From: Acidimicrobiales bacterium
GTDB lineage: Bacteria > Actinomycetota > Acidimicrobiia > Acidimicrobiales > SZUA-35
Length of the DNA stretch: 64,000 nucleotides
NCBI GenBank assembly: GCA_020630065.1
Contig: JAHDCC010000003.1
Coordinates: forward strand, 101,067-165,066
Direction: 5' to 3'
The notes beneath the pieces are model-generated. The model saw only the letters and a list, made by a program, of their open reading frames with translations, was not told the DNA's origin and did no database searches. Below are positions 1-64,000 of this stretch, one piece after another; the stretch's first letter is position 1, and each line of letters starts with the position of its first letter. Made by a program: the position numbers and the translations under genes.

Positions 1-978
1 ATGAGTTTCACGCCTATGGTTGAACCGCTTTCGTTGGACGAAGCGTTTCTAGACGTCAGCTCGGCGGCTCGTATACACGGCGAACCGGAAGAGATCGCTC
101 ACAAGATACGATCCACGATTTACAAGACTGAAAGCCTCCTGAGTACCGTTGGTGTAGCGTCGTCGAAATCTGTTGCGAAACTTGCTTCTGAGGCTGCAAA
201 ACCCAGAATCGTTGCTGGGCAAATCACATCGGGTACAGGGATCAAGGTTGTAAGAAAACCGGATGAACAAGCTTTTCTCAACGCCCTTCCCGTTCGGGCA
301 TTGTGGGGTGTCGGCCCGAAAACCAACACCAAGCTAGAACGCCTTGGTTTGAAGACGGTGGGCGATATAGCTAAGCTCCCGGTCGAGGTTCTGTGTGGTG
401 CGTTAGGCGAAGCGAACGGCCATCATCTACATAGGCTCGCTCACGGCAACGATGACCGCCACGTCGAACCGGAACGATCAGCGAAGTCGATAAGTCACGA
501 AGAGACATTCGAAACGGACGTGACCGACCCTGCGGTTCTTCACGCTGAGATCGTAAGAATGTCCGATGCGGTGGCATCAAGGCTACGTTCAGCAAAGTTG
601 CGGGCCCGAACTATCAACGTAAAGGCCAGGTATGGAAGTTTCGAGACCCTAATCCGATCAAAAACAATTTCTGCGCCGACTAGCAATGGCGTACAGATAG
701 CAGAAGTTGCCGCTGAGCTGTTTGACCAAGTCGATGTTGCTAGCGGTATTCGCTTAGTCGGTGTTGGCGTGAAAGGATTGTCTGATCAGTCATTTGACCA
801 GCTTTCGTTGCTAGACGGCGAAGACGGAGAAGTCCAGCACAATCGAGACGACGTCGACGAGGTGATCGACGAAGTCAGACGTCGATTTGGCGGAACCGCT
901 ATCGGGCCTGCTGCGGCGATCAAGGAATCACGAACGGCTAGTGGGTTTACGAACCGTAGACCGGTCATCCCGGAGTGA
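1..978 (+). CDS. dinB: DNA polymerase IV (Y-family), 5' end probably outside the window
   Basis: ORF contains the Y-family motif SLDEAFLDVS, then SVGVASSK-like (TVGVASSKSVAKLASE) and HhH segment (ALWGVGPKTNTKLERLGLKTVGDIA). The N-terminal palm start is absent, so the gene probably begins upstream of base 1. Confidence 0.93.
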   Translation: MSFTPMVEPLSLDEAFLDVSSAARIHGEPEEIAHKIRSTIYKTESLLSTVGVASSKSVAKLASEAAKPRIVAGQITSGTGIKVVRKPDEQAFLNALPVRALWGVGPKTNTKLERLGLKTVGDIAKLPVEVLCGALGEANGHHLHRLAHGNDDRHVEPERSAKSISHEETFETDVTDPAVLHAEIVRMSDAVASRLRSAKLRARTINVKARYGSFETLIRSKTISAPTSNGVQIAEVAAELFDQVDVASGIRLVGVGVKGLSDQSFDQLSLLDGEDGEVQHNRDDVDEVIDEVRRRFGGTAIGPAAAIKESRTASGFTNRRPVIPE

Positions 979-985
979 AAGGTAG

Positions 986-2017
986 TTATCGCAACGGTTC
1001 CCAACGTTGGGACTTATCGTCGAAGAACATGCGGCCTTTAACCTCGTGATTGGATAACCACATCTGAAGGTCCTCGTTCCATTCAGGACTGGAAGAGCCC
1101 AACGGCAAGGTTGCCATTGTTGGTGTCGGGTCTTGTGACGCGATCGCGTTGTCATCAGATGTATCGGCATCGTCACTGTCGAAGTCGACGGATTGTGTTC
1201 GGTTCTGTTCTTCATCGCGTGGTTTCGTATCAGCTGTCGACGTAGGTTTCTTACTTGGTTTTCGACGAGATTTGAAGAACATCAGTGCCCCCACGAGCAG
1301 AAGCACGGCACCTCCTACGGCCAAGACCGGGAGACCAAAACGTTGCCAAACGTTTTGGGACGGGGGAGTAGTCCTCGCCTCAAGCAGGGCAGGTCCGTTT
1401 GTCGGGTCAATATCCCAAATGAACGTACCCCCAACTACATTGTCAGCGTTGTTCTCGTCGGCGATAGCGGTTCCCGGCAACGAAATTTCATAGCTGAAAT
1501 CGGACAACGCCAATATCGACTCAGCGTCCTGCTTGCTGAGATAGCTGGTGTCAAGACGGCGAATTGACGGGGTTGGCATCTTAAAGATCCATTGGTCGTC
1601 TCGTTGCTCAACAACGTAGTCCTCTTCATTGGGGACGGTAAACAGTTCGGAAAGGGGCCCAAAGCTGGTTTGCTCTAACTGGGCAAGCTGGGATCCGATA
1701 TCGCCTCCTGCCGCTACATCAATAGTTACCGATACGCCGCAGTTCGAGGAGCGGCTGATAGACCGGACCGAAGCACCCTCCGGGTAGTTCGCCTTGTCTG
1801 CCATCTGGCTACAGATGCGTTCAACGTCTTGTTCTCCGGGAGAAAACGTGGTGCCGTTGTCAGAAATATAGTTGTCGGGAAATGTGGTGTCGAGAAGGCG
1901 GGTCAGTTCGATAGTTGCCGAACCATCTTGTTCTATCTGAACCTTACTGGTCGAGTCGATACAGCCGGATAACAACCAGAACGTAGACATCAGAACCAGA
2001 ACAAAACGGTATTTCAT
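986..2017 (-). CDS. LppM-like membrane lipoprotein, C-terminal TM and short W-rich tail
   Basis: Signal peptide with lipobox LLSGC, LppM-like beta-rich ectodomain, TM segment VLAVGGAVLLLVGALMFF, disordered linker, terminal SPEWNEDLQMWL...RWEPLR. Confidence 0.7.
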   Translation of the reverse strand: MKYRFVLVLMSTFWLLSGCIDSTSKVQIEQDGSATIELTRLLDTTFPDNYISDNGTTFSPGEQDVERICSQMADKANYPEGASVRSISRSSNCGVSVTIDVAAGGDIGSQLAQLEQTSFGPLSELFTVPNEEDYVVEQRDDQWIFKMPTPSIRRLDTSYLSKQDAESILALSDFSYEISLPGTAIADENNADNVVGGTFIWDIDPTNGPALLEARTTPPSQNVWQRFGLPVLAVGGAVLLLVGALMFFKSRRKPSKKPTSTADTKPRDEEQNRTQSVDFDSDDADTSDDNAIASQDPTPTMATLPLGSSSPEWNEDLQMWLSNHEVKGRMFFDDKSQRWEPLR

Positions 2018-2214
2018 GAGTTAATCATATGGGACGATGACATAGCCTCTACACTTGATATGCGTAGGTCGGCAATTCGTTGAACAGGTCAAATTCTGCG
2101 TTGAGCAGGGACTTTGGCCCATAATTCACCAGGCTATGTTGCTAAATGTGCTGTTGTGGATTGTTCTTTGGGCCAACTTGCGCGAAACTAATAAGGAGCG
2201 AAAGAAGTTTTATC

Positions 2215-2547
2215 ATGGCTCTGTCCGAGCAAGAGCAGAAAATTCTCGCCGATATTGAACGGCAGCTAAGCGATTCTGATCCGCGCTTTGCTCGACGCGT
2301 AGGCTCATCAGCTGCCTACCGTCATGTTCTAAGCTCCTCGAAGGCAGCTGTCGCGGCGTTCGCTTTGGGTCTCGTACTAATGATCGCTCTCGTATCAGTC
2401 CACCCATTGGCGGCTTTTGCTGGTTTCGCTGTCATGTTGTACGGTGCGGTTGTTCTCGAACGCAACCTGCGGGCAGCCGGCCAGCCACGAGAATCTGAAT
2501 CCGACGACGAAGTCGCAGGGTCAAGTTCAGACTCCGCTTTGGGATAA
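2215..2547 (+). CDS. DUF3040 family membrane protein
   Basis: MALSEQEQKILADIERQLSDSDPRFARRV is the typical DUF3040 N-terminus, followed by two TM segments. Start moved to the internal ATG at 2215, preceded by AAGGAG. Confidence 0.85.
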   Translation: MALSEQEQKILADIERQLSDSDPRFARRVGSSAAYRHVLSSSKAAVAAFALGLVLMIALVSVHPLAAFAGFAVMLYGAVVLERNLRAAGQPRESESDDEVAGSSSDSALG

Positions 2548-2590
2548 GAGCGAATCTCAGTTCGGTTTTGATCCAGCGATCGCAGGTCGC

Positions 2591-4966
2591 TTAGCTATTT
2601 CGCCCTGCCGCTGTCAACGAGATTTGTTCGATGTGTTTGCTGTCGGCCGTAACCGATTTAAGTATTTGCCCGAATCGAGCTAGGACACGAGCTGGGTTTA
2701 GCACTCTCGCCCAATAGGTCGTCTTCGGCAGACTCAGATAGGCGTTATCCGCGAGCTTGGTTGATAGTTCAACGGCAGTCGCTGACTCTTGTCTTGTGAC
2801 GCCGTTTGGATGGTATTGAGATGCGGTAGCGAGATCAGCCAATTTGGCAAACTGTTGGCTGTCTATGCGCTGGTCAGATTGCGAGCGTCGGGCGAACTCG
2901 GTCTTCGTTTCGCTTGGTCTGCGATTGAGATTGAACGAAAACGCAAACGCATCGGTCGCCTCCCCCCACGCAATAGCCACGGCTTTTGAAGGTGATGTTT
3001 CGGCGGATGTCGCTACCTCAAGCCGTCGTTGTCGGCGAAGCTTACGTATAAGCGGGATAGCCCCAATGTAAGCGGCAATAGTCAGAAGAGGTAACCAAAC
3101 CCAGACTGGAGGGAACGGAATATCGGGGATCCCAGAACCGGAATCTGAATTACTCGAAACCGAGCTTGAAGAGTCGCTGGCAGGTGTTGTCGTTGGAGGA
3201 GTCGCAGCAGGCGATTCGGCCGGAGACGGCAGCGTGCTCTCAGTGCCCGGAGGAACAGCGTTTTCGGGAACGGAGTTATCTTGTACAGCTTCGACACCGG
3301 TGTGATCACTACCGGGCGCTCCTCGGCCCGGTGTCGGTTCGAAAATAACCCATCCAAGGTCACCAAAGTACACCTCTGGCCACGCGTGTGCTTGACGCCC
3401 TCGAACCGTGTAAGTGCGAAAACCATCGGCATCGGCCTCACCCGGAGTACCCCAGGTATAACCGGTGGCAACTCGAGCAGGGTGACCCAACGCCCTTGCC
3501 ATAACAGCAAAAGTGCCAGCGAATTGTTGGCAGAACCCGATCCGTTGAACGATAAAATCTTCCAACGGATCTAAGCCTGGAATCGGCGGCGGACGTTCGA
3601 GATTGTAGTCATAGGTGCGGAAGTAGTTCTGCAACGCAATCATCTTGTCGTAGCGGTTTGTGGCGTCACCGGTTACATCGCGGGCTTCTTGAATAACTCG
3701 TTCAGGAATGTTCTCTGGTAGCGCTAAGTATTGGGCCGCGATTTCGTCGCTGACTGTTTCGTCTGCCTGCCGTAGTTGATCTGGGGTGAATCTTGGAGCA
3801 TTCGATTCGACGGTGTAACTAAGGTTAGCGGTCGAAGGTACATCGTTCGAAACGGTTAAGGAATCGCTTCCTTCGTTCCAAGTGATCTTGGCTGTTTGAT
3901 CGGTTATCTTTGTTGGTTCATAGGCCGCAGGTACCCAGATGTTGGTTGCTGAAGTCAAGTTGAAGGTTTGTACGACTGTGTCTTTGGTTTCGGTCGAAGA
4001 GCTTTCTCCCGACAGCGTCTTGCCGTCACCAGCACTCTTGAATTTACCTTCGATGATCCATTTGGCAGAATTGCCGTTTTGATCGTACTTGTAGGTGTCC
4101 AGACCGGCTGTTCTCCAATACCGTTCCGAGTTAGCTCTTACGGTGAAAACAACGTTCTCTCGTTGCTCTGGTCCGAGTTGCTGAGCGATATCCACGATTG
4201 GGCTTTCAACGTCTCGTACCGGTTTTGCCCCTTCATTGATCTCTACTTTGGGTTCCCCGTTAGCTCCCGGTAACGCCGGACCTAAAATGATTCCCGAAAT
4301 GATGGCAAGAACCCCTACGATGGCGCCGCCGACTGCGATAGCTGAAGCCCCGCGCGAGCGTTGCCCCGCCAGCCACAGATTATTTTCGGACAGATTAGTT
4401 GAACGTTGGGCGACCGCCCAGATCAGAACCGCTACCACGAAAATTGACGACACAAAAACTCGGTTTTGTTGCGTACCTAGAACGGACGCAAAAATAAAAA
4501 CCAAACTTGCCGGTAAAACGGGTTCAAAGGCGAGACGAAGTCGCAACGCGCCCCAATCGGTCAAGAAAGCCATGACCCATGCGACCGCCATCGACGGCAA
4601 TAGAAACGATTCTGTGGCCGGTACAGGTGCGACGAGTTCTTTGAAGCCATCGTTTAATTCGAGCCAAAGTTGTCGACCGGCTTCGAAGGTATCTCCTGTC
4701 GGGATTACGAAGAGCTGAAGCGTCTCACCGGCGAACCGGTTCATGGCAAAAATTGAGAAAACAAGGGCTGATGCCAGCGCCGAGAGCGGTAGAGGCACAT
4801 GCATTCGGCGCAACCCAACTGCGATTACTGTCGAGAATACGGCGACCAGCATCAAGGGAACTACGTCACTAGTTTGCTCAAAAATTCTGATGAACCCAAC
4901 AAACGCCATCGGGGTGAGAAGGCCAGATGCTAGCTCGAGTAGTAGACTTGGACGTCTTTGTTTCAT
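2591..4966 (-). CDS. TgpA-like transglutaminase-domain membrane protein (DUF3488/TGc/DUF4129 type)
   Basis: Multiple N-terminal TM segments; transglutaminase core RIGFCQQFAGTFAVMARALGHPARVATGYTWG...HAWPEVYFGDLGWVIFEPTPG. Start chosen at MKQRRPS (4966), overlapping the upstream gene by 4 bp. Confidence 0.92.
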   Translation of the reverse strand: MKQRRPSLLLELASGLLTPMAFVGFIRIFEQTSDVVPLMLVAVFSTVIAVGLRRMHVPLPLSALASALVFSIFAMNRFAGETLQLFVIPTGDTFEAGRQLWLELNDGFKELVAPVPATESFLLPSMAVAWVMAFLTDWGALRLRLAFEPVLPASLVFIFASVLGTQQNRVFVSSIFVVAVLIWAVAQRSTNLSENNLWLAGQRSRGASAIAVGGAIVGVLAIISGIILGPALPGANGEPKVEINEGAKPVRDVESPIVDIAQQLGPEQRENVVFTVRANSERYWRTAGLDTYKYDQNGNSAKWIIEGKFKSAGDGKTLSGESSSTETKDTVVQTFNLTSATNIWVPAAYEPTKITDQTAKITWNEGSDSLTVSNDVPSTANLSYTVESNAPRFTPDQLRQADETVSDEIAAQYLALPENIPERVIQEARDVTGDATNRYDKMIALQNYFRTYDYNLERPPPIPGLDPLEDFIVQRIGFCQQFAGTFAVMARALGHPARVATGYTWGTPGEADADGFRTYTVRGRQAHAWPEVYFGDLGWVIFEPTPGRGAPGSDHTGVEAVQDNSVPENAVPPGTESTLPSPAESPAATPPTTTPASDSSSSVSSNSDSGSGIPDIPFPPVWVWLPLLTIAAYIGAIPLIRKLRRQRRLEVATSAETSPSKAVAIAWGEATDAFAFSFNLNRRPSETKTEFARRSQSDQRIDSQQFAKLADLATASQYHPNGVTRQESATAVELSTKLADNAYLSLPKTTYWARVLNPARVLARFGQILKSVTADSKHIEQISLTAAGRNS

Positions 4967-6114
4967 TGATTTTGTCCTTGAAGAGCGGCTGTCCAACCCA
5001 ACGAAAGGTCGGTGGTTCCGTCGTTTCGTATATGCCAAAACGAAGGCTGAGGGTCGGTTGGGTCACAGAGGACAGCAAGAATTTGCCCGAATGAGCTTTT
5101 AGCTGTGGCCATAATGCGTTCGATTTCTATGTCGCTGTGGCCAGTCACGAGTATTAACGTTCCGCCAGATCGAGATCGTCTAGTGAGCTGTCCAAGAGCT
5201 GATGCAAGCGATCCAGAGTCGCTTGGTTGGAGTAACGCTAGCTGAAGGTCGATTGCGTTAAGTTCAGCGGTGGTGTTGACCCTCGTCGGGGGACTGGCAG
5301 AGGTGAGGTATTGGAGATCGTCGTCGCTGCTGACTCCGGCGCGTACCGCGCTTAGGGTAGTCGAGACGGCTCGTTCGAAGCCGGAAGAGCTATACCGACT
5401 GCTAGACACATCAAATAAGACTGATAAGACCCCGGTTCGAGTTTCTTCGTTTTGGCGTACGACGAGATCTCCGGTTCGGGCCGAGGCTCGCCAATGGACA
5501 CGCCGAAGCTCGTCACCGACAACGTATGGGCGTAACCGGACGAACTCATCACCCGATGCGCTGAGTTTTTGGGTTGACGAAAAGTCGCCTATTAGTTCGC
5601 CACCTAGTGTTTGGACGGGGGCAAGGTCAGTCAGCTGTGCTCTCACGACAGTCTTTACCGCTTCAGCCGCTCGGACTTTGGTTTTGATCAGCCCGAAGGG
5701 GTCGGTTATCACAATGTCAAACGGTCCAAACGTGATCTCGCCCCGTTTTTCTGCTGGAACTTCGTATTTAACGACAGCGGTTTGTCCGGGACGTATCGGA
5801 GCGATATGCACCGCCGCTCCCTCGTACCGTTCGAGATGATCGATCGCTTTAAGCACGGGGGTGCGTAGCCGGCCCTTATTGTGAAGCGTTAGTGACACAT
5901 TGGCTTGCGTGCCGACCCGCAGTATCGCGGGACTTGTTTCTCGTTGGACCGACAGATCCAGGGGTGCAAAAAGCACATATGCTGCGGCGACTAGAATTGA
6001 TGTGATGCAAACGCCGCCGAGTAGAAATAGCTCTTGGCGTCCGAAGAGTACACCTAACCCGATGCAGATGGCGGCAGCCAACGCCAACGTGAGGCAAGCT
6101 CGGGTAGGTCTCAT
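4963..6114 (-). CDS. DUF58 domain-containing protein
   Basis: Two N-terminal TM segments and the DUF58 motif RLRPYVVGDELRRVHWRASARTGDLVVRQNEE. Confidence 0.93.
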   Translation of the reverse strand: MRPTRACLTLALAAAICIGLGVLFGRQELFLLGGVCITSILVAAAYVLFAPLDLSVQRETSPAILRVGTQANVSLTLHNKGRLRTPVLKAIDHLERYEGAAVHIAPIRPGQTAVVKYEVPAEKRGEITFGPFDIVITDPFGLIKTKVRAAEAVKTVVRAQLTDLAPVQTLGGELIGDFSSTQKLSASGDEFVRLRPYVVGDELRRVHWRASARTGDLVVRQNEETRTGVLSVLFDVSSSRYSSSGFERAVSTTLSAVRAGVSSDDDLQYLTSASPPTRVNTTAELNAIDLQLALLQPSDSGSLASALGQLTRRSRSGGTLILVTGHSDIEIERIMATAKSSFGQILAVLCDPTDPQPSFWHIRNDGTTDLSLGWTAALQGQNQ

Positions 6115-6115
6115 C

Positions 6116-7099
6116 TCAGGCTCGGTTATACGGGACTGGAGTTGCTCGTAAAATTTCTTCTAGAACATTCGCAGCCGTGATACCAGAAATCGCTGCTTCG
6201 GGACGAAGCGAAATCCGGTGGCTCACCACCCGGGTGATTAGGGCTTTGATGTCGTCGTCTGTCACGAACACACGTCCAGCCGCAGCCGCCCTCGCTCGGG
6301 CGACACGTTGCAGCGCCAGCGTTGAACGTGGCGACATGCCTAGTGCGATGGCAGGATGTCGACGTGTCGCATCTGCGAAGTCGATCATGTATGCCCGAAG
6401 TTCTGGTGCGATGGCCACCGACCGGACCATTTCCATCATTGCTGAGATGTCTCGAAGAGTAGCGACCGGTTTAAGGCGGTCGACAAGGCGGTCTTCTTCG
6501 TGGGTTTCTAAGATCGCTAGCTCTTCTTCCCGAGATGGGTATCCGACTGATAACTTCATTAAGAATCGATCGAGTTGGCTTTCGGGAAGCGGATATGTGC
6601 CTTCCTGTTCAATCGGATTCTGGGTAGCCAGAACCATAAAAGGCGAACTCATATTTCGAGTTGTTCCGTCTACCGTTACCTGAAACTCGGCCATTGCCTC
6701 TAATAACGCAGACTGTGTCTTAGGGGAAGCCCGGTTTATCTCGTCCGCCAAGACGATTTCAGAAAAGACCGGTCCAGGCCTAAATTCGAATTCGCCCGTA
6801 TTGCGGTTCCAGATACTTACGCCGGTTACGTCCGCCGGTAGCAGATCGGGGGTGAACTGTATTCGCCCAATGTCAGCCCCAACCGACAGGGCAAGAGCTT
6901 TAGCAACCGTCGTCTTGCCGACGCCTGGAACGTCCTCGATCAATGCGTGGCCCCCCGCTAGCAGACACAGAATGGTGTGTTCAATCACGTCCTGCTTGCC
7001 TCTAACGACCAGCGCGATGTTGTCCCGGATAGCGCAAAAGGCTGCACTGAATTGCTGAGCTCTTGTCTCGTTTAGTGCAGGAGCTTCGGTAGTGCTCAC
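6116..7099 (-). CDS. moxR: MoxR-family AAA+ ATPase
   Basis: GHALIEDVPGVGKTTVAKALA (Walker A), LADEINRASPKTQSALLEAMAE (Walker B), ATQNPIEQEGTYPLPESQLDRF. Confidence 0.96.
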   Translation of the reverse strand: MSTTEAPALNETRAQQFSAAFCAIRDNIALVVRGKQDVIEHTILCLLAGGHALIEDVPGVGKTTVAKALALSVGADIGRIQFTPDLLPADVTGVSIWNRNTGEFEFRPGPVFSEIVLADEINRASPKTQSALLEAMAEFQVTVDGTTRNMSSPFMVLATQNPIEQEGTYPLPESQLDRFLMKLSVGYPSREEELAILETHEEDRLVDRLKPVATLRDISAMMEMVRSVAIAPELRAYMIDFADATRRHPAIALGMSPRSTLALQRVARARAAAAGRVFVTDDDIKALITRVVSHRISLRPEAAISGITAANVLEEILRATPVPYNRA

Positions 7100-7120
7100 T
7101 CTGTACGCCTCCTTGGCGGT

Positions 7121-7143
7121 CGTATATGTATGAAGGATATACG
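7121..7143. promoter_or_regulatory. Inverted repeat CGTATAT-N9-ATATACG upstream of moxR
   Basis: Perfect 7-bp arms (7121-7127 and 7137-7143), 22 bp upstream of the moxR start. Possible operator; chance is not excluded. Confidence 0.35.
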
Positions 7144-7382
7144 CATGTCGGTTGTCAGTGGCTTCACCAGCGTGTCTAGACGGGGATCTAGATCGTCGGC
7201 CTGGCCAAGTTTTGCTTTGAGTCAGAGTACTCTAAACCGGTTCGATTTATATGATCCAACAACCTGAAACTACTAGATTTAATGACCGTAGTCTTTCTTG
7301 GGCATTAGTGAGGTTGTCACCATCGGAAACTTCCGGTTTGTAGCGACGATTTCTGTCGGGAAATAGCCAATCTTGGTGTCTG

Positions 7383-7634
7383 CTAGGTTGGGAACTCTTT
7401 CCTCCATCTGAGCCATGTCAGTAGATCGTGAGGATCGATCGAATCATTGCCGGATCCGCCGTAGGCGGTTTCTGTCCGAAAACGGAACCAATCCTCGCTC
7501 GGTATGGGGAGGAACGGGCGTCTCCGCCACCAGCCGTTTGGAGCGAAGTCCATCATTGAGGAGATAGCGGTTGTCCATAGGCTGGGATGACGCAGAACTG
7601 CTAGATACATATATTTGGACAGACGGTTCGACAC
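7383..7634 (-). CDS. Small conserved-looking W/R-rich protein of unknown function
   Basis: 83-aa ORF in an otherwise empty interval. The composition is protein-like (HPSLWTTAISSMMDFAPNGWWRRRPFLPIPSEDWFRFRTETAYGGSGNDSIDPHDLLTWLRWRKEF) and resembles short proteins recalled from other actinobacteria; no search run. Confidence 0.65.
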   Translation of the reverse strand: MSNRLSKYMYLAVLRHPSLWTTAISSMMDFAPNGWWRRRPFLPIPSEDWFRFRTETAYGGSGNDSIDPHDLLTWLRWRKEFPT

Positions 7635-7733
7635 CCCTTTAGTCTCGCAGCAGTCTGCGGCTAATACGACCAGTTCAGTAGGATTTAACCTATGTTGCCG
7701 TCGGTCGGGGCGCTCAGGCTCTGTCCAATGGCT

Positions 7734-8231
7734 TTATGCAGCCGCTCCCAAATATTCGTTCCATTCGCTCGGAATCGGTCCTGCCGCGGCTTTTACCCAC
7801 ACATATTCGTGAGGGACCTTCGGCGCTGATTTGAGAGTCAGGCGACAATTCGACAGCAGGCGATCGGCTTTGTACGTGTTGCATCGTCGACAACAGGCGA
7901 CGACATTCTTCCAGCTGTGCTCTCCGCCTTTGGACCGGGGGATGACATGGTCGATGCTCTCTGCTTGTGCCCCGCAATATTGGCACGTTCCCCCGTCTCG
8001 AGCGAACACTCCTCGTCGTGTTAATGGTGCTCGACGTCGGAACGGGATCTTGACAAAGTAGCGCAGTCGCAGAATCGAAGGGATTGGGAGGGTTAGGTTT
8101 TCCGACGAAATGACCTGATCTGAATTGGCCACTACCTCTACCTTGTCCGACAGGGTCAGCAAGATAGCTCGGCGTTGCGACACAACACTGATTGGTGCGT
8201 TGGTGGCGTTCAGAACCAAAGCTCTACCCAT
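7734..8231 (-). CDS. HNH endonuclease
   Basis: RRGVFARDGGTCQYCGAQAESIDHVIPRSKGGEHSWKNVVACCRRCNTYKADR: HNH core with paired CxxC motifs. Confidence 0.92.
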   Translation of the reverse strand: MGRALVLNATNAPISVVSQRRAILLTLSDKVEVVANSDQVISSENLTLPIPSILRLRYFVKIPFRRRAPLTRRGVFARDGGTCQYCGAQAESIDHVIPRSKGGEHSWKNVVACCRRCNTYKADRLLSNCRLTLKSAPKVPHEYVWVKAAAGPIPSEWNEYLGAAA

Positions 8232-8301
8232 ATCCCAATAGTAGTTGATGAGGCGTTGTAGATGTATCGCTTTTAGATGGCCCCTAGCTTACGAGTAGGT
8301 T

Positions 8302-8982
8302 CTACGGTGTTGGGAGACGGCTCGTGAACGACGCAGCGAGCTGATCGTTTTCGATAGTGGTTGCCTGTAACTCTGGGGGAAACCCGATCCTTAAAGCCGC
8401 CCAGGGGATGTGCGAAGGATTGTCGTTCGCCAAATAGGGGCGTAACAGGTTGGGTTGCCAACGTTGCTTGACGAGGCATTGAAAGCGGGCGAGGTTACGA
8501 GTTCGACGTTGCGAGATGCCGACAACCTTATAGCCGCCGATTTCTACTTCTCCTGAGCCCATTCCCCCGAAACAGATCACTTTACCAATCTCGCGATTGG
8601 TCAGCGGCCCAGAAAAAACAGTTGGAGTGGCATCGGGTAACAGGTCTTGTAGAGCGTTTGCCCAAGTTTGTCCGACCCAGAGCATCGAATCGCCTATGTC
8701 TGTTTTCCAGAGCCGGGAGTGTTTAGGTAATAAGACGTCGACCCATAACTCGTTGGGGTCTATACGTACTAGTCCGCCACCTGACCTTCGTTTGCATACT
8801 TCGATGTTGTCCTGTTGAGCACGCTCTGTGTCGATAGTCGAAGTTGGCTGGGTGCTTCCGAGGACGAGTGCGGGTCGATGAACGTTGTGAATCCAAATTT
8901 CGGGGCGTTCTACGTTGTCGGTGTCTCGAGCATGAAAGTCAGCTGCGCTACCGCTTGTGGATTTGATGGTCCAAGTTTGCAT
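8302..8982 (-). CDS. Lipoate-protein ligase A-like (biotin/lipoate A/B ligase fold)
   Basis: CKRRSGGGLVRIDPNELWVDVLLP and GGYKVVGISQRRTRNLARFQCLV match the LplA-family RRxSGGG and GxKxxGxxQ segments. Confidence 0.75.
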   Translation of the reverse strand: MQTWTIKSTSGSAADFHARDTDNVERPEIWIHNVHRPALVLGSTQPTSTIDTERAQQDNIEVCKRRSGGGLVRIDPNELWVDVLLPKHSRLWKTDIGDSMLWVGQTWANALQDLLPDATPTVFSGPLTNREIGKVICFGGMGSGEVEIGGYKVVGISQRRTRNLARFQCLVKQRWQPNLLRPYLANDNPSHIPWAALRIGFPPELQATTIENDQLAASFTSRLPTP

Positions 8983-9096
8983 CCAGATCGACGGTATCTG
9001 GCAATTGTTGTTTGGACGGTGTGGGACGTAATAGGACTCGAATTATCCGCCGGTTTTACCGATTCTGGGTGTCTGTGGGGGGATTTCCGTAATAAT

Positions 9097-9124
9097 CGCC
9101 CCTTTTCGCCCCACTTGGCCCCCC
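9097..9124 (-). promoter_or_regulatory. Three G-tract repeats at exact 10-bp spacing (MraZ-box-like on the minus strand)
   Basis: Plus strand CGCCCC at 9097, CGCCCC at 9107, GGCCCC at 9117. On the minus strand this reads AAGGGGGGCCAAGTGGGGCGAAAAGGGGCGA. Confidence 0.4.
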
Positions 9125-9244
9125 TTTGATGTCATCTTTGCATTTATGCAGTTCAAAGGGTTATGTCCTGTTTGAAAGCGAACACTTGTTCGCACGTAAA
9201 GTGGCGGTAATCGCGCTTATCGCGGCGACGGAGGTCGCATATGA

Positions 9245-9287
9245 TTGATTTGTGGGGCGAAGTGTCATAAGATGTCACCTAGTGGGG
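9245..9287 (+). promoter_or_regulatory. Predicted mraZ promoter with phased GTGGGG boxes
   Basis: TTGATT (9245-9250), 17 bp, TAAGAT (9268-9273). GTGGGG at 9252, GTGTCA at 9262 and GTGGGG at 9282 lie on one 10-bp helical phase. Confidence 0.6.
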
Positions 9288-9361
9288 GAGTAACCCACTG
9301 AAGCAACTTAGCGGGGGGATTTCTCCGCTGGATGCGTTGTCAGGACCCGCAGTGTTGGGTC
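9281..9361 (+). other. Three consecutive small hairpins in the predicted mraZ 5' leader
   Basis: AGTGGG/CCCACT (9281-9286/9294-9299), AGCGG/CCGCT (9310-9314/9325-9329), GACCC/GGGTC (9344-9348/9357-9361). Confidence 0.4.
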
Positions 9362-9388
9362 GAAGGAATCTAGGAAGAAAGCGTTCAA

Positions 9389-9814
9389 TTGTTCGTTGGT
9401 CAGTACGAACACTCACTCGACGAAAAAGGTCGAGTTGTACTGCCCGCACCTTTTCGCGCCTTTGTAGCTGAGCGAGGATACGTCACTCAGCTCGATGGAT
9501 GTATCGGGCTCTGGAGCCAGGAAACATTTAGAGAGGTAGCGGAGAAATGGAAAACTGAATCCGAAGCGTCACGAATATCGATGCGAGTGTTCCGGAAACT
9601 CATGAACAGTGTTCGTGAGGTGAAGTTGGACTCAGCGGGACGTGTCACGTTGCCACGAGAGTTACTCGACAACATTGGTTTTGAATCCCAAGTAGTTGTG
9701 AGCGGACTCTTTGACCGAGTCGAAATCTGGCCGTCAGGGACGTACACAGCGGAACAGGAATCAGTTGAAGCAGACGCCGAGCTAGCAGAAGCAGTGGCGC
9801 GATTAGGTCTCTAA
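9389..9814 (+). CDS. mraZ: Transcriptional regulator MraZ (TTG start)
   Basis: MFVGQYEHSLDEKGRVVLPAPFR and VKLDSAGRVTLPRELL: two MraZ/AbrB half domains. Located at the head of the dcw cluster. Confidence 0.97.
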   Translation: MFVGQYEHSLDEKGRVVLPAPFRAFVAERGYVTQLDGCIGLWSQETFREVAEKWKTESEASRISMRVFRKLMNSVREVKLDSAGRVTLPRELLDNIGFESQVVVSGLFDRVEIWPSGTYTAEQESVEADAELAEAVARLGL

Positions 9815-9877
9815 ACATGACCTGATGAAACTAACGAAAACGTGAGAGGAGATAGGCGAAACCAATTCAAATAACCG

Positions 9878-10006
9878 TTCATCGATTACTCTTCGGGTTG
9901 CGAGAGGGTATATGCAATGCCCCACAACTCTGCCCCGCTAACCCGTCTTAGTCCGGCTAGGAGAGAAAACCTACTGGACATGGCAACCCGGGGAGCAATC
10001 GATGAA
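9878..10006 (+). ncRNA. Candidate cis-regulatory structured RNA in the rsmH 5' leader (mraW-RNA-motif-like)
   Basis: Long-range helix TTCATCGATTACTCTTCGGGTTGC (9878-9901) with GCAACCCGGGGAGCAATCGATGAA (9983-10006), one A/C mismatch and two G-U pairs. It encloses hairpin GGGTAT/ATGCCC (9906-9911/9917-9922) and hairpin GTCCGG(C)TAGG/CCTACTGGAC (9951-9961/9970-9979). Confidence 0.75.
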
Positions 10007-10032
10007 TAGTTAGAAGTGGTGGCCAACAGGTT

Positions 10033-10986
10033 ATGTCTAACTCTGGATCCGACACCTCAGAATCTTCAACCTTCGAACATGCGCCAGTACTAGTTGACGC
10101 TCTAGTAGAACTCTCAGCGAGTCTTCCGGCTGGAACATTCCTCGACGGCACAATCGGTGGAGCCGGACATAGTAAAGCTCTCCTGGACGCTCGGAACGAC
10201 ATTACGATCCTCGGCCTCGACCAAGACCCGATGGCGCTTCGAGCCGCCGATAGCTACCTCACACCTCACGACGGAAGATTCGTCTTGCATCGCTGCCGGT
10301 TTGATCAACTTGCAGAAGCTATGGAAGAAACCAAAACCGATCAACTGGTCGGTTTTCTTTTCGACCTCGGGGTAAGTTCACCTCAGCTCGACATCGCAGA
10401 ACGCGGGTTCAGTTTCCGACACGACGGGCCTCTCGATATGAGAATGGACACCGACGCGGTGCTTACCGCCGCAACGGTTGTGAACGAATACTCTCACCAA
10501 GACCTAGCCCGAGTGCTCCACATGTATGGCGATGAGCGGCACAACCAGCGCATTGCCACCGCGATTTTAGCGGCCCGACCGATTCGAACAACGACTGAAC
10601 TAGCGTCGGTCGTGGTTGAAGCGATTCCGGCCGCCGCTCGACGCACCGGTGGTCACCCGGCAAAGAGGTCGTTCCAGGCCCTCCGAATAGAGGTCAACAA
10701 CGAACTCGCAATCTTGGCACCGACCTTAGAGCTAGCACTTGATGCGCTAGTCCCGGGGGGGCGGGGTTTTGTGCTGACCTATCACTCCGGCGAAGACCGA
10801 ATCGTTAAAGACGTATTCCGGCAGCGAACAGCATCGATCGACCCTCCACACCTACCAGTGGAACGGCATCAACCCGACTTCCAACTACTTCGCCCAATCG
10901 CAAGAAAGGCGACCCAAGAGGAAATTGAACGGAATCGAAGAGCGCGAAGCGCACGACTCCGGTCCATAGAACGGGTGGCGGCATGA
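10033..10986 (+). CDS. rsmH: 16S rRNA (cytosine1402-N4)-methyltransferase RsmH/MraW
   Basis: HAPVLVDALVEL, FLDGTIGGAGHSKALL, FLFDLGVSSPQLDIAERGFSFRHDGPLDMRMD, TYHSGEDRIVKDVFR. Confidence 0.97.
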   Translation: MSNSGSDTSESSTFEHAPVLVDALVELSASLPAGTFLDGTIGGAGHSKALLDARNDITILGLDQDPMALRAADSYLTPHDGRFVLHRCRFDQLAEAMEETKTDQLVGFLFDLGVSSPQLDIAERGFSFRHDGPLDMRMDTDAVLTAATVVNEYSHQDLARVLHMYGDERHNQRIATAILAARPIRTTTELASVVVEAIPAAARRTGGHPAKRSFQALRIEVNNELAILAPTLELALDALVPGGRGFVLTYHSGEDRIVKDVFRQRTASIDPPHLPVERHQPDFQLLRPIARKATQEEIERNRRARSARLRSIERVAA

Positions 10987-11032
10987 TCTGTCCAGCCATC
11001 ACCCAGCAACGAAAAGAAATTGAGAGCAGGCG

Positions 11033-11671
11033 ATGACAGCAACACTTACGACACGAAGACCTAGTAGCACTTCTACTAGAACACGAAAGCCATCAACACG
11101 GCGTTCGACGGCGGGAACCTCCAGACCCCGGTCGTCAAGCGCACGTAAATCATCGACTGCCAGTAAGGCGCGACGTTCAACGACCAGCCGACGTTCATCA
11201 AAGCCGCGCCGATCGACCAGGTCAGCTTCAAGCCGTCGAACGACAAGTCGAGCCAAAGTAGCAACCAGATCAGCATCCACAACTAAAAAACGACGTTCTA
11301 CCAGTGTTCTGTCGACACGTTCGTCAGCGGCGCGTAAAACGAAGCGCAGAGCACGAACCCTTCCACGTTGGTTCACGGTGTTTGCTTGTGTAGCTCTCGT
11401 GGTCGGACTGTTTTCGGTTGTGTTCGCTCAGGCCTATCTCGTAAAGTCGCAGCAACAGCTCGACGGGATCCGAGCTGAAGTTGTAGAGGCCAAGGTCGAA
11501 CGCTCTAGAATTCAACGCCAAGTTGATGAAGCTTCTGCTCCGCAGGCAATAATCGACCGTGCGGATGAGCTTGGGATGATTCCAGCTGGTGAGCCAACCC
11601 ACCTTTCAGCTATCAGGCCAGTAGAGCCAACACCTTCAACGCCGCAGGTCGGAGATACTTCGCTCGGATGA
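11033..11671 (+). CDS. ftsL: FtsL-like septum protein with long basic S/T/R-rich N-terminal tail
   Basis: Position between rsmH and ftsI; about 112-aa R/S/T-rich tail, one TM (WFTVFACVALVVGLFSVVFAQAYLV), short periplasmic coiled coil. Confidence 0.8.
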   Translation: MTATLTTRRPSSTSTRTRKPSTRRSTAGTSRPRSSSARKSSTASKARRSTTSRRSSKPRRSTRSASSRRTTSRAKVATRSASTTKKRRSTSVLSTRSSAARKTKRRARTLPRWFTVFACVALVVGLFSVVFAQAYLVKSQQQLDGIRAEVVEAKVERSRIQRQVDEASAPQAIIDRADELGMIPAGEPTHLSAIRPVEPTPSTPQVGDTSLG

Positions 11672-13665
11672 CCGATCGTCTTACCAAAGCGCGGGAAAAG
11701 GCAAGGGAAGAGCGGCGACGTACGTTCCGGCGAACCACGAACCCTCAAGACCCCCACAACCGGCTTGTAGCTCTATTTGTAGTGTTCGTTCTTATCAGCG
11801 CGGCGCTAGTTGCGGTTCTTGTCGATATTCAAACAGTTCGAGACGATCGCTTGCGCGACTACGGAGAGAACCAGAGATCTCGTACTCGACAACTCGATGG
11901 ATATAGAGGTGAAATTCTAGACCGCAACGGATACGTGTTCGCTTCGTCGACTCCGAGTCACAATGTGATCGCTGACCCAACTCTGGTCACCGACCCGGTA
12001 GCGACAGCAACTATTCTGGCCCCGATCCTCAATCAGCCAAGTAGTGAGCTAGCGGCTGCGCTCCAACCTGAAAACAAGAAATCTCGGTACGTTCGACTAG
12101 CCCGAACAGTAGGGGTCGAAACCAGCGACAAGATTGACGAACTTCGATCAGACAACGAAGCGATGGTAGGCATTTACCTCGAATCGGAAGAACATCGTGT
12201 CTACCCGACGGGTAATGTTGCCCGCCAAATCGTTGGCCGCGTCGATCCAGACGAGAATGGCGTAACCGGAATCGAGAAACAGTACAACGAAATAATGGAT
12301 GGTCAACCCGGCGTCGAGCAGTTTGAGGGCGGTCGATTTGGTCGGATTAGCGTCGGGGAGTCAGTGGTTGACCCAGCCACCGACGGATTTGACGTAACAC
12401 TAACCCTCGATCACCGGCTTCAATTCATGGCCGAACAAACTCTCATCAACCACTGCGAAAGTACCGGGGCGGAAAGTCTTACCGCCGTTATTAGTGAACC
12501 CTCAAGTGGTGAAATTCTCACGATGGCATCCGTCGACCGAAACGACGACGGCGTGTGTGAAGTCGCTGGCTACAACCGGGCCCTGGTCGACACATTCGAA
12601 CCGGGTTCGGTGATGAAACCAGTCACGATTGCTGGGTCGGTGCAAAGCCTTGGCTATAACCGGTCTAGTCCAATTGAAGTCCCACCTCGAATCAGCGTCG
12701 CAAACAAGATATTCGTCGATCACCCAGCACACCCGGCGGCCATGTTCCCGCTTTCTCAAATTCTTACCGATTCGATGAACGTCGGAACGATCAAAATGGC
12801 TCAAGAACTAGGCGACGAAGCCCTCTACGGGTACCTAGACGGCTTTGGTTTTGGCCAATCGACCGGGTTAGGGTTCCAAGGCGAATCGATCGGCACCTTA
12901 CGTGAACCAGATCTCTGGCAGGGCAGTGACGCCGGTTCGATCCCTATCGGTCAAGGTGTTACCGTCAACGCAACTCAAATCGTCACTGCCTATAACGTGT
13001 TTGCCAACGGTGGAACCTACCAGCAACCGCTCCTGATTTCGTCGCTGCGAAACTCTGAAGGAGAATACTTCACCCCAGACCCTCGGCCGACCCGAACCAT
13101 AATCTCCCCGGAAACTGCCGCCGAGATGACAGCCATGCTCGAGAACGTGGTAGCTGACGGAACCGGCAAGCGTGCCGCGATACCCGGATATACAGTTGGA
13201 GGAAAAACGGGGACCGCATGGAAGGTGTTCGATGATGGGTCCGGCAAGCTGTCCTACGGTGAACCGGGCAACCGCCGGTATGTCGTGACCTTCGCTGGGC
13301 TGGTTCCAGCAAACAACCCCCAGATTTCTATGGCCGTCGTCGTAAACGAGCCTCGAGACATTCTCGCCCCAACGGCTGGAGCCGTAGCCGCACCAATCTT
13401 TGCCGAGATTGGTGAAGACGCGCTTCGAATCCTGAACGTCACCCCAGACAAACCATCAGACGGTGGTCCAAGTCTTGTCCGCGGAACACCAGCCCAACTA
13501 CCAGTTCCGGTTCCTCGCCCGACAGTGCCTGTAGAGTCAACAACTGTTGTCACCAAAGAAAACGAGGACAACGAACAAGACCAGGTTGACGAAGGGCAAG
13601 ACATGGACGAAGCGGAATCTACTACAACGACGCTGTCCAGCCCGGCTGAGGAGGTAGGCGAGTAA
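11668..13665 (+). CDS. ftsI: Peptidoglycan transpeptidase FtsI/PBP-family (class B)
   Basis: N-terminal TM, dimer domain RGEILDRNGYVFA, transpeptidase motifs EPGSVMKPVT (SxxK), SMNVG (SxN), VGGKTGTAWK (KTG). Confidence 0.96.
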   Translation: MTDRLTKAREKAREERRRTFRRTTNPQDPHNRLVALFVVFVLISAALVAVLVDIQTVRDDRLRDYGENQRSRTRQLDGYRGEILDRNGYVFASSTPSHNVIADPTLVTDPVATATILAPILNQPSSELAAALQPENKKSRYVRLARTVGVETSDKIDELRSDNEAMVGIYLESEEHRVYPTGNVARQIVGRVDPDENGVTGIEKQYNEIMDGQPGVEQFEGGRFGRISVGESVVDPATDGFDVTLTLDHRLQFMAEQTLINHCESTGAESLTAVISEPSSGEILTMASVDRNDDGVCEVAGYNRALVDTFEPGSVMKPVTIAGSVQSLGYNRSSPIEVPPRISVANKIFVDHPAHPAAMFPLSQILTDSMNVGTIKMAQELGDEALYGYLDGFGFGQSTGLGFQGESIGTLREPDLWQGSDAGSIPIGQGVTVNATQIVTAYNVFANGGTYQQPLLISSLRNSEGEYFTPDPRPTRTIISPETAAEMTAMLENVVADGTGKRAAIPGYTVGGKTGTAWKVFDDGSGKLSYGEPGNRRYVVTFAGLVPANNPQISMAVVVNEPRDILAPTAGAVAAPIFAEIGEDALRILNVTPDKPSDGGPSLVRGTPAQLPVPVPRPTVPVESTTVVTKENEDNEQDQVDEGQDMDEAESTTTTLSSPAEEVGE

Positions 13666-15101
13666 TGCCTGCACCTAGGTTAGGTTCTCCTATTACGATC
13701 TCTGAACTAGCGGACCAAACAGAGGTAGCCCTGAGCCGTGGCTTAGCGGATCCAGCCGCGGTCGATGTTCAGGTCCTCGATGCAACCCACGACTCCCGAG
13801 CTGTGGAAGAAGGCTCACTTTTTTGTGCTATCCCCGGAGAGGTTGTAGATGGGCACCAGTTTGTTGAAAAAGCGGCCGATTCCGGTGCTTGTGCACTTTT
13901 GGTGGAGAAAGAGGTTGATGTAGCCCTTCCTCAGTTTGTGGTAGGAGATTCTCGCCGAAGCATGGGAATATTTGCCAACGCCATTCACGGGAACCCGTCG
14001 GAGGACCTAACCGTGGTCGGTGTGACCGGCACAAATGGCAAATCATCTTTCGTGCAGATCCTGAGCGATATTTGGAACGCAGCCGGAATTGCGGGTGAGA
14101 CCTACGGAACGGTGACCGGAACACGAACAACTCCAGAGTCTTCCGACCTTCAACGCAAGCTCCGGCTGACTGCCAATGCGGGCAAGGATGCGGTAGCGAT
14201 GGAAGTATCGTCACACGCTCTTTCTCTAGGCCGAGTTATTGGAACAACGTTCGCTGCTGGTGTTTTCACCAACCTCGGTCATGACCATCTCGACTTTCAT
14301 GGCACGATGGAAGAGTATTTCGAAGCAAAAGCGATGCTTTTCGATTCGTCTTTGATTCGTGTAGGCGTCATCAACGCCGACGATCCGTACGGGGCGAAAC
14401 TCTTAGCTCGCGGCAAGGTAGATAGCGTCGCGTTCCAACTGGCAGACGCCAAAGACCTCGAGATTAAGGGCGCAGTGACCTCATTTCGATGGAGGGGTGT
14501 CCCGGTAGAGCTTCATTTAGCAGGAATGCACAACGTCTCAAACGCGTTGGCCGCAGCGACAGCGGCAGAAGCCCTGGGAATAGACCCAGTAACGATCGCC
14601 GACGGTCTGTGCGCTACATCGCCAGTACGAGGACGATTTGAATTCGTTGACCTTGGGCAGCCGTTTAAAGTTGCCGTCGACTATGCCCACACTCCTGATG
14701 CGTTAACCGCCGCGCTGCGGGCAGCGAAATCTCTGGCTCCTAACGGGAACGTTCTTCTCGTATTCGGATGCGGAGGAGACCGCGACAAAGAGAAACGTCC
14801 GATGATGGGTCAAGTCGCAAACGAGTACGCAGATCAGGTGATATTGACCTCCGACAATCCAAGATCAGAAGACCCTACGGCCATCATCGATGAGATACTG
14901 TCCGGGGTGGACTCTGCCAGTTGGGCCACGATAGAGCTTGACCGAGAGGTTGCGATCCAAACTGCGATAGCGAAAGCGGATAAGAACGACCTAGTGTTAG
15001 TAGCCGGGAAGGGTCACGAAACCAAGCAAATAATAGGTGATGTGGTTTCCCACTTTGACGACCGCGAGGCGGTCCTACGAGCCTTGGGAGTACCTTCATG
15101 A
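13665..15101 (+). CDS. murE: UDP-N-acetylmuramyl-tripeptide synthetase MurE
   Basis: GVTGTNGKSS, EVSSHALSLGRV, FTNLGHDHLDFHG, and DNPRSEDP (DNPR motif associated with meso-DAP specificity). Confidence 0.96.
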   Translation: MPAPRLGSPITISELADQTEVALSRGLADPAAVDVQVLDATHDSRAVEEGSLFCAIPGEVVDGHQFVEKAADSGACALLVEKEVDVALPQFVVGDSRRSMGIFANAIHGNPSEDLTVVGVTGTNGKSSFVQILSDIWNAAGIAGETYGTVTGTRTTPESSDLQRKLRLTANAGKDAVAMEVSSHALSLGRVIGTTFAAGVFTNLGHDHLDFHGTMEEYFEAKAMLFDSSLIRVGVINADDPYGAKLLARGKVDSVAFQLADAKDLEIKGAVTSFRWRGVPVELHLAGMHNVSNALAAATAAEALGIDPVTIADGLCATSPVRGRFEFVDLGQPFKVAVDYAHTPDALTAALRAAKSLAPNGNVLLVFGCGGDRDKEKRPMMGQVANEYADQVILTSDNPRSEDPTAIIDEILSGVDSASWATIELDREVAIQTAIAKADKNDLVLVAGKGHETKQIIGDVVSHFDDREAVLRALGVPS

Positions 15102-16174
15102 TTCGCTTGTTGATTGCGGCTGGTTTAGCGTTTGGTGTGTCGGCGTTGTTAACCAGACTGCTGATCGACATCTTGACGCGAAACAAAATCGGTCAGCCCA
15201 TTCGTGAAGATGGTCCGCAGGGGCACATGACAAAGGCGGGCACTCCCACTATGGGTGGGTTGGCAATCGTGATTGGTGCCGCTTTTGGTTATTTCGGTAG
15301 CTGGGGAATCGCCAAGTTCGTGGCTTCTCAAAGCGACGATGTTGTTTCTGGAGGGACATTTACCCGTTCAGGTCTATTAGTTCTTGGAACAATCCTTGCG
15401 GCGGCCGTTGTCGGGTTTTTAGATGACTGGATAAAGGTCAGCCGTGAACGCAATTTGGGTTTAAACGCCAAATTGAAGACGGCAGGGCTACTGGGAATCG
15501 CTGTCGGGTTTGCGGTTCTGGCCGTCAACTTCACTAGCGTCCGCACAGAAGTTTCCTTTGCCCGATACGAGTACCCGGGTATTGATCTCGGGCCAATCGG
15601 TTGGGTTATTTGGGCCGTGATTTTGATTTATGCCTCGTCGAACGCGGTCAATCTTACAGATGGACTTGATGGTTTGGCTGCTGGCTCGGGCATCTTCTCA
15701 TTCGGTGCCTACACACTGATTGGCTTCTGGATATTTCGTCAAAGCCGGTTATCGGTTGACGTCTACGATGTGCCACACGCTCTCGATTTGACGGTCGTTT
15801 CGGTTGCCATGATGGCGGCCAGCGCCGGTTTCTTGTGGTTCAACGCCTCACCGGCCGAGATTTTTATGGGTGATACCGGATCTTTGGCGATCGGGACGGC
15901 ACTCGCAGCGCTGGCGCTCATGACCAACACCCATTTACTCCTACCGATCATCGGGGCTATCTACGTGATTGAAACGAGTTCGGTGATGCTTCAGATCGGC
16001 TTTTTTAAAGTCACAGGTGGTAAACGGCTTTTTCGAATGGCGCCCATTCACCATCATTTCGAAATAAAGGGTTGGCAAGAGACTAAAGTAATTATCCGGT
16101 TCTGGCTGGTAGGCGGAGCTATGACCATGCTCGCTCTTGGCATGTTCTACGCGGAATATAGGACTACTCAATGA
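15098..16174 (+). CDS. mraY: Phospho-N-acetylmuramoyl-pentapeptide transferase MraY
   Basis: TKAGTPTMGGLAI, FLDDWIKV, NAVNLTDGLDGLAAG, FMGDTGSLAIG, RMAPIHHHFE; multi-TM. Confidence 0.97.
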   Translation: MIRLLIAAGLAFGVSALLTRLLIDILTRNKIGQPIREDGPQGHMTKAGTPTMGGLAIVIGAAFGYFGSWGIAKFVASQSDDVVSGGTFTRSGLLVLGTILAAAVVGFLDDWIKVSRERNLGLNAKLKTAGLLGIAVGFAVLAVNFTSVRTEVSFARYEYPGIDLGPIGWVIWAVILIYASSNAVNLTDGLDGLAAGSGIFSFGAYTLIGFWIFRQSRLSVDVYDVPHALDLTVVSVAMMAASAGFLWFNASPAEIFMGDTGSLAIGTALAALALMTNTHLLLPIIGAIYVIETSSVMLQIGFFKVTGGKRLFRMAPIHHHFEIKGWQETKVIIRFWLVGGAMTMLALGMFYAEYRTTQ

Positions 16175-17508
16175 TCGCTAGCAGCCTGAATCTCAATCTC
16201 GATGCCCCGGTTCTTATTGGGTTTGGCATCACCGGTCAGGCTGTTGCCCAGGCGCTTGTTACTCGTTCCTACAAACCGGTCGTGATTGACGATCGTCCTA
16301 CCGACGCTGCCCGCTCGGTCGCAGACCAGCTGTCACTCGAATTGGTGGAGGCCCCTTCAGCGATAGAACTGGCAGAGATAGTGGCTAGTGCTTCAGTGCT
16401 ACTTCCAAGCCCCGGTATCCCTGATAGCCATCCGTGTTTTAAAGCGGCAGCCGATCATGATGTTCCAACCGCGAGTGAATTCGACTTGGCACAGATGTGG
16501 GACAATCGACCGTTGCTGACTGTGACCGGAACTAACGGTAAGACGACGGTTACCTTGTTGGTTGCCGATGCGCTCAACAAGTCGGGTATTCCTGCGGTCG
16601 CGGTCGGCAACACTGATGTTCCCCTGGTAGCAGCGATCGATGATCCAGAGATCGAAGTTTTCGTAGTCGAGGCTTCATCATTCAGGCTGGGGCATAGCCT
16701 CAGATTTGCCCCAGCGGTGTCGTGCTGGCTCAATTTCGCTCCTGATCATCTAGACGCTCACGCCTCATTTGAGGACTACAAGTCGGCGAAGGCATCTATC
16801 TGGAATCATCGTCCTGATGGAAGTGTCGCTATCGCCAATGCCGACGATCAAGTCGTCGCTGAATTAGCGCCACAAGATTCGTCGCTTTTCTCTTTGACCG
16901 ACCAAGATGCTCTATGGCACGTCGATAATGGGGAGCTTGTTGGACCCGAGGGGCCATTTGTAAAGGTCGCTCAACTACAACGCACACAGCCACACGACTT
17001 AGCGAACGCGTTAGCCGCCGCCGCTGTTGCCTACGCTGGCGGAGCGACTATGGAATCGATCGCGACGGTTCTCCAGTCGTTTTCTGGCTTTCGTCACCGA
17101 GTCGAGTTCGTTGGCACCTGGAACGACGTCGCATGGTACAACGATTCGAAGGCTACGGTTCCGCACGCAACTTTGAGCGCTGTGGCTGGATTTGACTCGG
17201 TCGTTTTGATTGCTGGTGGACGGAACAAAGGTTTGGATCTCTCCGAACTTGGCGACGCTGTTCCACCGGTACGGGCGGTAGTGGCTACTGGTGATGCTGC
17301 TGAAGAAATAACACAGGCGTTTTCCGGTCGCGTACCGGTGGAGTCGGCGGAAACCATGGCGGCTGCAGTCGAGACTGCGGCCATTCTGTCCCAACGAGGA
17401 GATGTTGTTGTGCTTTCCCCCGGTTGTACCTCATTCGATTGGTACTCATCGTACAAAGACAGGGGAGACGACTTCTGTGATTTGGTGCGGAAACGGTACG
17501 GTGCGTGA
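16171..17508 (+). CDS. murD: UDP-N-acetylmuramoyl-L-alanine--D-glutamate ligase MurD
   Basis: TVTGTNGKTTVTLLV, SSFRLGHS, NFAPDHLDAHASFEDYKSAK, NDSKATVPHATLSA, LSPGCTSFDWYSSYKDRGDDF. Confidence 0.96.
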   Translation: MIASSLNLNLDAPVLIGFGITGQAVAQALVTRSYKPVVIDDRPTDAARSVADQLSLELVEAPSAIELAEIVASASVLLPSPGIPDSHPCFKAAADHDVPTASEFDLAQMWDNRPLLTVTGTNGKTTVTLLVADALNKSGIPAVAVGNTDVPLVAAIDDPEIEVFVVEASSFRLGHSLRFAPAVSCWLNFAPDHLDAHASFEDYKSAKASIWNHRPDGSVAIANADDQVVAELAPQDSSLFSLTDQDALWHVDNGELVGPEGPFVKVAQLQRTQPHDLANALAAAAVAYAGGATMESIATVLQSFSGFRHRVEFVGTWNDVAWYNDSKATVPHATLSAVAGFDSVVLIAGGRNKGLDLSELGDAVPPVRAVVATGDAAEEITQAFSGRVPVESAETMAAAVETAAILSQRGDVVVLSPGCTSFDWYSSYKDRGDDFCDLVRKRYGA

Positions 17509-19481
17509 TGCCAAACTCGAAGCAAACTACACAAAAGCCTGTTAGACGTTCGAAGTCGAGTTCGAAGTCGACTGGGCGGAAGTCATCACAGACGGTTCTC
17601 GATCTAACCGAAGACGAAAAGCCTCGCCGTAAGAAACGAACGTCTTCTAAAACGTCTTCTTCTGGAACGTCGTCGAAGAGATCATCATCTCGGAGTAAAA
17701 ATCGGCGAGCCGGCTCGTCGTCGAAGAGGTCATCATCAGGTACCAAACGGTCTTCAACTACCCGGTCGTCTTCGGGTTCGCGGACGTCGTCGACTCGTCC
17801 ATCCTCGAAGAAACCGGCAGCCACGTCGCGTAAGACTTCTAGCACGTCCAGAAAGAAAAAAGGCTCGTCATCTAGCTCACGCAAACGCGTCGCGGCAAAG
17901 GACGTCCGTTCGGGAACCAAAACAGCTACCAAACAAGTTTCCTCGGCAGCACAAGCTCGCACAAAGGCTGCTCGAGATGGGCAACAGCTTTCGATACTCG
18001 ACGAAATCGAAGCGGAACCTTCGACCTCTAGGAAGAAAAGTTCGGCGACATCTAAACGGGCCAAAACGTCACGTTCGAGTACTTCGAAGTCTCCCCGGAG
18101 ATCGAAATCTACGACAAGGACAAGATCTGCTAGTTCCAGATCTAAAAGATCCTCACGGACTGGTTCCACCGATCGCCAACGACGTTCAGAGCGAAACGCC
18201 GGTTCCTCGAAGCGTCGAGTGAGTGATGTAGATAAATCGAGACAGTCCTCGACTCGTAAAAGTCGACCGAGAGCCGGTAGTAGGCCTGGTCGTCAGTCGG
18301 CGGCAGCGACGCTGCGGCGACAACGCCAGATATTGATGCCTCGCCGTCGAACCTCGGTGATGAACAAAAAGCTTCCGACCACGGAGTCAGGTGAGCGTCT
18401 TGGTTGGCAGATAACGTTCGTAGTCGGGTCGTTGACGTTGTTCGGGCTTGTCATGGTGCTGTCGGCATCTTCGGTCACCAGTCTGTACGAACTTGGCGAT
18501 TCGCCGTTCTTCCAGTTCAAACGCCAACTAGCGTGGGCGGCCATAGGGGCTACTTGTTTCATAGTTTGTAGCCGGCTCGACTATCGACGTGCCCGAACCA
18601 TCATCGGACCACTTTTGCTGCTTTGCGCAGCGATGATGATAGCGGTGCTGATACCGGGCGTAGGTACGACCGCCGGTGGTTCAACCAGATGGTTGGGTTT
18701 TGGCCCGTTCCTCATGCAGCCTTCTGAGCTGGTGAAACTCGCAGTCATTGTCGTGTCAGCTGACTTGTTAACTCGCCGTCAACGCCGTATGGATCGGCCG
18801 GAATTGACCGTACATCCAATTATGTTCATGGTCATCTTCTTCTCGACTCTTCTGTTACTCCAACCCAAACTCGGAACAGCTTTGATCCTCGGAGCCGTCA
18901 GCTTCCTAATGCTGTTCATCGCTGGAGCGTCAACGAGAAGTCTCCTCAGTTGGGCGGCGGTCGGAACCATCGCCGCTTCGATCCTTGCCTACGGAGCCTC
19001 TTACCGGCGTGCTCGTCTACTCATCTTTCTCGACCCATGGGCTAATCCAGACGGAGGAGGGTTTCAAGTCATCCAAAGTCAAGTAAGTATCGCATCAGGA
19101 GGGTGGTTTGGTGTTGGACTAGGAGCAAGTCGAGCAAAATGGGGCTTTCTTCCCACCGCCCAATCCGACTTTATCTTCGCCGTTGTGGCGGAAGAAGTTG
19201 GGCTCATAGGGGCTAGCGCACTGATCGGAGGGTTCGTCTTGATCGGCCTTCTAGGCTTTCGCACAGCCTTGGCAGCTCCGGATCGGTTCGGAATGCTTCT
19301 GGCCGCAGGTATTACCTGCTGGATTCTGGTTCAAGCGTTCCTAAATATAGGTATGGTGCTTTCGGTTCTTCCAACAACCGGAGAGCCGTTGCCTTTTGTT
19401 TCCGCTGGAGGTTCGAGCCTGATGACGGTAATGGCGGCAGCTGGAATATTGACAAGTGTGGCTCGTAGATCGAACCCATGA
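17505..19481 (+). CDS. ftsW: FtsW with about 290-300 aa basic low-complexity N-terminal extension
   Basis: SEDS core from about codon 300 (GWQITFVVGSLTLFGLVMVLSASS... FGPFLMQPSELVKLA ... QSDFIFAVVAEEVGLIGA ... TTGEPLPFVSAGGSSLM). The preceding ~295 codons encode an S/K/R/T-rich tail, open in frame from an ATGA overlap with murD. Confidence 0.93.
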   Translation: MMPNSKQTTQKPVRRSKSSSKSTGRKSSQTVLDLTEDEKPRRKKRTSSKTSSSGTSSKRSSSRSKNRRAGSSSKRSSSGTKRSSTTRSSSGSRTSSTRPSSKKPAATSRKTSSTSRKKKGSSSSSRKRVAAKDVRSGTKTATKQVSSAAQARTKAARDGQQLSILDEIEAEPSTSRKKSSATSKRAKTSRSSTSKSPRRSKSTTRTRSASSRSKRSSRTGSTDRQRRSERNAGSSKRRVSDVDKSRQSSTRKSRPRAGSRPGRQSAAATLRRQRQILMPRRRTSVMNKKLPTTESGERLGWQITFVVGSLTLFGLVMVLSASSVTSLYELGDSPFFQFKRQLAWAAIGATCFIVCSRLDYRRARTIIGPLLLLCAAMMIAVLIPGVGTTAGGSTRWLGFGPFLMQPSELVKLAVIVVSADLLTRRQRRMDRPELTVHPIMFMVIFFSTLLLLQPKLGTALILGAVSFLMLFIAGASTRSLLSWAAVGTIAASILAYGASYRRARLLIFLDPWANPDGGGFQVIQSQVSIASGGWFGVGLGASRAKWGFLPTAQSDFIFAVVAEEVGLIGASALIGGFVLIGLLGFRTALAAPDRFGMLLAAGITCWILVQAFLNIGMVLSVLPTTGEPLPFVSAGGSSLMTVMAAAGILTSVARRSNP

Positions 19482-19512
19482 ATCGATACACGATGATGTT
19501 GAGGGTGTAATT

Positions 19513-20631
19513 ATGACGAAACCGAAAGTGATCATCACAGGAGGCGGAACGGCTGGCCACACGAACCCTGGCATTGCTATAGGCCAGGCCCTAGTGGCCC
19601 AGGGTTTAGCTACTAGCGATATTCATTTTGTCGGTGGTGTTAGGGGCAACGAAGAAACGTTGGTAACCGAGGCCGGATTTTCGATCGATCTTCTTCCCGG
19701 GCGGGGTTTGCAGCGAAAGCTGAGTGTCCAGAACCTGAGGTCGATACGCGACCTTATGACTGGACTTGTTCAAGGTTTTGGGCTGCTGATTCGTCGTCGA
19801 CCAAAAGCTGTGGTGTGTTTGGGAGGCTACGCCGCTTTTGCAGTCTCGGCCGCCGCAATCGTATTGCGTGTTCCGTTAGTGATCTCGGAGCAAAACAGCA
19901 GAGCTTCAGTCGTTAACCGGGTTATGGGAAAAATGGCTGCGGTATCTGCTCTACCGTTTCCTGATACCGACTTGCCAAAAGGTGTCCTGACCGGGAATCC
20001 GATTCGCCCCGATGTGCTGGATGCGGTTTCGTCAACCGATAGGAGTGAAGCTCGGGCGTCGTTTGGGGTAGAACCAAATCGCACGATGATAGCGGTATGG
20101 GCTGGTTCGTTAGGGGCGACAAAAATCAATAACGTTGTGCGTGAACTGGCCGAGAACTGGTCTAACCGTGAAGACATCGCCCTTTACCATGTTGTCGGCA
20201 AACGTGACTGGCACATGTTTGGTGAGGTGCCAGATTCGATAGCTGAGGGAAAGCTCTACTACAAGACAGTGGAGTACGAAAACAATATGGCCGCCCTGCT
20301 CGCTGGCGCTGACATAGCGGTATGTCGTTCGGGCGCGTCGACGGTTTCTGAACTGGCGGTTGCCGGTCTTCCTTCTGTTCTTGTTCCGCTCCCTAACGCC
20401 CCTCGAGATCATCAAACAGCAAACACCGACGAACTGATCAGAGTCGGCGGCGCAGTTTTGCTCCCTAACGATGTACTCAATGTGCAAACACTAGGGGCGG
20501 AACTTAGAGACCTCGTGCAGGACTGGGAACGCCGAGCAAAGATGGCAGAGGCCGCAAAAAGTGTTGGACGTCCGTCCGCTGCCGCCGATGTCGCTCGTCT
20601 GGTATTGGAAGCAGGAAAGATCAATGAATAG
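19513..20631 (+). CDS. murG: Undecaprenyl-PP-MurNAc-pentapeptide GlcNAc transferase MurG
   Basis: ITGGGTAGHTNPGIAIG, SEQNSRASVVNRV, CRSGASTVSELAVAGLPSVLVPLPNAPRDHQTANT. Start set at the internal ATG 19513. Confidence 0.96.
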   Translation: MTKPKVIITGGGTAGHTNPGIAIGQALVAQGLATSDIHFVGGVRGNEETLVTEAGFSIDLLPGRGLQRKLSVQNLRSIRDLMTGLVQGFGLLIRRRPKAVVCLGGYAAFAVSAAAIVLRVPLVISEQNSRASVVNRVMGKMAAVSALPFPDTDLPKGVLTGNPIRPDVLDAVSSTDRSEARASFGVEPNRTMIAVWAGSLGATKINNVVRELAENWSNREDIALYHVVGKRDWHMFGEVPDSIAEGKLYYKTVEYENNMAALLAGADIAVCRSGASTVSELAVAGLPSVLVPLPNAPRDHQTANTDELIRVGGAVLLPNDVLNVQTLGAELRDLVQDWERRAKMAEAAKSVGRPSAAADVARLVLEAGKINE

Positions 20632-22060
20632 CACTGACTTTACGACCGATTCTGCTATCGGAGCAGTTGATCTATCTTCGCCGCTTTCGGTCCATATTAT
20701 TGGTATCGGTGGCGCGGGTATGAGCGCTATCGCCGAAGTTTTACGGGGTTCTGGCCACACGGTAACCGGATCAGACCTCAACGATTCTGTCGTAGCTGAG
20801 CGTCTCCGTCAGGCGGGGATTAACGTATCGATTGGCCACGATAAGGAAAATGTTGGCGACGTCGACGTCGTCACTCATTCAACCGCTATTCCGGCGAGTA
20901 ACCCTGAGCTGGTCGAAGCGACATCAAGACAGCTTCCCGTGTTGCGCCGAGCTGAGATTTTGACTGCGATAACCAAGGTTTGGAAGACCGCTTCGGTTGC
21001 CGGGACCCACGGAAAAACAACAACATCAGCGATGTTGACAGCAGCGTTGCGTGGGGCCAAACTCGACCCGGCCTTCATCGTGGGCGGCGACTTGTGCGAC
21101 CTGGGACATGGCGCAGCGGTAGGAAGTGGTGAATATCTCGTAGTTGAAGCGGATGAAAGTGACGGCACTTTCGTCGAGTTGGAGTCCCACTCGATTGTTG
21201 TGACTAACGTTGAACCCGATCATCTCGAGCACTACGGAGGTTTCGAGAACCTCCGAAAGGCCTTTATCCAGTTTGTCTGTGAGGCCAGCGGTCCGAAAGT
21301 CATCTGTATTGATGATCCGGGAGCCGCCGAGTTAGCGGCATCGGTGCGGTCCCGGGGAATAGAAATCACCACATACGGGGTAGCAGATACCGCTGATTGG
21401 AAGATCTCTAACCCGCTGCCGACACCCGGTGGTATCTCCGCTGAAATTTCGGGGAATGGAACCACCTACGAATTACGGCTCCAACAGCCAGGCATGCACA
21501 ACGTCCGGAACGCAGCGGCTGCGTTTGCTGTAGCGGTTGAACTTGGAGCTGATCCTGACCTTGCGTTGGAAGCATTGAATAACTTTGGAGGAGTAGGCCG
21601 ACGTTTTGAACGTCGTGGAGAATTCAGAGGCATCCAAATCGTCGATGACTATGCCCACCTGCCCACCGAGGTAGAAGCAGCTCTTAGCGCCGGTCGTAGT
21701 CTCGCACCCGACCGCCTTGTCGCTGTGTTCCAGCCACACCGGTACTCGCGAACCGAACAGCTTTGGTCGACCTTTGGTAACTCTTTTACGGAGGCCGATG
21801 TGCTCTTTGTAACCGGAATCTACTCGTCCGGTGAGGCACCTAGAGAAGGCATAACCGGCAAGTTAGTAGCAAATGCGGTGACCGACGCCCATCCAGAACT
21901 CGATGTCAGATACGTCGAATCGCTAGAAGATGTCACCGCCGAGCTAGTCGCTGAACTTGTTCCTGGAGATCTTTGCATGACTCTCGGCGCCGGTGACCTC
22001 ACAACCATCGCCGACGACATTCTTGCTGGTCTAGCTTCGAAGGTGGATGGTGATGGCTGA
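20624..22060 (+). CDS. murC: UDP-N-acetylmuramate--L-alanine ligase MurC
   Basis: IIGIGGAGMSAIAEVLRGSGHTVTGSDL, GTHGKTTTSAMLTAAL, EADESDGTF, NVEPDHLEHYGG, DDYAHLPTEVEAAL, FQPHRYSRT. Confidence 0.97.
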   Translation: MNSTDFTTDSAIGAVDLSSPLSVHIIGIGGAGMSAIAEVLRGSGHTVTGSDLNDSVVAERLRQAGINVSIGHDKENVGDVDVVTHSTAIPASNPELVEATSRQLPVLRRAEILTAITKVWKTASVAGTHGKTTTSAMLTAALRGAKLDPAFIVGGDLCDLGHGAAVGSGEYLVVEADESDGTFVELESHSIVVTNVEPDHLEHYGGFENLRKAFIQFVCEASGPKVICIDDPGAAELAASVRSRGIEITTYGVADTADWKISNPLPTPGGISAEISGNGTTYELRLQQPGMHNVRNAAAAFAVAVELGADPDLALEALNNFGGVGRRFERRGEFRGIQIVDDYAHLPTEVEAALSAGRSLAPDRLVAVFQPHRYSRTEQLWSTFGNSFTEADVLFVTGIYSSGEAPREGITGKLVANAVTDAHPELDVRYVESLEDVTAELVAELVPGDLCMTLGAGDLTTIADDILAGLASKVDGDG

Positions 22061-22961
22061 AAATATGGATGAGGTTCGATCGGTTCTAGGAACCCTTGGT
22101 GTCTATGAGAAGCCGTTAGGCCCCTTGTGTACCTACCGGGTTGGGGGAGCAGCTGCAGTTTTTGTTGAAGCTGAATCAGTTGACGACTTAATCACTGTTC
22201 AAAATGCGGTTAAACAAACCGGGGTGGAAACGCTCGTGATCGGGCGTGGTTCAAACCTGTTGGTTAGCGACGACGGATTCAACGGAATAGTGGTTCAGCT
22301 TGGATCGGCCTTCACGGGACTTCAGATCGATTCAGACAATGCGCAAATAACTTGTGACGCAGGAGCCCTAATGCCGGTTGCGGCGCGTCGAACTGCCGCA
22401 CTTGGTTTGACCGGTTTTGAATGGGCTGTCGGGGTGCCAGGTTCGGTCGGCGGAGGTGTGCGTATGAACGCAGGCGGCCACGGCTCTGACATCGATGCCA
22501 ACCTAGTTACCGTCGAAATGGTGGACCTTGTAGGTAACGGGGTAACTGTAGTGAAACGTGCTGATCTCGAATTGGGGTATCGATCCTCGAATGTCGCGAC
22601 TACTCAGGTTGTTCTGTCGGCAACATTTCAACTTGATATTGGTGATGTGGCTACTGCGAAACAGGAGGTGTCTGAGATTGTTCAATGGCGACGAAAGCAC
22701 CAGCCTGGAGGTCAAAATGCTGGTAGTGTCTTTCGGAACCCGGAAGGAGATTCAGCGGGACGGATCATCGAGAGCTTAGGTTTGAAAGGCTTTAGGATCG
22801 GTTCAGCAGAAGTTTCCGAAAAGCACGCAAATTTTTTCCAGGCGGACCCTGATGGGTCGGCGAACGATGTCTATGAGCTTATTATGACGGTTAAACAACG
22901 GGTAAAGGACGAAATCGGCATCGAGCTACATCCCGAAAATCGACTAATCGGGTTTGGTTAG
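22053..22961 (+). CDS. murB: UDP-N-acetylenolpyruvoylglucosamine reductase MurB
   Basis: TYRVGGAAAVFVEAES, VIGRGSNLLVSDDGF, GVPGSVGGGVRMNAGGHG, HQPGGQNAGSVFRNPEGDSAGRIIE. Confidence 0.95.
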   Translation: MAENMDEVRSVLGTLGVYEKPLGPLCTYRVGGAAAVFVEAESVDDLITVQNAVKQTGVETLVIGRGSNLLVSDDGFNGIVVQLGSAFTGLQIDSDNAQITCDAGALMPVAARRTAALGLTGFEWAVGVPGSVGGGVRMNAGGHGSDIDANLVTVEMVDLVGNGVTVVKRADLELGYRSSNVATTQVVLSATFQLDIGDVATAKQEVSEIVQWRRKHQPGGQNAGSVFRNPEGDSAGRIIESLGLKGFRIGSAEVSEKHANFFQADPDGSANDVYELIMTVKQRVKDEIGIELHPENRLIGFG

Positions 22962-22973
22962 GAGAGCGTTCCC

Positions 22974-24161
22974 ATGTTGACCAGCAGGCAGCTAGATACA
23001 GAAGACACAAACCCACGGCGAACCAAACGTCGAGCTAAACGGACCACGTCTAAACCCAAGCGCCCAACGTCGGGGGCGTCGAACAAGTCAGTCCAACGAA
23101 AACTTAAGACCGCCAATAAGCAAGCGGCAAAGGCCGAGAAAGCTCGAGCAAAAGCCGAATCGGAGCATAAGGCGGCCGAGAAGGCGTTGGCAAAAGCCAA
23201 CAAACAGGCCAAAAAAAATGAGCGTTTAGATAAGCGCGATCAGCGGCAGCGAAAACGCGAACGAAGACAAGAAAAGCGAGAAAAACGTTCTTCCGGTTCT
23301 TCTGAAGCGACGCGCCCAGCACGTGTCGGGCTTTTACGAGACCGGAACTCAAGCCGTAAAGGCTTCGAACGTCGTTCGTCAGGGCGGATACGGTTCGCTA
23401 TTGTCGCGGTGTTAGCTGTGTTATCTGCTGGGGTAATTGGTGCGATCGTTTACGTGAACAGTTCCGAATTTGGGGTTACCTCCATCGAGGTTGCGGGGGC
23501 CGAAAAAGCTTCAGATGAAGATATTATCGCCGCGTCTTTGATCGAAATAGACCAGAACCTTCTTGAAGTCGAACCCCCTAAAGTGGCAGAGCAAGTTGAG
23601 AAAGTAGCGTGGGTAGATCAAGCTTCCATCGATCGAAAGTGGAATGGTTCGATCGTGATATCAGTCACTGAACGTCAGGCGGTTGCCGCGCTGGAGTCAC
23701 CATCTGGTTTTGTTCTGGTTGACAACAGCGGTCGTCAACTCGAGAAAGTGCCGAATGCTCCCGGATCACAAATTCCCGTTACAGGGGTCAAAGTTTCGGG
23801 CGTGATTGGTGAAGAGGTTTCCGCTGAGGGGCTTCAAGCGACCAACTTTATTGGCTCGATTTCGCCGAAAATACGACCAATGGTGCGAAACATCGCCGTT
23901 GATAGCGGCCGTTTAGTCGCAGAACTCGATGTTGAACAAATTGAACAGGATTTCGCAGCCGCTGATACGTCGATAATGGCGAACTTTGGCACGAACCAAG
24001 AACTCGATGAAAAGATGGCTTCTTTGGAAACTGTTTTGGAGCGAGTTGACCTGACATGTGTAGTCAGGATTGATTTATCATCTCCATCAAAGCCCACTGT
24101 TCTGCGTACTCCAGCAGTGACCAATTTGGAGAAGCTACCAACCGGCCTGGTTGACTGCTAA
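22974..24161 (+). CDS. ftsQ: FtsQ/DivIB with K/R/A-rich N-terminal tail of about 135 aa and POTRA domain
   Basis: Basic tail, single TM (IRFAIVAVLAVLSAGVIGAIVYV), POTRA FGVTSIEVAGAEKASDEDIIAASLI, position between murB and ftsZ. Confidence 0.9.
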   Translation: MLTSRQLDTEDTNPRRTKRRAKRTTSKPKRPTSGASNKSVQRKLKTANKQAAKAEKARAKAESEHKAAEKALAKANKQAKKNERLDKRDQRQRKRERRQEKREKRSSGSSEATRPARVGLLRDRNSSRKGFERRSSGRIRFAIVAVLAVLSAGVIGAIVYVNSSEFGVTSIEVAGAEKASDEDIIAASLIEIDQNLLEVEPPKVAEQVEKVAWVDQASIDRKWNGSIVISVTERQAVAALESPSGFVLVDNSGRQLEKVPNAPGSQIPVTGVKVSGVIGEEVSAEGLQATNFIGSISPKIRPMVRNIAVDSGRLVAELDVEQIEQDFAAADTSIMANFGTNQELDEKMASLETVLERVDLTCVVRIDLSSPSKPTVLRTPAVTNLEKLPTGLVDC

Positions 24162-24259
24162 CGTTAACCTTTATTGTTCGTCTTACTCAGGGCCGTAGTG
24201 ACCGAGACGAAGCTCTCAGATTTTTATTCAGCTTTATTGCCTAGAGGACTTTCCACCTA

Positions 24260-25351
24260 ATGAATACCCAGAATTATGTAGCCAACGTTAAAGTCGTCGG
24301 TGTCGGCGGTGGCGGCTGCAATGCGGTTAACCGAATGATCGACGCAGGGCTCCGAGGCGTCGAATTTGTTGCCGTCAATACCGACGCTCAAGCTTTGTTG
24401 ATGAGCGATGCCGAAACAAAGATCCATATCGGTCGGGAACTCACCCGGGGTTTGGGAGCCGGAAGCGACCCCTCTGTTGGAGAAGCAGCCGCAGATGAAC
24501 ATCGAGAAGAGATCAGTGACGCGCTTGATGGTGCCGACATGGTATTCATCACCGCTGGTGAAGGTGGCGGTACTGGTACTGGAGCAGCGCCCGTCATCGC
24601 CGAGGTGGCGAAAAGCCAGGGTGCGTTGACCATTGCGGTAATTACCCGACCGTTCGGATTCGAGGGACGTCGACGGGCCTCCCAGGCCGAATCAGGTATC
24701 AAGAAACTTCGTGAAAAGGTTGATACCCAAATCGTTATTCCTAACGACCGGCTCCTCTCGATCGCAGACGAAAAAACGTCGATGGTGGATGCCTTTCGAA
24801 TGGCTGACGAGATACTTCTTCAAGGTGTATCCGGTATTGCCGATTTGATCACGACTCCCGGTCTCATCAACACCGACTTCGCCGACGTCCGGATGATCAT
24901 GCACGACGCCGGAAGCGCGCTTATGGGTATCGGTAAATCTGAAGGTGAAGGCCGAGCACTAGCGGCCGCCCGTGCGGCCATCGCCAGCCCGCTGCTTGAA
25001 GCTTCTATCGAAGGAGCACAAGGCATTCTTTTGACCATCGCTGGAGCGAGCGATCTTGGCATTTTCGAAGTAAACGAAGCGGCAGAAATAATCCACGATG
25101 TTGCTCACCCCGATGCCAATATCATCTTCGGTACCGTCGTAGACGAGAACCTGGGCGATGAAATCCGGGTGACCGTAATCGCTGCCGGTTTCGACCGGTT
25201 TGACACCGCACCCGACTACGAGAGCCGTCTCCAATCACGAACCGTGTCGTTGGAAGAAGAAGACCACACCGGCCCGGTAGATCTCTTCGAAGAGGAAGAC
25301 GATGATGACGGGTTCGACGAAGACTTCGATGTGCCATCGTTTCTCCGTTAA
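24260..25351 (+). CDS. ftsZ: Cell division protein FtsZ
   Basis: [54 protein letters not shown]-terminal peptide DVPSFLR. Confidence 0.99.
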
Positions 25352-25365
25352 ACCCATCGACGTAG

Positions 25366-26037
25366 ATGGCCTACCGAACAACTGTTGAGACCGACATCGG
25401 TGTCGTTCAAATCGTATGCACCGATCGTTCCGACGGCGATTTTGCGGTTACCCAACAGGCATCTGAGGTCGAACAACGTAGGTCCTTAATTCAGGAACAA
25501 CCCTGGACGTGGTTACGTCAGATCCATTCAGCTCGCGTTCTCGAGGTTACACACCCCGGCGAACATAGCGGCCGCGAAGCTGATGGTTCGCTTACCCGGT
25601 CACCAGCGTGCCCGCTTTCGGTTACCACCGCCGACTGTGGGCCAGTTGTCCTGGTAGCCGATAATGGGATTGCGGTTGTCCACGCCGGGTGGAGAGGTGC
25701 GCTAGACGGAATAGTCGAAGTCGCAGCCAACCGACTACTCAAGAATGGAGCGTCTCCGGTTAAAGCATTTGTTGGGCCGACAATTGGTAGCCACGCATAC
25801 GAATTCACCGCAGCCGACCTACGGCCATTTGTTGACCGTTATGGCACCGAAGTTGCTAGTGAGACTAGCCAGGGTTTGCCAGCACTAGACATGGCAAAGG
25901 TTATTGAGGCGGCGTGCGCTCAGGTCGGGTTCGAAGCGACCCGACCGTTGGCTTGTACATCAGAGCCAAACAGATATAGCTATCGGCTTCGTAAAGAGGC
26001 GGAACGGCAGGCGACAGTGGCTTGGATCGATGGCTGA
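25366..26037 (+). CDS. pgeF: PgeF/YfiH family (peptidoglycan editing/laccase-domain) protein
   Basis: LRQIHSARV, TTADCGPVVLV, AVVHAGWRGALDGIV: the conserved His/Cys/His set; adjacent to ftsZ. Confidence 0.9.
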   Translation: MAYRTTVETDIGVVQIVCTDRSDGDFAVTQQASEVEQRRSLIQEQPWTWLRQIHSARVLEVTHPGEHSGREADGSLTRSPACPLSVTTADCGPVVLVADNGIAVVHAGWRGALDGIVEVAANRLLKNGASPVKAFVGPTIGSHAYEFTAADLRPFVDRYGTEVASETSQGLPALDMAKVIEAACAQVGFEATRPLACTSEPNRYSYRLRKEAERQATVAWIDG

Positions 26038-26695
26038 AACCATGACCGTCAAAGATCGTTTACAGATTGTCCAGGAACGCATCGCTTCTGCTGCGCCGAC
26101 ACCGGAACGGGTGACCCTGGTAGCGGTAACAAAGAGGTTTAACGCTCAGATCGCACGGGAAGCCCTCGATGCCGGTTTGGACCACTTGGGCGAGAACTAC
26201 GCTCAAGAGCTGATCACCAAAGCCGGTGAGCTAGACAATCTTGTGGTCGACACACCCACGGTGGATTGGCACTTCATTGGCCATCTGCAACGAAATAAGA
26301 TAAAAAAGATGGCTGGATTAGTGTCGTTGTGGCACACGGTTGATCGAGTGGAGTTAGCAACCGAAATATCGAAGAGAGCGCCTGGAGCGCGCATACTAGT
26401 CCAAGTGAATACCACTGGAGAAGGTCAGAAGTCGGGCTGTCTACCTGGTGAAGCCGCCCAGCTTGTTGACCATGCCAGGAATTGTGGTCTAGACGTCGCT
26501 GGGCTGATGACTATGGGACCGACTGATCGAGCTGACCCGGCCCCGGCATTCGCCCAGCTCTACGCGTTGGCCCAGAGGCTCGAAGTGGCCGAGCTGTCGA
26601 TGGGCATGAGCGCCGATCTTGAAGTAGCGTTGGCGGAAGGAGCCACGATAGTTCGAGTTGGTTCAGCACTGTTCGGACCGAGGTCATCACGTTGA
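26030..26695 (+). CDS. YggS/PLPBP family PLP homeostasis protein
   Basis: VTLVAVTKRFNAQIAREALDAGLDHLGENYAQEL, DWHFIGHLQRNKIK, LSMGMSADLEVALAEGATIVRVGSALFG. Start set at MAETMTVKDR. Confidence 0.94.
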   Translation: MAETMTVKDRLQIVQERIASAAPTPERVTLVAVTKRFNAQIAREALDAGLDHLGENYAQELITKAGELDNLVVDTPTVDWHFIGHLQRNKIKKMAGLVSLWHTVDRVELATEISKRAPGARILVQVNTTGEGQKSGCLPGEAAQLVDHARNCGLDVAGLMTMGPTDRADPAPAFAQLYALAQRLEVAELSMGMSADLEVALAEGATIVRVGSALFGPRSSR

Positions 26696-26782
26696 TACCA
26701 ACGTTAGGAGTAGACTTGTTACGTGCTAAGCCTGGTCGAGCCAGTTTAGAAGCCCGTCAAAAACCTGCAAAGGGGGAGTGAG

Positions 26783-27493
26783 ATGTCAGTATTACATAAC
26801 GTTCGAGCGTTCTTGGGCCTCAGCCCTCAAGAAGGTGAAGATGATACGTACCATTTCGGTATTAAAGACGATGACACCGGAGCGGTCTATTTCGACGATG
26901 ACGACGATGACGACGAAGTTGACGATCACGATGATGTCGAAGTTGACGTTGATGTTGACGAAGAAGATGAATCCAATAACACCGAAGAGAGCTCGACGTA
27001 TGAGTTCAACTATGAGTCTGAAGAAGATGCAAGCGTAGAGATAACCTTCGAAGATAGATCTAACGAGATCCGAATAGTCGAGACCGAGCGCCCTAAGAAC
27101 CGGTCCAAACGCTCAACCAGAGAGAATAGGCGCAGCGTGTCGGCAGACGCTGAGCGTCGGCGTGGCAGCTCAGCTTCCAAACCTCTGCGGGCAAAGCCAG
27201 ATCCAGCGATGGCGCTACAAGAAGCTCGTCCTAAAATAGTTAAACCTCGTTCGTTCGCAGATGCTCAAACGGTTGCTGACGGGTTTAAAGCAGACATTCC
27301 TATCGTGATGAATTTAACATCGGTAGACCAAGAACTCGCTCGTCGTCTCATCGATTTCGCTTCGGGAATATGTTACGTGGCTGGTGGAGAGATGGAACGA
27401 ATCAGGTCCAGGGTTTTCTTGCTGACACCTCACTCAGCTGTGCTTAGCCCGGAGGATCGTCGCCTGCTGGCATCTCGCCGATACGATCGTTAG
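26783..27493 (+). CDS. sepF: SepF with expanded highly acidic linker
   Basis: C-terminal SepF domain IVKPRSFADAQTVADGFKADIPIVMNLTSVDQELARRLIDFASGICYVAGGEMERI; N-terminal amphipathic-like MSVLHNVRAFLGL; linker with DDDDDDDEVDDHDDVEVDVDVDEEDE. Confidence 0.95.
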   Translation: MSVLHNVRAFLGLSPQEGEDDTYHFGIKDDDTGAVYFDDDDDDDEVDDHDDVEVDVDVDEEDESNNTEESSTYEFNYESEEDASVEITFEDRSNEIRIVETERPKNRSKRSTRENRRSVSADAERRRGSSASKPLRAKPDPAMALQEARPKIVKPRSFADAQTVADGFKADIPIVMNLTSVDQELARRLIDFASGICYVAGGEMERIRSRVFLLTPHSAVLSPEDRRLLASRRYDR

Positions 27494-27496
27494 CCC

Positions 27497-27760
27497 ATGA
27501 TCGTTCCTTGTGTTCTCATACAGCTTTTCCAGTTTGTCTTCCTGACCCGTCTCGTGATTACGTTTTTCCCAGTGTCGCCAACATCTTTAGCGGGCCGGTA
27601 TCGAGATCTATCGATCAAAGTGACTGAGCCGGTAGTCGTTCCGGTTCGTAAAATCATGCCACCGGTAACCGGAGCGCTACGCGGGTTTGGTTTCGCCGAA
27701 CTGATCGTTTTGTTGATTCTGGCTGTGCTTGGTCAGATCATCTGTGGCGCAGCGACGTAA
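27497..27760 (+). CDS. YggT family membrane protein
   Basis: Two TM segments with LVITFFPVSP...VTEPVVVPVRKIMPPVTGALRGFGFAELIVLLIL, located after sepF. Confidence 0.9.
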   Translation: MIVPCVLIQLFQFVFLTRLVITFFPVSPTSLAGRYRDLSIKVTEPVVVPVRKIMPPVTGALRGFGFAELIVLLILAVLGQIICGAAT

Positions 27761-27910
27761 CACAACGTCGGGTTTTTGGCCTGTTCGGAGTTATAGGAAG
27801 CCATAGGAACTGGTTGTTGGTAGGTCGAATAACCCTAATTAGGCGAATTTCAGTAGCCGAGAACTTAGATGACGGTGTTTCACCACGCATCTACCCGGTA
27901 GTCTTAGGTC

Positions 27911-29140
27911 ATGGCTCCGCAAAACGACAAGTTCCGTCTTCTTCGACGCATTCCCGACTTGCGGTTCGAGGAAGTTCCCAAGGGTTATAGCAAAGAACAG
28001 GTAAACCGTGTTCTCGATAACCTCGCTCAACTTTACGAAGAAGTTGAACGGCTTCAAGCTCGCCTCGCTGAGGCAGAGACTCGAGCTGCATCCGCCGAGG
28101 CCCGGCTAGTAGAAGCGAGGAGCCCATCGAACGCTACGGCTGATGTGGTGCCTCCGCTTCCGAATGCTGACTTCGACGAAACACTTCGCAATACGTTGGT
28201 ATCGGCTCAGCGAACAGCTGACACGATGGTTAAGGACGCAAAGGAAGAAGCTAGTCGTCTGCAGAGCGAAGCTGAACTGCAGTCAACGGCGATGCTTGAT
28301 GACGCTCGAGAGCAGTCGGCTGAGATGACCGCAGAGGCAGTGGCCCATCGCGATCTGAAGATGAACGAAGCCGAGCAAGAGCGACTCGAGCTGTCACAGC
28401 AATATAAGAGCGAGCTGGAACAGCGCAAGTCGTCGATTGAAGCCGAACTTGAAGAGGCACACGAAGCTGAGCGTTCAAATCTGTTGACGCAGATATCTGA
28501 TCTTAAAGACACCCACGGTTCGCTTCAGAAAGACATTAAGCGATTCGAGGAGCACCTCAATTCTCGTCGCGAGTCAATTCGGTTGGCTATCGCGGATCTA
28601 AATGCAGTGGTCGAAGATCCGACATCGCTGCGGTCCGCTGATCAGCCGGAGCCGGATGAAATAAAGGAGATCGATGAAGCTAACTATCCAAAGATTGGCA
28701 TCGAATCTCCGGCGCTTGAAGAGTTAGATACCGAGCTGTCAACCGAAGATGACTCAGTTGCCGAAGATGATGAACTAGTCATATCTGAAAACGACGACGA
28801 AGATTCTGACAGCGATGTCGAAGATACCACATCCGAAGAAGTAGCCGAGTCAAACGATTCACCGCCAGCCCCTCCAGCTCCGCCCGCTAACGGTGACTCT
28901 GCCAGTGCATTCGAAGAAGATGTAACCGTAGATGGCGCCGCTGTGAATCAGCAGGTCGATCTGACCGATCAAGAATCAGAAGAATCAGGTCAGGGTGCAT
29001 TGAGCAGCGGTGACCCGTTCCTCGCTGAGCTACGGCGAGTAACTAACGAAGAGCCTGAAGATGGCGATCCGATAACCGATTTTCTAGAAGACGAATCTTC
29101 TAATTCAAACGGTGGCGGCTGGTTCGGTCGTCGCAAGTAG
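27911..29140 (+). CDS. DivIVA/Wag31-like coiled-coil protein with acidic C-terminal region
   Basis: DivIVA-type N-terminus (IPDLRFEEVPKGYSKEQVNRVLDNLAQLYEEVERLQARLAEAE), long coiled coil, D/E-rich C-terminus ending GGGWFGRRK. Confidence 0.8.
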   Translation: MAPQNDKFRLLRRIPDLRFEEVPKGYSKEQVNRVLDNLAQLYEEVERLQARLAEAETRAASAEARLVEARSPSNATADVVPPLPNADFDETLRNTLVSAQRTADTMVKDAKEEASRLQSEAELQSTAMLDDAREQSAEMTAEAVAHRDLKMNEAEQERLELSQQYKSELEQRKSSIEAELEEAHEAERSNLLTQISDLKDTHGSLQKDIKRFEEHLNSRRESIRLAIADLNAVVEDPTSLRSADQPEPDEIKEIDEANYPKIGIESPALEELDTELSTEDDSVAEDDELVISENDDEDSDSDVEDTTSEEVAESNDSPPAPPAPPANGDSASAFEEDVTVDGAAVNQQVDLTDQESEESGQGALSSGDPFLAELRRVTNEEPEDGDPITDFLEDESSNSNGGGWFGRRK

Positions 29141-29177
29141 ACGACTCGACGACAACAACGCTAACTAAATAGTTATT

Positions 29178-29212
29178 CAAAGGGCCTGACTTCGAAGAAG
29201 TCAGGCCCTTTG
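29178..29212. terminator. Bidirectional intrinsic-type terminator between divIVA-like gene and ileS
   Basis: CAAAGGGCCTGACTTC-GAA-GAAGTCAGGCCCTTTG: perfect 16-bp stem, 3-nt loop, between convergent genes. Confidence 0.85.
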
Positions 29213-29233
29213 GTTCGCCGAAGTTTCTTTACG

Positions 29234-32200
29234 TTATGGATTGACGACGGCTATATCGATCGTGATGGGATGATCTCCCAACGTGGCCGACGTCGCCAGC
29301 ACGCCTTCTGAGTGCACGAACTCAATTGCGAGGACTTGGCCCGCAATCCAGTCAAAGTGGGGAGCTAACGCAGCCTGTAAGTCCGTTGGCAAATTGGTCT
29401 CTAAACGGATCCGGTCTACGACGTTTAGTTCACGATCCTTGCGTTCTTGCTGGACGAGACGTACCAGGTCTCTTGCCAATCCTTCAGCCTCAAGCTCTTC
29501 TGTGAGTTCGGTATCTAGGACGACAACGGCGTCGTTTCCTGGAAGGGCTGCTGCGGCGACACCATCGGTTGGGTCGAGGGCGAGTTCAAATTGATCTTCC
29601 ACGAGGGTATGGCCGGCAACGGTCACCGAACCATCATCGTTTAGCGTCCAATCGCCGGCCTTCGCTGCTTTGATCACTTTCTGTACATCGCCGCCAATGA
29701 GCGGCCCAAGCACTCGACCGTTTGGTCGCAACCGGAATGTGCCAAAGGTTTCGACTTCATTGGTGAGTTCGACTGCTTTGACGTTAATCTCGTCGGTTAG
29801 AAGGTCGACGAAAGGTCCGATTGCATCGGTCTTCGGCCCTGCGACCGTTACTTTGGCCAAAGGTAGCCTGATCCTAAGCCCGCGTTCGTCGCGAAGTGAT
29901 AACGCAGTCGAAGCGACGTCCCGTAGCTGATCCATTGCCTCGACCAGCTCAGGGTCGGCGGGAAGGTCGTTTCTTGAAGGCCACGCTTGCAGATGAACAG
30001 AGGAGTCGTCGTCGGTTAAACCAGTCCAGATCTCTTCTGCCAACATGGGTGCTAGAGGTGCGATAACTTTCGAGAGCACTCGAAGCACGGTATAGAGCGT
30101 GTCGAGAGCTTCTTCGTCAACGGAGGTGTCGCCTTCTTCTTTGTCTGTATTCCAGAACCGTTCCCGGCTGCGACGGATGTACCAGTTTGTTAATGCGTCT
30201 AGAAAACTTTGAACCCCGGCACATGCCCCGGCTAAGTCATAACTATCTAGGCGATCGCCAGCCTGAGCGACCAAATCATGTGCTTTAGCCAGAACATAGC
30301 GATCGAGTAGGTTGGTTGAGTCGGTTCGCTCAATTGCGGTGTAGCCTTCAGCGTTGGCATACAACGTGAAGAAGCTGTAGGTGCTCCAAATCGGGTTCAG
30401 GATTTGGCGGACGACGTCTCGGACCTCAGTCCCGTCTTGGCTAATACGTAAATCCTGGCCCCGTAGAATGGGTGAGCTCATTAGGAACCATCGCAACGCA
30501 TCAGAACCGTACTGGTCGAAGATTTCGAGCGGGTCAGGGTAATTTCTGAGTTTCTTTGAGAGTTTCCGACCCTCATTATCTAGCACGACTCCGTGGCAAA
30601 TAACGTTTTGGAATGCAGGTTTATCAAAGAGGGCAACAGAGAGCACATGCATCGTGTAAAACCAGCCCCTGGTTTGAGCGATGTATTCGACAATGAAGTC
30701 AGCTGGGTTATGTCGCTCGAAGCGTTCGCTATTCTCAAACGGGTAGTGAAGTTGAGCGTACGGCATCGACCCTGATTCGAACCAGCAGTCTAAGACCTCT
30801 GGAACTCGACGCATAGTTGATTGCCCGGTTGGGTCGTCAGGGTTTGGGCGGGTCAGTTCATCGACGTAAGGTCGGTGAAGATTATCTGGGCGAACGCCGA
30901 AATCTTGTTCGAGTTCGTCGAGACTTCCGTAGACGTCGACTCGTGGATATTCGGGATTGTCGCATTTCCACACAGGAATGGGTGCTCCCCAAAACCGGTT
31001 GCGGCTAATAGACCAGTCTCGGGCTCCCTCAAGCCAGCGCCCAAACGCTCCGTCTTTCACATGGCCTGGAATCCAGTTGATCTCCTGGTTAGTTTCTAAC
31101 AGACGGTCGGAGAGGTCGGTTACCCGGAGGTACCACGAGTTGATCGCTCGATAGATGATTGGGGTGTCGGTGCGCCAACAATGCGGATAGTTGTGGTCGT
31201 ACGTTTCGTGACGGACCACGGCATGTTGCTGTTTGAGGTGTTTGATCACGAGCGGGTTTGCGTCAAAAACGTTTTCCCCGGCGAAGTCCGTTACCTCAGG
31301 GGTGTATCGACCTTCGTCGTTTACCGGCACAACCAATGTGATGCCAGCTTCTTCACAGATTCGTTGGTCGTCTTCACCAAAGCCCGGAGCTATGTGAACA
31401 ACTCCTGTGCCATCGCCGGTTTCAACAAAGTCGGCACCTAGAACCACAAACGCTTCAGCATGATCGGCGAAGTAAGGGAATAGGGGGGTATACGACCGGC
31501 CAGCGAGTTCAGCTCCGGTGAAGGAACGTTCGGGTTCGATTTGTTGTAGTTCCTTGCTGTATCGTTCAAGCGCTTCTTGAGCAACGAATACGGTGTCACC
31601 GGCGCTGTCTGTAGCCGCAACATAGGTAATGTCAGGGCCAACGGCGAGTGCAAGATTGGACGGCAACGTCCATGGTGTAGTGGTCCAGGCCGCGAGGTAG
31701 ACGGGTTCGTGTTCAGAGCCGACCGGATCGAGTTTGAACTTGACTGTTAGCGCTGGGTCTTGGCGTGGACGGGTGGCGTCGTCAAGCCGTATCTCAAAGT
31801 TGGCGAGTGGTGTTTCGGCACCCCAGGAATATGGCATAACTCGATCGGCCTCATACAACAGACCTTTTTCATAGAGCTGTTTAAACGCCCAAATAACCGA
31901 CTCCATGTAGTCAAGATCCATGGTCTTGTAGTCATTATCGAAGTCGACCCATCGAGCCTGACGTTGAACGTATTGTTGCCATTCTTCGGTGTAGCGCTGA
32001 ACCGACGCACGACAGGAGTCATTGAACTTATCAATGCCATAGTCGACGATGGCTTTGCGTCCCGACACGCCAAGTTCTTTTTCTGTGTGCATTTCGGCTG
32101 GGAGACCGTGGCAGTCCCAGCCGAATCGGCGTTCGACTCGATGGCCTCGCATAGTTTGGAATCGAGGGATTACGTCTTTGACGTATCCGGTGAGGAGATG

Positions 32201-32413
32201 GCCATAGTGGGGGAGTCCATTAGCGAACGGCGGGCCGTCGTTAAAGACAAACTCGTCACCTCCGTCGCTAAAACTTTGGTGCTGTTCGACTGATTTCGTA
32301 AAAATTTCCTGTTTGTTCCATCTGTCGAGTATCTCTCGCTCAAGTTTCGGGAAATTTGGCCGAGAAGGTACATCTGGATATGGAAGTCGATTAACAGCAG
32401 AAACCATGTCCAT
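29234..32413 (-). CDS. ileS: Isoleucyl-tRNA synthetase, eukaryote-like (type 2) form
   Basis: PHYGHLLTG (HIGH), WFYTMHVLSVALF, NEGRKLSKKLRNYPDPLEIFDQYGSDALRWFLMSS (KMSKS), 1059 aa. Confidence 0.95.
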   Translation of the reverse strand: MDMVSAVNRLPYPDVPSRPNFPKLEREILDRWNKQEIFTKSVEQHQSFSDGGDEFVFNDGPPFANGLPHYGHLLTGYVKDVIPRFQTMRGHRVERRFGWDCHGLPAEMHTEKELGVSGRKAIVDYGIDKFNDSCRASVQRYTEEWQQYVQRQARWVDFDNDYKTMDLDYMESVIWAFKQLYEKGLLYEADRVMPYSWGAETPLANFEIRLDDATRPRQDPALTVKFKLDPVGSEHEPVYLAAWTTTPWTLPSNLALAVGPDITYVAATDSAGDTVFVAQEALERYSKELQQIEPERSFTGAELAGRSYTPLFPYFADHAEAFVVLGADFVETGDGTGVVHIAPGFGEDDQRICEEAGITLVVPVNDEGRYTPEVTDFAGENVFDANPLVIKHLKQQHAVVRHETYDHNYPHCWRTDTPIIYRAINSWYLRVTDLSDRLLETNQEINWIPGHVKDGAFGRWLEGARDWSISRNRFWGAPIPVWKCDNPEYPRVDVYGSLDELEQDFGVRPDNLHRPYVDELTRPNPDDPTGQSTMRRVPEVLDCWFESGSMPYAQLHYPFENSERFERHNPADFIVEYIAQTRGWFYTMHVLSVALFDKPAFQNVICHGVVLDNEGRKLSKKLRNYPDPLEIFDQYGSDALRWFLMSSPILRGQDLRISQDGTEVRDVVRQILNPIWSTYSFFTLYANAEGYTAIERTDSTNLLDRYVLAKAHDLVAQAGDRLDSYDLAGACAGVQSFLDALTNWYIRRSRERFWNTDKEEGDTSVDEEALDTLYTVLRVLSKVIAPLAPMLAEEIWTGLTDDDSSVHLQAWPSRNDLPADPELVEAMDQLRDVASTALSLRDERGLRIRLPLAKVTVAGPKTDAIGPFVDLLTDEINVKAVELTNEVETFGTFRLRPNGRVLGPLIGGDVQKVIKAAKAGDWTLNDDGSVTVAGHTLVEDQFELALDPTDGVAAAALPGNDAVVVLDTELTEELEAEGLARDLVRLVQQERKDRELNVVDRIRLETNLPTDLQAALAPHFDWIAGQVLAIEFVHSEGVLATSATLGDHPITIDIAVVNP

Positions 32414-32856
32414 AGGTTAGCGTTAGCTGTTCAGATGGGATGATGTCCGACACCTACGGCATGGAAATGTAAGCGTTACGCATCAGAGTTCAGGATTTTC
32501 GGCCCCATTTTGGATGAAAATACCGCCAAATAAAGGGGGTTTGTCCACTATTCTGGTCAAAATCTGGTTCTCGATTTTCTTGGGACGGAGACTGGTGCTA
32601 GAATAGCCCGACTTGTCAAATTGGCTATCAAGGACAATTCATGCAGTTGGCTACATGTTCCCGACAACTCTTGACGATGAGAAGGATTCCGAGTACGAAG
32701 CTAGCCTGATCGATATATCTCGATCGTCCGAACTCTTGGGTGATAGTAAGTAAGTGTTTACGCAGGCAAACGAGCAAGAAATGAGTGGCAGAGATATCAG
32801 AATCAAACGGAGCTAAAACTTCCTCAAGAATTCTGAAATCACGGCGAAAGACGACT

Positions 32857-33267
32857 ATGGCAACAAAAGATGCGGCAAATAAGAGTGCACTTCCAAAGTA
32901 CATGACCGACAAGAAATGGCTCGATGAGCAACGCAAAGCGCTCGAAGCTGAGCGGGTGCGGTACGTCTCGAGCGCTGATCGGTTGGCCGCTGAAGCGGCT
33001 GCCTTGATGGCAGATCGTGAACCCGGTGATGTGCAATTCGATGAGGAATCGGGCGAAGGCGACACCATAGCGGTTGAACGAGATCGTGATCTGGCGCTGT
33101 CGGCTGCGGCTCGCCAGGCAGTCATTGAGATTGACGCTGCGCTCGCACGACTTGATGATAATACCTACGGCATCTGTACAGTAAGCGGTGAACCGATCCC
33201 AAAGGCGCGGCTCGAAGCCATTCCTGAAGCGTCGGTTCGTGTGGAACACAAGACATCAATGTTTTAG
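32857..33267 (+). CDS. DksA/TraR-family protein with degenerate zinc-finger
   Basis: Coiled-coil region plus LARLDDNTYGICTVSGEPIPKARLEAIPEASVRVEHKT, aligned by eye with the DksA/TraR C4 module. The ORF opens at 32785; MATKDAANK at 32857 is the more likely start. Confidence 0.75.
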   Translation: MATKDAANKSALPKYMTDKKWLDEQRKALEAERVRYVSSADRLAAEAAALMADREPGDVQFDEESGEGDTIAVERDRDLALSAAARQAVIEIDAALARLDDNTYGICTVSGEPIPKARLEAIPEASVRVEHKTSMF

Positions 33268-33303
33268 CGGCAGGCCCAAGGTTGGTGCTGTCGCTGAGGG
33301 AGT

Positions 33304-33897
33304 GTGGAAGTGAGACGAGCGCTTCTTAGTGCGGCAGTAGTCGTCGTTCTTGATCAACTGACTAAGATATGGGCCGTTGCACGGCTCGTCGATGAACCTG
33401 GACAGCGTATTGCGCTCGGTTTCGGAGCTGAGTTTCAGCTCCACTACAACAAGGGCGCGGCTTTCAGCAGTGGCACTAGCTTTGGTCAAATTATTGCTGT
33501 AGTTGCGTTTGGGATGAGCATCTTGTTGTTCAGGCTCGCCAGTCAACGTCAAGACCGTTACGGGCAGATCGTATTGGGCAGCATTGCTGGTGGAGCGGTC
33601 GGCAATCTGTTGGATCGAATCTTTCGCGCCGAAGAAGGACCGTTGTCAGGCGCCGTCGTCGACTTCATCCGGCCGTTCGATTTCTTTGCCATCTTCAATG
33701 TTGCTGACGCAGCGATCGTCGTTGGCGTAATCGCGGTACTCGTCCAGGCCGTTCTGTTTCCGCCTGACGAACCAGAGACCAAGCCCACAGCATCTAACGA
33801 TTCCGAAGTCACGAGTGTGGCCTCTTCTTTATCCGACGATGAAGTGGGACAGGACGAAGACCTTCAAGAGCCTGATAAGTCGCTACCAAGTGTCTGA
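33304..33897 (+). CDS. lspA: Lipoprotein signal peptidase (signal peptidase II)
   Basis: VVVLDQLTKIWAV, LHYNKGAAFSSGTSFG, GGAVGNLLDRIFR, VVDFI...FAIFNVADAAIVVG. Confidence 0.95.
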   Translation: MEVRRALLSAAVVVVLDQLTKIWAVARLVDEPGQRIALGFGAEFQLHYNKGAAFSSGTSFGQIIAVVAFGMSILLFRLASQRQDRYGQIVLGSIAGGAVGNLLDRIFRAEEGPLSGAVVDFIRPFDFFAIFNVADAAIVVGVIAVLVQAVLFPPDEPETKPTASNDSEVTSVASSLSDDEVGQDEDLQEPDKSLPSV

Positions 33898-34897
33898 GAG
33901 TACGGGTCCAGAAACGTCCGCAGAACCTTCTCTCGAGATCGCACATTTTGCTGAAGAGGTCTCTCCAGCGTTAGAAAACGAGCGGGTAGATCGATTGGTG
34001 TGCCTGGTGGCTGACGTCAGCCGGAACCGGGCTACCGAGCTGATCGGTCAAAGCCGGGTGTTGGTCGATGGGGTAGTAGCTACTAAAGGCTCACGTCGAC
34101 TGCCCGAAGGTGTCACGATCGAAATATCGGTGCCAGCTGTCAACAACGAGCTGGTTGGTGATGTAAATGTTGAGATACCAGTGGTCTACGAAGACGCCGA
34201 CGTCATTGTGATCAACAAACCGATCGGCCTTGTTGTGCATCCAGGATCTGGTGTGACCGACAAAACGATGGTCAACGGGCTTTTAGCCAAGTACCCGGAA
34301 ATTGGTGATGTAGGCCAAGTGGGAAGGCCAGGTATTGTTCATCGGCTGGATAAGGACACCTCAGGCTTATTGATGGTCGCACGCACTGAAGAAGCCTATG
34401 TCGATCTTGTGGATCAACTCAAGGCCCGACTCGTGGGCCGAGAATACGCGGCTCTTGCCTTCGGAGCATTCGACTCTGAGTCCGGTACTATCGACGCTCC
34501 ATTAGGGAGATCCCAAAAAGACGCAACACGGCAAGCTGTTGTTATGGATGGTCGAAAGGCGATAACCCACTACGAAGTCGAAGACACATATCGTCTCCCT
34601 AAAGCCAATCAGATAGCAGGACCGTCGGGTAAACCTCGTGTGGTGACCAGGTTACGCTGCCAATTAGAAACAGGGCGCACCCACCAGATTCGGGTCCACC
34701 TTTCATCTATTGGCCGCCCGATCGTCGGAGACCAGAAATACGGGGGCGGCACAACGCTTCTTTCCCGCCCATTTTTGCATGCTGCGAGTTTGGCGTTTAC
34801 TCATCCAAGTACTGGCGAGAGTCTGTCGTTTGAGGCTCCGTTACCTGAGGACCTTTCAGCGCTGCTGACATCGCTCGACAATATTGAACAGAGTTGA
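33890..34897 (+). CDS. RluD-family 23S rRNA pseudouridine synthase
   Basis: S4-like N-terminus, PGIVHRLDKDTSGLLMVARTEEAY (HRLDxxTSG), LETGRTHQIRVHLSSIGRPIVGDQKYG. GTG start at 33890 overlapping lspA. Confidence 0.94.
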   Translation: MSESTGPETSAEPSLEIAHFAEEVSPALENERVDRLVCLVADVSRNRATELIGQSRVLVDGVVATKGSRRLPEGVTIEISVPAVNNELVGDVNVEIPVVYEDADVIVINKPIGLVVHPGSGVTDKTMVNGLLAKYPEIGDVGQVGRPGIVHRLDKDTSGLLMVARTEEAYVDLVDQLKARLVGREYAALAFGAFDSESGTIDAPLGRSQKDATRQAVVMDGRKAITHYEVEDTYRLPKANQIAGPSGKPRVVTRLRCQLETGRTHQIRVHLSSIGRPIVGDQKYGGGTTLLSRPFLHAASLAFTHPSTGESLSFEAPLPEDLSALLTSLDNIEQS

Positions 34898-34921
34898 CTC
34901 GAACGAACTGATCAACGACGG

Positions 34922-35518
34922 TTAGGTTGGTCGTTTGATAATTTCTGAGACCGGTTTCCACTGACGATGAGCTGAGCGTCCCGGTGAGTCTTCGATGGCA
35001 TGGCCTATGGTTAGTGCCGTCACGATCCGTTGATCGTCTGGCAACCCGAATTCGGTACGGATGTCGTCTTCGTGGTCGAAGAGTCCAACAACGCACGCTC
35101 CTAGCCCTTCAGCGGTAGCCAACAAGAGTAGATTCTGAATGACAGCTCCACTGTCTACCCACCAGAATGGAACTGGCCAGGCATCAAAGTTGAGTCCACG
35201 CATAGTATGTTTCTTATCTTTTTCTGAGTATCGGTCGAGATACGCGTGAGGTTTGAGCAGAACTAACACGATAGTTGGGGCGTCGAGCAGCTTCGGGAAA
35301 GAAAAACTCGATCGGCGTTCAGGCGGCAACGTGGTGTTCCAATATCGACTCGTCACGTCCGGCGTATCAAGAATTAGAAACGACACCGCTTGGGTATTTC
35401 CAGCTGATGGGGCGTGCCTGGCCTGTTCACACAACGCATCGATTTTGCCGTCAGGTAGCGGCCTAGATGAGAACGCCCGAACCATGTGGCGTTTCTTAAT
35501 AGCCTGGGATAATTCCAC
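34922..35518 (-). CDS. Nitroreductase-family flavoprotein
   Basis: RHMVRAFSSRPLPDGKIDALCEQARHAPSAGNTQAVSFLILD; SGAVIQNLLLLATAEGLGACVVG. Confidence 0.92.
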   Translation of the reverse strand: MELSQAIKKRHMVRAFSSRPLPDGKIDALCEQARHAPSAGNTQAVSFLILDTPDVTSRYWNTTLPPERRSSFSFPKLLDAPTIVLVLLKPHAYLDRYSEKDKKHTMRGLNFDAWPVPFWWVDSGAVIQNLLLLATAEGLGACVVGLFDHEDDIRTEFGLPDDQRIVTALTIGHAIEDSPGRSAHRQWKPVSEIIKRPT

Positions 35519-35521
35519 CGG

Positions 35522-35986
35522 CTACTGCGTTGAGGAATCTCGTTTGATTACTTCTGGCCACGCCGTTTTGCCTTCGGCCATTAAAACGAGGTCGCTTAGC
35601 TTGTAATCCTCAAGTTGACGTCGGATATCTTCACCAACGGCGCTCCAGATTGCGAGAAGAGCACATTGGCCTTCATGGTTGCAGGCCCCTTCGGTGTGTG
35701 GGTCCTGAAAGTCACCTAAAACAATGGGTCCGTCGACCGCGCTGACTATGTCTGCCAGGCTGATGTCACTTGGGGAACGCGAGAGAAGGTATCCGCCACC
35801 AACACCCCGCTTCGATTTGACCAACCCGGCTCCTTTTAGAGCCAGCAGAATCTGTTCGAGATACGGCTGCGGAAGTGCGGTGCGTTCCGCAATTTCGCTA
35901 ACCGTTGTCGGGCGTTCTTCGGCGCAATGCAGGGCTAAAGAAAGTAACGCTCGACTAGCATAATCTCCACGGGTAGAAACTTTCAC
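35522..35986 (-). CDS. Rrf2-family transcriptional regulator (GTG start)
   Basis: VSTRGDYASRALLSLALH, ERTALPQPYLEQILLALKGAGLVKSKRGVGGGYLLSRSPSDISLADIVSAVDGP. Confidence 0.94.
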   Translation of the reverse strand: MKVSTRGDYASRALLSLALHCAEERPTTVSEIAERTALPQPYLEQILLALKGAGLVKSKRGVGGGYLLSRSPSDISLADIVSAVDGPIVLGDFQDPHTEGACNHEGQCALLAIWSAVGEDIRRQLEDYKLSDLVLMAEGKTAWPEVIKRDSSTQ

Positions 35987-36255
35987 TGATCAGTACACTA
36001 CCCGTTTCGCACAGCCATGTGTTGGTAGATCTCAGCTTTAGTCGGCCATTGGTAGTAAACACCTAAGGATCCAATGTGATACCCGATGTCCGGATATCGC
36101 GACTCGGATGTAGGATTGGTTGCCTGGGCGGGAATTGTTCGCAGCTGTCGTACTTTTTGCGTCGGTTAGTGGTTATTCCAGATAGTTATTTACGTCAGAC
36201 GGTCTATGTGCCGTTACCGTATCAAGGCCAGTCTACGTAGCTGAAAGGCGGCAAC

Positions 36256-37350
36256 ATGGTCAAAATGGTTCTGCCAGCCTTTGGCAAAGATTGTGTTACC
36301 GGGCTTATGCCAGCGTTGTGTGGTGTTAGTGATGGCTCGGAATTACCCGCCAACTTCGGTTCATCGTCCCAACGCGTTCTTCTGGTGCTCGATGGTTTAG
36401 GCTGGAACCAGGTACAAAATAGACCTGACTTATTGCCGACGATTTCTTCGATGCAGGGTGCATCTATCACCACTGTCGCCCCGACGACGACTGCGGTCGC
36501 GTTGACTTCAATCACGACAGGGCTGACGCCTGGAGAACACGGGATTGTTGGCTATCGAATGATGGTCGACGATCAGATTCTCAACACGCTTCGATGGAGA
36601 ACCGATGAGAGAGGTGATGTGAGACGGAGCATCCCTCCGGAGATGGTTCAACCATACAAACCGTTTCTGGACCATAATCTTCCGTTTGTCACAAAGGGCG
36701 AATTCTGCACGACCGGGTTCACGACAGCCCATCTTCGGAACGGGCGGCTCAAGGGCTACCGAACTTCTGCGGTGCTTGTTCATAACGTAGCCTCGCTGCT
36801 TGCCAGCGGAGAAGAAGCCGTCTACTGCTACTACGACGGAGTTGACAAAGTCGCACATGAGTACGGCCTCGCTGCGGAGTATGAAGCTGAACTGCGATTT
36901 GTCGACAGGCTGGTTGATGACCTTCTGGAGGCTGCACCGGCCGGGACCACGTTATTGGTCACCGCCGACCATGGGCATGTCGATTGCGGCTCCAACATCG
37001 AAGATATCCATCCAGCGGTCGCACAAAACGTGGTGGCGATGTCGGGTGAAGCGAGATTTCGCTGGCTGCACACAAGTCCCGACGATGTAGACAAAGTCGC
37101 TGAGGCAGCTAAGGAGTGGCACGGCCATCACGCCTGGGTGTTCCGTAAAGATGAGATGATTAAGCAGAAATGGTTTGGCCATCACGTTTCCGATGATGCT
37201 GCGAGCCGCATGGGCGATGTCGCCCTCTTACCGTTTGAGCCGACCGGCTTCGCCGACCCTGCAGATACAGGACCTTATAACCTCATTGGCCGTCACGGTT
37301 CGTTGACCGAAGACGAGGTATTAGTTCCCTGTGTCACGGCTTCAGTCTGA
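36256..37350 (+). CDS. Alkaline phosphatase superfamily / type I phosphodiesterase
   Basis: VLLVLDGLGWNQVQ, PTTTAVALTSITTGLTPGEHGIVGYRM, YDGVDKVAHEYG, TLLVTADHGHVDCG. Confidence 0.92.
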   Translation: MVKMVLPAFGKDCVTGLMPALCGVSDGSELPANFGSSSQRVLLVLDGLGWNQVQNRPDLLPTISSMQGASITTVAPTTTAVALTSITTGLTPGEHGIVGYRMMVDDQILNTLRWRTDERGDVRRSIPPEMVQPYKPFLDHNLPFVTKGEFCTTGFTTAHLRNGRLKGYRTSAVLVHNVASLLASGEEAVYCYYDGVDKVAHEYGLAAEYEAELRFVDRLVDDLLEAAPAGTTLLVTADHGHVDCGSNIEDIHPAVAQNVVAMSGEARFRWLHTSPDDVDKVAEAAKEWHGHHAWVFRKDEMIKQKWFGHHVSDDAASRMGDVALLPFEPTGFADPADTGPYNLIGRHGSLTEDEVLVPCVTASV

Positions 37351-37392
37351 TACGTGTGAGGTTTGGGGCACCTGAACCGGTAAAACTAGAAC

Positions 37393-37884
37393 ATGAGTAA
37401 CCCAGAAGAAGCTGTGAAACCAGAGATCGTCGACGATTCAGCTGAGGCGGCAGCACCCGAAGCTGAGATTTCTTCCGAAACGGTTTCGGAGCCCGCAAAA
37501 GTAATGCGAATCGGCACGATGATTCGCCAGCTACTCGAAGAAGTTCGTTCCACCGAATTGGACGAACCAGGCCGGGATCGTTTGAAAGAAATCTACGAGA
37601 CATCATTGACGGAGCTGTCGTCGTCGTTGTCACCAGACCTTCAAGAGGAGCTTCATCGTTTAGCTCTCCCATTCGAAGACGATGATGTTCCCTCCGGCGC
37701 GGAGCTTAGGGTCGCTCAGGCTCAACTTGTTGGCTGGCTGGAGGGTCTGTTCCACGGGATTCAGGCAACGTTGTTTGCGCAACAACATGTGGCAAAGCAA
37801 CAACTTGAGCAGATGCAGAAGGCTCAAGTTTTGCCTCCATCAGAGGGAATTGGTCAAGAATCCGGCGGCGGGGTCTATTTGTAG
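37393..37884 (+). CDS. bpa: Bacterial proteasome activator Bpa/PafE-like (DUF2587)
   Basis: IGTMIRQLLEEVRSTELDEPGRDRLKEIYETSLTELSSSLSPDLQEELHRLALPF...SGAELRVAQAQLVGWLEGLFHGIQATLFAQQ...; C-terminus GGGVYL comparable to the GQYL tail of mycobacterial Bpa. Confidence 0.88.
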   Translation: MSNPEEAVKPEIVDDSAEAAAPEAEISSETVSEPAKVMRIGTMIRQLLEEVRSTELDEPGRDRLKEIYETSLTELSSSLSPDLQEELHRLALPFEDDDVPSGAELRVAQAQLVGWLEGLFHGIQATLFAQQHVAKQQLEQMQKAQVLPPSEGIGQESGGGVYL

Positions 37885-37944
37885 ACTACTATCGCGATTG
37901 GAAAGACTTCCTGGTGCGGGTGGTAAAGCCCGGGAGGCAACATC

Positions 37945-38619
37945 GTGGTACTAAACGTCGTTACAAAGGATGCTGAACAATTCACGGATCTCGAGGCTGG
38001 CGTCTTTGGAGATCTGGTAGTCCCGTCGGTTGATTGGTCGGTCGGGTTTTTGACAAAAGAAATAGAAGCGTGGTCGCTTGTCTCCAAAGTGACGTCGGGT
38101 AATCGGCTTGCTGGATTTGCTTACGGAAGTTTGGAGCGGATTGGTGGCACGCCGGTTGTTTTATTTGGCCTTGTCTCAACCGCGGGCTCTCCTGAGCCGG
38201 CGAGTGTGTTGAATGTGTTGGCCGACGAGTATCTTACGCGTGCCCGCATTTCGTTCCCTGACGAGGATGTGCTGATCGCTGCTCGGTGTACGCAGCGGTC
38301 ACATTTACAGATCTTCGCTGGTCTAAGCGACGTCTGCCCCGTTGGCGGTGGTCGTATCGGGGGAGAGGAACGGGCGTGGGGCAGTCGCTTAGCTAAGCGG
38401 TTCCAGGCCGCTGAGTTCGACCGAAAGTCTATGATTATGGCTTGCCACGATGATTCGAGCCGTTTCGACAGCGCCGACACTGGTCCCGGTTCGCTGCGTT
38501 CGACTGCGGATTTTTCGTCTCAACCATTCACTCAGATGAAACCAAACGATCATCTCATCGTCTGGGGATGGGCTCCCGCCGACTATTTAAACTCGTATCA
38601 GCCAGACGTTGCCGTATAG
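37945..38619 (+). CDS. Hypothetical protein (possibly acetyltransferase-like)
   Basis: Clear ORF between bpa-like gene and dnaE with protein-like composition; no family firmly recognised. Confidence 0.6.
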   Translation: MVLNVVTKDAEQFTDLEAGVFGDLVVPSVDWSVGFLTKEIEAWSLVSKVTSGNRLAGFAYGSLERIGGTPVVLFGLVSTAGSPEPASVLNVLADEYLTRARISFPDEDVLIAARCTQRSHLQIFAGLSDVCPVGGGRIGGEERAWGSRLAKRFQAAEFDRKSMIMACHDDSSRFDSADTGPGSLRSTADFSSQPFTQMKPNDHLIVWGWAPADYLNSYQPDVAV

Positions 38620-38632
38620 TGTCGAGTATCGC

Positions 38633-38660
38633 GCCTAGCGTCGCTAGACTAGCGCTAGGC
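38633..38660. terminator. CTAG-rich hairpin after ORF 37945-38619 (terminator or dnaE leader element)
   Basis: GCCTAGCG-N12-CGCTAGGC perfect 8-bp stem; inner alternative CGCTAG-A-CTAGCG. Confidence 0.45.
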
Positions 38661-38742
38661 CACTAGTCAATCGGATATGTTTCTTCTGATCTTGGAGTCG
38701 CCTAGTTTAATCCGGTAACTCCGAAGTCGGAAAGAGGTTTCT

Positions 38743-41700
38743 GTGGGGTCTTCCTTCACCCACTTACATGTCCATACCGAATACTCAATGCTTGATGGAG
38801 CCTCGCGGCTCGACGAGCTAGTAGCCAAAGCCGCGGATGAAGGTATGCCTGCACTTGGCATAACCGACCATGGCAACATGTATGGTGTGCTCGATTTTTA
38901 TCGTGCATGCCGAAAACAAGATATTAAGCCGATTATCGGTACCGAGCTTTATCAGGCCCATGACTCCCGCTTTGAGCGGCCTTCTCGGCGCGGCCGGGTC
39001 GACGACTCTGGTGGCTCAACTGACGGCGGAAAGAAACTCTACTACCACCTCACCGCTCTGGCCGAGACCAACGAAGGTTACAAGAACCTGATCCAGCTGG
39101 CATCTCGAGCCTTTATGGAAGGGTATTACTACAAGCCCAGGGTCGACTGGGAAGTTCTAGAAGCACATAGCAAGGGTGTGATCGCTACCACTGGCTGCCT
39201 GGGCGGACACGTGCTCCAGTCGTTGATGAACGGTGACCCGGAGGGTGCGTTAGAGAAAGCGGCCCGACTTCAAGACATCTTTGGTCGTGACAACCTCTTT
39301 ATCGAACTGCAGGATCATGGCATCCCCGAACAGATCGAAACGAACCCTCAGCTAATCGAAATAGCTCGCAAGATCAAAGCTCCGCTGTTGGTTACCAACG
39401 ATTCGCACTACACCGATCAGGCCGACCACGAAGCCCACGACGCCCTTTTGTGTGTGCAAACCGGGTCGTTGATGAGCGACCCTGACCGGTTCAAATTCAG
39501 CGGAGATCAGCACTACCTAAAGTCGGCTGCCGAAATGCGTAGCGACTGGTCTGAATTACCTGAGGCTTGTGATAACACCCTCTGGATCGCCGAGCGTTGC
39601 GATGTCGAAATCGAGTTCGGGAGCCCACAGCTTCCAGACTTCCCGATACCTGCTGAATTCAAAGGCGCCGACGACTACCTACTTCATTTGACGATGGAGG
39701 GGGCGAAGATCCGTTGGGGCGACGGTTTAACCGACGAGATTACTGAACGGCTTGTCTTCGAGCTTGATGTTATTAAGAACATGGGGTTCAGTTCGTACTT
39801 CCTTATCACGTGGGATCTCATCAAATATGCTCGGAGAGAGAACATTCGGGTAGGCCCTGGGCGTGGCTCGGCGGCTGGTTGCGCGGTCGCGTACACTCTG
39901 TGGATCACCGACCTCGACCCAATCAAGTACGACCTTCTCTTCGAACGTTTCTTGAATCCGTCTCGTGTGTCGATGCCCGACATCGATATGGACTTTGACT
40001 CTCGATATCGAGACGACATGATCAAGTACACCGCCGAACGGTACGGGCGCGACCACGTCGCCCAAATCGTAACGTTTAGCCAGATCAAGGCGAGGGCTGC
40101 TGTTCGAGACGCCGCTCGCGTGCTCGGCTACCCCTACGTGGTTGGCGACAAGGTGGCGAAGGCGATGCCTCCACTTGTCATGGGGCGTGACACCCCACTG
40201 AAGTACTGTTTCGAAGAAACACCGAAACACAAAGATGGTTACAAGATGGCGGCTGAGCTTCGCCAGATGGTCGAAGACGATCGAGACGTGGCTCGTGTGG
40301 TCGAAGTGGCGAAGGGGCTTGAAGGGCTGCGACGCCAAGACGGCATCCACGCCGCAGCGGTGGTAGTTACAAAGCAGCCGCTTACCGACTATCTTCCGAT
40401 CCAGCGCAAACCTGAGGCTGGCAAAGATCTAGAAGACGCACCGGTGGTTACCCAATACGAGATGCACGGGGTCGAAGACCTCGGGCTGCTTAAACTGGAC
40501 TTCCTTGGGCTGCGGAACTTAGACGTCATCTCCGATACTTTGGCACTGATCAAGCGGGTCACCGACCTCGATATCGATATCGACTCGGTCGATCTTGAAG
40601 ATGGTCCGACGTTTGACTTACTACAAGCAGGCCAAACTATCGGGGTTTTCCAGTTGGAATCCGCTCCGATGCGGGCACTAATGCGCTCGATGGCTCCGAC
40701 CGAATTCGAAGACGTAGCGGCGCTGGTGGCGTTGTACCGGCCAGGTCCGATGGCCGCAAACATGCACAACGACTACGCCGACCGCAAAAACGGTCGACAA
40801 GACCCAGCCCCGTTCCACCCTGATGCTGAAGAAATTCTTGGTGGAACCTACGGTCTCTGCATCTATCAAGAAGAGTTGATGCAGCTGGCACAAAAATTTG
40901 CTGGCTACAACCTGGCCCAAGCGGACAATCTGCGTAAAGCCATGGGTAAGAAGATCCGCGAAAAAATCCAAGCCGAACGGGCTGGCTTCGTCGATGGTTG
41001 CGAGAAACAAGGCTACGGTCGTGAGCTAGGCGAAGAGCTCTTTGACACAATGGAACCTTTCGCCGACTATGCGTTCAACAAGAGCCACTCGTACGGATAC
41101 GGGTTTGTTAGCTACCAAACGGCGTATCTCAAGGCGAACTATCCAGTTGAATATCTGGCATGTCTGCTCACCAGTGTTAAGAGCAACCTAGACAAGGCGG
41201 CGATCTATCTCGGCGAATGCCGCCAGATGGGTATCAACGTTCTGGTGCCCGATGTCAACGTATCGGAAATGGATTTCGCTTCTATCCCGGACCCCGAAGG
41301 CGGGAAACTTAACGCCATTCCTTTCGGAATGTCAGCCGTGCGAAACGTTGGTGAAGGCCTGGTAGAACTCATCTTAAAGGAACGAAACGCTAACGGGCCG
41401 TTCGAGAGTTTTGTCGATTTCTGCGAGCGCGTTGACTATCAAGTGTTGAACAAACGAACGATCGAATCGTTAATCAAAGCTGGCGGTTTTGATAGTCTCG
41501 GCCATCCCCGACAAGGTCTGCTTCTGGTCTATGAAGAAATAATCGAGAAGACAGTTTCGTCCCGACGGGACCATGACTCAGGTGTCATGACGTTGTTCGG
41601 CATGCTCGAAGAAACCGACGACGGATTTGACGATCGCCCAGAAATTGGCGACCAAGAGTTCGAAAAGTCGCAGAAACTGGCGTTCGAAAAAGAGATGCTC

Positions 41701-42282
41701 GGTCTGTATGTCTCGGCTCATCCTCTGATGGGTATGGAAGCGGCTCTATCGCGCAAAGTCGAGAACCAACTCGCCGATTTGGAAGACATGGACGACGGTT
41801 CCATCGTTGTAGTCGGCGGCGTGGTCACGTCGCTACAGAAGAAGTGGACACGTAAAGGCGACCTTATGGCGATCCTGGTTCTTCAAGATCTGGCCTACTC
41901 GATCGAGACGATGATTTTCCCTCGAACGTTTGCCGACTACGGGCACCTCCTCGAAGAGGACCGGGTGGTGGTGCTGAGAGGGCGGGTAGATAAACGCGAC
42001 GATCAGCCCAAAATCATGGCACAATCGGTCGAAGTGTTCGAAGCCGAGATGGCAGGTGCAGCTCCGCCGCTTCGTCTCGAAGTCCGTCCCGATCAGCTCT
42101 CCGACGTTCTGCTAGAGCGACTCCGCATGGTTCTTTCAGAACATCAAGGCGATTCACCGGTTTACATCCATCTCAGCGGAAACCAGGCTGTCAAATTGGC
42201 CGATGACTATTGCGTCGACACTTCCGAGGGACTGATCCCAGAACTTCGCGTTCTGTTAGGTGAAGAGGCCGTAGTTCTCTAA
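38743..42282 (+). CDS. dnaE: DNA polymerase III alpha subunit
   Basis: PHP domain FTHLHVHTEYSMLDGASRLDEL, GPGRGSAAGCAVAYTLWITDLDPIKYDLLFERFLNPSRVSMPDIDMDFD, YQEELMQLAQKFAGYNLAQADNLRKAMGKK; C-terminal OB domain. Confidence 0.98.
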   Translation: MGSSFTHLHVHTEYSMLDGASRLDELVAKAADEGMPALGITDHGNMYGVLDFYRACRKQDIKPIIGTELYQAHDSRFERPSRRGRVDDSGGSTDGGKKLYYHLTALAETNEGYKNLIQLASRAFMEGYYYKPRVDWEVLEAHSKGVIATTGCLGGHVLQSLMNGDPEGALEKAARLQDIFGRDNLFIELQDHGIPEQIETNPQLIEIARKIKAPLLVTNDSHYTDQADHEAHDALLCVQTGSLMSDPDRFKFSGDQHYLKSAAEMRSDWSELPEACDNTLWIAERCDVEIEFGSPQLPDFPIPAEFKGADDYLLHLTMEGAKIRWGDGLTDEITERLVFELDVIKNMGFSSYFLITWDLIKYARRENIRVGPGRGSAAGCAVAYTLWITDLDPIKYDLLFERFLNPSRVSMPDIDMDFDSRYRDDMIKYTAERYGRDHVAQIVTFSQIKARAAVRDAARVLGYPYVVGDKVAKAMPPLVMGRDTPLKYCFEETPKHKDGYKMAAELRQMVEDDRDVARVVEVAKGLEGLRRQDGIHAAAVVVTKQPLTDYLPIQRKPEAGKDLEDAPVVTQYEMHGVEDLGLLKLDFLGLRNLDVISDTLALIKRVTDLDIDIDSVDLEDGPTFDLLQAGQTIGVFQLESAPMRALMRSMAPTEFEDVAALVALYRPGPMAANMHNDYADRKNGRQDPAPFHPDAEEILGGTYGLCIYQEELMQLAQKFAGYNLAQADNLRKAMGKKIREKIQAERAGFVDGCEKQGYGRELGEELFDTMEPFADYAFNKSHSYGYGFVSYQTAYLKANYPVEYLACLLTSVKSNLDKAAIYLGECRQMGINVLVPDVNVSEMDFASIPDPEGGKLNAIPFGMSAVRNVGEGLVELILKERNANGPFESFVDFCERVDYQVLNKRTIESLIKAGGFDSLGHPRQGLLLVYEEIIEKTVSSRRDHDSGVMTLFGMLEETDDGFDDRPEIGDQEFEKSQKLAFEKEMLGLYVSAHPLMGMEAALSRKVENQLADLEDMDDGSIVVVGGVVTSLQKKWTRKGDLMAILVLQDLAYSIETMIFPRTFADYGHLLEEDRVVVLRGRVDKRDDQPKIMAQSVEVFEAEMAGAAPPLRLEVRPDQLSDVLLERLRMVLSEHQGDSPVYIHLSGNQAVKLADDYCVDTSEGLIPELRVLLGEEAVVL

Positions 42283-42386
42283 GTTCGTCAAGATTCTTGA
42301 GGTCTATTGCTTGGCGGCGGTAGCGCTCTTTCTGGCGGTCAAACGCTATGATTTTGGGTTGACGCGTAAACCGGGAGTCTAGAACC

Positions 42387-43379
42387 TTGACCTTGTCTGA
42401 TGATGGCCAGCAACAGTCTTCGGATATCACCGCTGCTAGCGAATTGACCTCAGAACCGACTTCGATTGCCGTCTACGTATGCACCCATCGTCGTAACGGG
42501 CCCCTACGAGTACTCCTTGACTCGTTAGTCAAAGCAGCCAATATTGTGCAACCCTCTATTGAGGTAGCGGTTGTCGTTATCGACGATAATCCTGACAAGC
42601 GAGCTGAACAGGTAGTCGAGTCTTTCGACGGTTCTCATTTCAATCGGGGACTTCACTACCGGCACTCGGGAGCCCAGAACATCTCTGTAGCCCGGAATAT
42701 GGGAATGGAAGCGGCGGCGGAACTTGGTGACTGGGTCGCCATGGTCGATGACGATGAGACTGTGACCGAAGGGTGGATTCGAGAGCTCTTTGTTGTGCAA
42801 CAGCGAACCGACGCTGATGCCGTAACCGGCCCGGTGATGCTTAGGTATCCCCAAGATTCGCCTTCATGGTTGACCGACCAGCCGTTTGGGTCGATCACTG
42901 AAGCCGAACTTCGTCCTGACGGCTCCAAGGTTCCGGTCTGTTCGACTGGAAACTCGATGATTCGCACGGCTTGGTTGGACGAGAACCCTTCGATCCGGTT
43001 TAGATCAGATCTGGGCACCCTCGGCGGCGAAGACATGGTTTTCTACACCGCAGCTGTCGCTGCTGGCCTTAAGGCCCACTATGCAGTTAATGCGCTGGCT
43101 CATGGAGAAGAACCCCCAGAACGTTCGACATTTGCGGCCATCGTTAGGCGATGCTACTGGATGGGAAACACCGAATGCGTGACAAACCGGCAGAGTGGTT
43201 CTGCCACCCGTGCCCGAATCTTTTTGCGGGCAACAAAACGGGTTCTGATCGCCTCAATTCGACCGTTCCAACGGCTTATTTCCGGTAAATCGCCACAATT
43301 CAGGTTTGCTGCCGCAAAGATTGCCCAGGCTATTGGCATGATAGTAGGGGTGGTCGGAGTGAAGGTGGAACATAAATGA
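42387..43379 (+). CDS. Family 2 glycosyltransferase
   Basis: IAVYVCTHRRNGPLRVLLDSLV, ARNMGMEAAAELGDWVAMVDDDETV. Confidence 0.9.
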   Translation: MTLSDDGQQQSSDITAASELTSEPTSIAVYVCTHRRNGPLRVLLDSLVKAANIVQPSIEVAVVVIDDNPDKRAEQVVESFDGSHFNRGLHYRHSGAQNISVARNMGMEAAAELGDWVAMVDDDETVTEGWIRELFVVQQRTDADAVTGPVMLRYPQDSPSWLTDQPFGSITEAELRPDGSKVPVCSTGNSMIRTAWLDENPSIRFRSDLGTLGGEDMVFYTAAVAAGLKAHYAVNALAHGEEPPERSTFAAIVRRCYWMGNTECVTNRQSGSATRARIFLRATKRVLIASIRPFQRLISGKSPQFRFAAAKIAQAIGMIVGVVGVKVEHK

Positions 43380-44680
43380 CCGCAGCAACCTTTCGAAGAA
43401 ACGATTCCCATTCGGCGGTCCGGACTTTTGACGATTTTGGCGTCTACGGGGATGAACTTGGACCGTTCGGTACCTTTTGTGCTCAGGCCGTCGTTTTCGT
43501 AGGGATGTTGATTGCGTTTCCAGCGGTCGAGAATGTCCCAGGAAAACTCCCGTACGTCCTGCTGTTGTCAGCGATCGGGGTTATGTTTCTGGCCCCGCGT
43601 AATGCCGTCCGCAAAATGCCATTCTCCGTTTCGTTGACCGCGTTTTTGGGCATGGTCGTGCTGTCGGTGATCTGGACGAACAATATCGCCGGATCCATCT
43701 TTGACTTACAAAAGCTCGTACCGCTCATAATAAGTTTTTCGATCATCGTCGGCCTACTAAAGTTCGAAGACCTGACTAAACCGCTCATCTGGTTTATGCG
43801 GTTTGCGCTACTGGCCACCGCCATAGCAGTAGCCACCGACCCCGCCGCTAGAGAACATATCAGTGAAGCCCAATATGGCGACGAGAATCTGCCGGGCTGG
43901 CACGGATGGTACCCCCACAAAAACTTCATGGCCCCATTCTTCGGATTCGGAGCGATGACAGTCTTGATGTTTGATCGAAACCAGTGGACCAAGTGGGCGA
44001 CTGCTAGCGGCCTGGCTGTTATGATCTTCATGTCCGATTCAAGAACGGGACTTTTTGCGTTTGTCCTGATGCTTGGGGTCTGGTGGTGGCTAGAACACTT
44101 TTCTCAACTTGACGACCGCAACGGTGTCATGTTTTTCGTGTCCACATTCGGGTTAGGCCTCTTGGCCATCATTGGAGCCTTCGCCTCAATCTCAGCGGTT
44201 ACCAGCGCCGCCGGCAAGGACTCTAGTTTCAGTGGACGAACCGATATTTGGGCCGGAACGTTCGAGGCGTTTCTCGAGCGACCGATTCTTGGGTACGGTC
44301 TCAATGGGCTTTTCTGGAGCGAGCCGTTACAGCCAGAGACCGCTGAACTGTGGCGAACGATTGGCTTTGAGGCGTCTCACGCTCACCAAGGCATCTTAGA
44401 TATGGCGGTACAGTTCGGCATAGTTGGTAGCGCAATATTTGTCGCCATGTTTTATTCAACTTTTGCTGCTGGCTGGCGGATGATCAAAACAAACCGCAAA
44501 GTAGGAATGTGGATCGTTGCTGTTATGGCTGGCCAAACCTTCATGTCTTTGTCCGAAAATGTTTTGACCGGCAGCTGGATGGTCATGATCGTCATTTTCC
44601 GTCTGGCCAGTATCCGCCGCCATGGTATGGAGTTTCCAGAACGAGGGACAAAAGTTCGCTCTAACTGGCTTCTGAGATAA
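43376..44680 (+). CDS. O-antigen ligase/Wzy-family polysaccharide polymerase or ligase
   Basis: Multi-TM protein with the Wzy_C-like region HGWYPHKNFMAPFFGFG ... SDSRTGLFAFVLML ... GRTDIWAGTFEAFLERPILGYGLNGLFW. Confidence 0.88.
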   Translation: MTAATFRRNDSHSAVRTFDDFGVYGDELGPFGTFCAQAVVFVGMLIAFPAVENVPGKLPYVLLLSAIGVMFLAPRNAVRKMPFSVSLTAFLGMVVLSVIWTNNIAGSIFDLQKLVPLIISFSIIVGLLKFEDLTKPLIWFMRFALLATAIAVATDPAAREHISEAQYGDENLPGWHGWYPHKNFMAPFFGFGAMTVLMFDRNQWTKWATASGLAVMIFMSDSRTGLFAFVLMLGVWWWLEHFSQLDDRNGVMFFVSTFGLGLLAIIGAFASISAVTSAAGKDSSFSGRTDIWAGTFEAFLERPILGYGLNGLFWSEPLQPETAELWRTIGFEASHAHQGILDMAVQFGIVGSAIFVAMFYSTFAAGWRMIKTNRKVGMWIVAVMAGQTFMSLSENVLTGSWMVMIVIFRLASIRRHGMEFPERGTKVRSNWLLR

Positions 44681-44690
44681 AGCGCACGAG

Positions 44691-47453
44691 TTGCGTTTAC
44701 CTACTCGTTCTAAAAGAACCTATGCAGTCGTAGCCGTTGTTGGTTTGCTTCTAGCTTCGCTAGTTGTCGGCGCTGGCCTAGTCTATTCTTCCCGAAGATC
44801 AGCAGACTCAGACGAACCGTTACGTGGGTCCAAGCAGCAGGCGTCACCCGCTTTACGCGCCGAGCGGGGCGATGGTGAACTGACTATCCAGACAATCGAT
44901 GGGGTTGTCGCAGGTCCAGACGTCGTCGTCGATGTGGTCGCCCCCGACGGAATGACTGAGATGCAGATCGGGTTCGATCCAACGTTCGCCGAGCCAATAT
45001 GGCGGGACCTCAGCCGTCAGGTAACGCTGCGAAGCTCTTCGACCGGGTATCAGACCGTCTTTGCGCGGTTCCGAACGTCGACAACGTCATCTCCTTCCAC
45101 GACTGTTGTCGCTGGAGTGACCATAGATCCGACGTACCAGCAGGCCATCTCAGGCCAAGATGGTTCGGCCAAAGAGGTCAGTTGGGTTCGACCATTATCC
45201 CCGACAACGATAATGGTTCGGGTCGAGGATGGTCGGATCCGATCCGGGACACAGGTTCAATATGACTTTGAAAACCCTCCAGATGGTGATGAACTTTATA
45301 AACAAGGTCGCCTAATTCGGGTCCGGCGAGATGGACGGGAATATGGCGAGCAGGCGAGTGGAAGTGATTCGGTTCTGACGACCCATGCGTCATTGATCGG
45401 CGCCAAAGTTGATCCCGAACAAATAGACAACTCGACTTGGACTGTTTCCGGTAGCGGCGCGACAGCCGAGCTATCGGTTGCCCAACGTATTTCGACGATC
45501 AACGGTAGTGGTGTCGATGGCGACGACCAGACAATCGCGCCTCTCGTTCACGATTTAGTCTTTGAGGTCGGCGCTGATCTTCTAGCCGACGGCGAACTCA
45601 CGTTCAATTCGCCAGAAAGCGGGATAGCGGCCTTTACCTATGACCATCAGCCCTCAAACTCGATCAGTCCAGTCGTTCACGTTAACCAGGTAGGTTTCAC
45701 CCCGGATAGCCCGTTGAAAGTCGGTTATCTTGCGGGTTGGTTTGAAGGCGTCGCAAACATTGACTATTCGAACGAAGACACGTTCTTTGTCCGTGATGTT
45801 GAGACTGATCAGGAAGTATTTCGCGGTTCTACATCAAAACGGGTTCGCCCCGATGAGCATGGCAAAGGTGACCTTACCGGCGTTGACACCTATGAGATGG
45901 ACTTCTCTGAACTCGATACATCCGGCACATACGAGCTCTGTGTCGACCGAGTTGGGTGTTCGGTCGAGTTCGAATTAGATGAATCGGTTTGGCAAAATAT
46001 CACGGCAACAATAGCTCGATCCATGTACCACCAGCGAAGTGGGGCAGCGTTAGGTCCTCCCTACAGCTCGGTCGAGCGGCCACGCCCGTATCACCCAGAT
46101 GACGGAACCCAAGCCTTTGAATCTTCGTATTCGGGACTAGATGCCCTAGAAGAGCCTTTGGACGATATCTTTGCCGGGTTGGTGGAAGGTAAAACCGACA
46201 CAGTCGTGCCCACCGCCTGGGGAGGCCACTTCGATGCCGGTGATTGGGATCGCAGAATCCAACATCTCTGGTATGTCCGATCGGTTGTTCAGCTCGTCGA
46301 AGACTATCCAGAAATGTTCAACAGTCTTGAACTTAATCTGCCCGAAAGCGGCGATCCGATCCCGGACTTATTAGACGAAGCGTTGTGGTCACTTGATGCC
46401 TATAAACGAATGCAACGAGATGATGGCGGGATCAGGGGCGGAATCGAAGCGTCTGAGCATCCTCAGCCGAATGATACATCTTGGACCGACGATCTTGCCG
46501 TATTCACGTTCGAACCCGACCCTTGGTCGAGTTACATCTACGCCGGTGTCGCCGCCGAGATGGCGTTTGTGCTGGAACGATACGATTCGACTCGGGCAAA
46601 GGAATATCAGGATTCAGCACTCCTGGCGATGGAATGGGCGGAAAACCAGCCACCACACCCAACCAAAGCAGACAAGGTCCGAGACCAGCGCACGGTGGCC
46701 GCAGCCGCTTTGCTGAAATTGACCGGCGAACCTCGATGGAACCAGATTTTTGTCGAACAAACATCGTTTGTTTCTACGGTCGAGCAGTTTATGAACTGCC
46801 AGGGGCACGACATCTGCGATGCCGCGTGGATTTATCTCGGGGCGGATCAATCGGTGACCGACAGTGATGTTCGGCAGGGGATTATCGACTCATTTGTGCG
46901 GTCCGCCGATGGTGTCGTTGAAGGAGTCGATAGCACTGCGTTTGGATGGGCGCTTGAAAATAGCAACGTGCCACTGGTTTGGGGTTTGGGCCCGGGCGGT
47001 AACCCCGGTGCAGTAGGTTTGCTGCACGCCTATGAACTAACCGGCGAGGTCGCGTATAGGGAGGCAGCGCTGAGAACGGCTTCGGTCACCTTAGGTGCAA
47101 ATCCTCGGAATACGGTGTTTATCACCGGTGTAGGTTCTACACCGGTTCGTCACCCGTTAATCGTTGACACGCGTAACGGAGGTTTACCCGTTTGGCCCGG
47201 AACACCGGTATTTGGTCCTCATCAGTTAAACTCGATCGCAGATGAGTCGTGGGTCAGTGAATTCATGATCGACCCAACTGGTGCCACTCCAGGTGTCGTT
47301 GATGTCCCATACCTGTGGCAATGGCAAGACATTAACAGCGTGGCGATGTTCAACGAATATACCGTGCACCAAAGTCAGGCGGCTGCCATCCACACATTCG
47401 GGTTGCTGGCGGGAACCAGTCAACGGCAGCCATTTAGTGTGGAGTCTGAGTGA
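44691..47453 (+). CDS. Membrane-anchored glycoside hydrolase family 9 (endoglucanase-like)
   Basis: N-terminal TM; cellulase N-terminal Ig-like domain (VHVNQVGFTPDSPLKVGYL); GGHFDAGDWDRRIQHL (GH9 DAGD); NPRNTVFITGVGSTPVRHPL; late FNEYTVHQSQAA with a candidate proton-donor Glu. Confidence 0.88.
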   Translation: MRLPTRSKRTYAVVAVVGLLLASLVVGAGLVYSSRRSADSDEPLRGSKQQASPALRAERGDGELTIQTIDGVVAGPDVVVDVVAPDGMTEMQIGFDPTFAEPIWRDLSRQVTLRSSSTGYQTVFARFRTSTTSSPSTTVVAGVTIDPTYQQAISGQDGSAKEVSWVRPLSPTTIMVRVEDGRIRSGTQVQYDFENPPDGDELYKQGRLIRVRRDGREYGEQASGSDSVLTTHASLIGAKVDPEQIDNSTWTVSGSGATAELSVAQRISTINGSGVDGDDQTIAPLVHDLVFEVGADLLADGELTFNSPESGIAAFTYDHQPSNSISPVVHVNQVGFTPDSPLKVGYLAGWFEGVANIDYSNEDTFFVRDVETDQEVFRGSTSKRVRPDEHGKGDLTGVDTYEMDFSELDTSGTYELCVDRVGCSVEFELDESVWQNITATIARSMYHQRSGAALGPPYSSVERPRPYHPDDGTQAFESSYSGLDALEEPLDDIFAGLVEGKTDTVVPTAWGGHFDAGDWDRRIQHLWYVRSVVQLVEDYPEMFNSLELNLPESGDPIPDLLDEALWSLDAYKRMQRDDGGIRGGIEASEHPQPNDTSWTDDLAVFTFEPDPWSSYIYAGVAAEMAFVLERYDSTRAKEYQDSALLAMEWAENQPPHPTKADKVRDQRTVAAAALLKLTGEPRWNQIFVEQTSFVSTVEQFMNCQGHDICDAAWIYLGADQSVTDSDVRQGIIDSFVRSADGVVEGVDSTAFGWALENSNVPLVWGLGPGGNPGAVGLLHAYELTGEVAYREAALRTASVTLGANPRNTVFITGVGSTPVRHPLIVDTRNGGLPVWPGTPVFGPHQLNSIADESWVSEFMIDPTGATPGVVDVPYLWQWQDINSVAMFNEYTVHQSQAAAIHTFGLLAGTSQRQPFSVESE

Positions 47454-47455
47454 AG

Positions 47456-48706
47456 TTAGCCTTCTAGCTCGGGACGCATCGGGGTTGGGAGGCCCTTGAT
47501 TGTGTTTTCAAAGAGAAGCTTAAGTCGGCGAGACTCGTAGGTGTTGTTGAACTCTGCGATGGTGCGAGCCCTTCCGGCTTCGCCCATCGATTGTCGTAGA
47601 CGTCCACTCGACAGGAGCTGGTCGAGCCGATCCGCCAGCTGGCCGACGTCGCCAGGGCGGACGATAAAGCCGTTGGTGCCATCTTCGACGAGTTCGCTAA
47701 CACCACCAACCTGTGTTGCTATAACCGGAACCTGGCTAGCGAGGGCTTCCATCAAAGAAACTGGTACTCCCTCGGCATAGCTAGGCAAGACCAACGTGTG
47801 GGATCGTTTGAGACGGTCAGCGACTTCGGTCTGGGAAAGGTAACCGGTGAAGGTCACATGCTTTTGAAGGCCAAGCTTTTTAGAGAGCTTCTCAAAACGT
47901 TGGCGTTCCGGGCCATCACCGACAATTGTCAGGTGAAGTTGCGGGTGGGCATCAACGAGTGTGTTAACTGCTCGCAGTAGATCCGATACGCCTTTTAGCT
48001 CGGCGAGACGGGCGACAAATATAACTTCGGTGCCCACACCATCATGGCTGACGGGGGTAAGTGCTTGTGTGCTGACGCCACAGTGAATAATGTGGAGTTT
48101 GTCGACGTCGTCAGGTTCGGCAAAGATCGCAGCCTGACTTCGACAGAAGTAACTTATACAAGCCACAAACGCCGCTTTTGAAATCTTGGCATCGAGCCGC
48201 CATGTGTTGGCTTCGAAGAAGATACCCGGCCCATGCAGCGTGAAGCTAAAGGGAACTCCAGAAAGTTCTGATGCCAGCATCGAAACCGTGCAGCCAGAGT
48301 CCCCAAAATGGTTGTGCAAGTGCTGTATTTTACGGGACCTCAGCTCCTCGGCGAGAAGACCTGCTTCGGCGAAGTAGAAAATTTGATACAGCGAACCTTT
48401 TACGCCAGCTCTCTTGGTCGACCAGGCTAGACGAAGCGCATCGACGTAGCGGCGTGGGGAACGTATAAAAAGTTTGGCATGGCTTACCGCTAAGGCGGGA
48501 GACTTCGCTGCTTCGAGAATATAGGTGACTTTGTCTAGCTCCGCTTGCTGTTCAGCGCCGACGATGTGTTCTGTGTCTGGGCGACGGATCGCAAACGTCT
48601 CGATTTCGACACCGGCTTCACGAAGAGCAGCCAACTCTCGTTGAATCCAAGTGTCGGTGGCCCGAGGAAAAACTGCGGCCAGGTAGGCAACTCGAGTAGC
48701 CGTCAT
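47456..48706 (-). CDS. Family 4 glycosyltransferase
   Basis: HNHFGDSGCTVSMLASELSGVPFSFTLHGPGIF, TFTGYLSQTEVADRLKRSHTLVLPSYAEGVPVSLMEALASQVPVIATQVGGVSELVEDGTNG. Confidence 0.95.
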   Translation of the reverse strand: MTATRVAYLAAVFPRATDTWIQRELAALREAGVEIETFAIRRPDTEHIVGAEQQAELDKVTYILEAAKSPALAVSHAKLFIRSPRRYVDALRLAWSTKRAGVKGSLYQIFYFAEAGLLAEELRSRKIQHLHNHFGDSGCTVSMLASELSGVPFSFTLHGPGIFFEANTWRLDAKISKAAFVACISYFCRSQAAIFAEPDDVDKLHIIHCGVSTQALTPVSHDGVGTEVIFVARLAELKGVSDLLRAVNTLVDAHPQLHLTIVGDGPERQRFEKLSKKLGLQKHVTFTGYLSQTEVADRLKRSHTLVLPSYAEGVPVSLMEALASQVPVIATQVGGVSELVEDGTNGFIVRPGDVGQLADRLDQLLSSGRLRQSMGEAGRARTIAEFNNTYESRRLKLLFENTIKGLPTPMRPELEG

Positions 48707-48709
48707 CGT

Positions 48710-49765
48710 TCAAGCGTCACTTGGATCAGAAGACAGCTCGGTCATCTCTGCCTGCTGGCGTTCGATCTCAGCGCTACGTTTGATCGCTTCAGCGATCGTG
48801 AACGCTGGTTTCCAGCCGAGGAGCCGCTTAGCCTTCGTGTTGGTGTATCGCAATGGCTTGAATCTGGCATGGAGCCGGTCGGGGACAACGATGCCAGGAA
48901 ACTTGGCCCGTCCTCCGACTAGTTTCTTGTTCGCCAGCTTCATCCCACCGGCCACAGTCTTGACCACTGCCCACGGTACTTTCACCGTTTTTGGTGTTTC
49001 GACAACGGCTTCAACCATCTCGGCGTATTCCTGTTGTGACGGCAGATTATCATCGACGATATTAATGACTTCACCGTTAACGGTCGAATTCTGTTCCATC
49101 AGTCGTTCACCTGCTGCGACGATAGCGTCGGCGCAGTTCTCAACGTAGGTCATAGGAAGGGTAGAGGACGACCCGATTCTCAAGAAACGGGGTCCGAGCG
49201 GCGAACCGAGCAGTGAATGCCACAGCTCGCCTGCGCCAAAGATCATGCCCGGGCGAAGAATGACCACACTGTTTCCTTCGACTTCACCGAATGTTCGGTA
49301 CAAGTCTTCTTGGATCAGCTTTGTCTCGGTGTATTCGTCCCGGCCCGCTATGTCGGCCACGGTTTCAGCAGATTCGTCAATCACCGTGTTGCTTTTGGTT
49401 TGAAGATACTCGTAGACCGAAAACGTGCTCACGCCAACCAAATTTTTGACGTTCGCTTCTGCCATCGCTAACAACAGATTTTCGGTGGCGACAACGGTTC
49501 CAGCGAATTGACTGTAAAAATCGCCAGCTTTGGTGGCGGCGAGATGCACGACAACGTCAACACCTTCGAGAGCAGTGACCAGAGCTTTGCGGTCTCGAAG
49601 ATCTACCTTGGCGGTTTCGAAAGTAGAGTGATCAAACCATTTTTTGAGCCCGGCCGCGTTGCTGGCAGGTCGCACAACGGCTCGAACATTGAGTCCCGAT
49701 TCCATTGCCGAGGCGGTGACTGCCTGGCCGACAAATCCGGTTGCACCGGTAATGAACATTTTCAT
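48710..49765 (-). CDS. NAD-dependent epimerase/dehydratase (SDR)
   Basis: MKMFITGATGFVGQAVTASAMESG; VDVVVHLAA; VILRPGMIFGAGE; LGWKPAFTIAEAIKRS. Confidence 0.93.
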   Translation of the reverse strand: MKMFITGATGFVGQAVTASAMESGLNVRAVVRPASNAAGLKKWFDHSTFETAKVDLRDRKALVTALEGVDVVVHLAATKAGDFYSQFAGTVVATENLLLAMAEANVKNLVGVSTFSVYEYLQTKSNTVIDESAETVADIAGRDEYTETKLIQEDLYRTFGEVEGNSVVILRPGMIFGAGELWHSLLGSPLGPRFLRIGSSSTLPMTYVENCADAIVAAGERLMEQNSTVNGEVINIVDDNLPSQQEYAEMVEAVVETPKTVKVPWAVVKTVAGGMKLANKKLVGGRAKFPGIVVPDRLHARFKPLRYTNTKAKRLLGWKPAFTIAEAIKRSAEIERQQAEMTELSSDPSDA

Positions 49766-50889
49766 ACTCGAGATTCCTCCGCTAGCAGTTGGTCGACCAG
49801 CATCGACGCACGTAACATCTGTTGTGGAGTCACTGGCATTTCGTTTCCGTCGACGAGGGCAGCATAGGTGTCATCGAGCATTTGGTGTAGCCCGTGATAT
49901 GGGCCCTTCTGCATTATTTTCTTTCCTACGTTAGTCACACCCGACTTGACGAGTTCTAACCCGTTGGCGATGTGGTTAGCTATCGGTGAAAGCTGTCCGC
50001 CGCCCGTCCTTGGTATCACCGCCCGCAAGTACGGCTGGAACAGATCCGTTTCCGCATAGCCTCTAGTTCCTCGCACCACGATGGTGAAACCGTCTGGAGC
50101 GGCGTCTGATTCGAATCGCAGACGGCCGTGGACGGGGCCAGTGGCCGAAGAACCGATCATGATCGCATCCAGGTTGTCGTATCGAAAGATCGGACTTTCG
50201 CTGTGGTTATTCCACGAGGCTCCAACTTTGGTAAATGTCGCGTCGCCCGTCAGATGCAGCATCAGATACGAAAGGTGGGTGGTGAAGTCGTGAATGACGC
50301 CAGCCGGCATTTTATGAATTGGGCTCGGCATATTCGGGTCGCCGAATCGGCCTCCAGGATCAGTCACCGGCAAGGTGACTCTGATTTCGACCTCTCGGAC
50401 ATCGCCAAGATCACCGTCATCGATCATTTCTTTGATAGCGACAACTCCAGAATTAAATCGGTAGTTATGGCTTTCGAGTAGATGTCGGTCGTACTCGTCG
50501 GCGACCGCTTGCAGTTTGCGAAGCTCTTCTGAGGTTGGCGTAATTGGCTTTTCACAGATGACGTGAGCGCCGCTGGCCAACGCCTCGGTAACAAGAGCAA
50601 CGTGAGATTGAGGAGGCGTCAAAATGTGAACGACGTCAGGCGATGCCTGTTCAAGCATCTTTGTCATATCGGTATATGAAGCTTCAGCCCCGAACTTAGT
50701 TGCCCCGTACTTGGCGGCTGCCGGTGAAAGGTCGCAAACCGCCGCCAGCTTCACTCGGTCCGATACGTCTCCGGCAACAACTGTCTTCCCCGAAAGAAAC
50801 GACAGGTGTTCTTGGGAGATCCCACCCGAACCAACGACTGCCGCTTTGAGCGGGCGAGTCATCCGGCGAGGTTTTGCATTATCCGGCAT
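49762..50889 (-). CDS. Gfo/Idh/MocA-family oxidoreductase
   Basis: KAAVVGSGGISQEHLSFLSG, DVVHILTPPQSHVALVTEALASGAHVICEKPITPTSEE. Confidence 0.95.
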   Translation of the reverse strand: MPDNAKPRRMTRPLKAAVVGSGGISQEHLSFLSGKTVVAGDVSDRVKLAAVCDLSPAAAKYGATKFGAEASYTDMTKMLEQASPDVVHILTPPQSHVALVTEALASGAHVICEKPITPTSEELRKLQAVADEYDRHLLESHNYRFNSGVVAIKEMIDDGDLGDVREVEIRVTLPVTDPGGRFGDPNMPSPIHKMPAGVIHDFTTHLSYLMLHLTGDATFTKVGASWNNHSESPIFRYDNLDAIMIGSSATGPVHGRLRFESDAAPDGFTIVVRGTRGYAETDLFQPYLRAVIPRTGGGQLSPIANHIANGLELVKSGVTNVGKKIMQKGPYHGLHQMLDDTYAALVDGNEMPVTPQQMLRASMLVDQLLAEESRV

Positions 50890-51199
50890 ATTTGCTCATC
50901 TTTCAATGATTTGTGCATTGCTTTAACGATCGAAGTTTACGGGAAAGAATCACCGGATCGACCTACGATACGGACGAGATTTACCTAATTGAGGTCTCAA
51001 TGTGCAATCTCAGCGGCACAGCCTAGGTTGTGCCTCGATCCATATGACTAGTACGTCGACCTATGAGGGACAGAAGTCATACCTCGTGACGATCGCTAGG
51101 TTGGGGACCACCTAAACGAATTCCTAAACTATTTGATACAGCGTTTGACCAGGGCTTCCCATGTATTGCTTTGGTCAGGCTGCCACTCTTCGAGGATCT

Positions 51200-52126
51200 A
51201 TGACATCTGATACACCGAATGCCGACCAAGCGCCACAAGACGCTGCCGTGACTTCCGGATCGGCTGATGATGCGCCGAGCGTGTCGGTGGTTATTCCTGT
51301 CGGTCGTGCGGACGAGGACCTTCGGCATCAGTTAGCAGCGCTCGCCGCACAAGACTATTCTGGTCCATGGCAGCTGGTGATATCGCTAAATACGGACTCT
51401 CGACAAGAACGCACCCAGCTCGATGATCTACTGGCAGAACATAGTTTCGACGAGGTGCATGTCGTTGATTCTTCCGACGTGCGAAGTGCAGCTCATGCCC
51501 GAAACACGGGTGCGCTAGCCGCTGGCGGTGACTACCTCATCTTTTGTGATGGCGACGATATTGCCGACGAACGCTGGTTGTCTGTAATGGTTGAGGCGTT
51601 AGATGAACACGATGTCGTCGGAGGTCACCTCGACGAGTCATTACTCGAGATTGACGGCCAGCAAGATTGGCGTCCTCCCGCAACACCGGGTTCATTGCCC
51701 ACCTTTCTCGGCCAGCCGTTCCTCGTTTCAGCCAATATGGGTCTGCACCGACGACATTTCGAAGAAAGTGGCGGGTTCGATACGTCGCTGATTAGATGTG
51801 AAGACGTCGATTTCTCGTGGAACTTGATCGAAAAAGGTCTTGAGTTGACCTATATTCCCGACGCTATTATCCACTACCGCCACCGACGTGGGCTGCGGCC
51901 AATGATGCAACAGCACTATCTCTATGGGCGAGGGTTTAGTCAGTTACTGGCCAGGAGGTCGGTGCCAGGCGAGGAAAAAAGGACTGGTCTGTCTTCTTTG
52001 AAGCCAAATAATCAGGCCGTAAAGAAGAAAACCCCAGTATATTACTGTCGACGAGGTTCGATAGCAGCTGGAAGGGTCGTGGGACTCATCGAACAGCGAC
52101 TGGGGCAACGGGCTAAGCGCGGATAG
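51200..52126 (+). CDS. Family 2 glycosyltransferase
   Basis: PSVSVVIPVGRADEDLRHQLAALAAQDYSGPWQLVISLNTD, HARNTGALAAGGDYLIFCDGDDIADERWLSVMVEAL. Confidence 0.92.
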   Translation: MTSDTPNADQAPQDAAVTSGSADDAPSVSVVIPVGRADEDLRHQLAALAAQDYSGPWQLVISLNTDSRQERTQLDDLLAEHSFDEVHVVDSSDVRSAAHARNTGALAAGGDYLIFCDGDDIADERWLSVMVEALDEHDVVGGHLDESLLEIDGQQDWRPPATPGSLPTFLGQPFLVSANMGLHRRHFEESGGFDTSLIRCEDVDFSWNLIEKGLELTYIPDAIIHYRHRRGLRPMMQQHYLYGRGFSQLLARRSVPGEEKRTGLSSLKPNNQAVKKKTPVYYCRRGSIAAGRVVGLIEQRLGQRAKRG

Positions 52127-52194
52127 TATCAGTGACGGGCCCGACTCGAAGTTGTGTGAGTTAGCAGTCAGCTCGACGGGGTGAAGGAGCAATT

Positions 52195-53775
52195 ATGGAA
52201 CTAGCATTTGTATTTACTGCACTGAGGCGCCGAGTTTGGGTGATCGTGCTTTTCACCGCGCTGGGGCTGTTGGCCGGTCTGTTTGTCGCTCCGAGTTTGT
52301 CTGACAGCAGTCAGTGGCAGTCCGAGGCCCTCATCAACATTCAGCCTCCTAGTAGTCAAGACGCCGTCTTTTCAGAGACAATCAACCCCGACCGCTACGT
52401 AGCCAGCCAGATCGCCGTGTTGCGGAGCGAAGCGACCGCCTTGAGCGTGTCGGAGAAGATTAACGGACTAGAGGTGGGCAACGTTCTCACTCAAGTCGAG
52501 ATCGAAGAACGGCCCGATACTGACATTGTGGTCGTGACCGGAACGGCCCCCGACCAGCTCACAACGCAAGAACTCGTTCGAACCTACGTCAATACGTACC
52601 AAGAGCTTCTGCCTCAAGACGATGAGGAACGGATTCAGAAGCTGAAAACCGACGAGGCAGCCCTTCAAACCCGACTCAACGAGGTAAACGACCAGCTCTC
52701 TGACGCCATCACTCGGGGACGATCAAGCCAAGGCCAACGACCGTTGCCCGACCAGGCCGACCCAGGTTTGGCTTCACAACGCCAACTTATTCAGGATCAA
52801 CTCAGCCGGAACCAGCAACGCCAAGACGAACTTGAGTCCTCAAAAGCGAGAATCAACACCCGGATCATTCAGGAAGCTTCAACCCCAGTTAGAGTTTCAA
52901 GTCGCACAGGGATCGTTCTTCCAGCAGCAGTAGCCGCCGGTCTTATCCTGGGAACAGTATTTGCACTGCTGATGGCTCGGTTCTCGAACAAAGTACAAGA
53001 CGACCGGGCCGCAGAACTCATTCTCGGTGTACCAGTCGTCGGCGAGTTCGACCACTATCGCTCATTGGCCCGAGAACACCTGGCTGCGTTCCAACGGCTC
53101 CCAGATGACGCAGTGCCGCTGGTTGAGCAGCTCTGTGTAAGAGCAGAAGCGAAAGCCCAGCTAAACGTCCCTCTAACCGTCGCTGTGGTTGGCACACAAC
53201 GAGGCGCAGGAGCGACAACGCTTGCGCTTGCTATGGCCGAACGTTTCGCCGGTCTTGGTTCATCTGTCGTCCTCGTCGACGCCGATGTTCGCGACCCTCG
53301 AGTCACCGAACTGTTCCACGCCGGAGTCGACGGAGGTATTCCGTCAGTATTAGCCAACGACGGGGCATTGGTTGATCAACGAGGCCGCTCAGTATTTACC
53401 CGCACTATGGACCCTGAGGTTCGGGTCTTAGGTCTAGGCCCGAACCGGGCGGTTGCTTCCCTAAGACGAGACACTGTCAGTTCAGTCCTACGGGCAGCAT
53501 GTCACCAAGGCGCAGTCGTTGTCGTCGACGGCGGACCTGTATTCGACCTGGCGTCTACCGTTCAGCTTACTCAGCTGGTCGACGCCGTTGTTGTCGCTGT
53601 CCCACTGCAACGCCAGAAGGCAGACGAACTGGCAGATCTTTCACGCCAGCTCGGACCGGTTGAGGACAAGCTACTACCCGTGCTTACCTACCCGGCTCTG
53701 CGAGCCGCTAAAGAGAAATCTGTTCGCTTCGAAGATGAAGTGTCTCAGGAACCTTTCGCCGGGCAGCCTCAATAA
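52195..53775 (+). CDS. Wzz/Wzc-like chain-length protein with C-terminal P-loop-derived domain (apparent pseudo-kinase)
   Basis: N-terminal Wzz TM and coiled coil; C-terminal GTQRGAGATTLALAMAERFAGLGSSVVLVDADVRDPRVTELF. No P-loop Lys and no C-terminal Tyr cluster. Confidence 0.85.
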   Translation: MELAFVFTALRRRVWVIVLFTALGLLAGLFVAPSLSDSSQWQSEALINIQPPSSQDAVFSETINPDRYVASQIAVLRSEATALSVSEKINGLEVGNVLTQVEIEERPDTDIVVVTGTAPDQLTTQELVRTYVNTYQELLPQDDEERIQKLKTDEAALQTRLNEVNDQLSDAITRGRSSQGQRPLPDQADPGLASQRQLIQDQLSRNQQRQDELESSKARINTRIIQEASTPVRVSSRTGIVLPAAVAAGLILGTVFALLMARFSNKVQDDRAAELILGVPVVGEFDHYRSLAREHLAAFQRLPDDAVPLVEQLCVRAEAKAQLNVPLTVAVVGTQRGAGATTLALAMAERFAGLGSSVVLVDADVRDPRVTELFHAGVDGGIPSVLANDGALVDQRGRSVFTRTMDPEVRVLGLGPNRAVASLRRDTVSSVLRAACHQGAVVVVDGGPVFDLASTVQLTQLVDAVVVAVPLQRQKADELADLSRQLGPVEDKLLPVLTYPALRAAKEKSVRFEDEVSQEPFAGQPQ

Positions 53776-53859
53776 CCAAGTTTCAGATTCATACTGCTTC
53801 TAATAGCGCTGTTCAGATGCTCTCGGGTGTAGAAGGCCCGGGTCTGGGCAGTTGACCCC

Positions 53860-53890
53860 AACGTCACTTCTTTGTTTAAGAAGTGACGTT
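53860..53890. terminator. Hairpin terminator-like element after ORF 52195-53775
   Basis: AACGTCACTTCTT-TGTTT-AAGAAGTGACGTT: perfect 13-bp stem, 5-nt loop. Confidence 0.65.
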
Positions 53891-53965
53891 TGTGGCGTTT
53901 ATGAAGAGTGTAAGCTCGGTCAAACGAAGGTGGCGCCAACCTAAGCCGGGTGGTCTAACAAGGGA

Positions 53966-54778
53966 GTGTGTGCAATGATGCAGAGTCCGAACCCAGCTGA
54001 TGTGCCGGTGGTTGTGCTGTGTGGCGGTCAAGGTACGAGAATAAGAGAAGCTTCTGAGAAGCTCCCAAAGCCCCTCATCGAGATCGGGGGACGTCCGATT
54101 CTGTGGCACATCATGAAGATGTACGAGGCCCACGGATTCCGCAAGTTTGTGTTGTGCCTCGGATACAAATCCTGGTCAATCAAACAGTACTTCTTGCAAT
54201 ACGAAGACCTGAATTCCGACTTGGTTCTCGACTTATCAGCAGGCACGAAGTCCCGCATGAATTCTGGTGCCCCAGAAGACTGGCAGGTAACGCTTGTTGA
54301 TACCGGCGTTGACAGTGGAACAGGGGAACGTTTGCGTAGAGTCGCAGACTATTTGGACAACGACTTCTTTATGGTTACCTACGGCGATGGTGTTGGTGAC
54401 GTCGACCTTCGAACTGAACTAGCGACGTTAGCGAAATCAGATCTCACCGGGCTAGTTACCGGTGTTCATCCAACATCGAGATATGGCGAATTGGGGACCG
54501 ACGGAACTGGAATGGTCACCAATTTCGCTGAGAAACCTCCATCGGAAAGCTGGGTGTCGGGGGGATTCTTTGCCTTCAGAACATCGTTTCTGAACTATCT
54601 GCCCACTGACGATCCGGGACATTTCTTTGAACGGGAACCGATTCAAAAACTAACCCGAGAAAACCAATTGGGTCTTTACCCCCACAGCGGTTTTTGGATG
54701 GGGATGGACACGTACAGGGAATACCGCTCGTTAAACCAGATGTGGGATGATGACCAGGCGTGTTGGAAAGTCTGGTAG
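53966..54778 (+). CDS. Glucose-1-phosphate cytidylyltransferase-like nucleotidyltransferase (RfbF family)
   Basis: VVVLCGGQGTRIREASEKLPKPLIEIGGRPILWHIMKMYEAHGFRKFVLCLGYKSWSIKQYF; YGDGVGDVDL; GLYPHSGFWMGMDTYREYRSLNQMW. Confidence 0.92.
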   Translation: MCAMMQSPNPADVPVVVLCGGQGTRIREASEKLPKPLIEIGGRPILWHIMKMYEAHGFRKFVLCLGYKSWSIKQYFLQYEDLNSDLVLDLSAGTKSRMNSGAPEDWQVTLVDTGVDSGTGERLRRVADYLDNDFFMVTYGDGVGDVDLRTELATLAKSDLTGLVTGVHPTSRYGELGTDGTGMVTNFAEKPPSESWVSGGFFAFRTSFLNYLPTDDPGHFFEREPIQKLTRENQLGLYPHSGFWMGMDTYREYRSLNQMWDDDQACWKVW

Positions 54779-56431
54779 TTACTCTGAGACGGCTGGTCGA
54801 GAAGTCCTGACGTTATCATCTTCACGCAAGTCGATAACGGTTTCTCGTTGATTGGTTAGTTCGGCTGCGAGTCGTTCGCGGCTGCGGTCTCGTAAGTCGA
54901 TGACATCGGCAGGAGGAAGGCTAGCGACCAGTGCCGGTTTCTTGCGTTTGTCATCTGATGTGGTTTCAGAGGAAATAGCGTCGGTGGCTGCTCCTGAGCG
55001 TCGAACGACACGCATAGGGAGAAGAGCCAGAGTTACAACTACCTGTTCTACCGTGGCGAGCAAGATGCGCAAATCTAAGCTGATTGTCCAGTTCTCAACA
55101 TAGTGGAGATCAAGGCGTCGATAGGCGTTAAAGGCAGCGTTGGACCGGGCCTCTACCTGCCAAAGTCCGGTAATGCCTGGGCGAACTTCGAATCGGTCTC
55201 GTAGTTCTTCGTCGAAGACTTTTTCTTCCTCAGGTAATGCCGGTCGGGGGCCGACGAGACTCATGTCGCCCTTCAAGACGTTCCAGAGCTGAGGTAGCTC
55301 GTCGATGGAGGTCTCCCGCAGAATTCGGCCCACCTTAGTGATGCGGGGGTCGTGGGACAACTTAAAGAGAGGTCCCGTTCGTTCGTTCTCGCTTTCGAGT
55401 TGTGCTTTGAGTTTCTCAGCATCAGCGACCATCGAACGGAACTTAAGCATTGGGAACGGTTCGCCGCCGACACCGACCCGTTGAGAGGTATAGGTCAACG
55501 AACCGCGGTCCTCGAGCCAAATGGCGATGGCGGCAATCCCCATAATTGGGGCCGCCATAGTTAACGCCACTATCGACCCGACGATGTCGAGTAGACGTTT
55601 GATCCGAAGCTGCCATCTCGCAACGCTGTTGTTGCTCATGAAGATCAATGGTTCGTGCGTCAGTGACCGAACTTCGAATCGTCCTTCCCACATACGGCTT
55701 ACGCCGGTCGTGAGGTGGACATCGTACTGGGCGTCGAATAGCTCACGTGTTAGGTTGCGGAACTGTTGGCCGCGAAATCCGGTCGCCGTGATGACAGCAC
55801 CCGTGGCCTCATGTTGGTGCATGAGCTCGACCAGGCGAGTCGTCGGGCCAATCCAGTACGAGTCAAGTCCGCTTCGTTCCGCGACTGAGAGGTTGCCGAT
55901 CACACCACGTAGATCAAAGTTTGACTCTGGATGGTCGAGAATTAGCTCAGCGAGCTCTCGAGCTTCTTCGCCTGCGCCGACAATGACAACAGGCTCGGGT
56001 CGCCTAAGAACGGCGAAGTCTGGCGCTAAGGCCCGTATGAAGCCACGTGAGAGCATTCGGCAAGTAAAGATGAGTGTTGTACCCGCAAGCAGCTCCCACG
56101 CTCCGATGCTCCAATTGGCAAAGGCTGAAAAGACTGTGACCGACGCAGCTCCGGCGATAACGGCGATGAAGACCCGGGAAATTTCTTCAGTTCGTGGAAG
56201 CTCGGGACGTCCAACGTAAAGACCACGCCGCTCCATAAACAATAGTGTGACAACCGATCCAACTATCGTCAGCCATACCGACCGAGAATTCGATCGTAGG
56301 AACGCTGGGGTAATATTGCTCACAAGCAGAATAGACAGCCAACCAAGCGACACCAAGATGGTGTCGAGTGTTCGCTGTATGTTCCTTCTGTCGGAGGATT
56401 TACCGGTCACCAAACCAATATTCGCCATCAA
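54779..56431 (-). CDS. Polyprenyl-phosphate sugar-1-phosphate transferase (WcaJ/PglC-type, long form)
   Basis: Several N-terminal TM segments, nucleotide-binding middle domain, KRLLDIVGSIVALTMAAPIMGIAAIAI...LKFRSMVADAEKLK...ETSIDELPQLWNVLKGDMSLVGPRPALPEE...RPGITGLWQV. Confidence 0.95.
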   Translation of the reverse strand: MMANIGLVTGKSSDRRNIQRTLDTILVSLGWLSILLVSNITPAFLRSNSRSVWLTIVGSVVTLLFMERRGLYVGRPELPRTEEISRVFIAVIAGAASVTVFSAFANWSIGAWELLAGTTLIFTCRMLSRGFIRALAPDFAVLRRPEPVVIVGAGEEARELAELILDHPESNFDLRGVIGNLSVAERSGLDSYWIGPTTRLVELMHQHEATGAVITATGFRGQQFRNLTRELFDAQYDVHLTTGVSRMWEGRFEVRSLTHEPLIFMSNNSVARWQLRIKRLLDIVGSIVALTMAAPIMGIAAIAIWLEDRGSLTYTSQRVGVGGEPFPMLKFRSMVADAEKLKAQLESENERTGPLFKLSHDPRITKVGRILRETSIDELPQLWNVLKGDMSLVGPRPALPEEEKVFDEELRDRFEVRPGITGLWQVEARSNAAFNAYRRLDLHYVENWTISLDLRILLATVEQVVVTLALLPMRVVRRSGAATDAISSETTSDDKRKKPALVASLPPADVIDLRDRSRERLAAELTNQRETVIDLREDDNVRTSRPAVSE

Positions 56432-56765
56432 ACGCCTTTTGTTCCCTCTACCTTAGTTCTACCAAGTGTTTGAGTATAAATATGGTCAAATCGTTCACGT
56501 TGAGCCAATCTGCTCAGTCAAGAATCTACTCGATTGGTCCGACCGCATTATGGGTGATCTATCACGGGTCGAATATTGCGTAAGCTTAGACCACTCTGCT
56601 GGCGTCTTCCAGCCACACGGTTTGGTAGTATCGGCGCTGACGATTGTTAGCAGGTCACCGTGGTTGTTCTGATGAGGACTGGATGGTCGCAGGCTACCAC
56701 GACCGACGACCTTGCAACTTCTGTTGCCCGACGTGAACTGATGTGACGATGAAATCGAGGAACCG

Positions 56766-58052
56766 ATGATACTTATTGATCGAGCGCTTGAACGACGAGC
56801 CGCCGATGATAATCCGGTACGGGTTGCCGTAACCGGCGCCGGGTTCATCAATCGGGGGATGACTAACCGCATCCTGAACCATACCGACGGTATGGATCTA
56901 GTCGTAATAGTGAACCGAACCCCGGAAAACGCCATCCGATGTTTTGCTGAAGCTGGCATTGACGATCCGATTGAGGTCACAACTGTCCAAGCGCTCACCA
57001 AGGCTATTGAAACAGGTCGGCCCGCCTATACAACCGACTTCACTGTCGCTACCCGGTGCGGATTGGTAGATTGCCTCATCGAGGGGACAGGAACCATATT
57101 TCATGCGGCTCCGATCGTTCTCGACGCGATAGCTAACGGCCAGCATGTAGTGATGCTCAACGCCGAGCTAGACGGTGTCATAGGTCCGATCCTTCACCAG
57201 AAAGCGCAATCGGCTGGTGTGATTTATACCGGATGTGATGGTGACCAGCCAGGTGTCCAGATGAACTTGCTTCGGTTTGTTAGCGGCATAGGTTTGCGGC
57301 CCTTAGTAGCTGGCAATATCAAAGGAATGCTCGACTACTATCGAACCCCGGAAACCCAGAAGAAATTCGCTGAACAGTGGGGCCAAACCCCCGAGATGGT
57401 CACCAGTTTCGCTGATGGAACCAAGATCGCCTTTGAACAAGCCGTGGTCGCTAATGCCACCGGGTTCACGGTAGCCAAACGCGGCATGATCGGTCCTGAT
57501 TTCGACGGGTTCATCGACGACGCTACCCAGTTCTACGATCTAGACATGCTCGAAGCCACCGGCGGTATCGTCGACTATGTGGTTGGCACGAAACCCAGCC
57601 CAGGCGTCTACGTCTACGCCGTACACGATGACCCGCAGCAACATATTTATCTGAAATACGGAAAGCTCGGTGACGGCCCGCTCTACTCGTTTTATGTGCC
57701 GTACCACCTCTGCCATTTCGAAGTTCCTAACGCAGCGGCTCGGGCCGTTCTCTTCGAGGACGCAACTATTGCACCGTCTCATGGTCCACATGTCGACGTC
57801 ATCGCGGTAGCGAAGTCAGACCTTTCAGCCGGACACACCCTCGATGGGCTCGGAGGGTTCGATACCTACGGTTTGTGCGAACGTAGCGATGTGGTTGCCG
57901 ACGACGATCTGTTGCCCATGGGGTTAGCACAGGGGTGTACTCTTCGTCGAGCGGTGTCGAAAGATCAGGCGATTACCTACGCCGACGTCAACGTTCCCAC
58001 TGGGAGACTCGTCGACCAACTCAGGTCGGAACAAGCCGCTATGTTCGCCTGA
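56766..58052 (+). CDS. NAD(P)-binding oxidoreductase with SAF domain (homoserine dehydrogenase-like, COG4091-type)
   Basis: VRVAVTGAGFINRGMTNRIL Rossmann start; C-terminal SAF-like region VIAVAKSDLSAGHTLDGLGGFDTYGLCERSD...LPMGLAQGCTLRRAVSKDQAITYADV. Confidence 0.82.
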   Translation: MILIDRALERRAADDNPVRVAVTGAGFINRGMTNRILNHTDGMDLVVIVNRTPENAIRCFAEAGIDDPIEVTTVQALTKAIETGRPAYTTDFTVATRCGLVDCLIEGTGTIFHAAPIVLDAIANGQHVVMLNAELDGVIGPILHQKAQSAGVIYTGCDGDQPGVQMNLLRFVSGIGLRPLVAGNIKGMLDYYRTPETQKKFAEQWGQTPEMVTSFADGTKIAFEQAVVANATGFTVAKRGMIGPDFDGFIDDATQFYDLDMLEATGGIVDYVVGTKPSPGVYVYAVHDDPQQHIYLKYGKLGDGPLYSFYVPYHLCHFEVPNAAARAVLFEDATIAPSHGPHVDVIAVAKSDLSAGHTLDGLGGFDTYGLCERSDVVADDDLLPMGLAQGCTLRRAVSKDQAITYADVNVPTGRLVDQLRSEQAAMFA

Positions 58053-59700
58053 CCGGCGAAGTCAACGCAACTCCGCTAGGTTGTTGAGCGGCCCGGCTCG
58101 CTTCAGCTTCGTAGTAGGCGTACTTCTTACGTTTGAACAGACCATCTCGTTTGAATCGTTGCCGGTTCATTACCGCTCCGAGCAGTTTCGAGCCGCTCCG
58201 TTCTAGGTCGCTTCGTACCTGAAGAAGGTCTGAGGTTTCGGTGCGTTGTGTGTCTACGACCACTAGAACACCATCGACGTGGCGGGCGGCTGAAACCGCG
58301 TCTGCGGTTGATAACACGGGGGGAGTGTCGACAATAATGTAGTCAACGTGGTTTGCTTTAAGTTCCTTAATCATCTGTTCGAACCGGTTTGAACTTAAAA
58401 GCTCCCCAGGGTTACCGGGAGGCTGTCCCGATCGGACAAGCCATAGATTCTCGACGTTCGGAACTTGATCAATGGCTAGTTCCGCAGTGTTGTTCAAATA
58501 CTCAGCCAAACCAGGACGAGGCGACTCGACTCCAAATAGTCTTTCCAGGGACGGGCGCCGCATGTCTCCACTTATGAGCACAACACGCGAACCGTTCTGG
58601 GCTAGCGACACAGACAAATTGGCTGACGTGAGGCTCTTTCCTTCTCCCGGAGCAGAGCTGGTCACGAGGATGGTGCTGATATCGGCGGAGGCGTTGAGAT
58701 ATTGCATTGAGCTCCGAAGTCGACGGAAAGCTTCTCGGGCTGCGCTGACTCGGTTCGATCCGCCGGTGAACGTCATCACGAGGCTTGAAGGGCCACTGCG
58801 TTGCCGGAAGCCGAGTAAAGGTACCGAACCCATAACCGATGTTCCCAAAGCCAAAGCAACGTCGCTTTCGTCCCGGGCGGTTGTGTCAAGACGTTCTAGA
58901 ACAAAGGCGGCAACAATCCCAGATACTGCACCGACAACTAGACCACCGAAGAGAATAAACGAGCGTGGAATTCCTAAAGGTGACGAAGGGGGCTCAGCCG
59001 TCGCTAGAACTGCGGCAGGCGGCGTCCGTTCAAGGGCAACTTGTTTCGATTCTGACTGCGCCTTTTCAGTCGACAGTTGCCGCTTGCGGGTTTGCACACT
59101 CGTTAACTCAGGTTTAAGGGCGGCCTGATCGATGTCGGAAGCGGTCGCGATTTGTTGACGGAGTGCTTCTTCGGACTCGGTGAGTTCTTGGATTTGGGTA
59201 GACGCCGAGTCTATGGCGTTTGTATAGATGGCGACAGCGGCCGCTAGTCGATGCTGATTGTAGATATCGACAAAGGCGTTCACTGTGTCGGAAGCGACCT
59301 TGGGATCGGTTGAGGTGTAGGAGGCAACTAAAACATCTGATTTGGGAACGAACTTAACCGACAGGCCGCTCAACAAACCAGCTGGCGTTTCGGGAGATTG
59401 GGTCACTTCTTTCACTCGAACAGCGATTTCGTTCGAGGCGAGAATCTCCTTTTCTTTCTCCAGGTTTGGTGTCACTAGCCGATTATCGACTGATCCGACC
59501 GGAGTTGGGTAGAGGGCAACTCTTGAAACCGCTTCGTAGTTTTCTACCCGAGAGCTGGAGAACATGAGTGCGGCTAGGACGCCAGCAACAGTTACGCCGA
59601 CGACAACCCATTTGCGTAGTCGAATAGCGCGTAAATAGTCTTCGAGTCGGGCGGTGTCTGAAACACCACCGTCTGGGTGATACATCAAAGGTTTACTCAT
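58039..59700 (-). CDS. Wzc/CpsD-type polysaccharide co-polymerase and tyrosine autokinase
   Basis: Wzz domain; TSSAPGEGKSLTSANLSVSLAQNGSRVVLISGDMRRPSLERLFG (Walker A/A'); DYIIVDTPPVLSTADAV (Walker B); C-terminal KRKKYAYYEAE. Confidence 0.94.
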   Translation of the reverse strand: MSKPLMYHPDGGVSDTARLEDYLRAIRLRKWVVVGVTVAGVLAALMFSSSRVENYEAVSRVALYPTPVGSVDNRLVTPNLEKEKEILASNEIAVRVKEVTQSPETPAGLLSGLSVKFVPKSDVLVASYTSTDPKVASDTVNAFVDIYNQHRLAAAVAIYTNAIDSASTQIQELTESEEALRQQIATASDIDQAALKPELTSVQTRKRQLSTEKAQSESKQVALERTPPAAVLATAEPPSSPLGIPRSFILFGGLVVGAVSGIVAAFVLERLDTTARDESDVALALGTSVMGSVPLLGFRQRSGPSSLVMTFTGGSNRVSAAREAFRRLRSSMQYLNASADISTILVTSSAPGEGKSLTSANLSVSLAQNGSRVVLISGDMRRPSLERLFGVESPRPGLAEYLNNTAELAIDQVPNVENLWLVRSGQPPGNPGELLSSNRFEQMIKELKANHVDYIIVDTPPVLSTADAVSAARHVDGVLVVVDTQRTETSDLLQVRSDLERSGSKLLGAVMNRQRFKRDGLFKRKKYAYYEAEASRAAQQPSGVALTSPVRRT

Positions 59701-60015
59701 TCCTATTGGAATCGCGGCGTTAGTAAATCTGAGCGAACGCTAGCACTCTGCCCAATCGATGTCTATCATTTCGACAGTTATTGTGCCGCTAGACGGGCTG
59801 TGGTGAGCGAAGTTGGATTTATTCGGAAAAGGCTAGGGGTCCGACATCTGATCTGAATAACAGGCTAACGTGTGCCGAACCTGTGGAGTTTCGTCGGACC
59901 TGGCGCAAACGTTCACACCGAATTGCTCACGAAAGGTATTTCAATACCATGGTTGCGCCTTTGCTTGTTACCGGTCGAAGATGGGGCATCGATATTCGAA
60001 CGCGTGGAATGCAAA

Positions 60016-60795
60016 ATGGATAAGCGGGTAGTTTCACTAATCTCGAAGGCGACCGAAACGCCTCCATTGTCAAATACACAAGCAACTCATCCGCCGGGAT
60101 CGGTCGACAACCGCCACGAATCAGCGCCTACGATCGATCTGCGGCCCCTAGATGACCAACTGATCATCACCGACGTATCGAGTTCGTCGCCGTCAGCGTA
60201 CGTTCGCTGGGGTAAACGCACACTCGATATATGTCTGTCGTCGATACTTCTGGTAGTTCTCTCTCCAGTGTTTGTTGTCATCGCATGTTTAGTTCGTATA
60301 CGTCTCGGGTCTGGAGGAATAATCTTCAGACAACGCCGAATAGGTTTAGACGGCCGCGAGTTCACGATGTTCAAGTTCCGCTCGATGCTTCCTGATCGTC
60401 GGGTTGCGGAGCGAAGCTTCGTAGGACCCGACCGGAGAACAACACACAAGAGTGAGAACGACCCCCGACACCGGCCATTTGGGCGATTTCTTCGAGCAGC
60501 TAGTCTCGATGAGCTACCACAATTGCTAAATGTTTTAGTCGGGGAGATGAGTTTGGTAGGTCCCCGCCCGGAAGTGAAAGAAATCGTCCTACAGCGTTAC
60601 CTATTGAATCACCCGCGGCACAAAGTAAGGCCGGGAATCACAGGCCCATTCCAAGTATCTGTTCTTCGCTTCGAAGGCCGTTTGGAACTTGGTTTTGAGA
60701 TGGACACTGACTACGCCAGCAATATACGACTATCTTCTGATTGTCGGTATCTTCTGCGAACACTCGCCGCCCCATTTACGAGGAGAGGTCGATGA
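60016..60795 (+). CDS. Polyprenyl-phosphate sugar-1-phosphate transferase (short form)
   Basis: KRTLDICLSSILLVVLSPVFVVIACLVRI...GGIIFRQRRIGLDGREFTMFKFRSML...ASLDELPQLLNVLVGEMSLVGPRPEVKEIV...RPGITGPFQVS. Start chosen at MDKRVVSL; the ORF extends upstream to 59872. Confidence 0.92.
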   Translation: MDKRVVSLISKATETPPLSNTQATHPPGSVDNRHESAPTIDLRPLDDQLIITDVSSSSPSAYVRWGKRTLDICLSSILLVVLSPVFVVIACLVRIRLGSGGIIFRQRRIGLDGREFTMFKFRSMLPDRRVAERSFVGPDRRTTHKSENDPRHRPFGRFLRAASLDELPQLLNVLVGEMSLVGPRPEVKEIVLQRYLLNHPRHKVRPGITGPFQVSVLRFEGRLELGFEMDTDYASNIRLSSDCRYLLRTLAAPFTRRGR

Positions 60796-61334
60796 ACGAC
60801 CCATTGAAAGTCCTATTTCTATGTACAGGCAACATTTGCCGAAGCCCGTCTGCTGAATTGCTGTCCCGCCAGTTGTTCGGTGATGATCGGGTCAAGTTCA
60901 GATCGGCCGGGTTTATCGCCGACGGTCAGCGCTGTCCACAGAAGCTGGTCGATGTGTTGGCTCAACGTGGAGTCGACGCCGCCCATCATCGCAGCTACCA
61001 GGTAGATGCAGCCAGTTTGGAGGAGGCAGACCTGGTACTGACGATGGAGGCCGCCCACGTCCAAAAAGCTACGGTAATTAGCCGCGAATGCTTCTCGAAG
61101 ATTATTCCCTTGCGCGAGGTCGCCGAGCTGATGCGTAGCGGAATATTTGGTGGACTGGATCATTTCCTTGATGATGTCAATCGAGGTCGTGACCCGTTTC
61201 GATACATGGAGACTCGATGGGATGTCGATGATCCGTATGGTCGGTCATCGTCGCACTACAGAACTGCAGTGGAAGAGATTTCGTCACTCGTGCAGATTGT
61301 TGGCGATTCCCTTATGGAGCTAAATAGGGTCTAG
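60792..61334 (+). CDS. Low-molecular-weight protein tyrosine phosphatase
   Basis: VLFLCTGNICRSPSAELLSRQLFG (CX5R-S), C-terminal WDVDDPYGRSSSHYR acid loop; 4-bp overlap with the preceding gene. Confidence 0.95.
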   Translation: MNDPLKVLFLCTGNICRSPSAELLSRQLFGDDRVKFRSAGFIADGQRCPQKLVDVLAQRGVDAAHHRSYQVDAASLEEADLVLTMEAAHVQKATVISRECFSKIIPLREVAELMRSGIFGGLDHFLDDVNRGRDPFRYMETRWDVDDPYGRSSSHYRTAVEEISSLVQIVGDSLMELNRV

Positions 61335-61340
61335 ATTCAT

Positions 61341-62549
61341 TTATGATCCAGTGCGCCAGGTCAGGATCGTGTTCAGATAGTAGTTTCCGAGCGTCGCAAC
61401 AATAATCGACGCCGCGAAAACTGTGAGACTGACCTGCGGCCATGTGACAAACAGCGGATCTTGGTTGGTGCCTCTTGAGAGGATCGAAATCACACCGGTC
61501 GAGACGACAATGCTGTGGGCGCTGACAAGGTGGAAACGCCCTAACCCTCCCAAAATGTCTCGTCCCTTATGGCGAAATGGGGAGAACGTAAATACGTTGT
61601 TACCCCAATAGTTTGACAGGACACTCGCCTCGATACCCAATGCGGTTACAAGGTGACTGAACGAAATAGGGGATTGGTCGGCAAAACTCGTATTCTCTAG
61701 CAGTCCGAATAGCTGGGTAGTTACCACTCGGACTACCAGGCCAACAACTCCGACCATAATGTAGGCGGAGAAGCGGGCAGAGATCACTCGGCCAATCGTC
61801 AGCTCGACAATCGTCAACAAGTAGGCAATGACAATTGATGAGGTTAGTTTTGTTGTTCCATGAAGCCTGCTCCGAAATTCGTAGCCGACTTCTACGACGT
61901 CTGGCCGTGGCCTACGAGCCAAAAATTCGAGAAGAATCTTAAATCCTCGAGGATTTATCCTTCTCTTGACGTCGGAAAAACGATCGCTGGAGACGGCGAA
62001 GAAGCCACTCATTGGATCGCTGGCGTTGACCTTAAGTAAACGACGAGCCAGTACCGATCCGCTCCAAGACACTAATCGTCGAGATGGTGAAAAATCTCCG
62101 TAGCTTCCATTTTCTACCTCTCGGGAACCAACGGTTATCGACGCCTCACCGTTCAAAATAGGATTCACAAGACCTGGAATGATCTGCTCGTCGTGTTGAA
62201 GGTCAGCGTCCATCACGACGTAAACCTGGCCCTCCGCCAACGTCATGCCATCAAAAACAGCGCTTGAAAGGCCTCGCTTGTCTATCCGATGGAGCAGACG
62301 AACATTGTGATGAGATTCAGCGATGCGCTCGGCCACTTTCCATGTCTCGTCCGGCGAATCATCATCGACAACGATTACTTCGAATTCATAGTCGGAAAGT
62401 ACTTTTTGAAGCCGTCCAACCAGAATCGGGACATTTTCGGCCTCATTGTAGGTTGGAACGATCACGGAAACGTCGAGTCGTTTCGCTTGTGTATTGTTCC
62501 TCGACGTTGCGTCCGGAGAATCTAGGTCCATGGTTGAATCAGTGGCCAC
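61341..62549 (-). CDS. Polyprenol-phosphate mannosyltransferase-like GT2 fused to GtrA-type membrane domain
   Basis: VSVIVPTYNEAENVPILVGRLQKVL...VVDDDSPDETW...DADLQHDEQIIPGLV...DPMSGFFAVSSDRF; C-terminal four-TM GtrA-like region. Confidence 0.93.
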   Translation of the reverse strand: MATDSTMDLDSPDATSRNNTQAKRLDVSVIVPTYNEAENVPILVGRLQKVLSDYEFEVIVVDDDSPDETWKVAERIAESHHNVRLLHRIDKRGLSSAVFDGMTLAEGQVYVVMDADLQHDEQIIPGLVNPILNGEASITVGSREVENGSYGDFSPSRRLVSWSGSVLARRLLKVNASDPMSGFFAVSSDRFSDVKRRINPRGFKILLEFLARRPRPDVVEVGYEFRSRLHGTTKLTSSIVIAYLLTIVELTIGRVISARFSAYIMVGVVGLVVRVVTTQLFGLLENTSFADQSPISFSHLVTALGIEASVLSNYWGNNVFTFSPFRHKGRDILGGLGRFHLVSAHSIVVSTGVISILSRGTNQDPLFVTWPQVSLTVFAASIIVATLGNYYLNTILTWRTGS

Positions 62550-62687
62550 AGTTATATTTCGGCATTGTGAGGGCTGCCATGAACGAAACTCTACCTGAAA
62601 CCATCAAAATCCAGTTGGCAACGATGAGTGTCGGTTATTGTTGGCCGATGGACCACAGATGTGGAATCTGAAACCGTTGGCTACCTC

Positions 62688-63386
62688 TTATGGTCTGGTA
62701 GCGGTAATGAGCTGTGAGAGACCACCAGTGAGCTGCCGTCGACTTACATCGCTCATTCCTGCGTCAACCAGCATTTGTTTCATGACTTCTGGATCGGGCA
62801 GGTACGAAACCGATTTCGGTAGATAGGCGTAGGCGTCCTTGTCTGAAAGCAGTCCACCAATTTTCGGCACAACTTTATTGAAGTAGAACTGGTGACCGGT
62901 TTCAAGCAGTTTGTTATCGGGCTTTGACACGTCGAGTAACGCAACACGTCCGCCCGGTTTGACCACCCGATAAAGTTCATCGAAGAATGCAGGCAACTCA
63001 ACCAGGTTGCGTAACGCAAACCCACAGACGGCTGCATCGGCCGACGCTGCGTTGATAGGCATACACGTCAAGTCGCCTTGGACTAGTGGAGAGGTTGTAC
63101 GAGCGGCATCTAGCATGCCGAAGGAGAGGTCTACGCCGATGGGGTTGTGACCGGCTTCGCTTAGCTCGACACAGAAATCTCCGGTACCACAGGCCAGATC
63201 CAGGACAACTGATCCTGTTTCGAGATTGAGTGTCTTGATGGTTTTACGTCGCCAACCAACATCCATCCGAAATGTCATCAAGCGATTTACTAGATCGTAG
63301 CGCGGCGCGATGGTGTCGAACATCGACCGGACCGCTGTCCGTTTTTCGTCACCTTCTGGCAGGGGTTTATTTGTCATCGCTGGCAT
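62688..63386 (-). CDS. menG: Demethylmenaquinone methyltransferase (MenG/UbiE family)
   Basis: MFDTIAPRYDLVNRLMTFRMDVGWRRKTIKTL, VVLDLACGTGDFCVELSEAGHNPIGVDLSFGML, YRVVKPGGRVALLDVSKP. Confidence 0.95.
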   Translation of the reverse strand: MPAMTNKPLPEGDEKRTAVRSMFDTIAPRYDLVNRLMTFRMDVGWRRKTIKTLNLETGSVVLDLACGTGDFCVELSEAGHNPIGVDLSFGMLDAARTTSPLVQGDLTCMPINAASADAAVCGFALRNLVELPAFFDELYRVVKPGGRVALLDVSKPDNKLLETGHQFYFNKVVPKIGGLLSDKDAYAYLPKSVSYLPDPEVMKQMLVDAGMSDVSRRQLTGGLSQLITATRP

Positions 63387-63438
63387 GTCACTAACCTTAG
63401 GTGGCTATATCGAATAGCGTCGGATCGTGCCTCGTCCA

Positions 63439-63831
63439 CTATTCGAACCAGATACGTCGATGTTCTAGCGTTTGGCGGTGAAGAACTGCCAGCACCAGTG
63501 CGACAGAGAACACCATCGAATTTATTAGCCGCAGGCTCGACACGATTTCAATATTGGAAACCCCAACAGTGAGAATAAGTGACAGAACCTGAAGAGCAAC
63601 TTCGGAGACGGCGGCCACCGAGAGAGCAAGGTGGCCGATCTTTTTGTTATTGGCGGTTCCATATGCGCCAGCGACAAAGGCAACTGGGAAAAGAAGCCGA
63701 ACACCAGCCGGTATACCTAGTTCACCAAAACCGGACGACAGTCCGATAATGGCGGAAAAGGCTGCGATATATCCCAGAATCACTGCTCCGGTAGTCACCT
63801 GCGGATGTGAACGGTCGATCCATTTGGCCAT
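63439..63831 (-). CDS. Small multi-TM membrane protein, unknown function
   Basis: Four predicted hydrophobic segments in a 130-aa ORF; no family recognised. Confidence 0.65.
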   Translation of the reverse strand: MAKWIDRSHPQVTTGAVILGYIAAFSAIIGLSSGFGELGIPAGVRLLFPVAFVAGAYGTANNKKIGHLALSVAAVSEVALQVLSLILTVGVSNIEIVSSLRLINSMVFSVALVLAVLHRQTLEHRRIWFE

Positions 63832-63910
63832 AGCAAACTAGTATTGCAAAAACTATCCGCTTTGGGACGGTACCTTTCAGGAAAGGTACAACTAATCGAC
63901 TGCTCTATGC

Positions 63911-63937
63911 CCGGGCCATCCGACTTAGGATGCCCGG
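63911..63937. terminator. Hairpin at right edge, possible terminator of a gene entering from the right
   Basis: CCGGGC(C)ATCC-GACTTA-GGATGCCCGG stem with one bulge; no strong T-tract. Confidence 0.4.
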
Positions 63938-63973
63938 ACTTGGCAATTGGCTACCCAGCTTTGGGCGAATCGT

Positions 63974-64000
63974 TTACTCGGTTAAGGCGTCGACTGCTTC
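63974..64000 (-). CDS. Possible 3' end of a minus-strand CDS continuing beyond the window (...EAVDALTE*)
   Basis: Frame open from 64000 to a TAA at 63974-63976 with plausible C-terminal residues. Only 8 codons are visible. Confidence 0.3.
   Translation of the reverse strand, partial: EAVDALTE

What the first reader, a model, noticed from the sequence alone, without database searches (positions are those of the whole stretch)
9878..10006. Large structured RNA between mraZ and rsmH: 24-bp closing helix over two hairpins
Seen directly: 5' TTCATCGATTACTCTTCGGGTTGC 3' (9878-9901) pairs with 5' GCAACCCGGGGAGCAATCGATGAA 3' (9983-10006), with one A/C mismatch and two G-U pairs. Inside are GGGTAT-ATGCA-ATGCCC and GTCCGG(C)TAGG-AGAGAAAA-CCTACTGGAC. 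A single-stranded stretch (9923-9950, CACAACTCTGCCCCGCTAACCCGTCTTA) contains ACTCT, which could pair with the GAGAG of the second hairpin loop as a pseudoknot. Established: an mraW RNA motif upstream of mraW/rsmH in Actinobacteria has been described from comparative genomics. Inference: this is a divergent member or a new lineage-specific relative controlling the cell-wall operon. The ligand or mechanism is unknown to me.
Basis: partly seen in the sequence, partly recalled or inferred. Interest (0 to 1): 0.82.

Follow-up and report, generated by a model that had tools for sequence, protein, structure and literature searches.

The report
Class-wide leader RNA before rsmH
The hairpin lying between the genes mraZ and rsmH is a real folded RNA, conserved across the bacterial class Acidimicrobiia and absent from Rfam, whose long stem covers or abuts the translation start of rsmH and whose nearly invariant loop resembles the very ribosomal RNA site that the RsmH enzyme modifies, so it may let the enzyme control its own production.

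Summary
The helix is real and exactly where reported. It belongs to a conserved cis-acting leader RNA (P1 closing helix, P2 hairpin, optional P3 hairpin). The RNA sits between mraZ and rsmH across Acidimicrobiia: 172 of 249 genomes sampled from the order match, as do all 5 class genomes sampled outside it, and no other Actinomycetota genome sampled. Covariation is overwhelming: 375 compensatory cells against 120 expected from shuffles.

It is not the Rfam mraW RNA (RF01746). Neither model finds the other's members and the architectures differ; no Rfam family matches.

The constrained core is the P2 loop ACUCCGCCCGCU. In some genomes the 3' strand of P1 carries the Shine-Dalgarno sequence and start codon of rsmH; in the window's family rsmH starts a fixed ~37 nt further on.

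Best explanation: P1 restricts rsmH translation, probably with RsmH as effector, because the loop's best match in 16S rRNA is RsmH's own target, C1402 (ACACCGCCCG, 9 of 10). That link is suggestive only (p about 0.004-0.05, post hoc), and the window's own copy is degraded there. RNase III processing is the main rival. New variant of a known kind; function untested.

The parts
9389..9814 (+). mraZ (upstream gene, TTG start)
   Evidence: PF02381, E 7e-23
9844..9851 (+). GAGAGGAG, Shine-Dalgarno-like purine run about 82 nt upstream of the P2 loop core; GAAAGGAG in most of the window's family, not followed by a start codon at a fixed distance
   Evidence: Position conserved in the window's family; predicted unpaired. 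Role unknown
9874..10009 (+). whole element as matched by covariance model R1
   Evidence: 67.5 bits, E 6.6e-14; note that the window's sequence was one of the 62 used to build R1
9878..9901 (+). P1 5' strand
   Evidence: Sequence, fold, covariation in 23 of 26 pairs of the helix
9902..9909 (+). P2 5' strand (GAGAGGGU)
   Evidence: Fold; helix supported in relatives
9927..9939 (+). P2 loop core ACUCUGCCCCGCU, a diverged form of the class consensus ACUCCGCCCGCU
   Evidence: Alignment; consensus in 102 of 128 elements
9941..9949 (+). P2 3' strand (ACCC-G-UCUU)
   Evidence: Fold
9951..9979 (+). P3 hairpin GUCCGG(C)UAGG-loop-CCUACUGGAC; optional in the class
   Evidence: Fold, covariation in 8 of 9 pairs; absent in three class genomes
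9983..10006 (+). P1 3' strand, containing the SD-like GGGGAG and an AUG
   Evidence: Sequence, fold, covariation
10002..10013 (+). AUG-AAU-AGU-UAG, start codon in the P1 3' strand with a 3-codon frame; in other genomes the equivalent AUG is the rsmH start. Probably not functional as a uORF here
10033..10986 (+). rsmH (mraW), 16S rRNA C1402 N4-methyltransferase gene, the likely regulated gene
   Evidence: PF01795, E 5e-99

Best explanation
The element is a cis-regulatory leader RNA of rsmH. Shown here: a conserved structure (P1 over P2 and usually P3) in the mraZ-rsmH gap throughout Acidimicrobiia, with strong covariation; a nearly invariant, mostly single-stranded P2 loop ACUCCGCCCGCU; and a P1 3' strand that carries the rsmH Shine-Dalgarno sequence and start codon in some genomes, or ends about 30 nt before a fixed-position rsmH start in the window's family. 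Inferred: while P1 is closed it holds down translation initiation of rsmH. Inferred and less certain: the effector is RsmH itself, which would recognise the P2 loop as an imitation of its 16S substrate around C1402 (ACACCGCCCGUC) and so keep its own synthesis low by negative feedback. My estimates: about 0.85 that it acts in cis on rsmH expression, about 0.35 that RsmH is the effector. The confidence given is for the statement as a whole.
For: Covariation: 39 of 44 pairs with changes on both sides, 375 compensatory cells against 120.5 +/- 10.6 shuffled and 42-105 slid. Gene association: of 80 loci with the exact 18-base loop in the GTDB collection, 68 have rsmH just downstream on the same strand, 6 are cut-off copies behind mraZ, 6 are chance. 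All sampled gaps of 100 nt or more carry it; the four without it have gaps of -22 to 28 nt, i.e. no leader. Start site: in 28 of 128 loci the arm start is in frame with rsmH, in 15 it is the only possible start, with mostly strong SD pairing; in the window's family rsmH starts at +100 to +113 from the loop in nearly all loci. P2 and P1, but not P3, are kept in the three most reduced class members. 16S: the C1402 site is the best match to the loop core in this genome's 16S rRNA (9/10, 8/9 and 11/14 for three core lengths); shuffled cores match that site as well in 0.4%, 2.0% and 1.3% of cases. Precedent: the G1405 methylase genes sgm and kgmB are reported to be negatively autoregulated at translation (PMC2791848).
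Against: The 16S resemblance was noticed after the fact, reaches only 5.5% for the 12-base core, is C-rich, and one loop base (U in CUCC) is invariant where 16S has A. The window's own copy is degraded (CUCUGCCCC) although its 16S is standard. E. coli RsmH and RsmI use the 30S subunit, not free 16S rRNA (PMC5053481). P1 is so stable that a default-off state needs an opening step that is not identified. No transcript or binding data exist for these organisms.
Confidence: 0.42

Rival explanations
1. RNase III processing element: the long P1 helix is cut by RNase III, separating mraZ mRNA from rsmH mRNA and, where the start site is in P1, releasing it for translation. The loop would be needed for folding or for another protein.
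For: P1 is a nearly continuous helix of more than 20 pairs in almost all genomes, the kind RNase III cuts (general knowledge). RNase III cleavage of mraZ mRNA is reported for C. glutamicum (Maeda 2016, cited in PMC8247434). The start site lies in the 3' strand in some genomes.
Against: RNase III does not need an invariant loop; the strongest sequence conservation is in the P2 loop, not in P1. In C. glutamicum the cut is in the mraZ coding region.
Confidence: 0.2
2. A riboswitch: P2/P3 form an aptamer for a metabolite (e.g. a cell-wall precursor or SAM) that stabilises or opens P1 and so controls rsmH and perhaps the downstream cluster.
For: Junction of helices with conserved loops in a 5' leader of a biosynthetic cluster; conserved P3 loop in most members.
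Against: P3 is dispensable, the loop-loop contact is not conserved, the element is found in front of one gene only, and there is no terminator. The start-site evidence points to rsmH rather than to the whole cluster.
Confidence: 0.12
3. Indirect feedback through the ribosome: the structured start site is translated well only by ribosomes methylated at C1402, so rsmH senses its own activity without RsmH binding the mRNA.
For: A 2026 preprint reports that a stem-loop in B. [quoted passage not shown] P1 covers or abuts the rsmH start.
Against: Does not explain the nearly invariant P2 loop. It would be positive feedback. Not tested here.
Confidence: 0.08
4. The region encodes a leader peptide (frame M-E-G-P-Y-S-A-R through P2) and works by ribosome stalling, with the RNA structure secondary.
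For: In many genomes outside the window's family an AUG or GUG in P2 opens a similar short reading frame.
Against: The spacing from that AUG to the loop breaks frame in L041, L061, L067, L074 and L076; single-base indels in P2 change the frame downstream; many loci of the window's family have stops in it. A/G alternation at the first base is explained by pairing.
Confidence: 0.04

Closest known systems
mraW RNA (Rfam RF01746; Weinberg 2010, PMC2864571)
   Same: Cis-regulatory RNA candidate upstream of rsmH/mraW in Actinomycetota; long hairpin with conserved loop; function unknown.
   Different: RF01746 is a single long hairpin with loop ACUUCCCC in Actinomycetales. This RNA has P1 over P2 and P3, loop ACUCCGCCCGCU, and is limited to Acidimicrobiia. 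Neither model finds the other's members.
Translational autoregulation of sgm and kgmB, G1405 16S rRNA methylase genes (PMC2791848, citing Kojic 1996 and Vajic 2004)
   Same: Genes for methyltransferases acting within a few bases of C1402 whose translation is repressed by their own product. From memory, not checked here because the paper is not held: a CCGCCC box shared by the sgm leader and 16S rRNA was proposed as the basis.
   Different: Antibiotic-resistance genes of producers, not a conserved housekeeping gene; no class-wide structured leader family is known to me for them; not shown for RsmH.
Ribosomal-protein leader RNAs that imitate the rRNA binding site (autogenous control; general knowledge)
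   Same: Leader in front of the gene of a ribosome-acting protein, an rRNA-like site and start-site occlusion would be the same logic.
   Different: Here the protein is an enzyme that modifies assembled 30S subunits; binding has not been shown.

Membership tests
mraW RNA (RF01746) | Match to the curated covariance model at or above 50 bits | tested here: not met
   No match in window, genome or eight relatives, even at relaxed thresholds; positive control C. glutamicum and seven other genomes pass
mraW RNA (RF01746) | Single long hairpin with conserved CCUG..ACUUCCCC..CAGG apex | tested here: not met
   P1 over two hairpins, loop ACUCCGCCCGCU
mraW RNA (RF01746) | Location in the leader of rsmH/mraW | tested here: met
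Autogenous rRNA-mimic leader (sgm/kgmB- or ribosomal-protein-like) | Leader element resembles the protein's rRNA target more than other rRNA sites | tested here: inconclusive
   C1402 site is the best 16S match, but shuffled cores reach it in 0.4-5.5% depending on core length, and the choice was post hoc
Autogenous rRNA-mimic leader (sgm/kgmB- or ribosomal-protein-like) | The protein binds the leader and represses its own translation | not testable with these tools
   Needs binding and reporter assays
Autogenous rRNA-mimic leader (sgm/kgmB- or ribosomal-protein-like) | Structure covers the ribosome binding site of the regulated gene | tested here: inconclusive
   Met by sequence and prediction in 15 loci where the arm start is the only possible one; in the window's family the start lies about 30 nt past P1
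Small-molecule riboswitch | Ligand-dependent structural change and a recognisable expression platform | not testable with these tools
   No terminator-like site in the gap; ligand binding needs in-line probing

The most novel reading that the evidence does not exclude
A previously undescribed, class-wide leader RNA in which a housekeeping rRNA methyltransferase regulates its own synthesis by recognising an imitation of its decoding-centre target (C1402) in its mRNA, at the head of the division and cell-wall gene cluster.
Probability: 0.35. Interest if true: 0.82.

Novelty: new variant of a known kind. Interest (0 to 1): 0.62.

Why it matters
It adds a large, well-supported structured RNA family to a class of bacteria known mostly from metagenomes, and gives a concrete, testable hypothesis for how expression of the near-universal methyltransferase RsmH is set: feedback through an rRNA-like loop. 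If RsmH does bind the loop, it would also offer a small RNA ligand for an enzyme whose substrate recognition is hard to study because it acts on whole 30S subunits, and would invite a re-examination of the unexplained mraW RNA of Actinomycetales.

Tried and rejected
Membership in RF01746 mraW: rejected. Any other Rfam family: none at gathering threshold in the window; sub-threshold hits were animal microRNA models on an unrelated inverted repeat of one relative. Repeat or mobile element: only one copy in the genome. Loop-loop pseudoknot between P2 ACUCY and P3 GAG: GAG missing in 9 of 62 while CUC is invariant, P3 absent in three class members. Leader peptide: frame not maintained. uORF from the arm AUG in the window's family (AUG-AAU-AGU-UAG at 10002-10013 here): lengths and stop positions vary without pattern, so probably not functional there. 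Antisense pairing of the loop with 16S rRNA: 75% of shuffles do as well. Intrinsic terminator in the gap: none. CCGCCC as a shared feature of RF01746 members: not found in their conserved core. A literature search for this RNA, or for RsmH autoregulation, found nothing describing it in the held library, which lacks most subscription journals; the key 1996 sgm paper is not held.

Full report
Observation. The arms 9878-9901 and 9983-10006 are exactly as described. The 146-nt RNA folds at -63.1 kcal/mol, z = -6.55 against dinucleotide shuffles, with no shuffle as good. It occurs once in the genome, lies between mraZ (PF02381) and rsmH (PF01795), and is followed by a gene in the position of ftsL (no Pfam match) and then ftsI-, murE-, mraY- and murD-like genes.

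Not Rfam mraW. No Rfam family matches the window at gathering threshold. RF01746 does not appear in the gap at E<=10, in the whole genome, or in eight relatives at E<=5. The same search recovers RF01746 in other Actinomycetota and in C. glutamicum. Real RF01746 members are single hairpins with loop ACUUCCCC, and the model built here does not recognise them.

Relatives. I located rsmH in 96 of 100 related genomes and extracted the mraZ-rsmH gap from about 70 of them. Every gap of at least 100 nt carries the same element, with one strongly decayed case (L071, 18.7 bits). The four gaps without it are -22, -12, 25 and 28 nt long, so there is no leader at all. Within the window's own family, L055 has lost it this way and its genus-mate L014 has a decayed copy lacking P3.

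Structure. Alignment A1 has 62 sequences. RNAalifold finds P1 with compensatory changes in 19 of 22 pairs. For the full P1/P2/P3 structure 86.9% of cells pair, 39 of 44 pairs have changes on both sides, and compensatory cells number 375 against 120.5 +/- 10.6 in shuffles and 42-105 for slid partners. The counts were made on a MAFFT sequence alignment, though the structure was chosen from these sequences' own folds. P3 is missing in three class genomes outside the order, which keep P1 and the P2 loop.

Distribution. Model R1 matches 172 of 249 genomes of the order, across dozens of families. In a sample of 299 genomes of the phylum it matches only the own class: ten order genomes and all five class members outside the order. 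Of these, 68 have rsmH on the same strand just downstream, 6 are cut-off copies behind mraZ, and 6 are chance matches without the structure. Record titles place most carriers in Acidimicrobiia/Acidimicrobiales. So I infer that the window is from Acidimicrobiales.

Core and start site. The P2 loop is ACUCCGCCCGCU in 102 of 128 elements, and CUCCGCCCG is exact in 116. These counts are somewhat inflated because many loci were found through the loop. The 3' strand of P1 contains a G-rich Shine-Dalgarno-like run and an AUG or GUG. In 28 of 128 loci this start is in frame with rsmH, and in 15 it is the only possible start, with predicted SD energies mostly between -5.7 and -10.6 kcal/mol. In the window's family rsmH instead starts at +100 to +113 from the loop in nearly all loci, about 37 nt past the arm AUG. 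In the window the arm SD-AUG is 7% unpaired and the rsmH start region 17% unpaired by prediction.

16S resemblance. RsmH methylates C1402 of 16S rRNA, which lies inside ACACCGCCCGUCAC. Among all sites of this genome's 16S rRNA, and the part of 23S available, the best match to the leader core is the C1402 site: 9/10 for ACUCCGCCCG, 8/9 for CUCCGCCCG, 11/14 for ACUCCGCCCGCUAC, 9/12 for ACUCCGCCCGCU. Shuffled cores reach the same score at that site in 0.4%, 2.0%, 1.3% and 5.5% of cases (first seen). For the consensus of the families outside the window's own (UACUCCGCCCGCUU) the site only ties with one 23S site, and for longer stretches it is not the best. The resemblance is suggestive, was noticed after the fact, and is degraded in the window itself (CUCUGCCCC), so I treat it as a hypothesis. 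Against it, E. coli RsmH needs the 30S subunit (PMC5053481). For it, the G1405 methylase genes sgm and kgmB are reported to be negatively autoregulated at translation (PMC2791848).

Mechanism. I consider it about 85% likely that the RNA acts in cis on rsmH expression through P1, and about 35% likely that RsmH is the effector. The main rival is RNase III processing of the long helix, given reported RNase III cleavage of mraZ mRNA in C. glutamicum (Maeda 2016, cited in PMC8247434). A riboswitch is less likely because the element serves one gene, P3 is dispensable and the pseudoknot is not conserved. A 2026 preprint (PMC13317604) suggests a further route, in which C1402-methylated ribosomes handle structured start sites better.

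Verdict. It is an undescribed (as far as Rfam and the held papers show), class-wide leader RNA with a testable autoregulation hypothesis.

Noticed in passing
window 9844-9851; same position in L010-L040: A Shine-Dalgarno-like GAAAGGAG (GAGAGGAG in the window) is conserved about 82 nt upstream of the P2 loop in most of the window's family, without a start codon at a fixed distance after it; perhaps a ribosome standby site.
   Followed up: partly
L014 1375-1474 and L055: A natural decayed variant of the element (no P3, loop CUCCACCCG) in a genus-mate of a genome that has lost the mraZ-rsmH gap entirely: a possible series of loss.
   Followed up: partly
L166, L197, L199; L173, L188, L189: Metagenome assemblies titled Bifidobacterium breve or Acidobacteria carry the 18-base loop; apart from the six listed as chance matches, all held loci have rsmH or mraZ in place. 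The titles are probably wrong or the bins mixed.
   Followed up: no
window 9281-9330: Two G-rich palindromic stretches (AGTGGGGGAGTAACCCACT and GCGGGGGGATTTCTCCGC) upstream of mraZ, possibly binding sites of the MraZ regulator.
   Followed up: no
L041 321-400: A perfect-looking 30-bp inverted repeat in a relative, far from the leader, which matches animal microRNA models below their cut-off on both strands; a chance resemblance.
   Followed up: no
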